DNA of 64,000 nucleotides from Polaromonas sp. (GTDB taxonomy: Bacteria; Pseudomonadota; Gammaproteobacteria; Burkholderiales; Burkholderiaceae_C): NCBI GenBank assembly GCA_013298815.1, contig JAAFJF010000008.1, forward strand, positions 1-64,000. The letters run 5' to 3'. The translations under genes and the position numbers were made by a program. The first letter of the stretch is position 1. Each line of letters begins with the position of its first letter. Shown here piece by piece: positions 1 to 64,000 of the stretch. The notes under the pieces were generated by a model that did not search any database, was not told where the DNA came from, and saw only the letters and a list, made by a program, of their open reading frames with translations.

Positions 1-760
1 CCACCTGTACAAAGGTGCGCCTCACGCAGCGTTATTAGAGCCGCAAATTCAAAATGCTGGCCGCAACAACAATGGTCATATCACTATTCGCCATCGCGGT
101 GGTGGTCATAAGCACCATTACCGTGTGGTCGACTTTGTGCGTAACAAAGACGGCATTCCGGCAAAAGTCGAGCGTATTGAATACGATCCTAACCGTACAG
201 CACACTTGGCATTGATCTGCTACGCTGACGGTGAGCGTCGCTACATCATTGCGCCGCGTGGCTTAGAGGCTGGTGCAACCATCATGAGCGGTGCCGAAGC
301 GCCGATCCGTGCTGGAAACACTTTGCCAATTCGCAACATCCCAGTCGGTTCAACGATTCACTGTATCGAGATGCAAATCGGCAAAGGCGCGCAAATCGCA
401 CGTTCAGCTGGCACTTCTGCAACCTTGCTCGCTCGCGAAGGCATTTATGCTCAAGTGCGTATGCGTTCAGGTGAAGTGCGCAAGATTCATATCGAATGTC
501 GCGCAACGATTGGTGAAGTCGCTAACGAAGAACACAGCCTGCGCCGTTTGGGTAAAGCTGGTGTGAAGCGTTGGATGGGTATTCGTCCTACCGTTCGCGG
601 TGTGGTTATGAATCCTGTTGATCACCCACACGGCGGTGGCGAAGGTAAAACTGGCGAAGGCCGTCATCCTGTCGATCCTTGGGGTAATCTCACCAAGGGT
701 TACCGTACCCGTAACAACAAGCGCACCCAGGTTATGGTTGTGTCGCGTCGTAAGAAATAA
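1..760 (+). CDS. rplB: 50S ribosomal protein L2, 5' end outside window
   Basis: L2 binds 23S rRNA near the peptidyl-transferase centre and is needed for subunit joining. The open frame runs from base 2 (codon CAC) to the TAA at 758-760, giving about 252 residues of a protein normally close to 274, so roughly the first 20 residues lie upstream of the window. Visible L2 hallmarks are GRNNNGHIT, the GGGHKHHYR block, and the C-terminal segment with HPHGGGEG and the basic tail VSRRKK. It is followed after 11 bases by rpsS in the usual S10-operon order. An internal ATG at 125 is not the start: homology continues upstream of it. Identification is by family resemblance and is secure. Confidence 0.98.
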
Positions 761-771
761 GGGGAAGGCAC

Positions 772-1050
772 ATGACTCGCTCACTCAAAAAAGGTCCTTT
801 TGTTGACCACCATTTGATTGCAAAGACTGAAAAGGCTGTTGCAACCAAAGATAAAAAACCGATCAAGACTTGGTCACGTCGTTCTATGGTTTTGCCTGAT
901 TTCATCGGCTTGACCATTGCTGTGCACAACGGCAAACAACACGTACCAGTCTATATCACCGATCAAATGGTTGGCCATAAGTTAGGTGAGTTCGCGCTCA
1001 CCCGTACTTTCAAAGGTCATCCGGCTGATAAAAAAGTCGTGAAGAAATAA
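772..1050 (+). CDS. rpsS: 30S ribosomal protein S19
   Basis: S19 sits in the head of the small subunit beside S13 and contacts tRNA. The 92-residue product has the normal family length and begins [12 protein letters not shown], the standard S19 N-terminus; the C-terminal half shows the conserved HVPVYI and [13 protein letters not shown] blocks. A purine-rich ribosome-binding site (GGGGAAGG) precedes the ATG. It lies between rplB and rplV, three bases before the latter, as in other S10 operons. Confidence 0.98.
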
Positions 1051-1053
1051 GGA

Positions 1054-1389
1054 ATGACCATGGAAACACGTGCAACCCTACGCGGCGTGCGTTTGTCGGT
1101 CGACAAAGGCCGTCTGGTCGCTGATTTAATTCGCGGCAAAAAAGTTGACCAAGCATTGAACGTCTTGCAGTTCACACAGAAAAAAGCTGCTGTGATCATC
1201 AAGAAGGTGCTTGAGTCCGCTATCGCTAACGCCGAACACAACGACGGCGCTGATATTGACGAATTGAGGGTGAAAACCATCTACGTCGAACAAGGCGCTA
1301 CGCTCAAACGTTTCACCGCGCGCGCTAAAGGCCGTGGTAACAGCATCAGCAAGCCCACGTGCCATGTGTACGTGACGGTTGGCAACTGA
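1054..1389 (+). CDS. rplV: 50S ribosomal protein L22
   Basis: L22 lines the peptide exit tunnel and binds 23S rRNA domain I. The 111-residue product shows the family core [19 protein letters not shown] and the C-terminal hook [12 protein letters not shown]. Two starts are possible, ATG at 1054 (MTMETRA) or ATG at 1060 (METRA); many beta-proteobacterial L22 proteins start close to METRA, so the true start may be two codons in. The gene begins three bases after the rpsS stop, consistent with translational coupling. Confidence 0.97.
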
Positions 1390-1404
1390 AAGGCCTGAAG
1401 ACAT

Positions 1405-2343
1405 ATGGGACAAAAAATCCATCCAACAGGCTTTCGCCTAGCGATCAGCCGCAACTGGGCTTCTCGTTGGTACGCCAACAACCGTGACTTCGCTGGCATG
1501 CTGGCTGAAGACATCAAAGTACGCGAGTACTTGAAGGCTAAGCTGAAAAACGCATCTGTATCACGCGTTTTGATCGAGCGTCCAGCCAAAAATGCACGTA
1601 TCACGATTTTCTCGGCACGTCCGGGCGTTGTGATCGGCAAAAAAGGTGAAGACATCGAAAACTTGAAGCGTGATTTAGCCAAGCAATTGGGCGTGCCAGT
1701 CGCAGTCAACATCGAAGAGGTGCGCAAGCCTGAAATCGATGCTAAGTTGATTGCTGACTCTATCACCCAACAGCTCGAAAAACGTATCATGTTCCGCCGT
1801 GCGATGAAGCGTGCCATGCAAAACGCGATGCGTTTGGGCGCTTTGGGTATTAAGATCATGTCATCAGGCCGTTTGAACGGTATTGAAATCGCTCGTTGCG
1901 AATGGTACCGCGAAGGTCGCGTGCCACTTCACACTTTGCGCGCTGATATCGACTACGGCACTTCTGAAGCACAAACTACATACGGCATTATTGGCGTGAA
2001 GGTTTGGGTTTACAAAGGTGACACCTTGGGTCGTACAGACTTGCCAGCAGTGGTTGACACCCCGCGTCCAGAAGACGATCGTGGTGGCCGCCGTGACCCG
2101 CGTGGTCCACGTCGTGACGCTCGCCCAGGTTCTGAGCGTCCAGCAGGTGACCGCCCAGCCGTACGCGCTCCACGTCGCATCGTGAGTGCTGCTGATGGCA
2201 GCGACAAGCCAGCAGAAGCTAACGCTTCTGTTACCCCAGGTGTTAGCTCAGGCGACGCACCGCAAACTACCGTTAAGCGTGTTGCTCGTAAAACAGCCGC
2301 GCCTGCCACTGCGCCTGCAGCGGCTGACGGTAAAGGAGAATAA
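1405..2343 (+). CDS. rpsC: 30S ribosomal protein S3 with long C-terminal tail
   Basis: S3 forms part of the mRNA entry tunnel and contributes to the ribosomal helicase activity. Residues 1 to about 210 are a standard S3: [12 protein letters not shown] at the N-terminus, the KH domain with [10 protein letters not shown] near residues 75-85, and the C-terminal S3 domain ending around VYKGDTLGR. The remaining roughly 100 residues are low-complexity, first Arg/Asp/Pro-rich, then Ala/Thr/Pro-rich; E. coli S3 (233 residues) lacks most of this. The extension has no recognisable domain and is probably disordered. Base composition does not change across the junction, so there is no sign of fusion to foreign DNA. 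Confidence 0.97.
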
Positions 2344-2345
2344 TT

Positions 2346-2762
2346 ATGCTGCAACCCGCTCGCCGGAAATACCGCAAAGAGCAAAAAGGCCGTAACACTG
2401 GCATCGCGACACGAGGCAGCTCAGTCGCATTCGGTGATTTTGGTCTTAAGTGTACAGACCGTGGCCGTTTAACGGCACGTCAGATCGAAGCCGCACGTCG
2501 TGCGATTTCTCGTCACGTTAAACGTGGCGGCCGTATCTGGATTCGTGTGTTCCCTGATAAGCCAATTTCCCAAAAGCCTGCTGAAGTGCGTATGGGTAAT
2601 GGTAAAGGTAACCCTGAATACTACGTTGCTGAAATTCAGCCCGGCAAAATCGTGTTCGAAATCGTTGGTGTGCCAGAAGAATTGGCTCGTGAAGCGTTCC
2701 GTTTGGCGGCTGCCAAGCTGCCTTTGCGTACCACTTTTGTTGCTCGTGCCCTTGGTACTTAA
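2346..2762 (+). CDS. rplP: 50S ribosomal protein L16
   Basis: L16 binds at the A-site side of the large subunit. The 138-residue product has the normal length and starts [17 protein letters not shown], the canonical N-terminus. The core [14 protein letters not shown] and the segment [15 protein letters not shown] are clear family signatures. It follows rpsC with a two-base gap and uses the GGAG-type ribosome-binding site lying inside the last rpsC codons. Confidence 0.98.
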
Positions 2763-2777
2763 TCAGGAGAAAATGAT

Positions 2778-2987
2778 ATGAAAACTACTGAATTACGCCA
2801 AAAAGACGTTGCAGCTCTGCAAACTGAAGTGAAAGCCTTGCAAAAGGCCCATTTCGGTCTGCGCATGCAAAAAGCGACACAACAACTCACCAACACCGCT
2901 ACGCTGCGCTCTGCGCGTCGTGACATTGCTCGCGCGAAGACCGTTCTTGGTCAACAGCAAGCAGCTGCATCTACAACCGCCAAATAA
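2778..2987 (+). CDS. rpmC: 50S ribosomal protein L29
   Basis: L29 sits beside the exit tunnel and contributes to the docking site for trigger factor and SRP. The 69-residue product is a two-helix protein with the conserved [12 protein letters not shown] stretch and the Arg-rich second helix [13 protein letters not shown]; an Ala/Gln tail follows. It is preceded by AGGAG and is co-directional with rplP and rpsQ. Confidence 0.96.
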
Positions 2988-2998
2988 GGAGCAACTAA

Positions 2999-3268
2999 AT
3001 GACGGAAGCTAAAACATCCCTCAAGCGCACCTTGGTTGGCAAGGTGGTCAGCGACAAGCGTACCAAAACAGTGACAGTGCTGATTGAGCGCCGTGTTAAA
3101 CACGAGCTCTATGGCAAGATCGTTGGAAAATCCAGCAAGTACCACGCCCATGACGAAAAGGGCGAGTACAAATTGGGTGACACCATCGAAATTACCGAAA
3201 GCCGGCCAATTTCTAAAACTAAAAACTGGGTTGCTACCCGTTTGGTTCAGAAAGCTATTGAGGTTTAA
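2999..3268 (+). CDS. rpsQ: 30S ribosomal protein S17
   Basis: S17 is an early-assembly OB-fold protein that binds 16S rRNA. The 89-residue product has the conserved [16 protein letters not shown] strand, the [16 protein letters not shown] region and [11 protein letters not shown] near the C-terminus. It is the last gene of this ribosomal run: instead of rplN, which follows in E. coli, a hairpin terminator lies about 50 bases downstream and then an unrelated peroxiredoxin gene. Confidence 0.97.
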
Positions 3269-3315
3269 GTGATTTCAAAGCTCGATCTCGCAAGAGATTG
3301 ACCTAAAGTCCCTAT

Positions 3316-3343
3316 AAAGCGGCTCACTATGTGGGCCGCTTTT
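3316..3343 (+). terminator. Terminator of the ribosomal operon
   Basis: AAAGCGGC at 3316-3323 pairs with GCCGCTTT at 3335-3342, with an 11-base loop and a short T run. It lies between rpsQ and the peroxiredoxin gene and fits a rho-independent terminator closing the S10 operon. Confidence 0.8.
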
Positions 3344-3428
3344 GCATTTGTGCCTTCGTTTTTTGAGACAATGCAGTCTGATTGAGCAATACCGCTCACA
3401 CCATCAATTTACATTTACAGGATACAAC

Positions 3429-3935
3429 ATGATCAAAGTCGGCGATACCTTACCAGCAGCAACTCTTATGGAATTTTCGGACGTAGAGGGCGAAGGCTGT
3501 AGCTTTGGACCTAACGCCGTTGACGTAGCTAAAGCCACTGCTGCTAAAACCATTGCTTTGTTTGCTCTGCCGGGCGCGTTTACACCTACCTGCTCTGCTA
3601 AGCATGTACCGGGCTACGTTAACCACCTTGCAGATTTCAAAGCGGCAGGCGTTGACGAGATCTGGTGCGTTAGCGTGAACGATGCTTTTGTCATGGGCGC
3701 GTGGGCGCGTGATCAAAAATCTGTCGGTAAAGTACGCATGATGGCTGATGGCGATGCTGTTTTCACCAAAGCAACGGGTTTAACGCTTGATTTGAGTGGC
3801 AAGGGCATGGGTTTGCGCAGCAACCGTTATTCCATGTTGGTCAAAGACGGCAAAGTTGTAACTTTGAACATAGAGGCACCTGGCAAGTTTGAAGTGAGCG
3901 ATGCTGCAACCATGCTGGCACAAGCTAAAGCGTAA
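3429..3935 (+). CDS. Peroxiredoxin (Prx5-type redoxin)
   Basis: Predicted cytosolic thiol peroxidase that reduces H2O2 and alkyl hydroperoxides. The 168-residue protein starting at ATG 3429 (MIKVGDTLPAATL) has the Prx5 active-site loop PGAFTPTCS with the peroxidatic Cys at residue 55, and the later conserved segments WCVSVNDAFVMGAW and GMGLRSNRYSMLV. An open frame extends upstream to 3342, but that part runs into the ribosomal-operon terminator. ATG 3429 has an AGGA ribosome-binding site and matches the family start. It is transcribed alone and faces an acetyltransferase gene. Confidence 0.92.
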   Translation: MIKVGDTLPAATLMEFSDVEGEGCSFGPNAVDVAKATAAKTIALFALPGAFTPTCSAKHVPGYVNHLADFKAAGVDEIWCVSVNDAFVMGAWARDQKSVGKVRMMADGDAVFTKATGLTLDLSGKGMGLRSNRYSMLVKDGKVVTLNIEAPGKFEVSDAATMLAQAKA

Positions 3936-3960
3936 TTTGCTACGTTTCAATCGCCTGAAT

Positions 3961-4019
3961 AGCTATTAAAATTATAGCTGTTTAGGCAGTAAATACGCCG
4001 GCTACGGGCCTATTTTAAA
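3961..4019 (+). repeat. Interspersed repeat family A, copy 1
   Basis: Starts with the inverted pair GCTAT/ATAGC separated by a short AT spacer, then the box AGGCAGTAAATACGCCGGCT and a tail ending TATTTTAAA. It fills the space between convergent genes, and the TAA stop of the minus-strand acetyltransferase (4015-4017) lies inside its tail. Confidence 0.9.
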
Positions 4020-4533
4020 GATCAACTTTGAGGTAATGCGCGCCAGCCAGCGGGTTGTGATAATAAGGCGGGATTTCTCTAAATCCAAGCTCTTCATACA
4101 TGGCACGCGCAATTTCCATGTCATCCAACGTGTCTAGCAAAACACTGTCGTAGCCGTCTATGCGCGCCTCGTCCAAAATCGCTTCAGCCAGCTGCCGCCC
4201 TAATCCTAAGCCACGAAAACCTGGGCGCACATACAAACGCTTCATTTCAGCCGCATTCACATAATCGCTAGAATCCAGCGGACGCAAAGCGCAACAACCG
4301 GCTACTTCGCCATTCACTTTGGCTAACAGCAAAGCACCGCGAGGGGCCGCGTAGTCACCAGGAAGGGTGGCTATTTCGCCCTCAAAATCCTGAAAACACA
4401 GGTCAAACCCCAAGCTGGTGGCATATTCGCGAAAAATACCAGATGTTGCAGCCAATTCATCTGTAGTTTCAGGTGTTATCAACTGGATATGAGGTGTGGC
4501 CGTGCCTACAGAATTCTCTGTCAAATTTGCCAT
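4015..4533 (-). CDS. GNAT-family N-acetyltransferase
   Basis: Predicted acetyl-CoA-dependent N-acyltransferase of unknown substrate. The GNAT fold is visible: motif A contains RPGFRGLGLGRQLAEAIL (the R/Q-x-x-G-x-G/A acetyl-CoA loop), preceded by the strand EMKRLYV and followed by LLDTLDDMEIARAMYEELGFREI, the usual motif B. I take ATG at 4533 (MANLTENS), which has AGGTGG upstream; a GTG at 4545 would add four residues. It begins right at the end of the upstream cytochrome b561 gene, so the two probably form an operon. The stop codon is supplied by a family A repeat. Confidence 0.85.
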   Translation of the reverse strand: MANLTENSVGTATPHIQLITPETTDELAATSGIFREYATSLGFDLCFQDFEGEIATLPGDYAAPRGALLLAKVNGEVAGCCALRPLDSSDYVNAAEMKRLYVRPGFRGLGLGRQLAEAILDEARIDGYDSVLLDTLDDMEIARAMYEELGFREIPPYYHNPLAGAHYLKVDL

Positions 4534-4537
4534 GAAT

Positions 4538-5212
4538 CTACCCACCTAAACTAACCAACCAATATACAGCTGCAGAGCAAGCCAGTAATATTGCCAAAGC
4601 TAAAGTTCGTGTCGCCGACGTGTCGGCAGAAGCAGGCGTGCTGTTAGGCAGTAATTTGTCGCCATGCAGCATAGGTTTGATGAGGTTTTCCCGCTTTTTG
4701 TAAAGGTAAAACACAATCGCCACAAGATGAGTGATAACTAAAACGATAACCAGAACTTTGCCAATCGTCACGTGGTAACTGGAAGCTAAGCTGACTGTTG
4801 CATTGGAAACAAATTTGGTTAAAGGACCAGCCGCTGAGATCTCATCATCACTGATCAAGCCCGTGCTGACTTGCACCAGAAGCATCGCGAGCATCGCAAA
4901 TACCGAAAAAGCACCTAAAGGGTTGTGACCGACCGAATGTAAGGCGTCTCCTTGGCCTTTCATGTAGCGAAGAATGCTGCTGGGCGCATAAACAAACGAT
5001 GCAAAACGCGACCATTTGCCTCCCACAACGCCCCAAACCAGCCGAAACATCAGCAAAGTCAGCACGCAGTAACCAAATCGATAATGCCAAGGCATAGCAT
5101 CACCGCCTCTGAACCCCGTGATGAGCAGGCAGACAACGCAAAAGGCCAGCGCCCAATGGAAGACTCTGGTTGGTAAATCCCATATACGTGTCTTAGCGTG
5201 ATGATTAGTCAT
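4538..5212 (-). CDS. Cytochrome b561 family membrane protein
   Basis: Predicted diheme cytochrome b of the bacterial b561/Ni-Fe hydrogenase b-subunit type, moving electrons in the inner membrane. The 224-residue protein starts MTNHHAKTRIWDLPTRVFHWALAF, the typical family entry (DxxTRxFHW), with further haem-ligand candidates in MPWHYRFGY, HSVGHNPLGA and the SYHVTIGKVLVIVLVITHL helix. Five hydrophobic helices are apparent, the last one C-terminal. It is divergent from a cytochrome c' gene across a 152-base gap; such pairs are often electron-transfer partners, which is inference here. Confidence 0.88.
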   Translation of the reverse strand: MTNHHAKTRIWDLPTRVFHWALAFCVVCLLITGFRGGDAMPWHYRFGYCVLTLLMFRLVWGVVGGKWSRFASFVYAPSSILRYMKGQGDALHSVGHNPLGAFSVFAMLAMLLVQVSTGLISDDEISAAGPLTKFVSNATVSLASSYHVTIGKVLVIVLVITHLVAIVFYLYKKRENLIKPMLHGDKLLPNSTPASADTSATRTLALAILLACSAAVYWLVSLGG

Positions 5213-5364
5213 AGATTAGATAGGTGGTTACCCGAATTTAATAAGGCCTTCATGAACTTTTCAAAACCAAATAAGTCTGCATAATAGCAAAACCCCTGCT
5301 GAAAGAGTTTGCTATATTTTTAGCTCAGTAACAATGTAATTTAACATTCTACTTAAGGACATTT

Positions 5365-5835
5365 ATGAAAAAGCCATCTGCCCTCCATGCCGTAGCTACT
5401 TTTGCTTTGACCGCTGCTGCATTTACATTTGCAGCGCCTGCCAGTGCCCAGTTTCAGAAGCCCGAAGATGCCGTTAAATTTCGCCAAAGTGCACTGACGG
5501 TTATTGCCAATCAGTTTGGTCGCATTGGTGCTATGGCCAATGGCCGTGCTCCATTTGACGCCAAAGTCGCACAAGACAGCGCACATGTTGTTGCCACATT
5601 AAGTGCCCTACCGTGGGCAGGGTTTGCGGCAAATACAGAAGCGCTCAAATCACGCGCAAAGCCAGAAATTTGGAAAGAAGCTGGCAAATTCAAAGAAGCT
5701 AGCGATAAGTTTGTAGCAGAGGCTGCCAAATTGGAGGCAGCTACCAAGACTGGCAATTTGGATGCTATTAAAACTGCATTTGGCGCAGTCGGCGGCTCAT
5801 GTAAAGCCTGTCACGATGCATTTAGATCTGAATAA
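5365..5835 (+). CDS. Cytochrome c' (class II c-type cytochrome)
   Basis: Periplasmic four-helix cytochrome with one covalently bound haem. Residues 1-28 form a Sec signal peptide ending PASAQ. The haem motif CKACH is at residues 146-150 near the C-terminus, as in class II cytochromes, and total length (156) is normal. The N-terminal part carries the KFRQSALTVIANQFGRIGAMA helix typical of c'. Roles known for the family include NO binding and electron transfer. AAGGA precedes the ATG. Divergent from the cytochrome b561 gene. Confidence 0.93.
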   Translation: MKKPSALHAVATFALTAAAFTFAAPASAQFQKPEDAVKFRQSALTVIANQFGRIGAMANGRAPFDAKVAQDSAHVVATLSALPWAGFAANTEALKSRAKPEIWKEAGKFKEASDKFVAEAAKLEAATKTGNLDAIKTAFGAVGGSCKACHDAFRSE

Positions 5836-5848
5836 TGCATCAATAATA

Positions 5849-5904
5849 GCTATGAATTCAATAGCTGCTCAGGCAGTGAATACACTGGCTAGAGTCTAAT
5901 TTAA
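5849..5904 (+). repeat. Interspersed repeat family A, copy 2
   Basis: Degenerate copy: GCTAT-N6-ATAGC, then AGGCAGTGAATACACTGGCT and a TCTAATTTAA tail. It lies between the convergent cytochrome c' and TlpA-like genes. Confidence 0.85.
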
Positions 5905-5967
5905 CTCAAAAAAATAGACTTTTTGTGTGTGCAAGCTGCTTTAAAGCGTTGATGACGTGGCGGTGCT

Positions 5968-6474
5968 TCAAGATGCTGCTAAAAGCTTCTCAAGCAGCGC
6001 ATGCAGCTCTGCAAAATTGGGTTCACCCACGTAGCGTTTCACGATTTGACCCTGCTTATCGACGATATAAGTTGTCGGTGTCAGCTTCACTTCATTCCAT
6101 GCTTTTGCGACAGAACCTGTGTTGTCAATAGCCACTTTGAACGGTAATTTACGCGTTTCTGCATAGTTGACCACGTAGGCTGGTGGGTCGTAGCTCATAG
6201 CTACAGCCACGGTGTCAAAGCCTTTGGTTTTGTATTTGTCGTAGGTGGCGATGATTTTGGGCATTTCCGCCACACAAGTGGTGCAGCTGGTCGCCCAAAA
6301 ATTGACTAAAGTGACTTTGCCTTTAAGGCTGGACGTGTTGATTTTTGAACCGTCTAGCAGTACAAAGGTTGATTCTGGCGCTGGGGTGACGCCAGTTCCA
6401 ACAAAAACATAAGCGCCTACGGCTAGCACCACGGCGGCAACGCCAGCATAGATAAATTTGTTCATAAAAGACAT
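5968..6474 (-). CDS. TlpA-like thioredoxin-fold protein
   Basis: Membrane-anchored periplasmic thiol reductase or disulfide carrier. An N-terminal hydrophobic helix (about residues 7-25) is followed by a TlpA/ResA thioredoxin domain with the active-site motif WATSCTTC, cysteines 64 and 67, and the cis-proline region KLTPTTYIVDKQG. Family members reduce apocytochrome c or copper-protein thiols. The neighbouring cytochrome c' gene makes cytochrome maturation plausible but unproven. Start ATG 6474; ATG 6465 is an alternative. Confidence 0.87.
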   Translation of the reverse strand: MSFMNKFIYAGVAAVVLAVGAYVFVGTGVTPAPESTFVLLDGSKINTSSLKGKVTLVNFWATSCTTCVAEMPKIIATYDKYKTKGFDTVAVAMSYDPPAYVVNYAETRKLPFKVAIDNTGSVAKAWNEVKLTPTTYIVDKQGQIVKRYVGEPNFAELHALLEKLLAAS

Positions 6475-6524
6475 TTTCTCAGGTAATTCTTGGTCAGTGC
6501 AAGACTTGTGCTACAGTTGACAAC

Positions 6525-6602
6525 ATGCAAATCGCGAAGTTCAGCTTCTTTTACTTTTATTTTTGGTTCTCAGTCCCCGGCGGACGAGAGGCAAGCACTT
6601 GA
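6525..6602 (+). CDS. Aromatic-rich leader peptide of DAHP synthase
   Basis: A 25-codon ORF, ATG at 6525 to TGA at 6600. Codons 6-15 encode FSFFYFYFWF: six Phe, two Tyr, one Trp and one Ser. This is the composition expected of an attenuation leader sensing charged aromatic tRNAs, comparable in logic to the pheA leader of enterobacteria. It ends about 30 bases before a rho-independent terminator and 130 bases before the DAHP synthase start. I see no strong ribosome-binding site in front of the ATG, so efficiency of translation is uncertain. See the attenuator entry. Confidence 0.8.
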   Translation: MQIAKFSFFYFYFWFSVPGGREAST

Positions 6603-6666
6603 AGTAAACCCCAAGCAAGCCCTTCTCGAACAAACCGCCAGACACCAGTCTTGGCGGTTTTTTTTT
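6579..6666 (+). promoter_or_regulatory. Transcription attenuator upstream of DAHP synthase
   Basis: Terminator: AAACCGCCA at 6632-6640 pairs with TGGCGGTTT at 6652-6660, extended inside by GAC/GTC, followed by a run of T to 6666. Antiterminator: GGCGG at 6579-6583 can pair with CCGCC at 6635-6639, and CGAGAGG at 6585-6591 with CCTTCTCG at 6621-6628. The two structures share CCGCC and exclude each other. A ribosome stalled on the aromatic codons (6540-6569) leaves 6579-6591 free for the antiterminator; one reaching the stop codon at 6600 covers it and the terminator forms. Confidence 0.8.
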
Positions 6667-6731
6667 GCCCATATTTTTACTTATTTATTTTTCGTTTTAT
6701 TTATTCTCAACAGTTTTACAGGAGTGATGAC

Positions 6732-7859
6732 ATGACAAACACCGCAAACGAGCCTTGGTATCCAAAAAACGTTCATAGCAATGACAGAACCAGTCAAACC
6801 GACGACGAACGCATCAAGGACATCACCGTGTTACCGCCTCCAGAACATCTCATCCGTTTTTTCCCGATTCAGGGTACAGCCGCTGAATCATTGATCAGCA
6901 ACACCCGCCAAACCATCCATAACATTATGGTTGGTACAGACGACAGGCTCTTGGTCATCATGGGCCCATGCTCTATTCATGACCCTATTTCCGCACTCGA
7001 GTACGCTAAAAAGTTGTTGGCACAGCGCGCTAAGTATGCCGGTACGCTCGAAATCGTCATGCGCGTGTACTTCGAAAAACCACGTACCACCGTAGGTTGG
7101 AAAGGCTTGATCAACGACCCGTACTTGGACGAAAGCTACCGCATCGACGAAGGCCTGCGCATGGCGCGCCAGTTGTTGATTGAAATCAATCGTCTTGGTT
7201 TGCCTGCAGGCAGCGAGTTTTTAGATGTCATTTCACCGCAGTACTTGGGTGATTTGATCAGTTGGGGCGCGATTGGCGCGCGCACGACTGAAAGCCAAGT
7301 CCACCGCGAACTGGCTTCTGGCATCTCCGCACCAATAGGTTTCAAAAATGGAACCGATGGCAACATCAAAATCGCGACAGATGCGATTCAAGCCGCCGCC
7401 GGCGGACACCACTTTTTGTCAATCCATAAAAATGGCCAAGTGGCGATTGTGCAGACCAACGGCAACCCAGACTGCCACGTTATTCTGCGTGGCGGCAAAG
7501 CGCCCAATTACGACGCGGCCAGCGTAGCAGCAGCTTGCAAAGACCTAGTCGCTGCTAAGTTGCCACCTACCTTGATGGTAGATTGCAGCCACGCCAACAG
7601 CAGCAAACAGCACGAGAAGCAAATCGACGTTGCCAAAGACATCGCCGCACAACTCAGCAGTGGCTCAAAAAGCGTGTTTGGCGTGATGGTTGAAAGTAAT
7701 TTGCAAGCGGGTGCGCAAAAATTCACGCCTGGCAAAGATCAGCCATCTGCCTTGGCTTATGGTCAAAGTATCACCGACGCTTGTATCGACTGGGACGACT
7801 CGGTTGGCGTGTTGGAGACACTGTCACAAGGCGTCTTGGCGCGTCGTCAATTGGGTTAA
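6732..7859 (+). CDS. aroG: 3-deoxy-7-phosphoheptulonate (DAHP) synthase, class I
   Basis: First enzyme of the shikimate pathway: condenses phosphoenolpyruvate and erythrose 4-phosphate to DAHP. The 375-residue protein shows class I AroFGH signatures: MGPCSIHD, RVYFEKPRTTVGWKGLINDP, GARTTESQVHRELASG and MVDCSHANSSK. ATG 6732 has AGGAG at the right spacing and gives the family length; the longer open frame starting at 6651 runs through the attenuator terminator and is not real. Which aromatic amino acid feeds back on the enzyme cannot be told from sequence, so the isozyme letter is provisional. Expression is probably controlled by the leader peptide and attenuator upstream. Confidence 0.95.
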   Translation: MTNTANEPWYPKNVHSNDRTSQTDDERIKDITVLPPPEHLIRFFPIQGTAAESLISNTRQTIHNIMVGTDDRLLVIMGPCSIHDPISALEYAKKLLAQRAKYAGTLEIVMRVYFEKPRTTVGWKGLINDPYLDESYRIDEGLRMARQLLIEINRLGLPAGSEFLDVISPQYLGDLISWGAIGARTTESQVHRELASGISAPIGFKNGTDGNIKIATDAIQAAAGGHHFLSIHKNGQVAIVQTNGNPDCHVILRGGKAPNYDAASVAAACKDLVAAKLPPTLMVDCSHANSSKQHEKQIDVAKDIAAQLSSGSKSVFGVMVESNLQAGAQKFTPGKDQPSALAYGQSITDACIDWDDSVGVLETLSQGVLARRQLG

Positions 7860-7885
7860 CAGTCGTGTTGTAGGACGTCGTCGAG

Positions 7886-9658
7886 TTAAGCAGCTAGCCA
7901 AGCGCTGAGCTGCTTAGCTTGACTCAATTCTTTTCCCGCTTTGAATTGCCAAGTCAACTCTGCAGACCTGGCCGGCCAGTTCAACGTTAAATGAACCAAG
8001 CGCTTGTCTCTCGCGACGATGGCGGTTAGTTTTTGACTTTTTGCTGGGTGGTCAGTGATGTATTGCGCCAAATCGTCAAGTTTATGAATCCGCCAGCTTT
8101 GTGCGTTGCTGCCATTGCCAACCGTGATGCCCAGCCACTCATCTCCCGCAGCAAACCCCGCAGTTTCAGTGGCACCGCCGGTAAGCACGACTTTGATGTT
8201 GATACCACCAGCTTCTGAGAGACGCAAACCCAAGCGCTGCTGAAGCTGTGCGGGTTCATCAGAAACAGTAACACCGTGCTTGGCTAGCAATTCCCGCACA
8301 GGCAATTCGCCCGTGCCATGCACCCAAGCTTTGATCTCCTTGATAAATGAGCGTCCTCCAAGCTCTTCAAGCACGCTTGCAAAATCGCGTTCAGACAAGG
8401 GGCCAGCTTTGCAGCGTGCCCACAAACCACGCATCACATCGTCCAAAGTGGTTTTACCCTCTGCGCGAAGTGTCAAGTCGAAGCACATCGCCACCAAAGC
8501 GCCTTTGGTGTAGTAGCTCACGGTCGCATTAGCAGTGTTCGGCTCTGGACGGTAATATTTCACCCAAGCGTCAAAGCTGGCTTGCGCGACCGCTTGCACC
8601 TTGCGGCCTGGTGTTTGCATTACTTGGTTGGCGGTTTTGCAGAGCAAGTCTAAATACTGAGTATCGTCTATCAAACCTGCGCGACGCAGCAGCAAGTCGT
8701 CGTAATAGCTGGTGAAGCCTTCAAAAAACCAGAGTAGTTCAGTGTAATTTTCTTGGGAGTAATCAAATTCTGCAAACTCTTTAGGACGAAGTCGTTTGAC
8801 GTTCCACGCATGGAAATACTCGTGGCTGATCAAACCAAGCAGCGTGGTGTAGCCAGTGGGTTGTTTAACTTCTCCCAAGCGAGGTAAGTCTTTACGATTA
8901 CAAATAAGGGCTGTGGAATTGCGGTGTTCTAAGCCGCCATAGCCATCGTCTACTGCATTGAGCATTAACACATAGCTTTTGAAAGGTGGTTTTGATGATT
9001 TTCCATGCCAAAACTGCATTTCAGTTTCACAAATCTTCTGCGTATCGGCAATAAGCTTTGCGCCGTCAAACGTAGCTGCAGCGCCGGCAACCACAAAGCG
9101 GTGCTTCGCGCCACGCACTGTAAAGTTACCGCTCCAAAAAGCACCTAATTCAAAAGGGCAGTCAACCAGTTCGTCATAGTCAGCAAATGAGTAACTTCCA
9201 AAGCCTTGTTTGTTGACCTTTAGCGCCGTTGCACCTGTTGCAACTTGCCAATTGCGTTTGACTGAAAGTGGCTTGATATCTAAAACGTGCGCAATGTCTT
9301 CTTGACCTTCAACACGCAAACACAGGCTCGTACCATTGAAAAAGCCGCGAGAGTCATCTAGCCAAGCAGTGCGCACCGAGTTGTCATGGGCGAAAACTTG
9401 GTAAGTTATCACCAAAGGCTTGGTCGAATCACAATCAATCTGCCAAGAGCATTTGTCAGCTTGAATCGCGGCCAACTGCTTTTTGCCTTGGAAGACCAAG
9501 AGTTTTTGCAAATTTTTAGCAAATTCCCGTACCAAGTAACTGCCTGGAATCCACACTGGCAATGAGACATGCTGCGTGATGGCGGGTTCAGGGATGGTCA
9601 GTGTGACTTGAAACAAATGCGCATTCAAATCATGTAATTCAACTTTGTAGGTAATCAT
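7886..9658 (-). CDS. M61 family metallopeptidase with PDZ domain
   Basis: Predicted zinc aminopeptidase of the glycyl-aminopeptidase family (M61). The 590-residue protein has an N-terminal beta domain, then the catalytic domain with HEYFHAWNVKRLRP (HExxH, about residues 278-282) and the downstream glutamate in FFEGFTSYYDDL. The C-terminal 150 residues contain a PDZ-like segment (LGLRLSEAGGINIKVVLTGGATETAGFAAGDEWLGI). No signal peptide is visible, so it is probably cytoplasmic. Its last codons contain an inverted repeat (7887-7916) facing the DAHP synthase gene. Confidence 0.92.
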   Translation of the reverse strand: MITYKVELHDLNAHLFQVTLTIPEPAITQHVSLPVWIPGSYLVREFAKNLQKLLVFQGKKQLAAIQADKCSWQIDCDSTKPLVITYQVFAHDNSVRTAWLDDSRGFFNGTSLCLRVEGQEDIAHVLDIKPLSVKRNWQVATGATALKVNKQGFGSYSFADYDELVDCPFELGAFWSGNFTVRGAKHRFVVAGAAATFDGAKLIADTQKICETEMQFWHGKSSKPPFKSYVLMLNAVDDGYGGLEHRNSTALICNRKDLPRLGEVKQPTGYTTLLGLISHEYFHAWNVKRLRPKEFAEFDYSQENYTELLWFFEGFTSYYDDLLLRRAGLIDDTQYLDLLCKTANQVMQTPGRKVQAVAQASFDAWVKYYRPEPNTANATVSYYTKGALVAMCFDLTLRAEGKTTLDDVMRGLWARCKAGPLSERDFASVLEELGGRSFIKEIKAWVHGTGELPVRELLAKHGVTVSDEPAQLQQRLGLRLSEAGGINIKVVLTGGATETAGFAAGDEWLGITVGNGSNAQSWRIHKLDDLAQYITDHPAKSQKLTAIVARDKRLVHLTLNWPARSAELTWQFKAGKELSQAKQLSAWLAA

Positions 9659-9703
9659 AGGCTCAAGAATAACGCAAAGATGTAGGGTTTAGAGCAAAAG
9701 CAA

Positions 9704-9735
9704 AAAAGCGCTGAATATTGCTATTCAGCGCTTTT
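9704..9735 (-). terminator. Terminator after yegP
   Basis: AAAAGCGCTGAAT and ATTCAGCGCTTTT form a long near-perfect hairpin. On the minus strand it is followed by a T run, so it terminates transcripts of the yegP-like gene; being symmetric it may act both ways. Confidence 0.85.
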
Positions 9736-9751
9736 GTTGTGAGGTAAAAAC

Positions 9752-10087
9752 TTAAGCTGTCAAATCAACAGTTTTAGCACTAGGTCCGTTTGTTTGAACG
9801 GACTTGATGCCGTTATCTCGTGCTTTCTCAGACTCATACATTTCACTTTTACCGATGACTTGGTGGTTACCCGCTTTGAGCACAAAGTAGGGTGCTTTGT
9901 TTTTGCCTTCTAATTTTGCAAAACGACCAATATCAGCAGAATTTTTTTGCACAGAGGCAATACCGTTCAAAGCACTGGACTTTGACTCGTACATTTCACT
10001 AGAAAGAATAATTTGCCCATTGCTAGCAAGCAGATTAAAAAAAGTTTTACCGTTTTTAGATTTCTTCAACTCAAATTTTCCGGCCAT
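9752..10087 (-). CDS. yegP: YegP family protein, two tandem DUF1508 repeats
   Basis: Small cytoplasmic protein of unknown function (UPF0339). The 111 residues consist of two copies of the DUF1508 module, residues about 4-52 and 54-103, each with FxLK(S/A)xN near its start and the SEMYES...NGI(A/K)SVQ(K/T)N motif at its end. AGGAG precedes the start. It stands alone between terminators. The family is often stress-associated but no activity is established. Confidence 0.92.
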   Translation of the reverse strand: MAGKFELKKSKNGKTFFNLLASNGQIILSSEMYESKSSALNGIASVQKNSADIGRFAKLEGKNKAPYFVLKAGNHQVIGKSEMYESEKARDNGIKSVQTNGPSAKTVDLTA

Positions 10088-10240
10088 AAAAGTCTCCTGG
10101 TTAAAAGTGTCGTGATTTCAAAGAATCGATCGAAAATAACAGAAACGTTAACGGTGCTTAACTCAAAGTTATTAGCCGTTAGCCATCAGTTTGTAACCGC
10201 AAAAGCAGTTTTTTGCAACTCGTTGGTTTTGGGCGCACAT

Positions 10241-11317
10241 TCAAAGCAACTGCGACACACCCCAAGCAATACTCAAAGCCACTGGCAAAGTTGCTAACCA
10301 AGATAGCAAAATACTGCGCAATGCCTGCCAATTTAAGGTTCCCGCACTTGCACCTACACCAGCAATGGCACCTACGGATACGTGGGTGGTAGAGACAGGT
10401 AGGCCAAATTTGCTCGCAAGCAAAACCAAAGTGGCGGTGATCAAGTTGGCTGCTAGGCCTTGCTTGTCGTCCAAGCGCGTTACTTTTTGGCTCATGGTTG
10501 TCGCTACTTTTTTGGCGAAAACCAAGCCACCAACGGTCATCAACAAACCTACCAGCGCGATTGGGATTTTTGAGTTGGTGAATTGCGCTGCAAAAAGAAG
10601 AGCAGCAAGTTTGGGCGTATCGTTGAGGGCACGCGCAAAGCAGATGGTGGCGGCAGATCCGATATGGATTTTTCTCAGTAAACTTGAAATTGAAAAACTA
10701 GTCTGCACGCTGATGTTGTCACAGCTGGCTTTGTCGCTGATTAAGATAGCTGGAATAGCGGTGCCAAGCATTGCAGTATTGGTAGATGTCAATCGCACGG
10801 GTATCGCATCAACAAGGCATGCACAATCGTTTTTTGACTTCCGCATGGCTATTATTTTGTAAAGTACTAGCCCCAAACTCGCTGCTATGACGGGGCTAAT
10901 TAACAGAGGTACAAAAAAGGCTTGCCATAACTTGTTGAAATCTACATGGCTACCTGTCTGCCCCAAACCTGCACCAATCAAGCCACCAATCAAGGCATGC
11001 GTTGTCGATATAGGAAACCCGAGCCGTGTTGCTAAAAACACAGTTAGTGCAGCGCCACACCCAACACTAAGAATAAAAGCGGGCGTGCTTGCAACAGCAT
11101 TCGGCACCAACCCTCTGCCAGAAAACTGTTGAATCAAGTTGTCTGCTAACAACCACGATGCAACGCTACCAGCCAAGGTTGCCAATGTCGCCAATGCCAA
11201 AGCCTGGCGATAGCTCAGTGTGTCTGAGCCCCAAACCGTAGCAAAACCTTTGAAGTTGTCATTAGCACCATTGTTGAAAGCTAAAAATAGGGCTACGGCA
11301 ATGAGAGCAAATTCCAT
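10241..11317 (-). CDS. pit: Pit-type inorganic phosphate/arsenate permease
   Basis: Polytopic membrane protein of the PiT family, which carries divalent-metal phosphate complexes and also accepts arsenate. The two internally repeated PiT signatures are present: NNGANDNFKGFATVWG at the N-terminus and the paired GFPISTTHALIGG / GLPVSTTHVSVGA segments. Length (358) is short compared with E. coli PitA (499), which has a larger central loop. The start lies nine bases after the arsM stop, so it is the last gene of the arsS operon. Inference: it may import the arsenate or phosphate that the operon deals with. Confidence 0.9.
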   Translation of the reverse strand: MEFALIAVALFLAFNNGANDNFKGFATVWGSDTLSYRQALALATLATLAGSVASWLLADNLIQQFSGRGLVPNAVASTPAFILSVGCGAALTVFLATRLGFPISTTHALIGGLIGAGLGQTGSHVDFNKLWQAFFVPLLISPVIAASLGLVLYKIIAMRKSKNDCACLVDAIPVRLTSTNTAMLGTAIPAILISDKASCDNISVQTSFSISSLLRKIHIGSAATICFARALNDTPKLAALLFAAQFTNSKIPIALVGLLMTVGGLVFAKKVATTMSQKVTRLDDKQGLAANLITATLVLLASKFGLPVSTTHVSVGAIAGVGASAGTLNWQALRSILLSWLATLPVALSIAWGVSQLL

Positions 11318-11326
11318 GCAAAACTC

Positions 11327-12364
11327 CTAGCAGCAAGCTGCAGTGTTGCTGTTGGCGCTTGTATCGTATGGGATAGATGTCCCACACCCCGTAAAAATGC
11401 CGTAATGGCGATCGAAGTTACCGATGAACTCAAAATGAGGCGCAAATCGTGTGTCTTGTAGCATTCGCCATGTGTTGCCGCACACGGGAAAGACGCGTCC
11501 TACTTCCATGTCGTGGTGCTTATCAAGCGCATATTTATCTGAATGCTCAGGTATCGTGCCTTTGTAAATCACAGCTTGGCCGTAGTCTTCGCAGGCGGTT
11601 TCTAACTCGGCAATTTTGAAGAGGCGGTAAGTGGCAGAGTAAAAGCGCAAGTTGCCTGCACGTTGAGCCAGTATGGGGTCGGTAATCTCTAAGGGTCTAT
11701 CAGTGGTCAATCGTGGATCGGCAAAACCGTGCTGGTGAGACAGACGAACAAAGTCGTTCCAATACAAAGCGCCGCCCAAGCACTCACCATAGAGCACCGG
11801 GTCATTACGTACGGCAGCGGGTACGCGGCGATCCGCGTACACATCAGAAAAGAAAAACTCACCCCCAGGTTTGAGCAGGCGGTGCACGCCGCGCATGACG
11901 GCATCTTTGTCGGGCGACAAGTTGACGACGCAGTTAGACACGATGACATCAAAGCTGCCTGGTTCGAGATTCAAATCTTCTAGTCGCTCTATATACCCCT
12001 GTATAAACTGGACATTATCAAAACCAAAGACTTCTGCGTGGTGTGCTCTGTATTTATCAGCAATAGCAAGTTGCTCATCTGTCATATCAACCCCAACCAC
12101 CGAGCCCGTGGGCCCCACAAGCTGCGCCAAGGCGTAAACGTCTCGGCCAGAGCCGCAGCCCAAATCAAGGACACGGCAACCCTTCAATAGCGGTGGGCAA
12201 ACCAATCCGCAGCCGTAGTAGCGAGACAGCACATCTGGGTGAATGTTGCTGAGCAAAGGCTTCAACCATTCTGGTATGGCGCTGATGTCACAGCAGGCGC
12301 TGGTCTTTAAGTCGCTCGTACTCTGGAGTTGACGGCCGTAATAGTCTTGGACAATATCGTACAT
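11327..12364 (-). CDS. arsM: Arsenite S-adenosylmethionine methyltransferase
   Basis: Methylates As(III) to mono-, di- and trimethylated arsenic using SAM. The Rossmann motif VLDLGCGSGRD is at residues 65-75. The cysteines that bind As(III) in characterised ArsM enzymes have counterparts here: the CC pair at 24-25, Cys145 in SNCVVNLS and Cys195 in GECLGGA; the spacing of 50 between the last two is the same as in known ArsM. The C-terminus ends in a CC pair. It sits in a minus-strand operon with arsS and two glycosyltransferases, pointing to arsenosugar synthesis rather than simple volatilisation. Confidence 0.9.
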   Translation of the reverse strand: MYDIVQDYYGRQLQSTSDLKTSACCDISAIPEWLKPLLSNIHPDVLSRYYGCGLVCPPLLKGCRVLDLGCGSGRDVYALAQLVGPTGSVVGVDMTDEQLAIADKYRAHHAEVFGFDNVQFIQGYIERLEDLNLEPGSFDVIVSNCVVNLSPDKDAVMRGVHRLLKPGGEFFFSDVYADRRVPAAVRNDPVLYGECLGGALYWNDFVRLSHQHGFADPRLTTDRPLEITDPILAQRAGNLRFYSATYRLFKIAELETACEDYGQAVIYKGTIPEHSDKYALDKHHDMEVGRVFPVCGNTWRMLQDTRFAPHFEFIGNFDRHYGIFTGCGTSIPYDTSANSNTAACC

Positions 12365-12400
12365 GGTGTGTTTTTGAAGTGAAATGGGTCAATAAGATGT

Positions 12401-13051
12401 CTAAACGGCGTTTGAGTTTAGATTTGCTTTGTGCGAGTCAACGTAGCCCCAATCAACTGGAAGTTGGGCAAGATCAAGGGGTTCGTCAATGTCGTGTAGG
12501 GTTTGCAGCACTTTAACCTCACAGTCAATTTGCGCCATTATTTGCAAGGTTTTAAGCGCTACCGTACTTGTGCTCCAGAGCATATTTTCAAAAAGTCGAT
12601 TCTCAAAACTTTTTAAAGCAAGAAGTGCATAGCCGCCATCGTAGGTCGGCAACAGCGAAGCATCGTAGTCGTGCAGAGCTTGTGCAGCTTCGTGCAATGT
12701 AAACACGTCAATGGCTGGGCAATCGGTGCCTATCAGTAAAACAGCTTCACCGGCGCTTGTTGAGCGAGCAACTGCGCGAGCCATACGTTCACCCAAATCG
12801 CCGTCACCTTGTGCAGTCCAAACCATGTTGGTTGGTAAATCCAAGTTTTGCCAAGCTGGGTCCTTAGGATCAGGTGTGGCACAAATTTCAACAACGCCTA
12901 GTTTTGATGCCAAGGCAGTTGCCAGTGTGTGAGAAAGCATCTTCTTAGCCAACTGTGCTGCCCCTTCTGCGCCCAAAGCCGGAATCAACCGCGTTTTGGC
13001 AAACCCAGCTACAGGCGCTTTCGCCATGATGACAATACGAATCGGCATCAT
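12401..13051 (-). CDS. Glycosyltransferase-like, rSAM-associated transferase 1
   Basis: Belongs to the DUF2064/TIGR04282 family of nucleotidyl- or glycosyltransferase-like proteins that accompany the ArsS radical SAM enzyme. The 216-residue protein begins MMPIRIVIMAKAPVAGFAKTRL and contains the GTDCPAID and PTYDGGYALLAL segments typical of the family. Its start overlaps the stop of the preceding gene as ATGA (13048-13051), so the two are translationally coupled; the longer open frame up to 13189 overlaps that gene and is unlikely. A role in attaching or preparing the sugar part of arsenosugars is inference. Confidence 0.85.
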   Translation of the reverse strand: MMPIRIVIMAKAPVAGFAKTRLIPALGAEGAAQLAKKMLSHTLATALASKLGVVEICATPDPKDPAWQNLDLPTNMVWTAQGDGDLGERMARAVARSTSAGEAVLLIGTDCPAIDVFTLHEAAQALHDYDASLLPTYDGGYALLALKSFENRLFENMLWSTSTVALKTLQIMAQIDCEVKVLQTLHDIDEPLDLAQLPVDWGYVDSHKANLNSNAV

Positions 13052-13728
13052 GCGTATAACTCCGCTAATTTCTGCGGGTTTCGACCCCGCCAATACGCCC
13101 AACGCAGCCGCCACATTAAGACAATCGTCGTCCAAACGCCTTTGGATTCCCAGCGTCTGCCCGAGGTGATGACGGGTGAGGCGATGCAAGCAGGGCGAGA
13201 TAGCTGGCGCAAACGGCGCGACGCTTCAATATCTTCCATCAAGGCCTGCTCTGGGAAACCGTCTATTTTTTGAAAAGCTATGCGAGTCATAAACATCGCT
13301 TGGTCGCCAGTGGCGATACCCGTTAAACGTGAGCGCCAATTCATCATGCGCGAAACAACGCCCAACATCCAAGGCTTGCCCGCAATGCGCACATCAAACC
13401 GCCCCCAACTGATATCGCCAACTAAGCTAGAGGTGATGGCTGCCAACGCATTCGCCGGTAACTGCGTATCTGCATGCAAAAACAGCAAAACATCACCGGC
13501 TGTTTGTGCCGCCCCCGCGTTCATTTGCCATGCACGCCCTTTGGGCGAGCTGACGACGCGCAAGCCCGCTTTTTCAATCAAAGCAACAGTGCCATCCGTG
13601 CTGCCGCCATCTGCAAAAACAAGTTCAAAGTCAGGGTTTGCAATTTCCTCAAGCGCTGCTAAGTCGCCCATCAATCTCGGCAAAACGAGCGACTCATTAA
13701 AAACCGGAACAACGATGGATATCTTCAT
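13048..13728 (-). CDS. Family 2 glycosyltransferase, rSAM-associated transferase 2
   Basis: GT-A fold glycosyltransferase of the TIGR04283 type. The N-terminus MKISIVVPVFNESLVLPRLM and the nucleotide-binding region FADGGSTDGT, then LLFLHADTQLP (DxD-like) are the GT2 hallmarks; MEDIEASRRLRQL follows. I start it at ATG 13728; ATG 13746 (MYFFSSMK) five bases after the arsS stop is also possible. Overlaps the downstream transferase by four bases. Probably acts after ArsM and ArsS in arsenosugar assembly, by gene context. Confidence 0.86.
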   Translation of the reverse strand: MKISIVVPVFNESLVLPRLMGDLAALEEIANPDFELVFADGGSTDGTVALIEKAGLRVVSSPKGRAWQMNAGAAQTAGDVLLFLHADTQLPANALAAITSSLVGDISWGRFDVRIAGKPWMLGVVSRMMNWRSRLTGIATGDQAMFMTRIAFQKIDGFPEQALMEDIEASRRLRQLSRPACIASPVITSGRRWESKGVWTTIVLMWRLRWAYWRGRNPQKLAELYA

Positions 13729-13750
13729 GCTGCTAAAAAAATACATCTTA

Positions 13751-14734
13751 TCAAGCTGGAAGCGCGCCCGCGCAGCTGCTGCCTTGTCCCGCAGTGCAGC
13801 CATAGCAGTGGTCAGCCACACGAATGGGCTTTCCATGCAAATCGTTGCTCAGCAGGTCGCGCAAATGGGGGCGGTTGATGGTTGTCGCTTCTGCATTGAT
13901 TTCGGTGGGGATGGCCAACTCAAGCTGTTGGTTAAAGTCGCAGTCGTACAAATAGCCCTGCCAATCCACGCTCACCGTGCTGCGGCACATCACATGCTCT
14001 AGGTTTTCAGCTAAAAAGTTGTCGCGCAGCAATTGCATATACGGCGAAAACGTTTTTTTAGAAATCAGCATCGAACCAAACCGTTTGATCGGCATATTGG
14101 TTAATGCAAACAACTCGTTGAACACGATGCCAAAATGTGTCAAAAGCTCGCGTTTGTAGTCAGCTTGCAGATTGCTTTGATTCGGCGGTAGGCTAGGGCC
14201 TTGCGGGTTATAGACCAAATTCAAAAGCAAGCCCGTACCCGGTTGACCATAGCCCAAAGCGTTGAGCTTTTGCAGCCCCGCAATGCTAAGGTCAAACACG
14301 CCTTTACCGCGTTGTTTGTCCACGTTTTCGAGCGAATAGCAGGGCATAGAGGCAACGACTTCCACTTTTTGATCTGCCAAAAAAGTTGCCAAATCTTCTT
14401 GCCCAGGCTCAAACAAAATCGTCAAATTACAGCGGTCAATCACCCGCACGCCTTGCGCACGCGCTTCAGCCACAATGCGTTTGAAGCCCTGGTGCAGCTC
14501 TGGTGCGCCGCCGGTTAAATCCAGCGTTTCGATGTTGCGTTTTTTGAGCACTTGGCTGATCATGTCAATCAGCCCGTCGTCCATCATCTCCGTGCGGTGC
14601 GGCCCTGCGTCAACGTGGCAATGCACGCACGACTGGTTGCACAAGTAGCCAAGGTTGACCTGAAGTGTTCTTAGGCGCTTGCGCGTCAGCGCTGGGAAGT
14701 TGCTGGTTTGAAGCAGCGGCAAGGTGGCGTGCAT
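13751..14734 (-). CDS. arsS: Arsenosugar biosynthesis radical SAM protein ArsS
   Basis: Radical SAM enzyme thought to transfer the 5'-deoxyadenosyl group to methylated arsenic. The 327-residue protein has the 4Fe-4S motif CNQSCVHC (Cys32, 36, 39), then TGGAPEL, and a cysteine-rich C-terminus with Cys residues in HVMCRS, YDCDF and CYGCTAGQGSSC that probably bind further clusters or arsenic. Some relatives (TIGR04167) are selenoproteins; here only Cys codons and no in-frame TGA are seen. First gene of the operon; its promoter must lie in the 140-base gap shared with the divergent mtnP. Confidence 0.88.
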   Translation of the reverse strand: MHATLPLLQTSNFPALTRKRLRTLQVNLGYLCNQSCVHCHVDAGPHRTEMMDDGLIDMISQVLKKRNIETLDLTGGAPELHQGFKRIVAEARAQGVRVIDRCNLTILFEPGQEDLATFLADQKVEVVASMPCYSLENVDKQRGKGVFDLSIAGLQKLNALGYGQPGTGLLLNLVYNPQGPSLPPNQSNLQADYKRELLTHFGIVFNELFALTNMPIKRFGSMLISKKTFSPYMQLLRDNFLAENLEHVMCRSTVSVDWQGYLYDCDFNQQLELAIPTEINAEATTINRPHLRDLLSNDLHGKPIRVADHCYGCTAGQGSSCAGALPA

Positions 14735-14874
14735 GGCGATTCCTCTGTTTTTGACTAGGTTTTCTTTGAAGCTTGTGAACTTAGTCGCGTTTATTGCACA
14801 TATATTACAGTGTCTAGTATTAAATATTGCAATTTAAACCGCACGTTTTTAAAGGTTAAAGAGGTAGATTCATC

Positions 14875-15756
14875 ATGCAAAAAACTTTGGTAGGCGTCAT
14901 AGGCGGCAGCGGCTTGTACAACATGGATTCGCTTCAAAACGCGACCGAACACCACATTAATACACCTTTTGGCAAACCCTCAGATGTTGTCGTTACGGGT
15001 GATATCGATGGCGTAGGCGTTGCATTTATCGCACGACATGGACGCGGTCATCGCTTGATTCCTTCTGAAGTGCCGTACCGCGCCAACGTTTACGCTCTGA
15101 AACAACTGGGCGCTAAGTATTTGATCTCCTTGTCCGCCGTAGGTTCCCTAAGCGGCGAGATGAAACCGCTGGATATGGTTTTGCCCGACCAGTTTATCGA
15201 CCTCACCAAACGCCGCGACAGCACTTTTTTCGGCAACGGCGCAGTAGCGCACACTTCATTGGCCGAGCCAATTTGCGTTAATTTGGCCGATGTGCTGGCT
15301 AGAGCCGTCACGCAAACGCACAAGGATGTCAACATGGGCGCAGATTTTGCTCTGCACCGTGGTGGCGCTTATGTGTGCATTGAAGGCCCGCAGTTTTCCA
15401 CCATGGCCGAATCGCACTGGTACCGCAGCATGGGCGCTAAAGTGATTGGTATGACCAACATGCCCGAAGCCAAGCTCGCCAAAGAAGCGCAAATGGCCTA
15501 TGCCAGCTTGGCGATGGTGACTGACTTTGATTGCTGGCATCCGCGCGAGGCGCATGTCACCGCCAATACCGCCATTGCCAATTTGATGAAAAACGCGGGT
15601 TATGCGCAGTTGATTGCTGCTGCAGCGGTGCGTTTGCTGGGGGTTGAAAAGCCAGTATCTGCCGCGCATACCTCGCTAGCCACATCGTTAGTGACGCAGC
15701 CCGCCGATATGTCGCCTGACGTGTTAGCTCGGTTGCAGGTTCTTTGGGCTGATTAA
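14875..15756 (+). CDS. mtnP: 5'-methylthioadenosine phosphorylase (MTAP/PNP family)
   Basis: Cleaves 5'-methylthioadenosine with phosphate to adenine and methylthioribose 1-phosphate. Family motifs present: VIGGSGLYN near the N-terminus, ARHGRGH phosphate loop, SAVGSL, IEGPQFSTMAES and TNMPEAKLAKEA. The segment TDFDCWHP carries the Asp used for 6-aminopurines. 293 residues is normal. It is divergent from the arsS operon; ArsS chemistry would produce 5'-deoxy-5'-arsinoyl adenosines and 5'-deoxyadenosine, both plausible phosphorylase substrates, so a role in that pathway is possible but unproven. Confidence 0.9.
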   Translation: MQKTLVGVIGGSGLYNMDSLQNATEHHINTPFGKPSDVVVTGDIDGVGVAFIARHGRGHRLIPSEVPYRANVYALKQLGAKYLISLSAVGSLSGEMKPLDMVLPDQFIDLTKRRDSTFFGNGAVAHTSLAEPICVNLADVLARAVTQTHKDVNMGADFALHRGGAYVCIEGPQFSTMAESHWYRSMGAKVIGMTNMPEAKLAKEAQMAYASLAMVTDFDCWHPREAHVTANTAIANLMKNAGYAQLIAAAAVRLLGVEKPVSAAHTSLATSLVTQPADMSPDVLARLQVLWAD

Positions 15757-15780
15757 AACTATTTCGAAAATGTCAGCAGC

Positions 15781-16518
15781 TTATTTGGCTGCAGTCAGCA
15801 TTTTCTCAACCTGAGCCGCATCAATCGCACCCGGTACGCGTGTGCCGTCTACAAAAAACATGGTCGGTGTGCCGGTGATTTTGTACTTTTTCCCAAATTC
15901 CACATTGCGGGCGACTGCTGCCGTGTCGCAGGTGGCTGGCACCACCGCTTGGTCACGCACCATGTAATCTTGCCACGCTTTGGCTTTGTCTTTGGCGCAC
16001 CACAGGTTGTTGGATTTGGTCACGGAATCCGCACCTAAGATAGGGTAGAGGAACATGTAAAAAGTCGCATTGTCCACTTTTTGCATCTCACGCTCATAGC
16101 GCTTGCAATAGCCGCAGTTCGGGTCTTCAAACACCGCAATCTTGCGCTTGCCATTGCCGCGCACGATGGTGAAAGCGTCTTTCAAAGGCAATGCCGAAAA
16201 GTCAATCGCGCTTAATTTGTTGGTGCGAATTTCGGTTAAATTGCTCCGCGCTTTGGTGTCAAACACGCTGCCTTGAATCAAAAAATTGCCTTCTGCATCG
16301 GTGTAAAAAATCTCCGTACCGTTCACTCTGACTTCAAACAAACCATCCATAGGCGTTTTGCTGATCTCATCAATCGCTGGCAAATTGGGTAAACGCTCTT
16401 TCAGATTCTTAGTAATAGTGGCATCTTGCGGTGTGGCTGCAAAAGCGCTGACGCTGAGCAGCAAGCCTGCGACTAAAGACGGCAATAACTGTATCGAGAA
16501 CTTTTTAAATGCCAACAT
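15781..16518 (-). CDS. dsbC: Thiol:disulfide isomerase DsbC
   Basis: Periplasmic disulfide isomerase/reductase. Residues 1-28 are a signal peptide ending AFAA. An N-terminal dimerisation domain (about 29-95, with GLFEVRVNGTEIFYTD) is followed by a thioredoxin domain with CGYC at residues 135-138 and the cis-proline loop ITGTPTMFF. Length 245 is near the E. coli enzyme plus signal. It follows the UbiH-like gene on the same strand with a 42-base gap. Confidence 0.94.
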   Translation of the reverse strand: MLAFKKFSIQLLPSLVAGLLLSVSAFAATPQDATITKNLKERLPNLPAIDEISKTPMDGLFEVRVNGTEIFYTDAEGNFLIQGSVFDTKARSNLTEIRTNKLSAIDFSALPLKDAFTIVRGNGKRKIAVFEDPNCGYCKRYEREMQKVDNATFYMFLYPILGADSVTKSNNLWCAKDKAKAWQDYMVRDQAVVPATCDTAAVARNVEFGKKYKITGTPTMFFVDGTRVPGAIDAAQVEKMLTAAK

Positions 16519-16560
16519 GTATGAATCCCAACTATAAAACTAAATAAAACCAAATCTAAA

Positions 16561-17739
16561 TTACAAACCCATCGCTCTTTTAGTGACCCACTGCTTCAAG
16601 CCACCACTGCGCTCAAAGCCCTGCATGCCCCAATTACGCAGCGCCTGCAGGGGCGATTCGCTTCTTGCAAAGAGTTGCTGTAGCCCATCCGTTACCGTTC
16701 CCAGCGCCAGCGCATCCAGCTTACGCGCCCGTTCATAACGCCGCAAAAGCTTCAAATCGCCGACAGACCGCCAATATTCTTTGCCTCTAACCGCAGAAAG
16801 TACATTCGCCAGCTCCACCACATCCGCCAGCCCCAAGTTCAAACCCTGGCCAGACAACGGGTGCACCGTGTGCGCCGCATCCCCCGCCAGCGCCCAGCTA
16901 CCCAATTTGGCGTGTTTTCCAATCCACTTATCCGCCCGCGCTAGTTGCAGCGGCCAAACGGCGCGTTCGCTGTACAAACTCATATTGCCCAAAGCATGCT
17001 CGCTGTGCACGGCCACTTCTTTGGCAAATTCGTCAGCATTCAAAGCCATCAGCTCTTTGGCTCGTTGTTCAGCTACAGACCAAACCAGCGCCACAGAGTT
17101 CCCCGGATACGTTTGATTTGGCTCAGAAAGCGGCAAAAATGCCAAAATCTCTCCGTTTTTGAACCATTGCAGTGCTTGGTTGCCATGCGGCAACGTGCCT
17201 GTCAACCGCGCCGCGATGGCATGCTGATGGTAGGGCGTCACGTCAAATTCCACGCCCAACTCTTCCCGAGTCACGCTGTTTTTGCCCTCGCAAATAACTG
17301 TCAAATCGCGTCGAATGGCTGTGTTCGAGTCTTGTAAGTGAGTGCTCGCCACCTGCTCAACCACGGTAATTAGGGGCTGATACTTCACCGCTTGCAGCAA
17401 TTGTGCTTCCAAAGCCGGCACATCCACAATCCAAGCCAGCGCCTCAGAGCCATGTTCCGCCGCACTAAAATTCACCCGCCCCGTTGTGTCGCCATGCACC
17501 TGCATGCCCAAAACCGGGGTGGCATGGGCTACGTCAGGCCAGACGCGCAGCGATTCAAGTAGATTTCTTGAGGCGGCGTTTAGTGCGTAGGCCCTGACGT
17601 CATGTTTTTCGCCGCCAGCAGATTCAGGTTTAGCCGAACCAACCAAAGCCACCCGAAACCGCTCCCGAGCCAACAACAACGCCAACGTCCGCGCCACAAT
17701 GCCAGAACCTTGAATGCAAATGTCGTAGTGGGTGCTCAT
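16561..17739 (-). CDS. UbiH/VisC-family FAD-dependent hydroxylase
   Basis: Predicted flavin monooxygenase of the ubiquinone ring-hydroxylase group. The dinucleotide motif GSGIVARTLALLLARE is at the N-terminus, the DG-like motif lies in VICEGKNS, and the second FAD motif is LAGDAAHTVHPLSGQGLNLGLADV. Family length (392) is normal. Beta-proteobacteria carry several paralogues (UbiH, UbiF, UbiM-like) hydroxylating different ring positions, and I cannot assign the position. The start at ATG 17739 is clear of the family A repeat upstream. Confidence 0.9.
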   Translation of the reverse strand: MSTHYDICIQGSGIVARTLALLLARERFRVALVGSAKPESAGGEKHDVRAYALNAASRNLLESLRVWPDVAHATPVLGMQVHGDTTGRVNFSAAEHGSEALAWIVDVPALEAQLLQAVKYQPLITVVEQVASTHLQDSNTAIRRDLTVICEGKNSVTREELGVEFDVTPYHQHAIAARLTGTLPHGNQALQWFKNGEILAFLPLSEPNQTYPGNSVALVWSVAEQRAKELMALNADEFAKEVAVHSEHALGNMSLYSERAVWPLQLARADKWIGKHAKLGSWALAGDAAHTVHPLSGQGLNLGLADVVELANVLSAVRGKEYWRSVGDLKLLRRYERARKLDALALGTVTDGLQQLFARSESPLQALRNWGMQGFERSGGLKQWVTKRAMGL

Positions 17740-17785
17740 GTAGGCATTGTAAAAGGTTACGGGAAACCTTTGGGGATTGTGATAT

Positions 17786-17839
17786 GCTATATATTTTATA
17801 GCTACTTAGGCAATAAATACGCCGGATAGAGCCTAAAAT
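17786..17839 (+). repeat. Interspersed repeat family A, copy 3
   Basis: GCTAT-N-ATAGC followed by the box with AGGCAATAAATACGCCGGAT and AGCCTAAAAT. Lies between the divergent ubiH-like and MazE-like genes. Confidence 0.88.
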
Positions 17840-17914
17840 GAGGGTGTATTTGCATCAAATCGATGGAGAATCACTGAATACGGACAAAAGCGAGCATATT
17901 TTTTGCTCAAGTCG

Positions 17915-17941
17915 TATAATTAATACGTTATACGTATAACG
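17915..17941 (+). promoter_or_regulatory. -10 box and palindromic operator of the MazEF-type pair
   Basis: TATAAT at 17915-17920 is followed six bases later by a perfect 16-bp palindrome, CGTTATAC/GTATAACG (17926-17941), over the expected transcription start and 15 bases before the antitoxin ATG. The position fits autorepression by antitoxin or toxin-antitoxin complex. No good -35 hexamer is seen. Confidence 0.65.
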
Positions 17942-17956
17942 CTTTAAGGGGTTTGC

Positions 17957-18202
17957 ATGCACAAAAGAATGACGATTACGTTGGACGAGGCTGTTTACGA
18001 TGGTTTGTACCGCACCATCAACAAGCGAAAAATGAGCCAATTCATTGAGGATTTGCTCAGACCATTGGTGCTAGATACCAGCTTAGATGGTGGCTACCGC
18101 GCTATGGCTGCGGACAAAGCGCGGGAGGCTGAGGCGCAGGAATGGGGCAACGCGCTCATGGCTGACTTAGCCAATGAGCCAGTCCAGAACTCTTCGACAT
18201 GA
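17957..18202 (+). CDS. Antitoxin of a MazEF/PemIK-type pair
   Basis: Small acidic protein of 81 residues beginning MHKRMTITLDEAVYDGLY, which resembles a ribbon-helix-helix DNA-binding domain (strand TITLDEAVYDGL then helices); the rest is Ala/Glu-rich and probably binds the toxin. Its stop overlaps the toxin start as ATGA (18199-18202), the usual antitoxin-first coupling. A palindrome at its promoter is the likely operator. Identification as antitoxin rests on size, DNA-binding N-terminus and the MazF-like neighbour. Confidence 0.8.
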   Translation: MHKRMTITLDEAVYDGLYRTINKRKMSQFIEDLLRPLVLDTSLDGGYRAMAADKAREAEAQEWGNALMADLANEPVQNSST

Positions 18203-18525
18203 AGCGCGGCGAGGTGTGGTGGGTCGAGTTTGACCCTGCCGTTGGCAGCGAAGTTCGTAAAACACGTCCTGCCGTTATCGTTAGCAACGACGCGGCTAAC
18301 CGCAACTTGGCGCGTGTCATTGTTGTGCCCTTGACCAGCAACACCACGCGCCTCTATCCGGGCGAAGCCTTGGTTAGCGTGTCAGGTACACAAAGCAAAG
18401 CCATGTCAGACCAAATCATGGCGGCAGACAAAACGCGCTTAACCAGCCAACTTGGCAGCTTGTCCAAGGCCGATGTATTGGCGGTGGAAGAGGCGATTCG
18501 GGTGCAGCTTGGGATGCCCAAGTAG
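18199..18525 (+). CDS. MazF/PemK-type endoribonuclease toxin
   Basis: Predicted mRNA-cleaving toxin. The 108-residue protein shows the family pattern: MKRGEVWWVEFDPAVGSEVRKTRPAVIVS, then VVPLTSNTT, and MSDQIMAADKTRL followed by LGSLS. The Arg in KTRPAVIV and the Asp/Gln in the SDQI segment correspond to catalytic-loop positions in MazF proteins, so the protein looks intact. Translationally coupled to the antitoxin. A family A repeat follows at once. Confidence 0.88.
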   Translation: MKRGEVWWVEFDPAVGSEVRKTRPAVIVSNDAANRNLARVIVVPLTSNTTRLYPGEALVSVSGTQSKAMSDQIMAADKTRLTSQLGSLSKADVLAVEEAIRVQLGMPK

Positions 18526-18532
18526 TTTTATT

Positions 18533-18591
18533 GCTACAAATAAAATAGCGCCTTAGGCAATAAATACGCCGGCTACAGTCAAAATAAGGCC
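18533..18591 (+). repeat. Interspersed repeat family A, copy 4
   Basis: Begins GCTAC...ATAGC, then TTAGGCAATAAATACGCCGG and an AAAATAAGGCC tail, eight bases after the mazF stop and before the MOSC gene. Confidence 0.88.
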
Positions 18592-18626
18592 TGAAATAAA
18601 AGGTTTTTATGGTGTAAAATGGGTTT

Positions 18627-19511
18627 ATGACCCAAACACCTAAATCAAAATACCCTACCCAATACGACGTTCGCGCAAAAATCGCCCAACTTTTCATTTA
18701 CCCCATCAAATCTTGCGGCGCTATTGAGCTGAAAGAGGCTGTTTTGACGGACACGGGGCTGGATTTGGACCGGGCTTGGATGGTGGTGGATGAAAACGGC
18801 GTGTTTTTGACACAGCGCGAAGAGCCGCGCATGGCGCTGATTCAACCGACTTTGACCAGTTTTGACCTGATCGTCAAAGCGCCTGGCATGTCTGCGCTGA
18901 AGCTGGCGATTGACGAAGTGGCCGAGCCCGTCACCGTGACGGTGTGGGACGATACGGTCAAAGCCTTCGACATGGGCGACGAGGCGGCCTACTGGTTCAG
19001 CGACTTTTTGAACCAAACCGTGCGTTTGGTGCGCTTCGACCCTGAGCAAAAACGCCTGTCCAGCATGGAGTGGACCAAGGGCATCGAAGCCAAAAACGGC
19101 TTTGACGACGGTTTTGCGGTGCTGGTGACCAGCGTGGCGTCGCTCAAAGTGCTGAACGACAAGCTCACCGCCGCCGGTGAAAAAGCCATCACCATGCAGC
19201 GCCTGCGCCCGAATGTGGTGCTAACCGGCATTGACGCCTACGACGAAGACCGCTTGGACACCCTGCACATCACCACGCAAGAAGGCGTGGCTCAACTCAA
19301 ACACGTCAAACCCTGCGCCCGCTGCACGATTCCAGACGTAGATTTACAAAACGGCAAACAAGGCACAGCCGTGGCCGACACCCTGCAAAGCTACCGAGCC
19401 AACCCCATGATGGACGGTGCGGTGACTTTGGGCATGAACGCAATCATCCTGGCCGGCGAGGGTGCGACCCTGCGCGTGGGGCAGGCTGTAGGGGCGAATT
19501 ACGTGTTTTAA
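18627..19511 (+). CDS. MOSC domain protein (YcbX-like)
   Basis: 294-residue protein with the MOSC N-terminal beta-barrel (IAQLFIYPIKSCGAIEL, WMVVDENGVFLTQREEPRMALI) and a C-terminal MOSC domain carrying the invariant cysteine in VKPCARCTIPDVD. Characterised relatives, such as E. coli YcbX and mitochondrial mARC, are molybdenum-cofactor proteins that reduce N-hydroxylated compounds; E. coli YcbX also has a ferredoxin domain, which is missing here. It sits between two toxin-antitoxin pairs without an obvious link to them. Confidence 0.88.
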   Translation: MTQTPKSKYPTQYDVRAKIAQLFIYPIKSCGAIELKEAVLTDTGLDLDRAWMVVDENGVFLTQREEPRMALIQPTLTSFDLIVKAPGMSALKLAIDEVAEPVTVTVWDDTVKAFDMGDEAAYWFSDFLNQTVRLVRFDPEQKRLSSMEWTKGIEAKNGFDDGFAVLVTSVASLKVLNDKLTAAGEKAITMQRLRPNVVLTGIDAYDEDRLDTLHITTQEGVAQLKHVKPCARCTIPDVDLQNGKQGTAVADTLQSYRANPMMDGAVTLGMNAIILAGEGATLRVGQAVGANYVF

Positions 19512-19570
19512 CGTATTTCGCAGTATTTCAACCCATTTGCCTTATAGTTACTTCTAGCAACTTTTACACC

Positions 19571-19936
19571 ATGCAAACCCTCGCACAACACCCCATTGAC
19601 CCTGCCACTGCCAAAACGGTTGCGGCGTTTTTGGCACGTGTGAGCAGCGTGTTTAACGTGCAGCAGGCTATTTTGTTTGGCAGCCGCGCACGTGGGGCTT
19701 TTGAGTCGGATAGCGACGCAGATGTTGCCGTCCTTCTGGCTGGTCATTCTGGCCAAAGCGGTAAGTTTATGGATGCCAAGCTGGCCATGGCCGATTTGGC
19801 CTTTGATGTACTGCTGGATACCGGCATCCGCATTGAGCCGCTGCCAGTCTGGGAAGACGAATGGGCGCAACCGCAGAGTTACAGAAATCCGCAATTGCTG
19901 CGAAATATTGAACGTGACGGTGTGCTGCTGACATGA
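19571..19936 (+). CDS. MNT-domain nucleotidyltransferase (MntA-like antitoxin)
   Basis: Minimal nucleotidyltransferase of 121 residues. The Pol-beta active site is intact: GSRARGAFESDSDADVAVLL has the GS motif and the two aspartates. In characterised MntA-HepT pairs such proteins neutralise the HEPN partner by adding AMP. The stop overlaps the start of the HEPN gene as ATGA (19933-19936). It is preceded by a 60-base gap after the MOSC gene. Confidence 0.87.
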   Translation: MQTLAQHPIDPATAKTVAAFLARVSSVFNVQQAILFGSRARGAFESDSDADVAVLLAGHSGQSGKFMDAKLAMADLAFDVLLDTGIRIEPLPVWEDEWAQPQSYRNPQLLRNIERDGVLLT

Positions 19937-20331
19937 GCACGCCACGCGCTTTGTCGCCTCAGGGGTTGATGGTTAAAGCGGAAAACGCTTTGGCTTCCGC
20001 CAAATTGCTCAGCGATGCAGGTGATATCGATGGCGCTTGTAACCGCGCTTATTACGCCATGTTTGATGCGGCAAAAGCTGTTTTATTGGCAACCGTGCCG
20101 ACCATCGACCCGCAAATTGGCAAAACCCACAACGGCCTGATTGCTGCTTTTGGCCTGCATATGGTGAAAACAGGTTTGGTATCTGTTGAGTTGGGGCGCG
20201 CACTAAACCGTGCTCAAAACATCAGGCAAATTGCGGATTACACGGGAGATGTGATTGAGCCTGAGGATGTCTTGGCACTCCTGCAGCAAGCCAGCGAATT
20301 CGTTCAGACATTGAAAAAACAGGTAAAATAG
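19933..20331 (+). CDS. HEPN-domain protein (UPF0332 type)
   Basis: 132-residue helical protein with the HEPN signatures NRAYYAMFDAAKAVLL, THNGLIAAFG and a C-terminal RQIADY. It is paired with the MNT protein as in MNT/HEPN toxin-antitoxin modules. The RNase motif R-x4-6-H described for HepT toxins is not evident, so it may be a non-nucleolytic member or act differently. The last codons and the TAG stop (20329-20331) lie inside the left 78-bp direct repeat that borders the next cassette. Confidence 0.82.
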   Translation: MSTPRALSPQGLMVKAENALASAKLLSDAGDIDGACNRAYYAMFDAAKAVLLATVPTIDPQIGKTHNGLIAAFGLHMVKTGLVSVELGRALNRAQNIRQIADYTGDVIEPEDVLALLQQASEFVQTLKKQVK

Positions 20332-20393
20332 AGTCTAAATTGGCATCTAGCCAGCGTATTTACTGCCTAAGTAGCTATTAAAAATATAGCAAA
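20316..20393 (-). repeat. Family A repeat, copy 5: left direct repeat of cassette
   Basis: A 78-bp stretch matching 22562-22639 at 72 positions in the same orientation. Besides the family A core in reverse orientation it contains an extra segment, CAGGTAAAATAGAG, that overlaps the end of the HEPN gene. The two copies border the AT-rich three-gene cassette. Confidence 0.92.
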
Positions 20394-20423
20394 TTCTCAC
20401 AAATTTTGAATATAAAGAGCATA

Positions 20424-21224
20424 TTAATGGAACTTTACAGGACCGCGCACACGCAGTGAAGTTAATTTTTCTACGACATAGTGCAAATTTTCCACTTCTT
20501 CGGTTACGGGTATATTGGCTAGTGCTCTCGCTGCCGCGTCCATATTTCCTAATTCTCGGTGTAGCTCCGCGAGTTCCAGCCAATTAGGACAGACTGCTGT
20601 TTCCAGTAAGTTCACCAACTGCCCCATATTTTCAATTTGCTCCATACTTGGTTGATATTCTGGAAAAGTAGCTGAGTTCCCTGCGCTGTCTACCTCTCCT
20701 CTATGCGCCTCTCGAAAAGCTCGATAGACTTCGCGCGCAGGGTGATTAAGATACCTCCAGTAACGACGCCGAATCACTGTAATAAATGCTTGATCACCAA
20801 TATTTGCGCGTATCAGAGCTTGAATCTCTTCATCTTGCACATGTATAGCATTTGGCGGGATTGACCGCTCCTCTGCATCTATTTCGGCATGTGGTCTAGT
20901 GTCGCAATATTTCAGAATATGTTCGCGAGTTTCGTTTCCCCACCGAAATCGATTCCACCAGTTATCTTTTCTGGTTTCCCAGCCGGCGGGGGCGCGTCGT
21001 TTGGGATTAGATATAGCCGAAATGTACTTAGAAGATTGAAGCAAAAAATGGCGACCACACACACAACGGCGCAACCCTTCGTCGGTAGGAGCTAAACTCT
21101 CGTGATCGTAGCCGTCCGTCCAGTACTCTGACGCCGTAAAATTTATGGAAGAATATGCAGATGTTGCTAAATGTGCACCGCAGCAGGGAGTAGCAATAAT
21201 GTACTTGCCGGAAATATATGTCAT
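20424..21224 (-). CDS. Unknown protein with N-terminal zinc ribbon
   Basis: 266 residues, function not recognised. The N-terminus looks like a zinc-binding ribbon: CCGAH at residues 14-18, the aromatic segment SEYWTDGYD around 32-40, then CVCGRH at 54-59. The middle is basic and aromatic (RRRYWRYLNHP, about 160-170), and the C-terminus has a TPR-like stretch, WLELAELHRELGNMDAAARAL. No membrane segment or signal peptide. It overlaps the HNH gene by four bases (ATGA), so it is the third gene of a three-gene transcript. The AT-rich composition differs from flanking housekeeping genes, suggesting acquisition. Confidence 0.75.
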   Translation of the reverse strand: MTYISGKYIIATPCCGAHLATSAYSSINFTASEYWTDGYDHESLAPTDEGLRRCVCGRHFLLQSSKYISAISNPKRRAPAGWETRKDNWWNRFRWGNETREHILKYCDTRPHAEIDAEERSIPPNAIHVQDEEIQALIRANIGDQAFITVIRRRYWRYLNHPAREVYRAFREAHRGEVDSAGNSATFPEYQPSMEQIENMGQLVNLLETAVCPNWLELAELHRELGNMDAAARALANIPVTEEVENLHYVVEKLTSLRVRGPVKFH

Positions 21225-21844
21225 GCTAATACCTTTACATGAACTGCCGCGATGTTATTCGCCGCCCACTTACCAACTCTAAACTCGGGACGTGACCTTA
21301 AATTACCCATTACGTTTGAGGTCGATCGAAATCGCGAAGCATTCCATGGTTTGATTTCTGTCCTACCGTCGTTGTAACGGATTTCTATTTCTGCTTGCTT
21401 TGATTGAAGTAAAGCTTCTTTGAACTTATCAGCCTCAATTGGCTCTAGCGCTATTGGTAGCAAGCCATCTTTGTTCGTTGCCTGCGTAAGTTGATCACTG
21501 TTTTTCGTCGGTGGTTTTGGCGGATTGTCGTATCTTTGGTGACAGGATCGACACAAAATAATTATTGTTTTTTCAATAGGATTGTGCTGTGCAATAAATT
21601 TTTCTTCAAATTCAAGCAAATTGAAAGATACAACATCATTTCTCGTATATTCCCCAGCTATAAAGTTGATGATGTCATGCCTACTTCTTCCATAAACATG
21701 AGCAGACTCTAAATTTGCAAGATCACCACAATGTTGGCAAGCGGTTGTTGCTTTATGTTTTTGCGTTAGTTTTTGTACAATCTTAGTGAATCTTGAACCA
21801 AGATGTCGATGTAATTCCTCATTTGTACCCGTGAAAGTAGCCAT
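21221..21844 (-). CDS. HNH-type endonuclease-like protein
   Basis: 207 residues with a split zinc-binding HNH pattern: CQHC at 36-39, then ESAHVYGRSRHD (His49, His56) and, after an insertion, CRSCHQRYD (Cys98, Cys101, His102). The pattern CxxC ... AHV ... CxxCH is that of HNH nucleases; the C-terminal 90 residues (IEIRYNDGRTEIKPWNASRF) are not recognised. GGAG lies ten bases before the ATG. Middle gene of the cassette, so it may be the effector of a defence-like system; no activity is shown by sequence alone. Confidence 0.78.
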   Translation of the reverse strand: MATFTGTNEELHRHLGSRFTKIVQKLTQKHKATTACQHCGDLANLESAHVYGRSRHDIINFIAGEYTRNDVVSFNLLEFEEKFIAQHNPIEKTIIILCRSCHQRYDNPPKPPTKNSDQLTQATNKDGLLPIALEPIEADKFKEALLQSKQAEIEIRYNDGRTEIKPWNASRFRSTSNVMGNLRSRPEFRVGKWAANNIAAVHVKVLA

Positions 21845-21873
21845 TACTTTGACTCCAATTAAGTGTGTGAAAA

Positions 21874-22380
21874 TTAACCTCGAATAGTGATTTCAATGTC
21901 AGCAGGGCTAACACCAAAAGTAGCGGCCAAACCCTGCTTCGCCTCTGCGATACTCAAAGACTTTGCGGCTACTTGAACCGCAGATGGTGGATCAATAGTT
22001 GGCATTTGTTTAAATTGAAGATCTTCGAGTTTGAGATTTAAACCCTCGAAATTCGTAAAAGACACTGGATTCCGATGGCCAGGCCATGCATCGGGAATGT
22101 TGACTTCAGCGAACTCACTAAACGCAAGCATCCAACGTTTTTCGAAACCCTTAGCAGTCGACGGGCGTACTTCTTTTACCTTGCCCACTATAAAAGCTGC
22201 ATAAGGCTGAACAACCACGCCAGCCCACTCAGTCGCACGATTTTGGATGCAAACGACATATTCCAGTTTTTGTGCTTTTTTAGCTGACATCGTCCAAGCT
22301 TCTGACCCACCCTTTTCGAGTATTTTTTCACGACTTTCGGATGTTAAAACGCGCACTACGGATAAATTTTGATCTGACAT
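21874..22380 (-). CDS. PUA/EVE-like small protein, first gene of cassette
   Basis: 168 residues, family not certain. Residues about 25-115 look like a small beta-barrel of the PUA/EVE/ASCH kind: GGSEAWTMSAKKA, YVVCIQNR, AAFIVGKVKEV, then WMLAFSEFAEV and the NPVSFTN segment, with several tryptophans that could line a base-binding pocket. The last 30 residues form a separate module, SIAEAKQGLAATFGVSPADIE. EVE-type domains in other systems recognise modified bases, and some are fused to HNH nucleases; here an HNH gene follows 29 bases on. A long palindrome lies upstream of the start. Confidence 0.65.
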   Translation of the reverse strand: MSDQNLSVVRVLTSESREKILEKGGSEAWTMSAKKAQKLEYVVCIQNRATEWAGVVVQPYAAFIVGKVKEVRPSTAKGFEKRWMLAFSEFAEVNIPDAWPGHRNPVSFTNFEGLNLKLEDLQFKQMPTIDPPSAVQVAAKSLSIAEAKQGLAATFGVSPADIEITIRG

Positions 22381-22423
22381 GGTAATTTTGCAAAGAGTTT
22401 TGGCATCGTAGTTTTATCTTGGA

Positions 22424-22462
22424 TTTTATAACTTTATATAATTTTTATATAAAGTTATAAAA
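22424..22462. promoter_or_regulatory. 17-bp perfect inverted repeat upstream of cassette
   Basis: TTTTATAACTTTATATA at 22424-22440 and its exact reverse complement at 22446-22462 are separated by five bases. It lies 44-82 bases before the first cassette gene; a further TTATAAC half-site is at 22471-22477. It could be an operator or, less likely, a terminator. Confidence 0.6.
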
Positions 22463-22561
22463 CACTCGATTTATAACATAACCAATGGCGCCATTTTTGA
22501 AGTCTTAATGCCATAGAAGCTTTGAGCACAGAGTGTTTGATTCTTTTAGGTACAAGTCATG

Positions 22562-22639
22562 AAAACAGGTAAAATAGAGCCTAAATTGGCACCTAGCCAG
22601 CGTATTTACTGCCTAAACAGCTATTAAAATCATAGCAAA
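22562..22639 (-). repeat. Family A repeat, copy 6: right direct repeat of cassette
   Basis: Matches 20316-20393 at 72 of 78 positions in direct orientation, including the CAGGTAAAATAGAG segment which on the left side is the end of the HEPN gene. The region 22381-22685 has no gene: it holds the palindrome, this repeat and the ychF leader. Confidence 0.92.
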
Positions 22640-22685
22640 ATCAGTATCTTTCAATATTTTTGAAATCATTTAGGAATTTTCGAGC

Positions 22686-23771
22686 ATGAAATGCGGAATT
22701 GTGGGCTTGCCCAACGTCGGTAAATCGACTCTGTTTAACGCCTTGACCAAGGCCGGCATCGCCGCTGAAAACTACCCGTTTTGCACGATTGAGCCGAACG
22801 TCGGCGTCGTCGAAGTGCCCGACCCGCGCCTGCAAAAGCTGGCCGACATCATCACGCCAGAGCGCATCGTCCCGGCGATTGTGGAGTTTGTCGATATTGC
22901 CGGTTTGGTTGCAGGTGCCAGCACCGGTGAAGGCTTGGGCAACAAGTTTTTAGAGCACATCCGCCAAACCGACGCCACCATCAACGTGGTACGCTGTTTT
23001 GAGGACGACAACGTTATCCACGTCGCTGGCAAGGTGGACCCGATAGACGACATCGAAGTGATCCAGACCGAGCTGTGCCTAGCCGATTTGACAGCGGTTG
23101 AAAAAGGCTTGCACCGCGTCAGCAAATTAGCGCGTTCGGGCGACAAAGAATCGGCCAAACTCGTGCTTATTTTGGAAAAATGCCAAGCTGCGTTGAACGA
23201 CACCAAGCCCGTGCGGACGATCGATTTCAGCAAAGAAGAGCACGTGCTGTTGAAGCAGTTCTTCCTCATCACCGCCAAACCCGCCATGTTTGTGGCCAAC
23301 GTGGCCGAAGACGGCTTCACCAACAACCCCATGCTGGACCGTTTGACCGCCTACGCCACCGCACAAAACGCACCCGTGGTGGCCATCAGCGCCAAAATGG
23401 AAGCCGAAATGGCCGAGATGGACGACGAAGACCGCGCCATGTTCTTGGCTGAACTGGGCCAGGACGAGCCGGGTTTGGACCGCCTGATCCGCGCCGCCTA
23501 CAAGCTCTTGGGCCTGCAAACCTACTTCACCGCCGGCGTCAAAGAAGTCCGCGCCTGGACCATCCACGTCGGCGACACCGGCCCGCAGGCAGCCGGCGTG
23601 ATCCACACCGACTTCGAAAAAGGCTATATCCGCGCCCAAACCATCGCGTTTGACGACTTTATTGGCTTCAAAGGCGAGCAAGGCGCGAAAGACGCCGGCA
23701 AAATGCGCGCCGAGGGTAAGGACTATGTCGTCAAAGATGGCGACGTGATGAACTTCTTGTTCAGCTCTTAA
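22686..23771 (+). CDS. ychF: Ribosome-binding P-loop ATPase YchF
   Basis: Obg-family protein that hydrolyses ATP rather than GTP and associates with ribosomes; E. coli YchF affects the oxidative stress response. G1 motif [15 protein letters not shown] is at residues 6-20, then [24 protein letters not shown] (switch II) and a C-terminal TGS-type domain ending [17 protein letters not shown]. 361 residues is family length. Base composition is clearly GC-richer than the preceding cassette, which helps to place the cassette border. Confidence 0.97.
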
Positions 23772-23790
23772 CTGATTGCTGGTACCGGAT

Positions 23791-23820
23791 TTGCCAAGTT
23801 AGCCTAAAAACAGCTATAAT
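23791..23820 (+). promoter_or_regulatory. Promoter of tRNA-Met
   Basis: TTGCCA at 23791-23796 and a consensus TATAAT at 23815-23820 with an 18-bp spacer; the start point would fall a few bases before the mature tRNA 5' end at 23830. Confidence 0.8.
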
Positions 23821-23829
23821 CTCAGGCTC

Positions 23830-23906
23830 GGTCGTATAGCTCAGTTGGTTAGAGCGCAGCATTCATAATGCTGAAGTCGGTGGTTCAAATCCACCTACGA
23901 CCACCA
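23830..23906 (+). tRNA. tRNA-Met, anticodon CAU
   Basis: 77 bases fold as a complete cloverleaf: acceptor GGTCGTA/TACGACC, D arm GCTC/GAGC, anticodon stem CAGCA/TGCTG with loop TTCATAA (anticodon CAT), variable loop AAGTC, T arm GGTGG/CCACC with TTCAAAT, discriminator A and encoded CCA. The paired first base pair and overall similarity to E. coli elongator tRNA-Met favour elongator; a lysidine-modified tRNA-Ile(CAU) is the alternative. Located between ychF and its own terminator. Confidence 0.95.
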
Positions 23907-23910
23907 ATTT

Positions 23911-23946
23911 AAAAGCCTTTGATTCGTGAGAGTCAAAGGCTTTTTT
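23911..23946 (+). terminator. Terminator after tRNA-Met
   Basis: AAAAGCCTTTGA pairs with TCAAAGGCTTTT around a nine-base loop, ending in six T. It closes the monocistronic tRNA transcript and may also stop convergent readthrough from the talarate dehydratase gene. Confidence 0.9.
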
Positions 23947-23977
23947 CATGGTCAATTCACGGTGAGTCGACAGGTAT

Positions 23978-25129
23978 TTATGGCCGTTTACCCACGGTCA
24001 CCGTTTCCCGCACCCAAGTTTTGGACTGCTCACTCAAACTTAGTCCCAAACCCGGCCGAGTCGGCACCAGCATGCGGCCGTTGTTGATTTCTATGCGTTC
24101 GTTGAATAAGGGCTCTAACCACTCAAAATGCTCCACCCACGGCTCGGTGGGGTAGGCGGCGGCCAGGTGGACGTGCAATTCCATCGCAAAATGCGGGGCG
24201 AGCATCAGGCCGGCGTGTTCGGCTTGGGCGGCGATTTTCAAAAACGGGGTGATGCCGCCCACGCGCGGGGCATCGGGCATCAGGTAGTCTGCGGCGCGGT
24301 GGCGGATCAAGTCGCCATGTTCGCCGGCGCTGGTCAGCATTTCGCCGGTGGCGATGGGGGTGTCAAACTGCTGCACTAGGGCGGCGTGGCCTTCGTGGTC
24401 GTAGGCGTCCAGCGGTTCTTCAATCCAGACCAGGTTGAACTGCTCAAAAATGCGGCACATGCGCTGGGCGGTAGGGCGGTCCCACTGCTGGTTGGCATCG
24501 ACCATGATGGGCACGGCATCGCCGAGGTGTTTGCGCACGGCTGTGACGCGGGCGATGTCCAAAGCCGCGTCCGGCTGACCGACTTTGAGTTTGATACCGC
24601 CAATGCCGCGTTGGATGGACGCCGATGCGTTCACCATCAGCTGGTCGATGGGGGTGTGCAAAAAGCCGCCCGAGGTGTTGTAGCAGCGCACGGAGTCGCG
24701 GTGCGAGCCTAGTAGTTTGGCCAAAGACAGGTTCGCACGTTTGGCTTTCAAATCCCACAAAGCCACGTCAAATGCGCCAATCGCTTGGGTGGACATGCCG
24801 CTGCGGCCGACGGAAGCGCCCGCCCAGCACAGTTTGTCCCACAATTTTGAAATATCGCTGGGGTCTTCGCCCAACAGCGTGGGGGCGATTTCTTTGGCAT
24901 GGGCAAACTGGCCCGGGCCGCCAGCACGCTTGGAGTAGCTGAAACCCAAGCCTTTGTGGCCTTGCGCGGTTTCAATCTCCACAAACAGCATGGCGATTTC
25001 GGTCATGGGTTTTTGCCTGCCGGTCAGCACTTTGGCGTCGCTGATGGGGTTGGCTAGGGGCAGATAGCAGGAGGAGACCTGAATCCAGGCGATGCTGTCG
25101 TTTGTGTGTGGGGACGTGCTGGTTGTCAT
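23978..25129 (-). CDS. L-talarate/galactarate dehydratase (enolase superfamily)
   Basis: Dehydrates galactarate or L-talarate to 5-keto-4-deoxy-glucarate-type acids. 383 residues closely following the Salmonella TalrD pattern: SDAKVLTGRQKP, GFSYSKRAGG, the catalytic base segment GIKLKVGQP, metal ligands in VDANQQWD, IEEPLDAYD and TGEML, PDAPRVGGITPFLKI, and the catalytic His in APHFAMELH. It follows garD on the same strand with a 51-base gap, so the two galactarate-consuming enzymes are probably co-transcribed. Confidence 0.88.
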   Translation of the reverse strand: MTTSTSPHTNDSIAWIQVSSCYLPLANPISDAKVLTGRQKPMTEIAMLFVEIETAQGHKGLGFSYSKRAGGPGQFAHAKEIAPTLLGEDPSDISKLWDKLCWAGASVGRSGMSTQAIGAFDVALWDLKAKRANLSLAKLLGSHRDSVRCYNTSGGFLHTPIDQLMVNASASIQRGIGGIKLKVGQPDAALDIARVTAVRKHLGDAVPIMVDANQQWDRPTAQRMCRIFEQFNLVWIEEPLDAYDHEGHAALVQQFDTPIATGEMLTSAGEHGDLIRHRAADYLMPDAPRVGGITPFLKIAAQAEHAGLMLAPHFAMELHVHLAAAYPTEPWVEHFEWLEPLFNERIEINNGRMLVPTRPGLGLSLSEQSKTWVRETVTVGKRP

Positions 25130-25180
25130 GGTTAAAGTTTTTTATCAAAGGTTTTATTGAGGCACAGATCAGGTCATGAA

Positions 25181-26803
25181 TCAAGTCACTGGGGCTGGAT
25201 TAAACAGCACCAGCGCGTTGTGCAGCTTCCAGTGCTCAGCCCAGGTTTTTTTGCGGCCGCTCGCCACTTCCAGCATGAGGTGGAACATCTCCCAGCCCAC
25301 GTCTTCAATGGTTTTGCTGCCATCGGCGATGGTGCCGGCGTTGATGTCCATCAAATCGTGCCAACGCCGTGCCAGGTCGCTGCGGGTGGCGACTTTGATG
25401 ACGGGGCATTCAGCCAAGCCGTAGGGCGTGCCGCGTCCGGTGGTGAAGACGTGCAAATTCATACCAGCGGCCAGTTGCAGCGTGCCGCAGATGAAGTCGC
25501 TGGCGGGTGTGGCGGTGTAGGTCAAGCCTTTTTGTTTCAGCTTTTCACCCGGTGCCAGCACGCCTGTGATGGCGGACGAGCCTGATTTCACAATCGAGCC
25601 CATCGCTTTTTCAACAATGTTGGACAAGCCGCCTTTTTTGTTGCCCGGTGTGGTGTTGGCGCTGCGGTCGACCTTGCCGCGCTGCAGGTAGGCGTCGTAC
25701 CAGGCCATCTCGCGGATCATGGCTTCGGCCACCTCGGGCGTGGAGGCGCGGGATGTGAGCTGGTCAATGCCATCACGCACCTCAGTGGTTTCTGAAAACA
25801 TCACGCTGGCACCAGCACGCACTAGCAAATCGGTGCAATAGCCCACGGCAGGATTGGCTGTCACGCCTGAAAACGCATCGCTGCCGCCGCATTGCACGCC
25901 TACCACCAGCTCGCTGGCAGGGACGGTTTCACGGCGGCGTGCATTCAAGCGTTGCAAGTGGGTAGTCGCTTGGCGCATGATGGACTCGACCATGGACATG
26001 AAGCCGACGTGGGCATCGTCTTGAAGACAGACTAACCCCCCTGTGCCGCTTCGCGTCTCCCCCCCTTGAAGTGGGGGCACACCCAGTGGCCCAGCAGAGC
26101 CGGTTCCACGGGTGTCGCTGGCAGTTTTAATCTCGATCGTATTGGGTGGGAACAAACGCTCGGGCTGCAGCTTCTCGCAGCCCAAGCTCACAAGCATCAC
26201 TTCGCCGCCAAAGTTGGGGTTCAGGCTGATGTTGCGCAACGTGCGGATGGGGATTTCCGCACCCGGTGCGTCAATCGCCACGCCGCAGCCATAAGTGTGT
26301 TCTAACGCGACAACATCATCAACGTTAGGGAATTTGGGCAACAGTTCTGCCTTGATGCGTTGTACCGCAAAGTCCGTCACGCCCGCAACACATTGGACAG
26401 TTTGTGTGATGGCCAAAATGTTGCGAGTGCCGACCGAGCCATCTGCGTTGCGATAACCCTCAAAAGTGTAGCCTTCCAACGGTGCTTGTACTGCGGACTT
26501 GACTGTAGCGATGGGTAAATTGTCCAATTCGCGTGCATCGGGCATGTGCAGCAAACGCTCATGCACCCAGCTACCGGCTGGGATGTCTTTGAGCGCGTAA
26601 CCAATCGGAATACCATAACGAAGCACAGGGGCATCTGCAGCCAAATCGACCAATGCGACTTTATGACCTTGCGGGACTTTGTCTTTCAAGACCAAGCCAC
26701 TCGATAAAACGGTGCCCACAGGCAAACCGCCATCGTTGGCGACGATGGCCACGTTGTCGCTGGGGTGCATGCTGATCGTCAGCGGCAAGGTTTGGGTTGG
26801 CAT
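25181..26803 (-). CDS. garD: Galactarate dehydratase GarD with in-frame repeat insertion
   Basis: Iron-dependent dehydratase converting galactarate to 5-keto-4-deoxy-D-glucarate. The N-terminal SAF-like domain is followed by the UxaA/GarD domains: [64 protein letters not shown], and the family end FNPAPVT. Between [12 protein letters not shown] and [10 protein letters not shown] about 30 residues rich in Gly, Thr and Pro have no counterpart in E. coli GarD; they are encoded by a palindromic family B repeat (26025-26115). The reading frame is preserved on both sides, so the protein may still work. Divergent from gudD. Confidence 0.93.
26025..26115 (-). repeat. Interspersed repeat family B, copy 1, inside garD
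   Basis: GC-rich palindromic element with a CCCCC/GGGGG hairpin (about 26061-26077) and the segment GCTTCGCGT in the flank, shared with the copy in mpl. It adds about 30 codons to garD without a frameshift. Exact borders are uncertain by several bases. Confidence 0.75.
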
Positions 26804-26932
26804 GACTAGCTCCTGCTGAAAGGGAAAGTTGTAATCTGTTTAACTGTGAAACTATTTGTGGTCTAGGTAAAAATCAATTATGATAGACATCAGACAACTG
26901 ATAACTTAGAATTATAAACGAATGACTAATCT
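26804..26932. promoter_or_regulatory. Divergent promoter region garD / gudD
   Basis: 129 bases between divergent hexarate genes must hold both promoters. An inverted repeat ATCAG-ACAA-CTGAT at 26889-26902 is a candidate operator for a hexarate-responsive regulator; no regulator gene is in the window. I cannot assign -35/-10 boxes firmly. Confidence 0.45.
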
Positions 26933-28279
26933 ATGAGTATGACCAGAACCTCAAATAACACCCCAAAAATCACCAGCTTACGCGCCATTCCTGTTGCAGG
27001 ACGCGACAGCATGTTGCTCAACCTGAGCGGCGCACACGGTCCGTATTTCACCCGTAACATTTTGATCTTGACCGACAGCGCTGGCAACACCGGCGTGGGC
27101 GAGGTGCCCGGGGGTGAAAAAATCCGCCAAACGCTGGAAGATGCTGCGGCCTTGGTCGTTGGGCAATCTTTGGGCAATGTACAGGAAATGCTGCGCAAGG
27201 TGCAAAACCAGTTTGCCGACCGCGACAGCGGTGGCCGTGGTCAACAGACTTTCGACTTGCGCACCACCATCCACGCGGTGACGGCGATTGAATCAGCCTT
27301 GCTGGATTTGCTGGGTCAACATCTGGGTGTGCCCGTCGCCGCCTTGCTGGGCGAAGGCCAGCAGCGTGATGCGGTCGAGATGTTGGGTTATTTGTTCTAT
27401 GTCGGCGACCGCAGCAAGACCGATTTGCCCTACAACAGCGAGCCTGATGCCGACAACAACTGGTCGCGTGTGCGCCATGAAGTCGCATTGACCCCCGATA
27501 CCATTGTCCGCCAAGCCGAAGCTGCGCACGAGCGCTATGGTTTCAACGACTTCAAACTCAAAGGCGGCGTGCTGCGTGGCGATGACGAAATCGCCGCTGT
27601 TACCGCCTTGCACGAGCGCTTTCCCAAAGCCCGCGTCACGCTGGACCCAAACGGTGGCTGGCTGCTGAAAGACGCCATCCGCCTGATGCGCGACATGAAA
27701 AACGTCGTCGCCTACGCCGAAGACCCCTGCGGCGCAGAAGACGGCTTCTCGGGTCGCGAGGTGATGGCCGAATTCCGCCGCGCCACTGGTTTGCCAACCG
27801 CAACCAACATGATCGCCACCGATTGGCGTCAACTCAGCCACGCGCTGTCGCTGCAATCAATTGACATTCCCTTGGCCGACCCGCATTTTTGGACCATGGC
27901 CGGCTCGGTGCGCGTGGCGCAGACCTGTCGTGATTGGGGGCTGACGTGGGGCAGCCATTCGAATAACCACTTTGACGTGTCACTTGCCATGTTCACCCAC
28001 GTCGGTGCCGCTGCGCCAGGCAAGGTGACGGCGATTGACACGCACTGGATCTGGCAAGACGGCCAGCGCTTGACCAAAGAGCCGCTGCAAATCAAAAGTG
28101 GTTTGGTGCAAGTGCCGAAAAAACCAGGTTTGGGTGTGGAGCTGGACATGGCCGAGGTCGAAAAAGCGCACCAGCTATATAAGCAGCACGGCTTGGGTTC
28201 GCGCGACGACGCCACGGCTATGCAATACTTGATTCCGAATTGGAAGTTTGACCCCAAACGCCCAGCGTTTGACCGATAA
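26933..28279 (+). CDS. gudD: Glucarate dehydratase
   Basis: Enolase-superfamily enzyme dehydrating D-glucarate (and L-idarate) to 5-keto-4-deoxy-glucarate. 448 residues, family length. Seen: the N-terminal capping domain with [14 protein letters not shown] and [11 protein letters not shown], the catalytic Lys region [14 protein letters not shown], metal ligands in [21 protein letters not shown] and ATNMIATDW, and the His in [13 protein letters not shown]. First gene of the plus-strand half of the hexarate cluster, followed by aldolase and reductase genes. Confidence 0.95.
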
Positions 28280-28372
28280 CTGCCCAGCGTTTGATAAATA
28301 AACGGCGCTGCGTTAGACCGCTAAGTGGCAAATAATTAAACAGCAATATTAAAAATAACTAGGAGCAAAAAA

Positions 28373-29161
28373 ATGAGAGAAAACCGCTTACGCACCATCT
28401 GGCAATCCGGTGGTGCTGTGTCCAACGGCTGGCTGGCCATTCCCAACAGCTTCTCCGCCGAAACCATGGCGCACCAAGGCTGGGATTCGCTGGTCGTCGA
28501 TATGCAGCACGGCATGGTGGACTACCAAGCCATGGTGACCATGCTGCAAGCCATCTCCACCACCAACACCGTACCTGTGGTGCGCGTGCCGTGGTTAGAA
28601 CCTGGCATTTTGATGAAAACTTTGGACGCTGGCGCTTACGGTGTGATTTGCCCCATGATCAACTGCCGTGAAGACGCGCAAAAGCTGGTCGCCTACACAC
28701 ATTACGCCCCGCAAGGCACGCGTAGCTTTGGTCCAACCCGTGCGTTGTTGTACGGCGGGGCGGACTACGCCAAGCATGCGAACAATACCATTGTGACCTT
28801 CGCGATGATTGAGACTGCGCAAGCCTTGGACAATTTGGACGATATTTTGTCGGTCGAAGGGTTGGACGCCATCTACATCGGCCCCTCGGACTTGTCGCTC
28901 GCTTTGGGATGTACCCCTAAGTTTGACGATTTAGATCCCAAAGCTGAAGAAGCGGTTGCGCACATTTTGGCGCGCGCTAAAGCGCACGGTGTGGTGGCAG
29001 GCGTGCACAACGGTGCACCCGAAGCGGCGTTGAAGCGCATTGCCGAAGGCTTCCAGTTCGTCACCATTGGCTCAGACGCTAGGTTGATGGCAGCTGGTGC
29101 ACAGGCGGTGATGGCCAAGATGCGTGCAGTGTCTGCGCCTAAAGTAGCTGGCGGCTATTGA
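28373..29161 (+). CDS. garL: HpcH/HpaI aldolase, probable 5-keto-4-deoxy-glucarate aldolase
   Basis: Class II pyruvate aldolase that would split 5-keto-4-deoxy-D-glucarate into pyruvate and tartronate semialdehyde. The 262-residue protein has the family barrel motifs VVDMQHGMVDYQ, VPVVRVPW, GAYGVICPMINC, FAMIETAQAL and DAIYIGPSDLSLALG (metal and phosphate-like binding positions). Context (downstream of gudD, upstream of the tartronate semialdehyde reductase gene) supports the GarL assignment over related rhamnonate or hydroxyheptanedioate aldolases. AGGAG precedes the ATG. Confidence 0.87.
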   Translation: MRENRLRTIWQSGGAVSNGWLAIPNSFSAETMAHQGWDSLVVDMQHGMVDYQAMVTMLQAISTTNTVPVVRVPWLEPGILMKTLDAGAYGVICPMINCREDAQKLVAYTHYAPQGTRSFGPTRALLYGGADYAKHANNTIVTFAMIETAQALDNLDDILSVEGLDAIYIGPSDLSLALGCTPKFDDLDPKAEEAVAHILARAKAHGVVAGVHNGAPEAALKRIAEGFQFVTIGSDARLMAAGAQAVMAKMRAVSAPKVAGGY

Positions 29162-29192
29162 TATTAAAGACAGAAATTTATAGGAATAGAGC

Positions 29193-30071
29193 ATGAAAAT
29201 CGGATTTATCGGACTTGGCATCATGGGTGCACCTATGGCGCAGCATTTGTTGGCAGCAGGGCACGAGTTGTTTGTTCCCAAACGCAGCAAAGTACCCGAA
29301 GCCTTGAGCACAGCCACCGTTTGCGCCACCAATGCCGACGTGGCGCGTGCGGCAGACGTCATCATTTTGATGCTGCCAGACACGCCCGATGTGGACAAAG
29401 TGCTGTTCGGTAAAGAAGGCGTGGCTGAAGGTCTATCGAAGGGGAAAACCGTCATCGACATGAGTTCCATCTCCCCCATGGAAACCAAGCGCTTCGCGCT
29501 CGCCATCAATGAGCTGGGCTGTGATTATCTGGACGCACCCGTCTCAGGCGGTGAAGTCGGTGCCAAAGCCGCCAGCTTGACCATCATGATTGGTGGCGAC
29601 GAAGCGGTGTTTGAACGCATCAAGCCGCTGTTTGAACTCATGGGCAAAAATATCACCCTGGTCGGTGGCAATGGCGACGGCCAAACCACCAAAGTGGCGA
29701 ACCAGATCATTGTGGCGCTGAACATTGCCGCCGTCGGCGAAGCCCTGCTGTTCGCCAGCAAAGCCGGGGCTGACCCAGCCCGTGTGCGCCAAGCGCTGAT
29801 GGGTGGTTTCGCCGCCAGCCGTATCTTGGAAGTGCATGGCGAACGCATGATCAAGCGCACTTTCAACCCCGGTTTCCGCATCGCTTTGCATCAAAAAGAC
29901 CTGAATTTGGCGTTGTCAGGCGCAAAAGCCATGGGCGTGGCACTACCGCAAACCGCGTCTGCCGCGCAACTGATGCAGGTTTGCGCCGCCAATGGCTGGG
30001 ATCAACTCGACCACTCGGCACTCGTCAAGTCGCTGGAGCACATGGCTGCGCACGAGGTGGCCAAGGCATAA
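29193..30071 (+). CDS. garR: Tartronate semialdehyde reductase
   Basis: NAD(P)H-dependent reductase of the beta-hydroxyacid dehydrogenase family, reducing tartronate semialdehyde to D-glycerate. 292 residues: Rossmann motif GFIGLGIMGAPMAQHLL, substrate motif DAPVSGGEVGAKAASLTIMIGG, catalytic lysine in GDGQTTKVANQI, and the C-terminal KDLNLAL signature. It follows the aldolase by 31 bases, so pyruvate and glycerate are the expected products of this cluster. Confidence 0.92.
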   Translation: MKIGFIGLGIMGAPMAQHLLAAGHELFVPKRSKVPEALSTATVCATNADVARAADVIILMLPDTPDVDKVLFGKEGVAEGLSKGKTVIDMSSISPMETKRFALAINELGCDYLDAPVSGGEVGAKAASLTIMIGGDEAVFERIKPLFELMGKNITLVGGNGDGQTTKVANQIIVALNIAAVGEALLFASKAGADPARVRQALMGGFAASRILEVHGERMIKRTFNPGFRIALHQKDLNLALSGAKAMGVALPQTASAAQLMQVCAANGWDQLDHSALVKSLEHMAAHEVAKA

Positions 30072-30078
30072 TAGAGGG

Positions 30079-30561
30079 ATGGATTTACCTGCCCACCAAC
30101 TGTCCATGACAGTGCTGATGACACCCGACACCGCCAATTTTTCGGGCAACGTCCACGGCGGCACGATTTTGAAGCTGCTCGATCAAGTCGCCTATGCTTG
30201 CGCTAGCCGGTATGCGGGGCGCTATGTGGTGACGCTGAATGTCGACCAAGTGATGTTTCGCCAACCCATCCACGTGGGTGAGCTGGTGACGTTTTTGGCT
30301 TCGGTCAACCACACTGGCACCTCGTCCATGGAAATCGGCATCAAGGTGATTGCCGAAGAAATCCGCACCCGCGAGGTGCGCCACGTCAACAGCTGCTTTT
30401 TCACCATGGTGGCCGTGGACGAAGCGCGCAAACCCGTGCCTGTGACACCGCTGAAACCCATATCCGCCGAAGACCGTCGGCGTTTTGCCGCTGCCGAAGT
30501 GCGCAAAGAGATGCGCCGCGAGCTGGAAACACGCTTTGCCGCCATCCGCGCGATGCAGTAG
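30079..30561 (+). CDS. Hotdog-fold acyl-CoA thioesterase
   Basis: 160-residue YciA/BFIT-type thioesterase. NFSGNVHGGTILKLLDQVAYACASRYAG contains the conserved N-x-x-G-x-x-x-GG-x-x-L-x-x-x-D pattern with the catalytic Asp, followed by VDQVMFRQPIHVGELV. ATG 30079 with GAGGG upstream is the start; an open frame extends further upstream into garR but is not supported. Seven bases separate it from garR, so it may ride on the hexarate transcript without being part of the pathway. Confidence 0.88.
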   Translation: MDLPAHQLSMTVLMTPDTANFSGNVHGGTILKLLDQVAYACASRYAGRYVVTLNVDQVMFRQPIHVGELVTFLASVNHTGTSSMEIGIKVIAEEIRTREVRHVNSCFFTMVAVDEARKPVPVTPLKPISAEDRRRFAAAEVRKEMRRELETRFAAIRAMQ

Positions 30562-30650
30562 CTTTTAGGCGTTTCAGCCGGTGCTGCGGTAAAATCGCAG
30601 CTTCCCTATCAATATCAGCCGCTGGATATAAACCAGTCACTGCTGCACTT

Positions 30651-31001
30651 ATGACGCACTCCGCATTCAAAAAATCAATTTTCGCTATATTATTTATAGC
30701 TATTCAGGCAATAAATACGCCGGCTACAGCTCAAATAGCACGTCATTTTCCGGATTCTGCCGTGCGCGGCAAGATTGCCTTCAAATCGCCGCCGCAAATC
30801 GAGCTAGACGGCAAAGCTGACCGTCTCTCGCCCGGTGCGCGTATTCGTGACGAACTGGGCATGCTGGCGATGACTGGGGCACTGCAAGGTAAAGACTTCG
30901 TCGTGAATTTCAGACGCGAGGCCGCAACTGGTATGGTGCATGAGGTGTGGATTCTCACCGCAGAAGAAGCAAAAGTGAAACTGGCTGGAGAAAAGAAATG
31001 A
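30651..31001 (+). CDS. Small periplasmic protein, signal peptide from a repeat
   Basis: 116 residues of unknown function, probably exported. The N-terminal 28 residues form a signal peptide: SAFKK, a hydrophobic core FAILFIAI, and the cleavage site PATAQ. The mature part ([27 protein letters not shown] ...) resembles conserved beta-proteobacterial hypotheticals found before miaB. Codons from Ala12 to about residue 30 coincide with a family A repeat (30684-30740), so the core and cleavage site derive from repeat sequence. The stop overlaps the miaB start as ATGA. Confidence 0.75.
30684..30740 (+). repeat. Interspersed repeat family A, copy 7, in a coding region
   Basis: GCTATATTATTTATAGCTAT followed by the AGGCAATAAATACGCCGGCT box and a CTCAAATAGC tail. 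Read in frame as [16 protein letters not shown], the same phase as copies 10 and 11. Confidence 0.92.
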
Positions 31002-32401
31002 GTGCGGAATTGAGTATGGAAATGAGCGAAATTGTGAATCCCATCAACGCGTTAGCACCTTCTGAAGTAGCTTCCAAAAAGGTTTTTATCAAAACCTTCG
31101 GCTGTCAAATGAACGAGTACGACTCGGACAAAATGGTCGACGTTTTGCACGCCGCCGAGGGCTATGTTGCCACTCAGAACATGGACGAAGCGGACTTGAT
31201 TTTGTTCAACACCTGCTCCGTTCGTGAAAAAGCGCAAGAAAAGGTGTTTAGCGATCTGGGTCGCATCAAACACTTGAAAGCCAAGGGCGTCAAAATCGGC
31301 GTGGGCGGCTGTGTGGCGAGCCAAGAAGGTGCGGCGATTATTTCTCGTGCCCCGTTTGTGGATGTGGTGTTTGGCCCGCAGACCTTGCATCGATTGCCTG
31401 AGCTGCTAGCAAAAAGAGAGTTACTGGCGCGCCCGCAGGTGGATATCAGCTTCCCCGAAATCGAAAAATTCGACCACCTGCCACCCGCCAAAAACAACGG
31501 TGCCAGCGCGTTTGTCAGCATCATGGAGGGCTGCTCTAAGTACTGCAGCTACTGTGTCGTGCCTTACACGCGTGGTGAAGAAGTCTCGCGCCCGTTTGAA
31601 GACGTGTTGGTGGAAGTGGCCGGTTTGGCCGACCAAGGTGTCAAAGAGGTCAATTTGCTGGGTCAAAACGTCAACGCCTACCGTGGCAAGATGGGTGATT
31701 CTGGTGAAATTGCAGACTTTGCGACTTTGCTGGATTACGTCTCCGACATCCCCGGCATCGAACGCATCCGCTACACCACCAGCCATCCGAACGAGTTTTC
31801 GCAAAGCTTGATCGACGCCTACGCACGGTTACCCAAGCTGGTGAACCATCTTCATTTACCGGTGCAGCACGGTTCTGACCGCATTTTGAGCGCCATGAAA
31901 CGCGGCTACACCGCGCTGGAATACAAAAGTACCATCCGCAAACTTCGGGCGATTCGCCCCGACATGGTGCTGTCCAGCGACTTCATCGTCGGCTTCCCCG
32001 GTGAAACCGACGACGATTTCCAGAAAATGATGAAGCTGATCAACGATGTCGGTTTCGACACCTCCTTCAGCTTCATCTACAGCCCGCGCCCCGGCACGCC
32101 GGCAGCCGCGCTGCATGACGACACGCCGCACGCTGTGAAATTGGCGCGTTTGCAACACCTGCAAGCCACCATAGACGCCAACGTTGTCAAAATCAGCGCC
32201 AGCCGCCTAGGCACGGTGCAGCGCGTGCTGGTCGAAGGCCCAGCCCGCAAAACCCCCAACGCCCTGTTCGGCCGTACCGAATGCAACCGCGCCGTGGTCT
32301 TCACCGGGCCGGATCGCTTGATTGGTCAGCTCGTGGACATCAAAGTCACCGATGCGCCGCAACGCATGTTGCGCGGTGAGGTGGTGACGGCTGAGGTTTA
32401 A
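30998..32401 (+). CDS. miaB: tRNA-2-methylthio-N6-isopentenyladenosine synthase MiaB
   Basis: Radical SAM methylthiotransferase modifying A37 of tRNAs. N-terminal MTTase domain with [22 protein letters not shown] and [11 protein letters not shown] (three cluster cysteines), radical SAM motif CSKYCSYC in [20 protein letters not shown], and a C-terminal TRAM domain. I start at ATG 30998 overlapping the previous stop; an ATG at 31019 would shorten it by seven residues. 467 residues is normal. Confidence 0.96.
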
Positions 32402-32431
32402 TGCAAAGACTGAAACGAAGATGCCTAATTT

Positions 32432-32485
32432 GCTATAATTTAAATAGCAGCATAGGCAGTAAATACGCTGGATAGAGCTAAAAAT
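32432..32485 (+). repeat. Interspersed repeat family A, copy 8
   Basis: GCTATAATTTAAATAGCAG, then AGGCAGTAAATACGCTGGAT and AGAGCTAAAAATAG, between the convergent ends of miaB and ffh. No other terminator-like structure with a T run is obvious there. Confidence 0.88.
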
Positions 32486-32542
32486 AGCATGTAAATAGCG
32501 GCATTTAAGGCAAAAAACCGCTTGTAACGTCGTAGAACGACA

Positions 32543-33925
32543 TCAAAACGGCATTTTCGGCATGCCCTTCATGCCACCCAGTTTTTTCATCATCTTCATC
32601 ATCCCGCCGCCGCTCATTTTTTTCATCATGCCCTGCATCTGCTCAAACTCGTTGAGCATGCGGTTGACTTCTTGTACGTGCACGCCCGCGCCATTGGCGA
32701 TGCGGCGTTTTCGGGTGGCTTTGATCAAGTCGGGTTTGCGGCGCTCAAGCGGGGTCATGCTGAGGATGATGCCTTCCTTGCGGCGCATGTCTTTTTCGGC
32801 TTTGCCCATGTCGACTTGACCGGCTTTGGCGGCTAGCTGGGAGGGGAGCTTTTCCATCATGCTGGCTAGGCCGCCCATTTGCTTCATCTGCTGGAGCTGG
32901 CTCAAGAAGTCGTTCAGGTCAAAACCGCCTCCACTTTTGACTTTGGCTGCCAGTTTTTGTGCTGCCGCCACGTCCACGCCAGAGGTAACTTGCTCGACCA
33001 GCGCCAAAATGTCGCCCATACCCAAGACGCGGCCCGCGTGGCGTTCGGCGTCAAACACCTCTAAACCGTCTAGTTTTTCTGACGTACCCGCAAATTTGAT
33101 GGGCGCGCCGGTGATGTGCCGCACTGACAGCGCCGCACCGCCGCGAGAGTCGCCGTCCAGCTTGGTCAAAATGATGCCGGTCAGCGGCAGGGCGTCTTTG
33201 AAGGCCTTGGCGGTGTTGATGGCGTCCTGACCCTGCATGGCGTCGACGACGAACAGGGTTTCAATCGGGTTGAGCACCGCGTGCAGCTCGCGGATCTCGT
33301 TCATCAGCACCTCGTCGATACCCAAACGGCCGGCAGTGTCGACCAACAGCACGTCGAAATGGTGCTTTTTGGCGTAATCGAGCGCGGCAAAGGCGATATC
33401 GCGCGGCTTTTGGTCGGCGCTGCTGGGGAACCACTCGGCACCCGCTTGGGCGGTGACGGTTTTGAGCTGTTCGATGGCGGCTGGGCGGTACACGTCGCCT
33501 GAGACGGTCAGCACCTTCTTTTTGCGCTTTTCAATCAGGTGTTTGGCCAGTTTGGCGGTGGTGGTGGTTTTACCGGCACCTTGCAAGCCTGCCATCAAAA
33601 TCACTGCTGGGGGCTGGGCGGCGAGGTTGAGTTCGCTGACTGATGTGCTGCTAATGTCGTTACCCGCCATGGTGGCGATCAACTCGCGGTTCACCACGGC
33701 GACCAGTGCCTGACCGGGGGTGAGCGAGCCCACCACTTCCTGACCCATGGCTTTTTCTTTGACGCGGGCAATGAAGTCGCGCACGACGGGCAGGGCAACG
33801 TCGGCCTCCAGCAGCGCCATGCGGACCTCGCGCAGCATATCCTGCACGTTGGACTCGGTCATGCGGGCTTGGCCGCGCATTTGTTTGACTAGGAGCGAGA
33901 GTTTGTCGGTAAGAGCGGATGCCAT
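32543..33925 (-). CDS. ffh: Signal recognition particle protein Ffh
   Basis: GTPase subunit of SRP that delivers inner-membrane proteins co-translationally. N domain, then G domain with GLQGAGKTTTTAKLAKHL, VSGDVYRPAAIEQLK, VDTAGRLGID and TKLDGDSRGGAALS, and the methionine-rich M domain (from about residue 330) ending MMKMMKKLGGMKGMPKMPF. 460 residues, normal. Divergent from the CcsA-like gene, with only about 50 bases between the two starts. Confidence 0.97.
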   Translation of the reverse strand: MASALTDKLSLLVKQMRGQARMTESNVQDMLREVRMALLEADVALPVVRDFIARVKEKAMGQEVVGSLTPGQALVAVVNRELIATMAGNDISSTSVSELNLAAQPPAVILMAGLQGAGKTTTTAKLAKHLIEKRKKKVLTVSGDVYRPAAIEQLKTVTAQAGAEWFPSSADQKPRDIAFAALDYAKKHHFDVLLVDTAGRLGIDEVLMNEIRELHAVLNPIETLFVVDAMQGQDAINTAKAFKDALPLTGIILTKLDGDSRGGAALSVRHITGAPIKFAGTSEKLDGLEVFDAERHAGRVLGMGDILALVEQVTSGVDVAAAQKLAAKVKSGGGFDLNDFLSQLQQMKQMGGLASMMEKLPSQLAAKAGQVDMGKAEKDMRRKEGIILSMTPLERRKPDLIKATRKRRIANGAGVHVQEVNRMLNEFEQMQGMMKKMSGGGMMKMMKKLGGMKGMPKMPF

Positions 33926-33972
33926 AGGGATTTATTACTTTAGGTGTTATGTAGGTCGTATAAACTGTAGGG

Positions 33973-34830
33973 ATGATTTTAGCCGCTGGCACTTTTTTTG
34001 ACGCAATTTTCACCACGATATCGGCTACAAGCTTGTTTTTGGGCTTGGGTGCGGTGCTGGCTTATGCCATACCTGCGCTTGTAGGCGATAAGTTGAGCTT
34101 GGCTGCAACTCGAGTCATGCTGTGGTGCGCTTGGGGTTTGCATGGTTTGGCGGTGTTGTGGAGTTTGTTTGGTGTATCGCCTGACGATCTTCCGCGCTTC
34201 GGTTTTGCGCCCGCTTTGTCCGTCACCGCATGGCTGGGGCTGACGGTGTATGCGGTTGAGAGTTATATGTACCCAAAATTGAAGGCAGTTTGGGTATTTG
34301 CGGCGATTGGCGCTGCGGCGGTGATTTTGGCGATGGTGTTTCCTGGCCAAGCTTTGCACAGCGCAGCTTCCAAGTGGTTACCCGTGCATTGGGCTTTGGG
34401 GCTGGCGTCTTATGGCCTGTTTGCTGCAGCGGTGGCGCATGCTTGGCTGATGATGCGGGCTGAGTCGCAGATGCGTTTATCTCCAAATACCATGTCTGCT
34501 ACATCAAGTGGTTTGCCGCTTTTGACGCTGGAGCGGTTGACGTTTCGATTCGTAAATGCGGGGTTTGTGCTGCTGACGGCGACATTGCTGGCGGGTTGGC
34601 TGTTTAGTGAATCACTGTATGGCGCTGGCAAAGTTTGGAAGTGGGATCACAAAACGATTTTTTCGGTGCTGTCGTGGCTGGCTTTTGCGGTGTTGATCAT
34701 TGGCAGAGCACAATTTGGCTGGCGTGGACGCACAGCAGTGCGGGTCTTGTATATCGGCTCTGGTTTACTGCTGCTGGCTTATGTGGGTTCGCGTTTTGTT
34801 TTGGAAGTGCTTTTAGGGCGCGGGCTATGA
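33973..34830 (+). CDS. CcsA/YpjD-type cytochrome c assembly membrane protein
   Basis: 285-residue protein with eight or so hydrophobic helices. The family marker WDHKTIFSVLSWLAFAVLI and the preceding HWALGLASYGLFAAAVAHAWLM segment correspond to the cytochrome c assembly (CcmC/CcsA) domain; the WWD-like haem motif of true CcsA is reduced. Proteins of this kind are regularly found beside ffh in beta- and gamma-proteobacteria; role unproven. Its stop overlaps the next start as ATGA. Confidence 0.85.
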   Translation: MILAAGTFFDAIFTTISATSLFLGLGAVLAYAIPALVGDKLSLAATRVMLWCAWGLHGLAVLWSLFGVSPDDLPRFGFAPALSVTAWLGLTVYAVESYMYPKLKAVWVFAAIGAAAVILAMVFPGQALHSAASKWLPVHWALGLASYGLFAAAVAHAWLMMRAESQMRLSPNTMSATSSGLPLLTLERLTFRFVNAGFVLLTATLLAGWLFSESLYGAGKVWKWDHKTIFSVLSWLAFAVLIIGRAQFGWRGRTAVRVLYIGSGLLLLAYVGSRFVLEVLLGRGL

Positions 34831-35099
34831 AGTATTTGTTGGTTCTATTGGTTGTTTTTATCGGCGTGTGGGTGTGGCGCAGCAACCGAATTGCGATCAA
34901 CAAAGACAAACAAGAAAATTTCGACAGAGAAGCTGAGCGTCAACAAGCCAAAAAAACCATGGTGGCGTGTGCGCACTGTGGCGTCCATTTGCCGCAAATT
35001 GAGGCATTGGCTGCGCCAAGTGCTGATTTGCGGTCGCAATTGTGGTTTTGCAGCACAGAGCATAGGCAGTTTGGCCAAAATAAAGCTAAACAAAACTAA
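34827..35099 (+). CDS. PP0621-type small protein with Cys ligands
   Basis: 90 residues: an N-terminal membrane anchor MKYLLVLLVVFIGVWVW, a charged linker, then a small metal-binding-looking region with CAHCGVHLP and FCSTEHRQ. Conserved in beta-proteobacteria between the CcsA-like and ampD genes; function unknown. The ATG at 34827 overlaps the upstream stop; the much longer open frame starting further upstream lies inside the previous gene. Confidence 0.83.
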   Translation: MKYLLVLLVVFIGVWVWRSNRIAINKDKQENFDREAERQQAKKTMVACAHCGVHLPQIEALAAPSADLRSQLWFCSTEHRQFGQNKAKQN

Positions 35100-35113
35100 G
35101 TGGTTGCGGGTAA

Positions 35114-35680
35114 ATGCATCACTCAGAACAATCTCATGATGTCCCAATAGCCCTGTTTGACAAAGGCTGGTACAAGTTTGCGCGGCATTTAACATCGCCT
35201 AATTTTGGCGCCAGACCATCGGATACGAAGATTAACCTGATCGTCATCCATTCCATCAGCTTGCCACCCGGGCAATTTGGCGGTGACGAGGTGCAGCAGC
35301 TGTTTACCAACACCTTAGATTGGGAAGCGCACCCGTATTTCGAAAAAATCCGCGATACCAAGGTTTCAGCGCATTTCTATATCCGCAGAAATGGCGAATT
35401 GTGGCAGTTTGTGAGTTGCGATGACCGTGCATGGCATGCTGGGCAATCCAGTTTTATGGGTAAAGATAATTGCAATGACTACTCAATAGGCATAGAAATG
35501 GAAGGCTTAGAGGGTAATACCTTTGAGCCTGCTCAGTATGAAAGTTTAGTCAGCTTGTCTGCTGCATTGCAGCAAATCTATCCAATCACGCATTTAACAG
35601 GCCACGAACATGTTGCACCAGGCCGAAAAGCCGACCCTGGCGCACAGTTTGACTGGCGACAAGTACGCAAAGCATTGTGA
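35114..35680 (+). CDS. ampD: 1,6-anhydro-N-acetylmuramyl-L-alanine amidase AmpD
   Basis: Cytoplasmic zinc amidase of peptidoglycan recycling. The 188-residue protein has the Amidase_2 signatures: the zinc His in LIVIHSISLPPG, SAHFYIRRNGELWQFV, RAWHAGQSSF, NDYSIGIEMEG, and GHEHVAPGRKADPGAQFDW with His and Asp ligands. No signal peptide, as expected for AmpD. It lies between the PP0621-like gene and the nrd promoter region. Confidence 0.94.
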   Translation: MHHSEQSHDVPIALFDKGWYKFARHLTSPNFGARPSDTKINLIVIHSISLPPGQFGGDEVQQLFTNTLDWEAHPYFEKIRDTKVSAHFYIRRNGELWQFVSCDDRAWHAGQSSFMGKDNCNDYSIGIEMEGLEGNTFEPAQYESLVSLSAALQQIYPITHLTGHEHVAPGRKADPGAQFDWRQVRKAL

Positions 35681-35764
35681 AATATTGCTTCGCTGCTATC
35701 AATAAAAGTCTTTGAAAATTACATACTTTTTGTCTAAATTGATGTAAACTGAAATCTTGAAACG

Positions 35765-35811
35765 ACACTATAGGTAGTGTTTAAAGTGGCATTAACCACT
35801 ACATATAGTGT
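35765..35811 (+). promoter_or_regulatory. Two NrdR boxes upstream of nrdA
   Basis: ACACTATAGGTAGTGT at 35765-35780 and CCACTACATATAGTGT at 35796-35811, 31 bp centre to centre (three helical turns). They match the NrdR palindrome (ACACwATATwGTGT-like) and overlap a possible promoter, TTGAAA at 35757 with TTTAAA at 35780. NrdR would repress nrdAB when dATP is high. The rest of the 244-base gap shows no gene. Confidence 0.85.
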
Positions 35812-35924
35812 TTCAAAATTTTTGTCAATGCTGTTATCTCCTTACCTTTTGCGGGTAATTAGGCAGCATTAATCACGTATTCATCATTAAAATAATAGTC
35901 ACCACGACAAGAGGATCATTACCC

Positions 35925-38882
35925 ATGCAACAAGCATCTGTATCTCCAGCCGCTGAATCAACGCGCCCCACATACACGCAGCAATCGTTTTTGCAAACCC
36001 ATACAGCGCAGGGCGTTGACCGTGCTGATGACAGTGCTACCCAAACTTTAGACCACTACCAAATCATTCGCCGCAATGGCGCGGTTGTGCCGTTTGAGCC
36101 TAGCAAAATTGCCGTGGCGGTGATGAAGGCGTTTTTGGCGGTACACGGCACACAAGGTGCTGCATCGGCCAGTGTGCGCGATACGGTGGATGGTTTGACG
36201 CAGGCGGTTATTCGCGCTTTGATGCGTTCACGTCCAGGTGGTGGTACCTTCCATATTGAAGATGTGCAAGACCAAGTTGAATTGGGTTTGATGCGTGGTG
36301 GTCACCATGAAGTCGCACGCGCTTATGTGCTGTACCGTGAAAAGCGTACGCAAGAGCGCGCTAAAGCTGTGGCTGAAGAAGCTCCGCCAGCGCCAGTGCT
36401 GCATGTCATGGACGGTGGGCAACGTGTCGCTTTAGATATGCGCCGTTTGACTGGGTTGATTGAGTCTGCCTGTGCTGGTTTGGGTAAAGACGTGCAAATG
36501 GCACCGATTTTGGCTGAAACATTGCGTAATTTGTACGACGGCGTGCCGATTGACGAGGTTTACAAAGCCTCCATCATGGCAACCCGCACCTTGATTGAGA
36601 GCGAGCCTGATTACACCTATGTGACCGCACGCTTGCTGTTGCATACGATCCGTCGTGAAGTGTTGGGCGGTGAAGTCGCTCAAGAAGAAATGGGCGTTCG
36701 TTACGCAGAATACTTTCCTCAATTCATCAAAAAGGGCGTAGAGAACGAACTCTTAGATGAAAAGATGATGGAGTTTGACCTGGCGCGTTTGGGCGCAGCC
36801 CTTAAGCCAGAGCAAGATTTGAAGTTTGATTATTTGGGTTTGCAGACCTTGTATGACCGCTACTTTTTGCACGTCCGTAAAGCCCGCATCGAATTGCCGC
36901 AAGCCTTCTTCATGCGCGTGGCCATGGGTTTGGCGCTGCAAGAGGCAGATCGTGAAGCGCGCGCGATTGAGTTCTACGAAGTGTTGTCGTCGTTTGACTT
37001 CATGTCCAGCACACCTACACTGTTCAACAGCGGTACACGCCGTTCGCAGTTGTCGTCTTGCTACTTGTCCACCGTGCCGGACGATTTGGACGGTATTTAC
37101 GAGTTGATCAAAGAAAACGCATTGTTGTCCAAGTTTGCAGGCGGTTTGGGTAATGACTGGACGCGTGTGCGTGCTTTGGGCGCCCACATCAAGGGCACCA
37201 ATGGCGAATCACAAGGCGTGGTGCCGTTCTTGAAGGTGGTGAACGACACGGCTGTGGCGGTGAACCAAGGTGGCAAACGCAAAGGCGCAGTTTGCACCTA
37301 CCTAGAAACATGGCATTTGGACATGGAAGAGTTCTTGGAGTTGCGTAAAAACACTGGTGACGATCGCCGCCGTACGCATGACATGAACACCGCCAACTGG
37401 ATTCCTGACCTGTTCATGCGCCGCGTGATGGAAAAAGGCGAGTGGACACTGTTCTCGCCAAATAACGTACCTGATCTGCACGACAAATTTGGCCGTGACT
37501 TTGAAAAAGCCTACGTGGCTTACGAGGCCAAAGCTGCACGTGGCGAAATCTCCCCGTCAAAAACAGTGCAAGCTGCTGATTTGTGGCGCAAGATGCTCAC
37601 CATGCTGTTTGAAACAGGGCACCCATGGATCACGTTCAAAGATCCGTGCAACATCCGTTCACCACAGCAGCACGTTGGCGTGGTTCACTCCAGCAATTTG
37701 TGTACTGAAATCACGTTGAACACCAGCGACACCGAAACAGCGGTGTGCAACTTGGGTTCTGTGAACCTGATGCAGCATTTAAAAGATGGCCGGTTAGACC
37801 ACGTCAAGCTGAAGAAAACCATCACCACGGCGATGCGCATGCTGGATAACGTGATTGACATCAACTACTATGCGGTCAAAAAAGCGCGCGACTCTAACCT
37901 GAAACACCGCCCGGTGGGCATGGGCTTGATGGCATTCCAAGACTGCTTGTACGAGTTGCGCATTCCGTATGCCAGCCAGGCTGCGGTGGAGTTTGCGGAT
38001 ACCTCTATGGAAGCCATTTGCTACTACGCCTACTGGGCGTCCAGCGATCTGGCCAAAGAGCGTGGCAAATATGCCAGCTACAAAGGCTCGTTGTGGGACA
38101 AAGGCATTTTGCCGCTGGACACGCTGGACATGCTCGCTGAAGAGCGTGGTGGTTATGTTGAGGTGGATCGTTCATCAACGATGGACTGGAACGCGTTACG
38201 CAACAAGATTGCGCAAGACGGTATGCGCAACTCCAATTGCGTGGCAATTGCACCTACCGCGACCATTTCAAACATCATTGGTGTAGATGCTTGTATCGAG
38301 CCCTGCTTTGGCAACTTGTCTGTTAAATCTAATTTGTCTGGCGAATTCACCGTGATCAACGGCCGCTTGGTGCATGACCTCAAACGCCTAGGCTTGTGGG
38401 ACGATGTGATGGTAGTTGACTTGAAACATTACGATGGTTCTTTACGCCCGATTGACCGTGTGCCGCAAGACATCAAGGCTTTGTATTCCACAGCGTTTGA
38501 AGTAGAGACCACTTGGATTGTGGAGGCTGCCGCTCGTCGTCAAAAATGGATTGACCAAGCGCAGTCGCTCAATATCTACATGGCTGGCGTATCTGGTAAA
38601 AAACTCGACGATACCTACAAACTAGCATGGTTACGCGGTTTGAAGACGACGTACTATCTGCGCACAGTAGGCGCAACGCATGCTGAGAAATCAACCGTGA
38701 TGAATGGTCGCATGAATGCGGTGTCTTCCGGTGGTCAATCAAACGTGGAAAGCTCTGCACCAAAGGCGATGAGTGCGTTGGATGCTGCAGCCGCTGCGGC
38801 ACAAATGCAGCTCAGCAGCATGCCTGCAACTGACATTAGATTTTGCGGTGTTGACGATCCGACGTGCGAGTCATGTCAATAA
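35925..38882 (+). CDS. nrdA: Ribonucleoside-diphosphate reductase alpha subunit, class I
   Basis: Large catalytic subunit reducing ribonucleotides to deoxyribonucleotides. 985 residues, longer than E. coli NrdA (761). Residues about 45-150 are an ATP-cone (RRNGAVVPFEPSKIAVAVMKAF) and 165-250 resemble a second cone, which explains the extra length. The barrel carries STPTLFNSGTRRSQLSSCYL, TNLCTE-like SSNLCTEITLNT, GMGLMAFQD and GMRNSNCVAIAPTATISNI; the C-terminal cysteine pair is CESC. Followed by nrdB after 145 bases. Confidence 0.96.
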   Translation: MQQASVSPAAESTRPTYTQQSFLQTHTAQGVDRADDSATQTLDHYQIIRRNGAVVPFEPSKIAVAVMKAFLAVHGTQGAASASVRDTVDGLTQAVIRALMRSRPGGGTFHIEDVQDQVELGLMRGGHHEVARAYVLYREKRTQERAKAVAEEAPPAPVLHVMDGGQRVALDMRRLTGLIESACAGLGKDVQMAPILAETLRNLYDGVPIDEVYKASIMATRTLIESEPDYTYVTARLLLHTIRREVLGGEVAQEEMGVRYAEYFPQFIKKGVENELLDEKMMEFDLARLGAALKPEQDLKFDYLGLQTLYDRYFLHVRKARIELPQAFFMRVAMGLALQEADREARAIEFYEVLSSFDFMSSTPTLFNSGTRRSQLSSCYLSTVPDDLDGIYELIKENALLSKFAGGLGNDWTRVRALGAHIKGTNGESQGVVPFLKVVNDTAVAVNQGGKRKGAVCTYLETWHLDMEEFLELRKNTGDDRRRTHDMNTANWIPDLFMRRVMEKGEWTLFSPNNVPDLHDKFGRDFEKAYVAYEAKAARGEISPSKTVQAADLWRKMLTMLFETGHPWITFKDPCNIRSPQQHVGVVHSSNLCTEITLNTSDTETAVCNLGSVNLMQHLKDGRLDHVKLKKTITTAMRMLDNVIDINYYAVKKARDSNLKHRPVGMGLMAFQDCLYELRIPYASQAAVEFADTSMEAICYYAYWASSDLAKERGKYASYKGSLWDKGILPLDTLDMLAEERGGYVEVDRSSTMDWNALRNKIAQDGMRNSNCVAIAPTATISNIIGVDACIEPCFGNLSVKSNLSGEFTVINGRLVHDLKRLGLWDDVMVVDLKHYDGSLRPIDRVPQDIKALYSTAFEVETTWIVEAAARRQKWIDQAQSLNIYMAGVSGKKLDDTYKLAWLRGLKTTYYLRTVGATHAEKSTVMNGRMNAVSSGGQSNVESSAPKAMSALDAAAAAAQMQLSSMPATDIRFCGVDDPTCESCQ

Positions 38883-39027
38883 GCATCGCAATGTAAAACA
38901 TCGATGCAAATAACAGCACTAAACAACGATGAATAACGATGTTTAGGCGCAACACATTGCTATAGAACTTGAATGAGCACTTTCATTTTTTTTCTATAGC
39001 TTTCATAATTCACACATTGGAACAAAT

Positions 39028-40278
39028 ATGCTGACCTGGGAAGACGAAGTTAAGCCCTCACTGCCGACAACACAAAGCCATGGTTTACCAACAAACCTTA
39101 TGGACGAGCGTCCTCTTTTTTCGGCAACTATTCCCGCGCAAACGGGCACGCCGCAATTCGTGATGCCTCTGCAAACGCCAGCAATAACTCCAACAAGTGA
39201 CTCATCTGGTTTCTCGAATAATGTTTCTTTGTCCAATGCAGCGACGCTGCCTGCAGTACATAAGCGCATCAACGCAGCAGACAAGCGCATCATCAACGGC
39301 CAAACGGATGTCAACCAATTGGTGCCTTTCAAATACAAATGGGCATGGGAAAAGTATTTAGCGACTTGTGCCAACCATTGGATGCCGCAAGAAGTCAACA
39401 TGACGCGCGACATTGCTTTGTGGAAAAGTCCAAATGGTTTGACAGAAGACGAGCGTCGTTTGGTAAAGCGCAATCTGGGCTTCTTTGTGACGGCGGACTC
39501 TTTGGCTGCCAACAACATTGTGTTGGGAACATACCGTCACATTACAGCGCCAGAATGCCGCCAGTTTTTGTTGCGCCAAGCGTTTGAAGAAGCCATTCAT
39601 ACCCACGCGTATCAATACATCACAGAATCATTAGGTTTGGATGAAGCGGAGATTTTCAACGCTTACAACGAAGTGCAGTCGATTCGTGACAAAGACCAGT
39701 TTCTGATTCCGTTCATCGAAGCCATCAGTGACCCATTGTTCAAGACTGGCACGCATGAAGCCGACCAAACTCTGCTGAAGTCTTTGATTGTATTTGCCTG
39801 CTTGATGGAAGGCTTGTTCTTCTACGTTGGCTTCACGCAAATTTTGGCTTTAGGCCGTCAAAACAAAATGACAGGTGCAGCTGAGCAGTACCAATATATT
39901 TTGCGTGATGAATCCATGCACTGCAATTTTGGTATTGATTTGATCAACCAGTTGAAACTGGAAAACCCAGGCTTGTGGACGCCAGAGTTCAAAGCTGAAA
40001 TCAAGGCCTTGTTTTTGAAAGCCGTTGAGTTGGAGTACCGTTATGCCGAAGACACCATGCCGCGTGGCGTGCTGGGCATGAATGCATCCATGTTCAAAGG
40101 CTATTTGCGCTACATTGCCAACCGCCGCGCTGTACAGATTGGTTTGGAGACATTGTTCCCGAACGAAGAAAATCCGTTCCCGTGGATGAGTGAAATGATT
40201 GATTTGAAGAAAGAGCGTAACTTTTTTGAAACCCGCGTGATTGAGTACCAATCAGGTGGTGCACTTTCTTGGGACTAA
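39028..40278 (+). CDS. nrdB: Ribonucleoside-diphosphate reductase beta subunit, class I
   Basis: Radical-generating small subunit. 416 residues. Diiron ligands are visible: Asp in [14 protein letters not shown], Glu and His in [13 protein letters not shown], Glu in CLMEGLFFY and Glu/His in [10 protein letters not shown]. The Tyr seven residues after the Glu of EEAIH aligns with the radical Tyr122 of E. coli, arguing for a tyrosyl-radical rather than a Phe-type class Ic enzyme. About 85 N-terminal residues before [14 protein letters not shown] are extra and low in homology. Probably co-transcribed with nrdA under NrdR. Confidence 0.95.
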
Positions 40279-40478
40279 GTGATTTTTAGATTTGAAATTT
40301 GAGGTATTTGTAGAAACTTGCATGCATGACTGATTTGGCCAAAGAGCTGAGCTGTCTTGTGTGCTTACCCCGTTCATGCTGCTGCAGCGCATAAAAGTGC
40401 GATGCAACAACATGAATCGCTTTGTGTATAAAAATACAAACACGAAGTGCTCTTTGACATGTAAACAAGGAGAAAATA

Positions 40479-41010
40479 ATGGCAACTGCGAAAAAACCGG
40501 CCGCAAAAAAGGCCCCTGCAAAGAAAGCTGCTCCAGCGAAAAAAGCTGCAGTAAAGAAAGCCGCTCCAGCGAAAAAAGCTGTAGCAAAGAAAGCGCCTGG
40601 CGCCTGCCAAGAAGGCCGCTCCAGCGAAAAAAGCTGTAGCAACGAAAGCTCCGGCTAAGAAAGCTGCTCCAGCGAAAAAAGCTGTAGCCAAGAAAGCCCC
40701 AGCTAAGAAAGTCGTTGCTAAAAAAGCACCGGCTAAGAAAGCTGCTCCAGCTAAAAAAGCCGTAGCCAAGAAAGCCCCAGCGAAAAAAGCCGTAGCCAAG
40801 AAAGCCCCAGCGAAAAAAGCCGTAGCCAAGAAAGCCCCAGCGAAAAAAGCTGCCGCCAAAAAGCCTGCTGCTAAAAAAGCAAAGGCGCCAGCCAAGAAAG
40901 CCGCGAAAACACCCGCTGCCGCTAAGCCTGCCCCTGCACCCGCCTCTGCAGCTCAAACAACTTTGAGCCCGCAAGCTGCTTGGCCTTTTCCGACTGCGAA
41001 AAAGCCTTGA
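40479..41010 (+). pseudogene. Histone H1-like (HC2/BpH1-type) gene with frameshift
   Basis: Encodes tandem Lys/Ala/Pro repeats of the [16 protein letters not shown] type, as in bacterial histone H1-like nucleoid proteins. ATG 40479 has AAGGAGA upstream. At 40593-40606 the heptamer GCGCCTG occurs twice in tandem; the extra copy shifts the frame, and translation stops at 40656-40658 after 59 codons. Deleting one heptamer restores an open frame of about 174 codons to TGA 41008-41010, ending QAAWPFPTAKKP. So the gene is disrupted, phase-variable, or carries a sequencing or assembly error; the repetitive sequence makes all three possible. Confidence 0.85.
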
Positions 41011-41060
41011 TGCATACAAGTCAGCTGACTTAGAGTTTTGCTTTAAGTCGTTGTACTTTC

Positions 41061-41091
41061 AACCCGATGTTGCAAAGCATCGGGTTTTTTT
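41061..41091 (+). terminator. Terminator after the histone-like gene
   Basis: AACCCGATG at 41061-41069 and CATCGGGTT at 41078-41086, separated by eight bases, with a run of T. Closes the histone-like transcript. Confidence 0.9.
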
Positions 41092-41124
41092 CATTGTCTA
41101 AATTTCAAATAACCGCTTTTAATT

Positions 41125-41168
41125 TGATAGCATTAAAGTCAATAAATACATTGGCTAGATGCCTAAAT
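41125..41168 (+). repeat. Interspersed repeat family A, copy 9 (degenerate)
   Basis: GATAGCATTAAAGTCAATAA, then the ATACATTGGCTAGATGCCTA part of the core. It overlaps the 3' end of the minus-strand PfkB gene, whose TAG stop (41155-41157) is the CTA of the GGCTAG in the repeat. Confidence 0.75.
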
Positions 41169-42057
41169 CAACTAAATTCAGTTGGTAGTTTTGGCCGCCG
41201 CGTTGGGCAATCTTGATGGCACCTAATTGGTTACCCAGCTTGGCGCATTGAGCAAGTGGCCAGTCTTTTTCCAAACCGAATAAAAGTGCACCGCGAAAGG
41301 CATCGCCACAGCCTGTGGGGTCTACGATGCTGCTGGCTAAAACTGGAGCGACAACAGTTTTCTCGCCATCTACCCATACTTCACAGCCATGCTCACCCAA
41401 TGTAACTATCAAACCTTTTACTTTCTTGGAAATCTCTGCGCTGCTCAAACCAGTGCGATCGCACAACATTTTTCCTTCGTAATCGTTCACGGTGACCCAA
41501 GTCGCCAAATCGATGAAATGGGCCAGATCTTTACCGTCAAACATGGGTAAACCTTGACCCGGATCAAATACAAAAGGAATACCAGCGGCATGAAACTGCT
41601 CGGCATGTTCCAGCATTGCATCGCGACCATCAGGCGACACGATACCGATTTTGATGTCTGCGCGTGCTACCACTTTGGTGATGTGCGCCTGCATCATCGC
41701 GCCAGGGTGAAAAGCGGTGATTTGGTTGTTGTTGGTGTCCGTCATGATCATGGCTTGTGCGGTGTAGGTGTCGCTCACCTCACGCACGAACTCGGTGCTC
41801 ATGCCCAAAGTAGCGATGCGTTTAGCATAATCTGCACCATCGCTACCCACCGTTGCCATGATCAAGGGCGTACCACCCAATTGCTTCAACGCATAGGCGA
41901 TATTGCCAGCGCATCCACCAAATTCACGGCGTAGCGTTGGTACAAAGAATGACACATTTAAGTTGTGCAGTTGATCTGGAAGGATTTGATCGGCAAACTT
42001 GCCTTCAAAATTCATGATGCTGTCAAAGGCTAAGGAGCCACAAATAATTGCTGCCAT
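41155..42057 (-). CDS. PfkB-family carbohydrate/nucleoside kinase
   Basis: Ribokinase-like kinase of 300 residues. N-terminal FGGCAGNIAYALKQLGG matches PfkB signature 1 and DPTGCGDAFRGALLFGL is signature 2 with the catalytic Asp and anion hole. Similar proteins in this beta-proteobacterial neighbourhood are annotated as sugar or adenosine kinases; the substrate cannot be read from sequence. The last two codons and the stop come from a family A repeat, so the native C-terminus may have been changed slightly. Confidence 0.88.
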   Translation of the reverse strand: MAAIICGSLAFDSIMNFEGKFADQILPDQLHNLNVSFFVPTLRREFGGCAGNIAYALKQLGGTPLIMATVGSDGADYAKRIATLGMSTEFVREVSDTYTAQAMIMTDTNNNQITAFHPGAMMQAHITKVVARADIKIGIVSPDGRDAMLEHAEQFHAAGIPFVFDPGQGLPMFDGKDLAHFIDLATWVTVNDYEGKMLCDRTGLSSAEISKKVKGLIVTLGEHGCEVWVDGEKTVVAPVLASSIVDPTGCGDAFRGALLFGLEKDWPLAQCAKLGNQLGAIKIAQRGGQNYQLNLVDLGI

Positions 42058-42090
42058 ATGCGTTTAGATCTCAGGTAATGTTGAAAATAA

Positions 42091-42939
42091 TTAAGGATAA
42101 AAAAGTAAAACTCTGTAGCCAGAAATAGGGGAAGCTGCTGGGTTAGGCGTCACAACGATCGTAGCTTCGCTAGCCCAGTCCCCATGTGCTCCAACTGTCG
42201 CGCCTTGAAAACCAAGCTCTTTTGCTGGAAATACCCGTCGCAAAACAGGTTTATCCCCTGAATCAGTCAATGTAAGTTCAATGGATGGGATGGCCAAGGG
42301 TATATCAATGTTATTTTTTATGCTGACTTTGAGCGCAAAAGCTTCAGCACGGCTTGAGTCATTTACAACGTTGGGAGTTTTGTTAAAACTTGAGCTGTCA
42401 ATTTTGAAAGCATCTATATTTTTTAACGACTCAATGTTGCAACCAATCAGTTTGCATATCGATTCAAAATTGGCTGCCAGACTAGGGTTTGCCGCCACTA
42501 AATGATGTCGCTGAGTAAGCACAAGTTGAAAAAACAACACACCAGCTAAGCCAAAGCATGCCACGTATAGGCCGATGACGATATTTTTTTGTTCCCAAAA
42601 AGCCTTGTTTTTTGCAACGCGGACGAATGAAAGGTTCGTTTCTATTCCTTCTTTGATTGGCAATAATTTACTGTCGACTAGGGTATTTACTGCCTCAGTA
42701 GCTATATTTTTAGGAGCTATTACTTTGCTTTTGATGATGGCAGCTGTATTTTTTACTGTAGCTTTTGACGGCATAGGCTGAAGCACTGGACTTGCTTCAT
42801 CAGGCGCTGCCGCATGCGCGGCCGCATCAAAAACCTCGGCGCATCGGCCGCAGCGCACCCAGCCTTTTGATACTTTGAGTTGGTCAGGAACGATTTTAAA
42901 AACCGTATCGCAGGCTGGGCAACGTGTTTTTAAACTCAT
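42091..42939 (-). CDS. Zinc-ribbon DUF3426 membrane protein
   Basis: 282 residues. An N-terminal zinc ribbon (CPAC at 7-10, CGRC at 30-33, the MJ0042-type motif) is followed by a variable linker, one transmembrane helix (IVIGLYVACFGLAGVLFFQLVL) and a periplasmic DUF3426 domain ending GYRVLLFYP. ATG 42939 (MSLKTRCPAC) is preferred to a TTG at 42948. The linker contains a family A repeat in frame (KNIATEAVNTL). It follows prmA closely, as in many beta-proteobacteria. Function unknown. Confidence 0.87.
   Translation of the reverse strand: MSLKTRCPACDTVFKIVPDQLKVSKGWVRCGRCAEVFDAAAHAAAPDEASPVLQPMPSKATVKNTAAIIKSKVIAPKNIATEAVNTLVDSKLLPIKEGIETNLSFVRVAKNKAFWEQKNIVIGLYVACFGLAGVLFFQLVLTQRHHLVAANPSLAANFESICKLIGCNIESLKNIDAFKIDSSSFNKTPNVVNDSSRAEAFALKVSIKNNIDIPLAIPSIELTLTDSGDKPVLRRVFPAKELGFQGATVGAHGDWASEATIVVTPNPAASPISGYRVLLFYP
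42678..42720 (-). repeat. Interspersed repeat family A, copy 10, in a coding region
   Basis: Reverse-oriented copy lacking the tail, in the linker of the DUF3426 gene. On the coding strand it reads GCT-CCT-AAA-AAT-ATA-GCT and continues A-T-E-A-V-N-T, the same phase as copies 7 and 11. Confidence 0.82.
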
Positions 42940-42948
42940 AACAACCAA

Positions 42949-43839
42949 CTATAGCGTGGCGGTCATCAATATCCAGCCATCTTCCGTGTCTGATACGGTC
43001 AGTTTGCAATAGGGCGCATAGGCTAATTTCAGTTCTTCTTCTTGCCGCGCCAAGATACCGGCCAAAACCAAAGAGCCGCCTTTTTCTACGCGGGCACACA
43101 AAAGCGGTGCCAATACTTTGAGCGGCGATGCCAAAATATTGGCTAAAACCGTTTGATAGTGACCACTTACTTTGTCAGGAAGCCCTGTTTTCAGTGTGAC
43201 ATGGTTAGCTTCCGCATTTAGTAATGTTGATTCGACCGCTGCAGGGTCAATATCTACAGCATCGATATCAACTGCGCCAAACTTGGCGGCACCGATGGCT
43301 AAAATGCCAGAACCACAGCCGTAGTCAAGCACGCGTTTGAATTGGTTGGCTGCGTCTTGCTGTTTGGCAATCCACTTTAAGCACATGCGCGTGGTTGGGT
43401 GTGTGCCTGTGCCAAAAGCCAAACCTGGATCGAGCCGAATGACTTGCTTCGCAGCCGCTGGCGGTTCGTGCCAGGTCGGCACAATCCAAAACTCAGGCGT
43501 GATTTCGACGGGTGCAAATTGCGATTGCGTCAAACGTACCCAGTCCTGGTCCACAAGTGCAACAACGCCCAAGAGTGCGCAAGCGACAAAGAAGTCTTGC
43601 GCTGCCAGCAATTGCGCTGATTCGCGGGCCTGTGCTTCAGTGTTGAACAGCGCAGTAACACGGCTACGTTGCCAACCACCTTTGGGTGGCGGCATGTCGG
43701 GCTCGCCAAACAAGGCCTGCTCGGCATCGGTCGCAGCATCGGCATCTTCTACCGACACGCTGAGTGCATCTAAAGCTTCAAGCGCTTCGCTCAGTTCGTC
43801 GATATGTGCCTCAGGGCACATGATTTTCAATTCAAACAT
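42949..43839 (-). CDS. prmA: Ribosomal protein L11 methyltransferase
   Basis: SAM-dependent enzyme trimethylating lysines and the N-terminus of L11. 296 residues: an N-terminal substrate-recognition domain and a Rossmann domain with LDPGLAFGTGTHPTTRMCL, VLDYGCGSGILAIGAAKFG and NILASPL (the post-I and catalytic motifs). It belongs to the accB-accC-prmA run typical of proteobacteria, 31 bases after accC. Confidence 0.96.
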   Translation of the reverse strand: MFELKIMCPEAHIDELSEALEALDALSVSVEDADAATDAEQALFGEPDMPPPKGGWQRSRVTALFNTEAQARESAQLLAAQDFFVACALLGVVALVDQDWVRLTQSQFAPVEITPEFWIVPTWHEPPAAAKQVIRLDPGLAFGTGTHPTTRMCLKWIAKQQDAANQFKRVLDYGCGSGILAIGAAKFGAVDIDAVDIDPAAVESTLLNAEANHVTLKTGLPDKVSGHYQTVLANILASPLKVLAPLLCARVEKGGSLVLAGILARQEEELKLAYAPYCKLTVSDTEDGWILMTATL

Positions 43840-43870
43840 GGATGTGTGTCGTGGGGCGAAGAGTACACAC

Positions 43871-45220
43871 TCAGCGTTTGTGCTGAAGCAACCACTCTTC
43901 TAGGTAATGAATATTGGTACCACCAGCCATGAACTTGGCATCCACCATCAAATCACGGTGAAGTGCGATATTGGTGTTGATGCCTTCGACCAGCGTTTCA
44001 GCAAGCGCGGTACGCATGCGTGCCATCGCTTGCTCGCGCGTGTCGCCGTGGGTGATGATTTTGCCGATCATGCTGTCATAGTTTGGCGGCACAAAATAGT
44101 TGGTGTAAACGTGCGAATCCACCCGCACACCTGGACCACCAGGCGCATGCCACATGGTGATGCGACCAGGCGAAGGAATAAATTTGTAGGGGTCTTCCGC
44201 GTTAACGCGGCATTCGATCGCATGACCACGTATTTCAACTTGCTTTTGTGTGAACGGCAATTTCTCACCTGCAGCCACCATGATTTGCGTTTTCACAATA
44301 TCAATACCGGTCACCATTTCGGTGATAGTGTGCTCGACTTGAACACGGGTATTCATCTCGATGAAATAAAACTCACCGTTTTCAAACAAAAACTCAAACG
44401 TGCCAGCACCGCGATAACCGATCTTTTTGCAAGCTGCGACGCAGCGCTCACCTATGCGCTCAATCAGCTTGCGTGGAATCCCTGGCGCAGGCGCTTCCTC
44501 AATGATTTTTTGGTGCCGACGTTGCATCGAGCAATCGCGGTCGCCCAAATACACGGCATTTTTGTGCTTGTCCGTCAAAATTTGGATTTCAACGTGGCGC
44601 GGGTTTTGTAGGAATTTCTCCATGTAAACCGCAGGGTTGTTGAATGCGGCACCAGCCTCAGCCTTGGTCATTTGCACCGCATTGATCAACGCCGCTTCGG
44701 TATGTACCACACGCATGCCTCGGCCACCGCCGCCGCCAGCAGCTTTGATGATGACAGGGTAGCCGACTGATTTGGCAATGCGGCGCACCATGGCTGGGTC
44801 ATCTGGCAATTCACCTTCTGAGCCTGGCACGCAAGGCACGCCCGCTTTAATCATCGCTTGCTTAGCTGAGACCTTGTCGCCCATGATTCGGATAGATTCA
44901 GCGGTTGGGCCGATGAATTGGAAGCCGCTTTTCTCTACACGTTCTGCAAAATTAGCGTTTTCACTCAAGAAACCGTAACCTGGGTGAATGGCTTCAGAAT
45001 CTGTCACTTCAGCAGCCGAGATGATCGCTGGCATGTTGAGGTAACTTTGAGCCGAGGCTGCAGGCCCAATGCAAACGGCTTCATCCGCCAATTTAACGTA
45101 TTTTGCATCTTTGTCAGCTTCTGAGTAAACCATCACTGCCTTGACGCCGAGCTCGCGGCAGGCGCGCTGAATGCGCAGGGCGATTTCGCCTCGGTTTGCT
45201 ATCAGGATTTTTTTGAACAT
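43871..45220 (-). CDS. accC: Biotin carboxylase subunit of acetyl-CoA carboxylase
   Basis: Carboxylates biotin on BCCP with ATP and bicarbonate, the first step of fatty acid synthesis. 449 residues: N-terminal [20 protein letters not shown]-grasp with [14 protein letters not shown], the [17 protein letters not shown] block, and [22 protein letters not shown] carrying catalytic Glu and Arg. Fifteen bases separate it from accB, so the two are co-transcribed. Confidence 0.98.
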
Positions 45221-45235
45221 ATATAACTTTGCTTG

Positions 45236-45718
45236 TTAAGCAATCACCACCATAGGTTGGCCGTATTCGATAGCTTGGCCGTTTTCGCACAAAATTTGTG
45301 TCACGGTGCCCGACATATCCGCTTCGATTTCATTCAGAATTTTCATGGCCTCAATGATGCAAACGGTGTCTCCCACTTTGACCACATCACCAATTTCCAC
45401 GAATGACTTGGCTCCAGGGCTGGAGGCGCGGTAAAACGTGCCCACCATAGGAGACTTCACACTGTGACCAACAGCAACTGGCTCTGCCGCTGGAATCGGG
45501 GCCGCTTCAATTGCTGAGCTCGCAGGCGCAGCCGCATATTGCATGGGCATGGACTGTTGCTGCTGGTTGTGCGTCATGTGGTTTTGTACATAAGGCGCAC
45601 CACCACCGCCCTTGACGATACGTACCGTACCTTCAGCTTCTGTGATTTCTAATTCTGTGACGTTGGAGTCAGATACCAAGTCAATCAAAGTTTTGAGTTT
45701 GCGTAAATCCATGCTCAT
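45236..45718 (-). CDS. accB: Biotin carboxyl carrier protein of acetyl-CoA carboxylase
   Basis: Carrier of the carboxybiotin group. 160 residues: N-terminal dimerisation part [28 protein letters not shown], an Ala/Pro/Gln-rich linker, and the biotinyl domain with the thumb segment [14 protein letters not shown] and [12 protein letters not shown], in which the Lys is biotinylated (usual motif EAMKLMNEIE, here IL instead of LM). First gene of accBC; the 124-base AT-rich gap upstream probably holds the promoter. Confidence 0.97.
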
Positions 45719-45842
45719 ATGCCTCGTGTTTTCTGGAAAAGCGCAATTTAACCTAAATCAAAGCTAAAAAACATTATTTTCCGTTAATTTTCAATATTTA
45801 ACGCTAATTGTGTAAATTTAAAAGAGAGTTTTTGAGTTTTGT

Positions 45843-46418
45843 TTAGGCCGCAGCCAACCAAATTTTCAAATCTTCCTCGCTTAATTTCCCCATTTTACGC
45901 TGCATCACGTGCCCATCAGCCGCCAGCATGACAGAAAACGGTAAGCCACCAGCAAGGTTTCCCCAAGATTTGCTTAAGGCAATGCCTGATAAGTCGGTGA
46001 TAACAATAGGAAATGTCAGCGGCAATTTGTTTAAAAATGCACGCACCGCCTCAGATTTATCTGCTGCCAATCCAACAATTTGCACACTTTTAGCTTTGTT
46101 TTGACGGTAGAAGCGCTCTAATAACGGCAATTCCTCTACGCAGGGCGGACACCATGTTGCCCAAAAATTGATAAGTAGCGGTTTCCCTTTGAACGACTGC
46201 ATGTCAAGTTTTCGACCTTCTGGCGTGTCAAATTGCAGCTGCCAGAGCTGATCAATACTTCCAGTTATCGGTTCTTTCGGTGTTTCAATTGACTTTTGCT
46301 TGTCCTGCCAGTAAGCGAGGCTAGCGCCAGCAATAGCGGCAACTGCTGCAACGCCAACTGTCAAGACATGTCTGCGTCGCAAGGGTGTTTTTTGAGGTAT
46401 TTCAGCTGGGTCGTTCAT
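45843..46418 (-). CDS. TlpA/ResA-like thioredoxin-fold protein
   Basis: 191 residues: a basic N-terminus, one membrane helix (about 18-36), and a periplasmic TlpA domain with LLINFWATWCPPCVEELPLL (Cys90, Cys93) and the cis-Pro loop GGLPFSVMLAADG. It starts four bases inside the end of the upstream conserved gene (46415-46418). Typical neighbour of accB in Burkholderiales. Likely a periplasmic thiol reductase; target unknown. Confidence 0.88.
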   Translation of the reverse strand: MNDPAEIPQKTPLRRRHVLTVGVAAVAAIAGASLAYWQDKQKSIETPKEPITGSIDQLWQLQFDTPEGRKLDMQSFKGKPLLINFWATWCPPCVEELPLLERFYRQNKAKSVQIVGLAADKSEAVRAFLNKLPLTFPIVITDLSGIALSKSWGNLAGGLPFSVMLAADGHVMQRKMGKLSEEDLKIWLAAA

Positions 46419-47017
46419 AAAAGTTTAGCCACTTCGATCACATCGCCGCGCGGTTTGCGCCCTTGGCTGTCCAGTTTGAGTGCGCCACGCAAATCATCAT
46501 AGTCATAAACCATCAAATGAACGCCAATCTCAGTATTCAAGGCTTTGCAAGGTGCATGGACGCTCAGAGCTTCAACCATCCCACCATCAAACCCTTTGAT
46601 AGATCGAGCAACGTAGTCCGCGTGGTGGTCAATCAAAGTGATTTCGGCAGATTTTGGGTCGTCGCAAAACAGCGCTATGTAGATGTCTGACAGTTTGGTC
46701 GCTGTGCCATGCCAGACCGAGCCGCCTAAATACGGTCTGAAATCTACCATGCGCTGCATCCAAACCAGCGCCAACTGCCGCAACGCTTGAAGTTCGGCTG
46801 GCTGCGTATCCGCGCAAAACAAAGCAATGTAGTCGCGCACCTCGGCTTCTACCTCATCGTGGCTGGGCAATGGGGTTCGCGCAGGCAATCCTAATTGTTT
46901 GACAGCTCGAAGCTTGGCGGCGCCATAGTCCAAACCTTCTTCAACGATCAGCCTAGCTGCCGATATCGAGATGTCAGATGCCACATTGCCAGCGATAATA
47001 GAGTCATGCATATTCAT
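46415..47017 (-). CDS. Conserved hypothetical, nucleotidyltransferase-like
   Basis: 200 residues, no clear signal peptide or membrane segment. The protein has a mostly helical N-terminal part (EVRDYIALFCADTQPAELQALRQLALVWMQRM) and conserved blocks LGGSVWHGTATKLSDIYIALFCDDPKSAEITLIDH and VHLMVYDYDDLRGAL. Proteins with this GSVWHGTA...SDIYIALFCDD pattern sit beside mpl in many Burkholderiales; the pattern resembles a nucleotidyltransferase core (GS...D-x-x-x-x-F) but this is uncertain. Its start codons (47017 or 47011) overlap the divergent mpl start. Confidence 0.78.
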   Translation of the reverse strand: MNMHDSIIAGNVASDISISAARLIVEEGLDYGAAKLRAVKQLGLPARTPLPSHDEVEAEVRDYIALFCADTQPAELQALRQLALVWMQRMVDFRPYLGGSVWHGTATKLSDIYIALFCDDPKSAEITLIDHHADYVARSIKGFDGGMVEALSVHAPCKALNTEIGVHLMVYDYDDLRGALKLDSQGRKPRGDVIEVAKLL

Positions 47018-48487
47018 ATTTTAGGCATTTGCGGCACCTTTATGGGTGGCGTGGCTGCATTAGCCCGCGAAGCGGGGCACAAAGTCACTGGTTGCGACGC
47101 AGGTGTTTACCCACCCATGAGCGACCAACTGCGCGCTTTGGGCATTGATTTGATTGAGGGCTTTGGGGCTGAGCAGCTATCTTTGAAGCCGGACGTCTTC
47201 GTCATCGGCAATGTGGTGAGCCGCGTCCACAAAGAGGACGGCACACCGAAATTTCCGCTGATGGAAGCGATTTTGGATGCTGGCTTGCCCTACATCAGCG
47301 GCCCGCAGTGGTTGGCTGAAAATGTCTTGCAAGGTCGTCACGTGCTGGCGGTGGCGGGGACGCATGGCAAAACGACGACGACTTCGATGCTGGCGTGGAT
47401 ATTAGAGTGCGCTGGTTTGAAGCCAGGTTTCTTGGTGGGTGGCGTGCCTTTGAACTTTGGCGTTTCAGCACGCTTAGGTGAGCATGTTACCCCCACGCTT
47501 CCCGCTTCGCGTGGTTCGCTGCCCCCCGAGGGGGCTGCTTCGTCTTGGGGCGACCCTGCGACGAAGCGTTCATACTTCGTCATCGAAGCCGACGAATACG
47601 ACACCGCTTTCTTCGACAAACGCAGCAAATTCGTCCATTACCGCCCTAAAACCGCAGTTTTGAATAATTTAGAATTCGACCACGCCGATATTTTTGACAA
47701 TTTAGCGTCGATTGAGCGCCAGTTTCACCACTTGGTCCGAACAGTTCCTGCATCTGGTCGCGTTGTTTACAACGGAATAGAGGCCAGCTTGCAACGTGTT
47801 TTAGACATGGGCTGCTGGAGCGAACGCGTGAGTTTTGGCGGCAGCTCAGACGTTGCAGCGAATTGGACCGCAGAAGGCAGCCCAGATGACTTCAAAGTGC
47901 TATCAAATAAAGAGCTGCTCGGGCGGGTAATATGGCGACTACAGGGTGTTCATAACCAAAATAACGCCTTGGCAGCGATTGCGGCGGCGCAGCACGTCGG
48001 TGTTGCGCCCAGCGTGGCCGCTAATGCCTTAGCCAGCTTTGAAAACGTCAAACGCCGCATGGAAGTGCGCGGTACGGTTGCAGGGGTGACGGTGTATGAC
48101 GATTTTGCGCATCACCCCAGTGCCATTGCGACAACTTTAGATGGTCTGAAGCAGCAGTTGGGTAAATCAGCGAATACAGGTCGCATCTTGGCGGTTTTAG
48201 AACCCCGCAGCAACACCATGAAGCTGGGCACCATGAAAGCGCAACTGGCAGACAGTCTCAAAGACGCCGACTTGGTTTTTTGCCACAGCGGCGGCCTGGG
48301 TTGGAACCCGCGTGAACCCTTGGCAGTTATGGGGGAAAGAGCGCAAGTGGCTGATTCTATTGATGAATTGTTGAGCCAAATCATGCAAGCCGTGCAACCT
48401 GGTGACACCATTGTTTGCATGAGCAACGGTGGTTTTGGTGGGATTCATGGCAAATTGTTGGCTACTTTGTGGTCAAAAGTAGGTTAA
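47006..48487 (+). CDS. mpl: Muropeptide ligase Mpl with in-frame repeat insertion
   Basis: UDP-N-acetylmuramate:L-Ala-gamma-D-Glu-meso-DAP ligase, recycling peptidoglycan peptides made available by AmpD-type enzymes. 493 residues: MHIHILGICGTFMGGVAALA, ATP loop VAGTHGKTTTTSML, VIEADEYDTAFFDKRSKFVHYRP, NNLEFDHADIF and YDDFAHHPSAI. Between FGVSARLGEHVT and YFVIEADEYD about 25 residues (TLPASRGSLPPEGAASSWGD and neighbours) have no equivalent in E. coli Mpl; they come from a family B palindromic repeat. ATG 47006 fits the family start; the longer open frame is rejected. Confidence 0.93.
   Translation: MHIHILGICGTFMGGVAALAREAGHKVTGCDAGVYPPMSDQLRALGIDLIEGFGAEQLSLKPDVFVIGNVVSRVHKEDGTPKFPLMEAILDAGLPYISGPQWLAENVLQGRHVLAVAGTHGKTTTTSMLAWILECAGLKPGFLVGGVPLNFGVSARLGEHVTPTLPASRGSLPPEGAASSWGDPATKRSYFVIEADEYDTAFFDKRSKFVHYRPKTAVLNNLEFDHADIFDNLASIERQFHHLVRTVPASGRVVYNGIEASLQRVLDMGCWSERVSFGGSSDVAANWTAEGSPDDFKVLSNKELLGRVIWRLQGVHNQNNALAAIAAAQHVGVAPSVAANALASFENVKRRMEVRGTVAGVTVYDDFAHHPSAIATTLDGLKQQLGKSANTGRILAVLEPRSNTMKLGTMKAQLADSLKDADLVFCHSGGLGWNPREPLAVMGERAQVADSIDELLSQIMQAVQPGDTIVCMSNGGFGGIHGKLLATLWSKVG
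47488..47568 (+). repeat. Interspersed repeat family B, copy 2, inside mpl
   Basis: Contains GCTTCGCGT and the hairpin GCCCCC-CGA-GGGGGC (47521-47535), shared with the garD copy, then CTTGGGGCGACCC. Adds about 25 codons to mpl without a frameshift. Borders approximate. Confidence 0.75.
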
Positions 48488-48541
48488 AACCACGCTGATA
48501 ACAAGCTAAAACTAAGTAAAGATGTGTTTAATCATGCAACC

Positions 48542-49408
48542 ATGAAACACCTCATTCTCAACGCTGATGACTTCGCCTTCAATGCCGCCGTCTCGCGCGG
48601 TATCGTGACTTTGGCGCAAAAAGGGCGACTTACTGCTACGAGCGCCATGACTTTGTCGCCACGCTGGGCGACAGATGCGCCGGCGTTAGCAGAATTTCGG
48701 GCGCAAATTGATGTTGGTTTGCATTTGGATTGGACCAGTCCTTTTGCGATCAATGCCGGGCATGGATTTGGTTTGAAGCGCGCGATGCTGTCGGCCGTTT
48801 TGGGTGGATTCAACAAAACCACAGCGCGGGTCGTGATTGAACGCCAACTCGATGCCTTTGAGCAAGTTTGGCAAGTGTCGCCAAGCCATATTGATGGGCA
48901 TCAGCATGTGCATCAATTCAAAGGTATTCGCGATGCTTTGGTGGACATCATGGCGAAGCGTTACAACGGCGTTCCCAGCGATCAAAAACCGTATTTGCGT
49001 ATTTCAAAAGGTGCTTCTGGCTGGCTGGATGTGAAGGCTAATGTGATTGCCGCATTAAATGCAAATGCTATTAAAAATATAGCTACTAAGGCAGGAATTA
49101 CGCCGGCTAAAGGCTTATTTGGCATCTATAACTTTGAGGGCTCGGAAGCCGATTTTGCTAGACTGATGGCGCAGTGGTTACGGGAAGCGCCCGACTACAC
49201 CATCATCATGTGTCATCCTGCCCACGGTGTTTTAGATGCGTTGGACAGTGTTATTGATGCAGACGATGCCATCGCGCAGGCGCGGCAGCGGGAGTTCAAT
49301 TATTTGTCTAGCGATGATTTCGCTCAGGCTTTACTGCATGCCAGCGTTGACCTGAAAAAATCAATTCCGATAAATTTAATTTCGATGAAAGGCCCAGAAA
49401 CGGCTTAA
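48542..49408 (+). CDS. YdjC/ChbG-type carbohydrate deacetylase
   Basis: Predicted N-acetyl-sugar deacetylase. MKHLILNADDFAFNAAVSRGI gives the first metal ligand (DD), HLDWTSPF and SHIDGHQHVHQF the His ligands, and MCHPAHG the later loop. Start ATG 48542; a GTG at 48524 would add six residues. At about residues 176-191 the segment AIKNIATKAGITPAKG is encoded by a family A repeat in frame, lying between WLDVKANVIAALNAN and LFGIYNF. The gene converges on the gtrA-like gene, overlapping its 3' end by about 33 bases, at the start of the polysaccharide region. Confidence 0.86.
   Translation: MKHLILNADDFAFNAAVSRGIVTLAQKGRLTATSAMTLSPRWATDAPALAEFRAQIDVGLHLDWTSPFAINAGHGFGLKRAMLSAVLGGFNKTTARVVIERQLDAFEQVWQVSPSHIDGHQHVHQFKGIRDALVDIMAKRYNGVPSDQKPYLRISKGASGWLDVKANVIAALNANAIKNIATKAGITPAKGLFGIYNFEGSEADFARLMAQWLREAPDYTIIMCHPAHGVLDALDSVIDADDAIAQARQREFNYLSSDDFAQALLHASVDLKKSIPINLISMKGPETA
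49067..49116 (+). repeat. Interspersed repeat family A, copy 11, in a coding region
   Basis: GCTATTAAAAATATAGCTAC, then AAGGCAGGAATTACGCCGGC and TAAAGGC. In frame within the YdjC-like gene, same phase as copies 7 and 10. Confidence 0.9.
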
Positions 49409-49753
49409 AAGGTAAGTCTGCCCACCTGCTACGGCAAATCCACAAAACAAAGCTAACCAATTTGGCCAACCGAGCAAGCGGATAGCTAGGCTAAAAACGA
49501 TCTCATTACAGATAAAGCCAGCTACAGAAGTTATTACAAATCGCCTTAAACTTTGCTGAACCGAACTGGTGGTGTCGCTGAAGCTAAGGTTTCTGTGTCC
49601 CATGAAACTGACGGAAAAAGCCACGCAAAACGCTAAAAAATTAGCTATTTCTGGCAGAACGGACGGGAAAAAATGCTCAATCAGGAAGAAAACGGCTAAA
49701 TGCGTGAGTCCTGCCGCTGAGGCAACGCCGAAAAACCAAAATCCAGAACTCAT
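49376..49753 (-). CDS. GtrA-family membrane protein
   Basis: 125 residues with four transmembrane helices, the GtrA fold; GtrA proteins are proposed flippases for undecaprenyl-phosphate-linked sugars. Marker segments: FLAFCVAFSVSFMGHRNLSFS (GHRxxSF, cf. HxxWxF) and GGQTYLLSRFWAFHRN at the end. The start overlaps the stop of the GtrB-like gene by four bases, so the pair is coupled. The 3' end overlaps that of the YdjC-like gene. Confidence 0.85.
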   Translation of the reverse strand: MSSGFWFFGVASAAGLTHLAVFFLIEHFFPSVLPEIANFLAFCVAFSVSFMGHRNLSFSDTTSSVQQSLRRFVITSVAGFICNEIVFSLAIRLLGWPNWLALFCGFAVAGGQTYLLSRFWAFHRN

Positions 49754-50724
49754 GGCTGATTCAAACCGCTGCCCGTTTTAGAGTGCAGCAGGTAGGTCGG
49801 TCGTTGTTTCACTTCTTCGTAAATGCGCCCCACATACTCAGCCAAAATGCCAATCGAGAGGAGCTGAATGCCGCTTAAAAACATCATCCCCACCACGATG
49901 GTGGCATAGCCTGGTGTGTCCGCACCAAACCAAAAGTAATCAAAAACCACCCAGGCACCATAACCAAGTGCGGCCATAGACAAGAGTAGTCCAAAGTAGC
50001 TCACAAGTCGCAGCGGAGCGACCGAAAATGCCAGCAATCCTGTCATCGCCAAAGACATAGCGCCGCGAAAGCCAAAGTTTGATTTGCCATCAGCCCGCGC
50101 TAATGGTTCGTAGTCAATCGCGATACTGGGGTGTCCTACCCAGGCATACAAGCCCTTCATAAATCGATTGCGTTCTGGGAGCTGCCGTAAAGCCTTCACG
50201 ACCGCGCTGTCCATCAAACGAAAATCGCCAGCATTGGCAGGAATTTGAACCCGTGTACGCCAATTGATCAGCCTGTAAAACAAGCTGGTGAACGCGATTT
50301 GAAGTTTGGATTGGTCATGTCGGGTTTTGCGGACGGCAAATACCACGTCAATTCCTTGCTCCCATTTTTGTAGCATCAAAGGTAGTAAATCAGCTGGATG
50401 TTGGCCATCAGCATCCATGATGACGGTGACATCGCCCGTAGCGGTGTCTAACCCTGCTGTTAATGCCGCCTCTTTGCCGAAGTTACGCGATAAATTCAAA
50501 GCGATAAGTTCTGGGTGCGTGCGGCACAGCTCTGCTAAAACTTGTTCGGTTGTGTCTTTGCTTCCGTCATTGATGATGATCAACTCAACGCGGCCACACA
50601 GTTGTTTTAATGCAGATAAAACATGGGGAACAACATGGTTCAAATTACCTGCTTCGTTGTAGGCGGGCATCACGCAAGAGATGCTTGAGGCGGTTCGTAG
50701 GCCGGTGGTCATGGGGGCTGTCAT
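49750..50724 (-). CDS. GtrB-like polyprenyl-phosphate glycosyltransferase
   Basis: GT2 enzyme transferring a sugar from its nucleotide to undecaprenyl phosphate. 324 residues: CVMPAYNEAGNL, IIINDGSKDTT, MDADGQHPADLLP (DxD and QHP signature of the dolichyl-phosphate synthase group), GDFRLMDSAVV, ERNRFMKGLYAWVG, and two C-terminal membrane helices ending VGRIYEEVKQRPTYLL. Forms a GtrA/GtrB pair with the next gene; two large membrane proteins lie directly upstream and may be the final transferases. Confidence 0.92.
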   Translation of the reverse strand: MTAPMTTGLRTASSISCVMPAYNEAGNLNHVVPHVLSALKQLCGRVELIIINDGSKDTTEQVLAELCRTHPELIALNLSRNFGKEAALTAGLDTATGDVTVIMDADGQHPADLLPLMLQKWEQGIDVVFAVRKTRHDQSKLQIAFTSLFYRLINWRTRVQIPANAGDFRLMDSAVVKALRQLPERNRFMKGLYAWVGHPSIAIDYEPLARADGKSNFGFRGAMSLAMTGLLAFSVAPLRLVSYFGLLLSMAALGYGAWVVFDYFWFGADTPGYATIVVGMMFLSGIQLLSIGILAEYVGRIYEEVKQRPTYLLHSKTGSGLNQP

Positions 50725-50773
50725 ACCTGTATTATGTGTGAAGGCAGTTGAGTTTTAGCTTGAATGTCTGGCA

Positions 50774-52927
50774 TCAAGGCATTTTTTGTAGTGAACTGTT
50801 GACGATCTGCAGGTCGCCTTTTGCTAGGTAAAACGTTCTTATTTCAAACGGTTTACCTGCATCTTGAGCTTCAATGCTAAAAGTACCCTCTATGCGCTGA
50901 GCCTTGCCTTGCGTGCCCATAAGCTTTCCAGACTTTAATATTTTTTCGTTTTCTAAGACTATTTCCCAATTACCAGTGTGTGATTCATCAGAAATATTGC
51001 TGGAATAAGTAATGGCGTACCTGTACTCACCCGTTGGCAAAGAAAGAAAAGGTCCAAAGCTAAGCCATCCTGCCTCAACCGCTGATCGTGGTACCAAACG
51101 TTGTTCTAAACCTTTACCCATTGGTTTGCCAATGACCGTGCTGTACTCCGTCACACCCCATTGCCGGCCATTGTTAACCATTGTGATGGGGCTGGCAATT
51201 GGCGCAAGGCTATTCCAAAATTCTGGGGTGCTGCCTGGTAAGCAAATCATGTCATCTATGCGGCGCACACATTCGCCGCGTTTCATAGCCTGCTCAAAAG
51301 GCGCAGGTAGTTCAAAACCTGGGGTAAACGGTGCATTGGCGTAGATGGCACTCGATAGCACGTACAAGTTGCGTTGCAAAAAAGGTTGGTTAATTGCCAA
51401 CTTATCGGCGTTGCAGTTCAAATTGCTACGCGCTACGTAGCCAGAATTCAGTAATTTTCCGTAATACCCAGCCATTTGCATCACCCAAATGTAGTGCTGG
51501 TAATGTGGGTGCGCGCATTGGTACGTTGGGTACATGATCAACTTGTCAACTTGAGCCATCACCGGTGCCCAGTCCGCATAATTTACCTTGCTGGGCTTCT
51601 GCGCTTCGGTTTTAATGCGGTCTAGCCAAGGCTTAACGTCTTTGACTTGGATAACCAGAGCTGTCGTCAACAAACTAACAACAACAAATGTGGGCTGCCA
51701 GGCCCGTTTTTTTAGCAAGCTGGCGAGGGTAGTAAACAAGACCAGCAGGCTGACCAGCCAAAAAAACCGACCAGAAGCGCGGAAAGTTCCAGTGATGACA
51801 TTTAGCCAAGACGGCAGTGGGTACGAAAATACCTCTACCCCTGCGTAACGGACACGATTCGACAAAGCGTACAAGAAAAAACCGGATACCAAGAGCAGTA
51901 GCGCTGGGTATTTTTTAGGAATTGCTATGAAAGCCTTGCCATTAAACAACAAGGCAGCCGGGATTAAAAGAAGCAAACCCGCACCCAGGTAATTGAATCC
52001 TTCGTGGTAGGGAAACTCGTAAACTGGCCCTATGCCGCACTTGATAAGCTTGCTGCCGCCGCAAAAAGGGTGTTTTAAGTCCAGAAAAAAGAAATCACCA
52101 AACCCACCAAGTGGCGCTTTGCGATCCAAATACCCCAGAGCCCACATCGTTAGACCCAGCGCGATACCAAAAGTCAGTAACCGCTTAAGTTGTAGAATCC
52201 ACGATTCGCCTCTGACGACTTGGTCCGCCATGAATGCAACAAATAGACCAGCGACGAAGGGTAAAAAATAGGGGTGAACAGTCAAGCCCACCAAGCTCAA
52301 AGCGATAAATGCAAAACTTGTTTTGTTGCTAGACCATGTTTTGCTAGCGCCCAAAAAATAAAATGACAATGCAAAAATAATGATACTTTGCATCATTAAT
52401 GCAGCATGGTGGTAGCGTGCATGAAGCACAGGCCAAGTCAGTGCAAAGCTTATCGAAATAACCACAGCGAATAGACTTTTTGCGCCTAATGCGCGCGTTA
52501 GCATCACTGCAGAGAGTGCTTGCGCTACAAAAACCAAACCCATCCACCAGCCAAAGTAATGGAAATGTTGGGGAAACCAGCTCGGGAAAAGTGTGAGCAG
52601 CGCTTTAAATAACAGCGCCATCAGAGGGATGCTGTCAGTTAGTGCAATCGTTACGCCCTCTGGATGGTTAAGCCTTTCTGTGTGCAAGAGAGGGAAGTGC
52701 CAGCTGTCACGGGCATAGTACCACCAGCCTGAAACGTGTTGTGCAATGTCTCCGTTATCAAAAACGACACTGTTTCCAGTTAAAAAAGTCCAAGGAAAAA
52801 GATAAATGACAAAACAGCAGCCCATAACAAGTGCTGCAAGATAGCTGCCCCATCTTGGTGCATCGCGCCAAAAAACGTTGGCGATATGGAATACGGAGGC
52901 TGAGCGAGGCATCGTCATCTGGGTCAC
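50774..52927 (-). CDS. Large polytopic membrane protein (DUF6311-like), paralogue 1
   Basis: 717 residues: about ten transmembrane helices in the first 430 residues, then a soluble C-terminal part. The first external loop reads NSVVFDNGDIAQHVSGWWYY, where Asp/Glu residues are placed as in GT-C glycosyltransferases, followed by LLHTERLNHPEGV. The C-terminal half has CVRRIDDMICLPGSTPEFW and a beta-rich end. It overlaps its upstream paralogue by four bases and precedes gtrB/gtrA, so a role as lipid-sugar-dependent polysaccharide-modifying transferase is reasonable inference; no activity is established. Confidence 0.8.
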   Translation of the reverse strand: MTQMTMPRSASVFHIANVFWRDAPRWGSYLAALVMGCCFVIYLFPWTFLTGNSVVFDNGDIAQHVSGWWYYARDSWHFPLLHTERLNHPEGVTIALTDSIPLMALLFKALLTLFPSWFPQHFHYFGWWMGLVFVAQALSAVMLTRALGAKSLFAVVISISFALTWPVLHARYHHAALMMQSIIIFALSFYFLGASKTWSSNKTSFAFIALSLVGLTVHPYFLPFVAGLFVAFMADQVVRGESWILQLKRLLTFGIALGLTMWALGYLDRKAPLGGFGDFFFLDLKHPFCGGSKLIKCGIGPVYEFPYHEGFNYLGAGLLLLIPAALLFNGKAFIAIPKKYPALLLLVSGFFLYALSNRVRYAGVEVFSYPLPSWLNVITGTFRASGRFFWLVSLLVLFTTLASLLKKRAWQPTFVVVSLLTTALVIQVKDVKPWLDRIKTEAQKPSKVNYADWAPVMAQVDKLIMYPTYQCAHPHYQHYIWVMQMAGYYGKLLNSGYVARSNLNCNADKLAINQPFLQRNLYVLSSAIYANAPFTPGFELPAPFEQAMKRGECVRRIDDMICLPGSTPEFWNSLAPIASPITMVNNGRQWGVTEYSTVIGKPMGKGLEQRLVPRSAVEAGWLSFGPFLSLPTGEYRYAITYSSNISDESHTGNWEIVLENEKILKSGKLMGTQGKAQRIEGTFSIEAQDAGKPFEIRTFYLAKGDLQIVNSSLQKMP

Positions 52928-55068
52928 TGTATTTTTTGTACCGTGCTACTGATGACTTGCAGATCGCCTTGGGCTAAAAAGAACGTTCTCAACTCAAAAG
53001 ACTTGCCCATATCTTGCGGTTCGATAACAAAAACACCTTCAATACGACTCGATTTGTTTTGTGATCCCATAAGTTTCCCAACGCCTAATTTTTTTTCGTT
53101 ATCCAAAACAACGTCCCAATTGCCGACGTGGATATCGGGTAATGATTTACTTGCGTAGTCAATTTCAAAATGATACCTGCCCACGGGCAGAGAGATACCA
53201 AGGCCAAAGCTTAACCAACCCGGCTTAAGACTGTCTTTGGGTATCAAGCGTCTTTCTGCCCCAAGATTGACGACTTGCCCAATGTGCGTGTTCAATTCGG
53301 CAGCGCCCCATTGCCTGCCACCAAGAATAGGTTTGATCGGGCTTGTTTCTAGCGTTAATTTTTGCCAGAATTCAGGTGTACTGCCCGGTAGGCACACCAT
53401 CTCTATCAATCGACGAACGCATTCTCCTTTGGCCATCGCTTGTTGAAACGGTGCAGGAAACGTGAACTCTGGCGTGAATGGGTTGTTGGCATAGGGTCCA
53501 TTCGACATGATGTACAGATGCCTATCTTGAAATGGTTGTTGTATGGTAATGTTGTCATCTTCACAACTTTTATTACCCCGCGCCGTATAGCCAGAATTGA
53601 TCAATTTGCCGTAATAACCCGCCAATTGCATCACCCATATGTTGTGCAAATAATGCAGCGGCGGGCATTCGTGAATGGGATAGCTGATGATTTTGTCTGT
53701 TTTCGCCATCACGGGTGCCCAATCCGCGAAGTTTAACTGGCTGGGCTTTTTGGCTTCGTCGTGTATGCGGCTTAGCCAAGGTTTGACATCTTTAACTTGC
53801 AGCACCAATGCAGTCGTTAACAGCAAGGCGACAAGCCAAGTTCTTTTCTGCAACAAGCCAGCCAAAGTAACAAACAAGATAAAGGTGCTGACAGGCCAAA
53901 AAAACCGCCCTGCCGCGCGAAATGTGCCTGTCAATCCTTCGGTCCAAACCGGCAGATCAAACGAAAACAAAACAACATCATTAAAGTGCACGTGATTTGT
54001 AAGCGTGTAGAGCAAAAATCCCACCAGAAGTAGCGTGAATGCTGGGTATGTCTTGGGGAACGATATGATCGAGCGCCAATTCAAAACCGCAGCAACCGGA
54101 ATCAACATTAATAAACCAGCGCCTAAGTAATTAAATCCTTCGTGGTACGGGAATGCATACACTGGACCTGCTCCGCAAGTAATTAGTTTTCCGCCTCCGC
54201 AGAATGGCGTCATTAGGTCTAGGTAGAAATTAGTTCCGTATCCATAGTTGGCAAATGAAGCTCGGCCTGTATAACCTAACAATAAAATCGCACAAGTTAA
54301 AAGAATGAGTAAAACCGACAAGCGTTTCAACTGCCTGAGCCAAGATTCACCTTTGATCGCTTGATCCGCTAAGAATGCGGTAAAAAACCCAGCTGTAAAC
54401 GGCAAAAAATAAGGGTGTACCGTCAACGCCACCAAATTCAGCCCGACAAACGCAAAACTGACCATGCTGCTAGACCACGTTTTCTGTCTGCCTAAAAAAT
54501 ACAGCGCGATGGCGTAAATGATGATGCTCTGCATCATCAAGGCAGGGTGGTGGTAACGCGCATGGATGACAGGCCAAGTCAGTGCAAAACCAACAGAAAT
54601 AAGCACCGAAAACAAGTTTTTAACACCCAAAGCCCGCATCAAAAACGTAGCAGTAACAGCTTGGCTCACAAAAACCAAACCTATCCACAAGCCGACATAA
54701 TGGAAATGCTCAGGAAACCAACTTGGAAAAAGCGTGATCAGCACCTTAAATGGCAAAGCCAGTATAGGGATACTGTCTGTATAAGCAATGCTGACACCCG
54801 CTGGATGATCTAAACGCGTGGTGTGCAGCAGCGGAAAGTGCCAACTGTCTTTGGCGTAATACCACCAACCCGAAACGTGTTGCGCAATGTCGCCGTAGTC
54901 AAAAACGGTGCTTTGTCCCATTAGAAACGAGAGCGGAAACTGGTGTGCCACAAAACCGCAGGCAATGGCAACGGCTATGAAGTAAGAGGCAAAAGCTGAC
55001 AGCGGTCTAGATTGCAACGCCGCCACCTGTGTGAAGATGAGGTGAGCTCGCGGATGTTTGGCTTGCAT
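52924..55068 (-). CDS. Large polytopic membrane protein (DUF6311-like), paralogue 2
   Basis: 714 residues, clearly homologous over its full length to the next gene: FDYGDIAQHVSGWWYYAKDS, LPSWFPEHFHYVGLWIGLVF-like segments, GLISVGFALTWPVIHARYHHPALMMQS-like region, and CVRRLIEMVCLPGSTPEFW. Tandem duplication with continued coupling (ATGA overlap) suggests two transferases with different acceptors or linkages. Same GT-C-type topology. First gene of a four-gene minus-strand operon ending in gtrA. Confidence 0.8.
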   Translation of the reverse strand: MQAKHPRAHLIFTQVAALQSRPLSAFASYFIAVAIACGFVAHQFPLSFLMGQSTVFDYGDIAQHVSGWWYYAKDSWHFPLLHTTRLDHPAGVSIAYTDSIPILALPFKVLITLFPSWFPEHFHYVGLWIGLVFVSQAVTATFLMRALGVKNLFSVLISVGFALTWPVIHARYHHPALMMQSIIIYAIALYFLGRQKTWSSSMVSFAFVGLNLVALTVHPYFLPFTAGFFTAFLADQAIKGESWLRQLKRLSVLLILLTCAILLLGYTGRASFANYGYGTNFYLDLMTPFCGGGKLITCGAGPVYAFPYHEGFNYLGAGLLMLIPVAAVLNWRSIISFPKTYPAFTLLLVGFLLYTLTNHVHFNDVVLFSFDLPVWTEGLTGTFRAAGRFFWPVSTFILFVTLAGLLQKRTWLVALLLTTALVLQVKDVKPWLSRIHDEAKKPSQLNFADWAPVMAKTDKIISYPIHECPPLHYLHNIWVMQLAGYYGKLINSGYTARGNKSCEDDNITIQQPFQDRHLYIMSNGPYANNPFTPEFTFPAPFQQAMAKGECVRRLIEMVCLPGSTPEFWQKLTLETSPIKPILGGRQWGAAELNTHIGQVVNLGAERRLIPKDSLKPGWLSFGLGISLPVGRYHFEIDYASKSLPDIHVGNWDVVLDNEKKLGVGKLMGSQNKSSRIEGVFVIEPQDMGKSFELRTFFLAQGDLQVISSTVQKIQ

Positions 55069-55132
55069 GGAGTGACTAGGTTGACTGTATTAAAATAGTT
55101 TTCTCGACATTTTACGAAAAAGGCACAGCGCT

Positions 55133-56251
55133 TTGAAAAGCCTAGCAACGAATCCAGGGTTGAACCCAGTACCGTCAACAGCGCTTCCTGAAGCCGCCTT
55201 TTGGTCAGGAAAGCGTGTGTTGTTGACGGGACACACCGGCTTCAAAGGTGCTTGGCTTGCGCAGTGGTTGGTTTCTATGGGGGCGAATGTGACGGCAGTC
55301 GCTTTGAAACCCAATACTGAGCCGAATATATTCACACTGGCGAAAGTGAGCACTCACCTTGCCCACCACGAGCTAGATATTTGCGATGCGCCCAAGCTTG
55401 CCGCCATCGTGCAACAAATGCAGCCCGAAATTGTGCTGCACTTGGCTGCACAAGCGCTGGTACGCGAGTCTTACAGCGATCCTCTGCGCACGTTTTCAGT
55501 CAATGTCATAGGCACCGCCAATGTCTTGGATGCGCTGAGACACTGCGACAGCGTACGCAGCATTGTCGTGGTTACCACCGACAAAGTCTACGCCAACCAA
55601 GAATGGCCTTGGCCGTACCGCGAAACCGACCGTTTGGGTGGTCACGACCCTTACAGCGCCAGCAAAGCAGGCACAGAAATTGTGGTGGCCAGCTACCGCG
55701 CTTCGTATTTTGCAGCCAAGGGCGTGAATGTGGCTACAGCGCGCGCTGGCAATGTGATTGGTGGCGGTGACTGGAGTGCTGACCGCATCATCCCTGATGC
55801 CGTTCGCGCTTGGTCTGCTAATGAAACCTTGCAAGTGCGCCGCCCGCAAGCCGTGCGCCCCTGGCAGCATGTGATTGAACCGCTGTGCGCGTATTTGGTC
55901 TTGGCGGAACGTGCTTGGAGCGATAAGTCCGTTGCTCAAGCTTGGAATTTTGGCCCACAAACGCATGAAGCCGCGACCGTGCGCGAGGTTGTTGGCATGG
56001 CGCATGTCGCTTTTGGTCACGGCCAAGTGCAATGGGGTGATGGCAAAGAGGGGCCGCATGAAGCGGGGCTCTTGACCTTGGACACCTCTTTGGCGAAATC
56101 ACAGTTGGGCGTGCAATCCGTCTTTCCACTCAAAGACGCCATTGGCATGACAATGCGCTGGTACCGCGACTTACAAGCGGGGCAAACTGCCGCTGAGCTG
56201 TGCGAGCGAGATATTGCTTACTTCATCAAGCAAGCCTCGGCTGTGGGATAG
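55133..56251 (+). CDS. rfbG: CDP-glucose 4,6-dehydratase
   Basis: SDR enzyme turning CDP-glucose into CDP-4-keto-6-deoxyglucose for 3,6-dideoxyhexoses or branched deoxysugars. 372 residues with LLTGHTGFKGAWLAQWL (NAD loop), LAAQALVRESYSDP, VVVTTDKVYANQEW, the YSASK catalytic motif in GHDPYSASKAG, and NVIGGGDWSADRIIPD. No ATG fits; translation probably starts at TTG 55133, with AAAAAGG upstream. Begins a three-gene plus-strand unit with an epimerase-like and a C-methyltransferase-like gene, divergent from the membrane-protein operon. Confidence 0.9.
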   Translation: MKSLATNPGLNPVPSTALPEAAFWSGKRVLLTGHTGFKGAWLAQWLVSMGANVTAVALKPNTEPNIFTLAKVSTHLAHHELDICDAPKLAAIVQQMQPEIVLHLAAQALVRESYSDPLRTFSVNVIGTANVLDALRHCDSVRSIVVVTTDKVYANQEWPWPYRETDRLGGHDPYSASKAGTEIVVASYRASYFAAKGVNVATARAGNVIGGGDWSADRIIPDAVRAWSANETLQVRRPQAVRPWQHVIEPLCAYLVLAERAWSDKSVAQAWNFGPQTHEAATVREVVGMAHVAFGHGQVQWGDGKEGPHEAGLLTLDTSLAKSQLGVQSVFPLKDAIGMTMRWYRDLQAGQTAAELCERDIAYFIKQASAVG

Positions 56252-56255
56252 ATGA

Positions 56256-56822
56256 ATGACTAACCGTTTTGAGGTTAAAGTGAGCAGGCTCGCGGGTTTG
56301 CAAGTCATCACCCGCCAGCCGATTGTCGATGCCCGGGGCTGGTTTGAGCGCACTTACTGCGCGGACACCTTTGCTGAGTTGGGCATCAATAAAACGATTT
56401 CCCAAATCAATCGCTCATTTACGGTGCAACAAGGCAGCGTGCGCGGCATGCATTTTCAAACCGCGCCTTTTGCGGAAACCAAATTTGTGAGTTGCCTCAG
56501 AGGCGAAGTGTTTGATGTCGCGGTAGATCTGCGTGCTGGTTCGCCCACTTTTTTACATTGGCATGGTGAAATTCTCTCTGCTGACAACCAGCGCAGTTTG
56601 CTGATACCTGAAGGTTTTGCGCACGGTTTTCAAACACTGAGCGCCGATTGTGAAATGCTGTACCTGCATACGCAAAAATTTGACCCAGCATCTTCAAGCG
56701 GCATCAATCCGCTAGACACCAAACTTGCCATTGATTGGCCTCTCCCGATCACTGAAATGACAGAAATGTCAGACGGCGACAGACATCGCCCCATGATGCT
56801 CCCCACTTTTGAAGGACTTTGA
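56256..56822 (+). CDS. RfbC-like sugar 3,5-epimerase
   Basis: Cupin-fold protein of 188 residues resembling dTDP-4-dehydrorhamnose 3,5-epimerases. DARGWFERTYCADTF, ISQINRSFTVQQGSVRGMHFQ with the catalytic His, VFDVAVDLRAGSPTF, and LIPEGFAHGFQTLS with second active-site residues are present. In CDP-sugar pathways such proteins epimerise the 4-keto-6-deoxy sugar. Four bases after rfbG; its substrate is more likely CDP- than dTDP-linked by context. Confidence 0.87.
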   Translation: MTNRFEVKVSRLAGLQVITRQPIVDARGWFERTYCADTFAELGINKTISQINRSFTVQQGSVRGMHFQTAPFAETKFVSCLRGEVFDVAVDLRAGSPTFLHWHGEILSADNQRSLLIPEGFAHGFQTLSADCEMLYLHTQKFDPASSSGINPLDTKLAIDWPLPITEMTEMSDGDRHRPMMLPTFEGL

Positions 56823-56824
56823 AG

Positions 56825-58051
56825 ATGAAATGCCGCCACTGCGACGCTAATGTCACCCTGCCATTTGTTGATTTAGGCAGCTCACCACCGTCAAATGCGT
56901 ATTTGACCCCGGCGCAATTGCATGCGCCAGAAAGCTATTACCCCTTGCGCGTGTTGGTGTGCGAAAGCTGCTGGCTGGTGCAAACCGAAGACTTTGCAGG
57001 TTTTGACGATATGTTTTCGGCTGAATATGCCTATTTCAGTTCGTTTTCCAGCACGATGTTGGCGCACGTTAAGCAATATAGCCAGGAGATGACGGCACGT
57101 TTCGGACTTGGCGCTAACAGCTGCGTGGTAGAAGTGGCCTCAAACGACGGCTATTTGCTGAAAAACTTCAAAGCAACAGGCATTCCCTGCTACGGCGTCG
57201 AGCCGACAGCCAGCACCGCCAAAGCCGCACGAGAGATTGGCATTGAATCTATCGAAGAGTTCTTCGGCAAAAAATTGGCCAACCGTTTGGCTTCAGAAGG
57301 TCGCCAAGCCGACTTAACTGCGGCTAACAACGTGCTGGCGCATGTGCCTGACATCAACGACTTTGTCAGCGGCTTTACTCTTCTGCTCAAAGACCAGGGC
57401 GTTTCCACCTTTGAGTTTCCGCATCTGCTGAACTTGGTTGATAAAGCCCAGTTTGACACCATTTACCACGAGCATTTCTCTTATTTGTCGCTCACTGCGG
57501 TCAACACCATTTTCAAAGCCAATGGCCTGAGCGTGTTTGACGTGGAAGAAGTCGCCACCCACGGTGGTAGCTTGCGGGTGTTTGCTCAAAAAACCAGCAC
57601 CGGTAAACACGCTTTAAGCCCGCGCGTAGCTGCGATGCTGGCGCGTGAAGAAGCTTTGGGCATGAAAACCGCCGCGTATTACGGCAAAACGCAGGCCGAT
57701 GCCGTCAAAATCAAGCGAGATTTATTGCAATTTTTGCTCAAAGCGCAAGAAGAGGGCAAAACCGTGGCGGCTTACGGCGCTGCCGCCAAAGGCAATACTT
57801 TGTTGAACTACGCTGGCGTGCGTGACGATTTGGTCAAATTTGTCATCGATTTGAACCCTGCTAAGCAAAACAAATTCATGCCTGGATCGCGCATTTCCAT
57901 GGTGGGGGCCGATGTGTTGGATACGACTGCGCCAGATTACATGCTCATTTTGCCGTGGAACCTTGAGGCGGAAATCAAAGCGCAGCTGGCGGCTAAGCAT
58001 AAAGTTACTTGGCAATATGTGATTGCCGTGCCAGCGTTAAAAATTGGCTAA
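56825..58051 (+). CDS. Sugar C-methyltransferase-like, TylC3/NovU type
   Basis: 408 residues in three parts: an N-terminal zinc site (CRHC at 3-6, CESC at 46-49), a SAM-binding domain with VVEVASNDGYLLKNF, and a C-terminal domain with GAAAKGNTLLNYAG. The order matches Methyltransf_13/23/14 enzymes that add a methyl to C-3 of 4-keto-6-deoxy nucleotide sugars, giving branched sugars. ATG 56825 is used; a TTG at 56819 would add two residues. Catalytic His/Glu in TIYHEHFSYLSL are present. Confidence 0.9.
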   Translation: MKCRHCDANVTLPFVDLGSSPPSNAYLTPAQLHAPESYYPLRVLVCESCWLVQTEDFAGFDDMFSAEYAYFSSFSSTMLAHVKQYSQEMTARFGLGANSCVVEVASNDGYLLKNFKATGIPCYGVEPTASTAKAAREIGIESIEEFFGKKLANRLASEGRQADLTAANNVLAHVPDINDFVSGFTLLLKDQGVSTFEFPHLLNLVDKAQFDTIYHEHFSYLSLTAVNTIFKANGLSVFDVEEVATHGGSLRVFAQKTSTGKHALSPRVAAMLAREEALGMKTAAYYGKTQADAVKIKRDLLQFLLKAQEEGKTVAAYGAAAKGNTLLNYAGVRDDLVKFVIDLNPAKQNKFMPGSRISMVGADVLDTTAPDYMLILPWNLEAEIKAQLAAKHKVTWQYVIAVPALKIG

Positions 58052-58170
58052 TAGCGTTGCGGATTACCTACCCTTTACATAAAAACAGATTGGGTACAGG
58101 GGCTAACCCTAGCTTGTTCGCTTAAAATATTCTTTGATCCTAAACCAACCTTAATTTTCTGGAGTTTTAC

Positions 58171-59088
58171 GTGTTAAAAAGATTTGCTCAAATTTTGGCC
58201 TTGACTGTGCCTTTGCTGCTGGTTGCTTGTAACAGCAGCACCACAAGTGGTACAACTGGCGGTACGACGACATCTACTTCAGCCAGCTATTCAGGTACAT
58301 ACACGGGCACATCAACTGGCGTGAACTCTGGTCCTACCACATTGGTTATCGCAGCAGACAAGTCTATTAAGGGCACATTCACCATCAATAACCGTACTAA
58401 CGACCAAGGCGTTCCTACTGTTTACGAAGCAACCATGGAAGGTACGGTAGACAGCAGCGGTAAAGTTAGCGTTAACTCCTTCTTAGAAGGCGCCTTAGTG
58501 ATGATTTTCTCGGGCACCATCGATGCTAACGGTTTGATGAGTGGCACTTACTACGAAGCAGCACATCCAAACGACTCATCGAAGAATGGCGTCTTCAGCT
58601 TGCAAGGCCCTAAAAATGGAACCACAACTACGACAACAACTGGTACTTCAGCTAGCTGCACGGGTTCATACGTTGGTTCATACGACGCGCCTTCGCATGA
58701 GGAGCGTATTCGCTTGCGCAACCTGTCAATCGTCAATAATGGCGGTCAAGTTACTGGCAATGACGCTATTGACAATGCAACTGCAGGCGGCGGCGGCGTT
58801 GACGGCGGCATTTACATGACGGGTTCGTTCTCCTTTGAAACAGACGCAAACTGCCGAATTATCAAAGGTACAACCATGGTTTTCTATGCTTACCAATACG
58901 ACATCTCTGGCACAGTTGTTAAGGGTGGCGAGTCATCACTGATTTGGTCAGGCCAGGGCTCTCAAGGCGAGATGAAGATCAATGTAAGTTCGGGCAACGC
59001 AATCAGCGGCAGCTTCTACCACCCAGCGCCAGACAGCTTCGTCTACGGCGTCATCAGTGGTACATTCACGCCGAACGGCAAAATTTAA
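58171..59088 (+). CDS. Thr/Ser-rich lipoprotein of unknown function
   Basis: 305 residues. Residues 1-20 form a lipoprotein signal ending LLLVAC (lipobox, Cys20), then a Ser/Thr/Gly linker rich in TTSGTTGG-like repeats. The rest consists of beta-strand segments with the repeated SGT(I/Y)... pattern (FSGTIDANGLMSGTYYE, DISGTVVKGGESSLIWSG, VISGTFTPNGKI), suggesting a beta-barrel-like or beta-roll fold. TGGAG precedes the start. Two further cysteines occur at SASCTGSY and DANCRI and could pair. It is followed by a strong terminator. Confidence 0.8.
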   Translation: MLKRFAQILALTVPLLLVACNSSTTSGTTGGTTTSTSASYSGTYTGTSTGVNSGPTTLVIAADKSIKGTFTINNRTNDQGVPTVYEATMEGTVDSSGKVSVNSFLEGALVMIFSGTIDANGLMSGTYYEAAHPNDSSKNGVFSLQGPKNGTTTTTTTGTSASCTGSYVGSYDAPSHEERIRLRNLSIVNNGGQVTGNDAIDNATAGGGGVDGGIYMTGSFSFETDANCRIIKGTTMVFYAYQYDISGTVVKGGESSLIWSGQGSQGEMKINVSSGNAISGSFYHPAPDSFVYGVISGTFTPNGKI

Positions 59089-59114
59089 GCTAACTTAAAA
59101 GCTTAAGCTCTAAC

Positions 59115-59152
59115 AAAAAGCCCTGCATGGTTCGCCATGCAGGGCTTTTTTT
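59115..59152 (+). terminator. Strong terminator after the lipoprotein gene
   Basis: AAAAAGCCCTGCATGG and its perfect complement enclose a TTCG tetraloop and end in a T run, an unusually stable hairpin. Confidence 0.95.
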
Positions 59153-59185
59153 ATGCATCAAATACTATTTAAGAGATGCACATTT

Positions 59186-59241
59186 GCTATAAAAAAAGTA
59201 GCTGCTCAGGCAGTAAATACGCTGGCTATATGCATTTTTAT
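59186..59241 (+). repeat. Interspersed repeat family A, copy 12
   Basis: GCTATAAAAAAAGTAGCTGC, then CAGGCAGTAAATACGCTGGC and a TATATGCATTTTTATGCC tail, between the convergent lipoprotein and DUF4910 genes. Confidence 0.88.
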
Positions 59242-59260
59242 GCCTCTGCAGAGCATATTT

Positions 59261-60616
59261 TCAAGAATTTTGCGGTTTTTTCAATAAATCACACCCTTGC
59301 AGGGCTTTTGCAGCCTGTTTGATCGTCTCAAACGGCATCTTTGAGCGTTGTGCAATGTCCAGCAAGCTGTGCTGGCCGTCGGTCAAATTCAGCGTCCACA
59401 GCAGCGCCATTTCAAAGGTGGGGCGATGAATCGTCGCTCCCACGCTGCCGTACAAACCGCGTTTGCCCAATCTGGGCTCACATTTTGGGTTTTGGTTCAC
59501 CAAGATTTGGTCGTTCTCCAAAACGTCCAGCACCTTCATGTACACCTCTAGCGACTCGGCGATCTGCTGGCCGCTGACGAACGACAAATCATCCGCCGAG
59601 CTGTGGTACTGTGGAAACTTGCCGTGGGTTGAGCGTGACAAGCTGCCCACAGCCAGATTAAAACCCGGCGAGCAGTATTGCCGTTCGTCGTAGCCGTAGG
59701 GAAAAAAGTCAATCAGATTGAAGCTGTCTTTTTCAGAAGTGAGTACGTGCTTCGCGGCGCGGTCAACCGATGCATCACCTTGGCGGCTGGTTTTGTAGCT
59801 GAACTTGCCTGCATCGCCTACACAAACAACTACTAAGCCGTGCTTGATGTTCTTGGCTTTCGCCTCGTTTAGCGCCAACCAAGTGATAGAGCCTATCGTG
59901 CCGGGAATGAACAAAAAGCGGTAGGTAAAACGTGGCTTTTGATGCGGTTTCGCTCCCAAAGCCTTGATCTGTTCAATATGCCGCGCCAAATAGGTCGCCA
60001 GTGCAATGCCCGACAGGTTGTCGTTGCACAGTGAAGGGTGGCAGGTGTGGCAAGAAATCAGCACCTCATCGGCGGACTCGCCTTCAATCACGTATTCGCC
60101 GTAAGTCAGCGAACCATTTTGTAGCGTTGAATCAATCACCACCTCATACTGCTCGCCTGTATCGGCAGCCATCCAAGCATCCAGCTGGTTTTGGCTCAGG
60201 CAAAAGCCCCATTTTTCTTGGTAATAGGTGGTGCGGTAGGGAATCCAGTCCGGCTGCTCGGGCAGGGTGGTCAGGTGCGGGCGCAGCTCGGCAAGCGTCA
60301 TGCGTCGGCTCACGGGGGTGCTGTAGTTCAGCACATGCAGGTTGGAGGCTTTGAAGTCAATCACCCGCTTACCTGCAGTGTTTTTCACATACCCATCGCG
60401 AATCGCCCATTCTTTGGGCACTTCCCAGTCAAACACGGCAGTGCCAGTGGGCACTTCGTGGATGGTGATAGGCAGCAGTTTTTGAATGTGCGCCATGGTT
60501 TCCCGCACACCCGGGCCGGTAATGCTGCGGCAAATCGGGTACAGCGTTTCCACGAGCTGGTACATCTGCTCGCCAAGAGGGGCGAAATCTAGCTGGGGGT
60601 CAAAAATATCTATCAT
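59261..60616 (-). CDS. DUF4910-type aminopeptidase-like protein
   Basis: 451 residues. An M28-like zinc peptidase domain is suggested by SCHTCHPSLCNDNLSGIALATYLA (His and Asp ligands) and FIPGTIGSITWLALNE, with an inserted domain in the first half and a C-terminal winged-helix-like end (EMALLWTLNLTDGQHSLLDIAQ). Proteins of this kind occur in polysaccharide and glycan clusters, but a substrate is not known. The N-terminus MIDIFDPQLDFAPLGEQMYQ is typical. Followed downstream by a family A repeat. Confidence 0.82.
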   Translation of the reverse strand: MIDIFDPQLDFAPLGEQMYQLVETLYPICRSITGPGVRETMAHIQKLLPITIHEVPTGTAVFDWEVPKEWAIRDGYVKNTAGKRVIDFKASNLHVLNYSTPVSRRMTLAELRPHLTTLPEQPDWIPYRTTYYQEKWGFCLSQNQLDAWMAADTGEQYEVVIDSTLQNGSLTYGEYVIEGESADEVLISCHTCHPSLCNDNLSGIALATYLARHIEQIKALGAKPHQKPRFTYRFLFIPGTIGSITWLALNEAKAKNIKHGLVVVCVGDAGKFSYKTSRQGDASVDRAAKHVLTSEKDSFNLIDFFPYGYDERQYCSPGFNLAVGSLSRSTHGKFPQYHSSADDLSFVSGQQIAESLEVYMKVLDVLENDQILVNQNPKCEPRLGKRGLYGSVGATIHRPTFEMALLWTLNLTDGQHSLLDIAQRSKMPFETIKQAAKALQGCDLLKKPQNS

Positions 60617-60655
60617 GCGGCTAATTTTTTTAGTTGTTGTTCAGTAATTTCTGAA

Positions 60656-61378
60656 TCACTTCTTCATCGGTCTAATGTGCAAATCCGTCATTTCCGCTGT
60701 TTTCGGCAGCGTCAAAGCACTCAGCACCATCTGCGCCACATCTTCAGGCTGCATCAGGCTGGCGGCGTCGTAAGGTTTACCAGCCAGTTCGTGCGCCCGT
60801 TTTTGCATGATGGAGGCTGTTTTGCCCGGATAAACGCTCATCACCCGCACGCCGCTAGTATTAACCTCCAAGCGCAGGCAATCTGCTATTGATTTCATAG
60901 CTGCTTTGGTGGAAGAATAGCCGGCTAGAGTCGTGTTTGGCGCTACTGCGGCAGAGGAGTTGATAAACACGATTTGCCCCGCCCTTTGCGTCAATTGCGG
61001 CAACAAAAGCTGTGTCAGCAAAAACGGGGCACGCACGTTGACTTTGTACATCATGTCCAGTTTTGCAATGTCAAAGTCTGCGACCGTACCAATTTCTAAT
61101 GCGCCAGCGCAGTGAATCAGCAAATCCAACGGGGCTGCAGAAGCTAAAACCTCAGCCGCCAAGCGCTTGACGTCCGCCTCAACTGTTAAATCTGCCTTGT
61201 GCAGTTGCCAAGCTTCAACATTTTGTGGCCAACTGCGTGCGACGGCGTGGATGTGCGCCCCTCCAGCCGCCAAAGCCTGCGCAATGGCTAGCCCAATACC
61301 GCTAGAGGCGCCTGTGACCAAAGCGCGTTTGTTTTGAAATCGGGGTTGTACGTCGTTGTCAGATCGGTTCATCTTCAC
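60656..61378 (-). CDS. Short-chain dehydrogenase/reductase
   Basis: 240 residues: cofactor motif LVTGASSGIGLAIAQAL, HCAGALEIG (NAG-like), the active site Ser in INSSAAVAPN and YSSTKAA (Tyr-x-x-x-Lys). Classical SDR length. Substrate unknown; its place in the polysaccharide region suggests sugar or lipid modification. 39 bases upstream of the DUF4910 gene on the same strand, so the two may be co-transcribed. Confidence 0.88.
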   Translation of the reverse strand: MKMNRSDNDVQPRFQNKRALVTGASSGIGLAIAQALAAGGAHIHAVARSWPQNVEAWQLHKADLTVEADVKRLAAEVLASAAPLDLLIHCAGALEIGTVADFDIAKLDMMYKVNVRAPFLLTQLLLPQLTQRAGQIVFINSSAAVAPNTTLAGYSSTKAAMKSIADCLRLEVNTSGVRVMSVYPGKTASIMQKRAHELAGKPYDAASLMQPEDVAQMVLSALTLPKTAEMTDLHIRPMKK

Positions 61379-61413
61379 ATTGTCCCATTTTTAGCTGTGC
61401 TATTCTCGCTGCC

Positions 61414-62232
61414 ATGAATGCAGACGTCACCATCTTTTTACCGGTTTACAACGGTGCGAATTACATCAAACAAGCCATAGAGTCAGTTTTAGCGCAAAGC
61501 TACGCGAATTGGACGTTTTTAATCGTCGACAACTGCTCTACAGACAATACCGCCGAGATTTGCAAGCCGTATTTGGCCGACCCGCGCTTTCAATACATCT
61601 TGAACGAGACCAATCTGGGTGTGCACGGCAACTTCCACAAAGCGCTTAGTTTGTGTAAAACCACTTATTTTGCCTACCTGAGCCACGACGATATTTATGT
61701 ACGGCCAGACGCTTTTGCGGAAGCGCGCAGCATTTTGGAAGCAGATAAAACCTTAGCCATGGTGAACGCGCCGGTTCGCTGGCTAGACAGTAAATCCGAG
61801 TTCATCCCTAGTTTTGGCGCTTCCAACGTGGGTTTTCAGGGTAAAGTGGCGGGTAAAACCGTCGCCAAAGCCAGCATTGTTCGCTGCCGCAACTTGTACG
61901 GCATTGCGGTGCTGTCGCGGACTGAATTTGGCCAGCATTTGCAGTTGGACAAGCGCTTGCACCAAGCTTCTGATGTCAATTTCTTTGCAGGTATCGGTGG
62001 TGAAAGAGACGTTTTCGTGCTGCAAAATCCCGCTTACGCCATCCGTTTCCACCAAACCAACAACACGCTGCGCCAATACGATACGTTGATTGACGAGATG
62101 AACATCATCGCGCAAAACCACGGCATCAAATTATCGGCGCTTGAGCAAATCACGCAAAAGCTGAACGCTTACAAGGTGCGTTTGGGTAAATGGGTGTTTT
62201 ACCAAATTCTTAATCGAAGATCTGCGGCATGA
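61414..62232 (+). CDS. Family 2 glycosyltransferase
   Basis: 272 residues with the GT-A entry VTIFLPVYNGANYIKQAIESVLAQSYANW and FLIVDNCSTDNTAEIC, then YFAYLSHDDIYVRPDAF carrying the DD metal motif. No membrane helix. The stop overlaps the start of the GtrA-like gene by four bases, so this transferase and that flippase-like protein are coupled. Divergent from the SDR gene. Confidence 0.9.
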   Translation: MNADVTIFLPVYNGANYIKQAIESVLAQSYANWTFLIVDNCSTDNTAEICKPYLADPRFQYILNETNLGVHGNFHKALSLCKTTYFAYLSHDDIYVRPDAFAEARSILEADKTLAMVNAPVRWLDSKSEFIPSFGASNVGFQGKVAGKTVAKASIVRCRNLYGIAVLSRTEFGQHLQLDKRLHQASDVNFFAGIGGERDVFVLQNPAYAIRFHQTNNTLRQYDTLIDEMNIIAQNHGIKLSALEQITQKLNAYKVRLGKWVFYQILNRRSAA

Positions 62233-62627
62233 AGATCATTGAAAGCCTTAAAACGGGAATAACAGCAAGAAGTTGGCATCAGGTTTTGCGCTATTTGGTC
62301 GTCGGTGGTTTGAATACCGTCATGAGTTTTGCGGTGTATATCTTGGCGATTAAGTTGTTTAACACGCCTTTTTATTTAGCATCTCTTATTTCCATATTAT
62401 TTGGCATTGCCGTTGGCTTCAAAGTGCATGGCAAATTTGTCTTTGGTAATAAGGGTAGTTTTTGGCGCTATGTTACTTGTTGGGCGAGTATTTATGCCGT
62501 GAACACCTTGCTGATAGCGTTGATTCGTGACTACACCGGCGATATTGTTGGGCAGTTGATAGTGTTGCCGTTTACAACCCTTGCATCTTATTTTTTGCTA
62601 AAAAAACTGGTCTATAAGGCGCAATAA
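62229..62627 (+). CDS. Second GtrA-family membrane protein
   Basis: 132 residues and four transmembrane helices; LRYLVVGGLNTVMSFAVYILAI, GIAVGFKVHGKFVFGNKG and the C-terminal TTLASYFLLKKLVYK match GtrA. Coupled by ATGA to the GT2 gene upstream. The convergent gene beyond it is a large membrane protein, repeating the pattern gtrA + GT2 + polytopic protein seen at 49.4-55 kb. Confidence 0.85.
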   Translation: MKIIESLKTGITARSWHQVLRYLVVGGLNTVMSFAVYILAIKLFNTPFYLASLISILFGIAVGFKVHGKFVFGNKGSFWRYVTCWASIYAVNTLLIALIRDYTGDIVGQLIVLPFTTLASYFLLKKLVYKAQ

Positions 62628-62669
62628 ACGAATAGCTTGTTGGAGCACTAAGATTAGCTTTTTATGGCG

Positions 62670-64000
62670 TCAGTTTGGCACAATCAGTATTTTCTGAAAA
62701 AGAACGCCAATCAGTCCTGTATCGCCATAGCCCCAGAGACGTGCAGGGCTGAAGGGGGCTGCAGGTTTGAATTCAATTTTATAGACAGGCTCATCAAGCT
62801 CAAAGCTGACATTTTTGGTCTCAAACTCAGAGCCCAACATAATATCTTTGGTTTGGTTACCTATTTTGACTTGCATCGGCTTACCCACGTTCAATCCAGC
62901 AGCTTGTGCATGAATTTGTAGGGTAAATTTTTTAGGCAGTGGCTTTGCTAGCCAAACGGTCACGTGCTTTGCATGCAGTTTGTTAGACCATCTGCCAGTG
63001 CGACTCTCGTTGGTGATGGAAATGCCTGATAGCCCTGTCATGCCAGCCAGATAAACCGGCATATCTGGATCGTCTTTGCGAAAATCAATAGGATCATCAA
63101 ACCTGCCCTCCAATTGCACTGGCACGCCGTTGACCAGCTTGTAACCAATGGGTAGGATCAGCGCGTTGGCTTTGGCTAATTCTTCTTGATTCAGGGCAAA
63201 CGGCTTCAACGGCAAATAAACCAGCTGGCTGTCTTTGCTAATCAGTTTGGACTGTTTGGTTGAGGCATCAGCCGCCTGGCTGATACTTTGCTCGAGAACC
63301 TGCTCGAGCTCCGTGTGGGTGACACAGTTGTTTTTTAATCGCTCAACTTGGCTGGAAACATACTTGGCACATCTTTTGTCATTTTCAGGGCTAGCATCTA
63401 TGTACCCGCGTCGATCAATATAAATGCCTGTAAACCCCATAGCGGATACGACTGCTACTTGCTCATGCAAAGGCAGGAGTGCCAGTTTTCTGTAAAACCA
63501 GTCGCCAGCGCGTCCGCGCATGCTACCAAAACTCCATTTCAAATGTTCTGAATGCACATGCCCACGTGCTTGGTCATACGAGCCTAGATTATTCACTGCG
63601 CCATTATCAGGATAAGCCATGTAGGGCAGTTGATAGATCGCGGAATTTTTAGGGACTGATTTTTCTATGGCTTGAATAAAGGAGCTATCGTTTTTAGCTA
63701 ACTCTTGATTCATCAACAAGCACGAGTGACAAGGCTTCACGGTTTGGTCTAATATACCTAAAACCAGCAACAGGAAAGCTATTGCGATACCAGCGGCTCT
63801 CACAAAGGTGTGCTTGGCATGCTTTTGTACAAACAAGTCAATCGCCATAACAAAGGCGGCAACTGAAATAAATAATATAAAAATACTGATACGGTTCCAT
63901 GCTCGAATCGAGCTTGAAACCAACATGGCAAAGAGACTAGAGAACCCGCCCATAGTCCCCATCAGAACAAGACCCAAAGCCAAGGCCGCTAGCACTTGAA
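62670..64000 (-). CDS. C-terminal part of a large membrane protein, 5' end outside window
   Basis: At least 441 residues; the open frame continues past the window edge. Three hydrophobic helices in the first 110 residues are followed by a large soluble domain: IYQLPYMAYPDNGAVNNLGSYDQ, HVHSEHLKWSFGSMRGRAGDW, and a beta-rich end (TVWLAKPLPKKFTLQIHAQAAG). This arrangement resembles the C-termini of GT-C-type or phosphoglycerol-transferase-like proteins in polysaccharide clusters. Convergent with the gtrA-like gene. Without the N-terminal part the family cannot be settled. Confidence 0.75.
   Translation of the reverse strand, partial: QVLAALALGLVLMGTMGGFSSLFAMLVSSSIRAWNRISIFILFISVAAFVMAIDLFVQKHAKHTFVRAAGIAIAFLLLVLGILDQTVKPCHSCLLMNQELAKNDSSFIQAIEKSVPKNSAIYQLPYMAYPDNGAVNNLGSYDQARGHVHSEHLKWSFGSMRGRAGDWFYRKLALLPLHEQVAVVSAMGFTGIYIDRRGYIDASPENDKRCAKYVSSQVERLKNNCVTHTELEQVLEQSISQAADASTKQSKLISKDSQLVYLPLKPFALNQEELAKANALILPIGYKLVNGVPVQLEGRFDDPIDFRKDDPDMPVYLAGMTGLSGISITNESRTGRWSNKLHAKHVTVWLAKPLPKKFTLQIHAQAAGLNVGKPMQVKIGNQTKDIMLGSEFETKNVSFELDEPVYKIEFKPAAPFSPARLWGYGDTGLIGVLFQKILIVPN

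Follow-up and report, generated by a model that had tools for sequence, protein, structure and literature searches.

A probable ribosome-mediated attenuator with Phe, Tyr and Trp codons before a DAHP synthase gene in Polaromonas and related bacteria

Control of a DAHP synthase gene by attenuation has a precedent in C. glutamicum aroR-aroF, reportedly the work of Neshat et al. in 2014. The E. coli pheL-pheA and trpL-trpEDCBA attenuators act on terminal-branch genes, answer to one amino acid each and have Shine-Dalgarno sites, and the E. coli ilvGMEDA and thr leaders carry codons of several end products, either branched-chain amino acids or Thr and Ile. According to the available parts of two reports, the AroR leader of C. 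glutamicum contains Phe-Tyr-Phe and attenuates the DAHP synthase gene in a manner responsive to Phe, not to Tyr (PMC11802643, PMC4046766). The S. meliloti trpL transcript begins at the leader AUG and its translation is leaderless, as stated in the accessible portion of PMC7298713. Candidate motifs before the DAHP synthase genes aroF and aroH of Shewanella have been predicted as regulatory RNA; the sections at hand give no leader peptide for them, and aroF is entered there as ‘attenuator sensing tyr-tRNA’ with reference to E. coli work from 1980 (PMC2659441). A survey of proteobacterial regulons describes trp and pheA attenuation in gammaproteobacteria and, in the part available, names no betaproteobacterial case (PMC5343134), and the main text of a terminator survey, as far as accessible, mentions no aroG, aroF or aromatic genes (PMC2965389). 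Within the portions of the open PMC literature that were accessible, no report was recognised as the betaproteobacterial leader described below. Attenuation of DAHP synthase as such is already known from C. glutamicum; a three-way sensor would be new, if shown.

The locus studied here lies in a window of 64,000 nt, the whole stretch of Polaromonas sp. DNA that was analysed, and comprises the following elements (‘close’ leaders are defined further below).

6509 to 6517, forward strand: extended -10 promoter element TG-C-TACAGT, 7 nt before the leader start codon (from the sequence).
6525 to 6602, forward strand: leader peptide ORF of 25 codons, MQIAKFSFFYFYFWFSVPGGREAST followed by a stop codon (sequence and translation; leader ORF in 24/24 genomes of the family).
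6558 to 6569, forward strand: Tyr-Phe-Trp-Phe codons closing the aromatic cluster (Y in 72, F in 90, W in 79 and F in 99 of 107 close leaders).
6567 to 6576, forward strand: segment 1, UUCUC and GUCC, able to pair with segment 2 as an anti-antiterminator (pairing over 29 sequences).
6579 to 6591, forward strand: segment 2, GGCGGACGAGAGG, containing a copy of the terminator 3' arm GGCGG (fold; GGCGG in 154/169 leaders).
6621 to 6639, forward strand: segment 3, CCTTCTCG...CCGCC, which makes the antiterminator with segment 2 and, through CCGCC, the terminator with segment 4 (folds and counts).
6633 to 6666, forward strand: intrinsic terminator, segments 3:4 plus T tract (sequence, minimum-energy fold, alignment of 29 sequences).
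6720 to 6724, forward strand: Shine-Dalgarno sequence AGGAG of the DAHP synthase gene (from the sequence).
6732 to 7859, forward strand: 3-deoxy-7-phosphoheptulonate (DAHP) synthase, aroFGH type, 375 aa (TIGR00034; solved relatives).

The likeness to C. glutamicum aroR-aroF, one of description, consists in an aromatic-codon leader peptide before a DAHP synthase gene with read-through upon aromatic shortage; that organism, however, is an Actinobacterium, its leader has Phe-Tyr-Phe, and the available text leaves Trp unmentioned and gives a response to Phe, not Tyr (PMC11802643, PMC4046766). This precedent qualifies the statement of the first-pass annotation that aromatic attenuators act mainly on pheA, pheST and trp genes, to which a DAHP synthase gene has to be added (same sources, in part). 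With E. coli pheL-pheA and trpL-trpEDCBA, both named in the accessible part of PMC11802643, the locus shares a leader ORF and alternative pairings that have a segment in common with a T-tailed terminator; unlike them, it concerns the common first step and up to three amino acids and lacks a Shine-Dalgarno site. The S. meliloti trpL leader is leaderless, as the -10 position would suggest for the present one, but it is a Trp leader of trpE(G) in an alphaproteobacterium whose product is reported to act in trans as well (PMC7298713, in part). Codons of several end products in one leader are found in E. coli ilvGMEDA and thr too, the end products here being aromatic.

The 25-codon aromatic ORF noted by the first-pass annotation ahead of DAHP synthase is present and reads MQIAKFSFFYFYFWFSVPGGREAST plus stop at 6525-6602. 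Among the ATG-started ORFs of 12-45 codons in the 64-kb window it is the only one with at least seven aromatic residues in ten; six ORFs have at least five in ten, and of these just the leader ORF then has a terminator. Ten shuffled windows contained zero ORFs with 7/10 aromatic residues and zero with 5/10 followed by a terminator. The combination is not due to chance: in relatives the orthologous gene is again preceded by leader and terminator, whereas 0/13 of the second paralogues in the sampled genomes have both; before one of these paralogues (L046) there is an ORF reaching five aromatic residues in ten, but without a T-tailed hairpin.

The downstream protein scores 522.9 bits with TIGR00034 (aroFGH; cut-off 173.2), and the 21 solved relatives listed are all DAHP synthases by name, with the Phe-regulated E. 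coli enzyme near the top. In a sample of 40 genomes, own included, 37 have the enzyme, and 29 of the 37 carry leader and terminator ahead of the best match: 24/24 from the own family and 5/13 from other families of the order. The leader is absent ahead of the best match in the remaining eight (G024, G027, G028, G031, G032, G033, G036, G039). Locus L029 has none. A covariance model (R1) built on the 29 leaders and searched with strict filters matched 79 places in 78 genomes of an even sample of 300 from the order, 76 of them directly upstream of DAHP synthase. Since 224 of the 300 have the enzyme at E <= 1e-60, about a third of these have a detectable leader, a share which is a lower bound because the filters were strict. 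Among 274 genomes of the class, R1 gave 10 matches, five ahead of the enzyme, three of those in the own family. The matches before other genes, without DAHP synthase (3/79 in the order, 5/10 in the class), all have E of at least 0.002, and none of the eight holds up. Named loci were fetched by protein alone: among the best 80 of 594, 79 included upstream sequence and 75 of those a leader, three of them identified by eye, under names including Polaromonas, Variovorax, Limnohabitans, Acidovorax, Ramlibacter, Rhodoferax, Hydrogenophaga, Comamonas and Aquabacterium; the four without it, again among the best 80 of 594, are two Cupriavidus and two Polynucleobacter.

Two records stand apart. L192, filed as Solimonas sp. 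SE-A11, a gammaproteobacterium by name, has a DAHP synthase 79% identical and the leader MSISRAYYFGYWSPASGGRRARA, which would reflect either horizontal transfer or a misnamed record. A weak R1 match (E 0.0073) on the reverse strand of L214, at about 1500-1700, belongs to a genome from a different order; immediately downstream on that strand is a frame that by eye is acetolactate synthase-like. The match has a T-tailed hairpin preceded by Leu/Val/Ile-rich codons and is probably an unrelated branched-chain attenuator.

For the analysis of codons, 182 loci minus 10 duplicates yielded 172 distinct leaders, divided by enzyme identity into a close group (at least 72% identical, 108 leaders) and a distant group (below 72%, 64 leaders). 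Phe occurs in 172/172, Tyr in 164, Trp in 121 and all three in 120; entry had required at least five aromatic residues in ten for all but seven of the 182 loci, a rule that skews the aromatic total and not the split between Phe, Tyr and Trp. Counting positions back from the last core aromatic codon, the cluster in the close group mostly closes with Tyr-Phe-Trp-Phe. Coding in the close leaders is conserved with synonymous change: third bases vary at Tyr in position -3 (TAC 51, TAT 21) and at Phe in position -7 (TTT 24, TTC 23), and it is therefore the amino acid that is kept. The last core codon favours TTC (85 TTC vs 14 TTT), as fits a need to pair with GAGAG. The part after the core differs among relatives in frame and sequence (VPGGREA, VQADERQ, SSKADER).

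Trp is the most narrowly placed of the three. Its codons start 11-24 nt before segment 2 in 118 of 131 instances, and outside this interval Trp makes up 0.4% of residues; Phe and Tyr are not so confined (Phe 381 inside, 374 outside; Tyr 146 vs 137). Trp lies within the interval in 93/107 close leaders, at its usual position -1 in just 79, and therefore shifts place yet is retained. This retention, together with Tyr in 107/108 close leaders, speaks against an attenuator for which Phe alone (perhaps Tyr) is the signal, like C. glutamicum aroR-aroF, and in which the Trp and Tyr codons add nothing. Such a device would agree with the presence of Phe in every leader and of Trp in only 121, among them 23/64 distant ones, with the response to Phe and not Tyr reported for the Phe-Tyr-Phe leader of C. 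glutamicum (PMC11802643, in the part available), and with a separate leader-like ORF at trpE (GAW, then P or L, then WR, or a close variant, at 10/20 loci; see below), and we consider it possible, though somewhat short of probable. The first-pass annotation suggested that one device could sense all three end products. As regards coding, this fits most of the close group (all three residues in 98/108) and fewer of the distant one (22/64); a response to all three amino acids we infer from the retained codons, and would put no higher and no lower than an even chance.

Some leaders depart from the common pattern. Five (L159, L164, L172, L185, L188; L159 and L188 are named Aquabacterium) have His codons within or adjoining the cluster, as in FWHFH; their segment 2 is shifted and reads CCGGCG, for which CGCCGG would be a possible partner. 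Others are degenerate: in L115, L119 and L125, from three genomes of family f44, GGCGG and terminator are kept with few aromatic codons, a single aromatic residue in L119, as if the sensor were decaying.

The promoter element provides the likely 5' end of the transcript. In 101/108 close leaders TAnnnT is found 6-8 nt before the start codon, against 2.4 expected in shuffles. The TG extension accompanies it in 99 of these, and the hexamer is TACATT in 70. A Shine-Dalgarno-like 4-mer at the scanned distance occurs in 0/108 close leaders. The position of the -10 element and the absence of a Shine-Dalgarno sequence suggest that the leader transcript of the close group is leaderless, with transcription starting at or beside the leader AUG. 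In the distant group the -10 element fits in only 26/64 leaders (Shine-Dalgarno-like 4-mer in 4/64), and leaderless starts are therefore not claimed there. The first-pass annotation had treated a start downstream of 6666 as fatal to its proposal; the -10 element would place it beside 6525 instead.

An own promoter of the gene between 6667 and 6731, with the terminator serving only to end a short upstream transcript, has in its favour that this 65-nt gap between terminator and gene is AT-rich and that the leader start site is read from sequence only. A crude consensus scan revealed no promoter-like site in the gap (6667-6731) and caught just part of the terminator (6653-6669), though this general scan, which requires a -35 box, found no site at the leader either. 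The copy of GGCGG at a near-fixed distance from the aromatic codons would, however, be useless in a plain terminator, and this arrangement is in our view very unlikely. We likewise regard as highly improbable that the product is a functional small peptide or a trans-acting small RNA, like S. meliloti rnTrpL/peTrpL, with cis control being minor. A terminated leaderless RNA of ~140 nt would indeed resemble rnTrpL, the 5' end of which is the trpL AUG (PMC7298713, in part), but what is conserved here are the aromatic codons, the segments and the terminator, while the post-core part varies in frame and sequence and the linker between segments 2 and 3 is poorly conserved.

Cis control through alternative RNA pairing is in line with the folds. 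The terminator, first reported at 6632-6666, was found at 6633-6666 as AACCGCCAGAC-ACCA-GTCTTGGCGGTT with a nine-T tract and is contained in the minimum-energy fold. The competing antiterminator is equally borne out, 6579-6591 being able to pair with 6621-6628 and 6635-6639. On its own, 6572-6640 folds as antiterminator (-19.7 kcal/mol, z -2.0, 5/200 shuffles as low), and the complete leader reaches -48.7 kcal/mol (z -4.7, 0/200 shuffles as low). In the genus of the window (L001-L004) the 1:2 hairpin can be lengthened by 7 bp, one base shorter in L003, through pairing of UUUACUU at 6550-6556 with AAGUAAA at 6602-6608, which joins codons of the aromatic cluster to bases at and past the stop codon. 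Searching 6450-6740 against Rfam (release 15) identified no family at gathering score; a loose threshold gave six sub-threshold matches, the top one scoring 20.2 bits where the gathering score is 43. The stability of the fold would suit a riboswitch or a protein-binding antiterminator, with translation playing no part in sensing, but aromatic coding is kept through synonymous changes and no Rfam family reached gathering score, making such a sensor barely credible.

The spacing of these elements was determined in 169 of the 172 leaders (L074, L120 and L155, which are without terminator pattern, were left out). Segment 2 is exactly GGCGG in 154/169, and the 15 leaders without it were omitted from the spacing counts. 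Segment 2 and the last core aromatic codon are 11-15 nt apart in 128/154 leaders; this distance and the 2:3 pairing bear out the first-pass view that codon position and pairing segments fit ribosome-stalling attenuation. The stop codon lies 6-32 nt beyond the start of segment 2, and more than 20 nt beyond in 91/154, including the leader of the window. A ribosome at these more distant stop codons may leave GGCGG exposed behind it, and would cover just the proximal half of segment 2. Segment 3 starts 11-56 nt (median 32) after the stop codon. The nucleotides flanking the core, one just ahead of GGCGG in segment 2 and the other just behind CCGCC in segment 3, form a pair in 110/154 leaders, against an expectation of 92.

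In the alignment of 29 sequences, window included, the seven core terminator pairs are kept in 100% of cells, while UUCUC:GAGAG is paired in 91.7% and GUCC:GGAC in 71.1%. The 1:2 plus terminator structure has a covariation score above all 500 shuffles; that of the antiterminator is reached by 41/500, and its number of pairs changed on both sides by 8/500, the controls in both cases ignoring kinship. In this fixed alignment the proximal antiterminator helix is 64.8% paired, four of its five pairs being changed on both sides in some sequence; in L026, A-U replaces G-C in the 2:3 helix and leaves U-G in the terminator. Leader codons and alternative pairing are thus kept in relatives, the check proposed in the first-pass annotation, with covariation itself being modest overall, because the core helices barely vary, and for the antiterminator not clearly beyond the shuffle control. 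In 83% of the 169 leaders the 2:3 interior has a lower folding energy than the average of its shuffled versions (mean z -1.1); for 1:2 the share is 86% (mean z -1.2). A longest-common-substring comparison of segment 2 with the terminator arm was weak (37% of 169 at p<=0.05), owing to the presence of the motif in the regional composition and to misplacement of the last aromatic residue when an aromatic follows the core, and was superseded by the anchored counts.

Judged by its sequence, the DAHP synthase gene is very probably under the control of a ribosome-mediated transcription attenuator, of the classical trp/phe type. According to this model, transcription would start at the leader AUG or one or two nucleotides from it, and the leader would undergo translation as a leaderless mRNA. 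A shortage of charged tRNA-Phe, -Tyr or -Trp would make the ribosome pause in the aromatic cluster with its leading edge just short of segment 2, 2:3 would form before segment 4 is made, and this antiterminator would let RNA polymerase continue into the DAHP synthase gene. With all three plentiful, the ribosome would reach the stop codon and cover segment 2, or at least its proximal half, so that the 3:4 terminator forms. If there is no translation, 1:2 pairing should also favour the terminator, at least in the sequence of the window itself.

The leading edge of a ribosome lies 11-13 nt past the first base of the A site. Stalled ribosomes were modelled with this edge, the RNA behind it being treated as unavailable, which is a simplification, and segment 4 as not yet made. 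Stalls at codons -3 to -1 gave mean antiterminator probabilities of 0.95-0.97 in 99 close and 55 distant leaders. At codon 0 the value for the close leaders is 0.54-0.95 depending on the edge chosen, and past the last aromatic codon it decreases to 0.17-0.48 at the next codon and 0.03-0.13 at the one after; the 55 distant leaders drop less sharply (0.31-0.61 and 0.18-0.27). In the model, the antiterminator thus falls steeply past the last aromatic codon, and the cluster therefore ends where stalling would no longer be useful. Ribosome geometry had led us to expect only the last four aromatic codons to act, which was rejected, as earlier codons also free segment 2 in the model: codons -9 to -4 of the close leaders have means of 0.76-0.96 depending on the edge, and F6-F11 of the window leader 0.99-1.00. 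The modelled limit is sharp only on the downstream side of the cluster. With the ribosome at codons 1-3 of the window leader, the antiterminator is nearly absent (0.02-0.05), and lack of translation should therefore terminate as well. For the full transcript at equilibrium, the model favours the terminator at every ribosome position (means at least 0.71; 1.00 at 25/25 codons in L001). The switch is therefore predicted to be kinetic, decided before segment 4 is transcribed.

The regulatory setting was assessed by profile searches in which E. coli was positive in both controls. The Trp repressor (PF01371) exceeded its cut-off in 0/40 relatives, a single weak match falling below it. For the TyrR DNA-binding domain (TIGR04381) the cut-off was exceeded in 1/40, a genome that is 65% complete, and two further matches were weak and fell short of it. 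In the stretch searched upstream of the pheA domain, an ATG ORF with five aromatic residues in ten was found at 0/20 loci. At trpE, a different leader-like ORF, with the motif GAWPWR or GAWLWR or one close to these, is present at 10/20 loci (L223-L228, L230, L231, L234 and, in the own genome, L232, about 340 nt before the matched trpE start), a terminator being flagged in one of the ten (L223); this ORF is likely to represent a separate Trp attenuator. With a Trp motif in the trpE leader and no aromatic leader in the stretch searched for pheA, DAHP synthase is thus the only one of the three genes found to have a leader that could report Phe and Tyr.

In its fullest form, our proposal is that one leaderless leader reads the charging of all three aromatic tRNAs via a conserved Tyr-Phe-Trp-Phe block at the last useful stall positions and so would set entry into the shikimate pathway by the scarcest end product, in a lineage whose sampled members are without TrpR and mostly without TyrR; on balance we find the odds of this evenly divided. 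If true, it would explain how entry into aromatic synthesis is controlled without the E. coli repressors TyrR and TrpR in the Comamonadaceae and their relatives, a large betaproteobacterial group, and the leader would be a compact natural candidate for a sensor of three aromatic amino acids.
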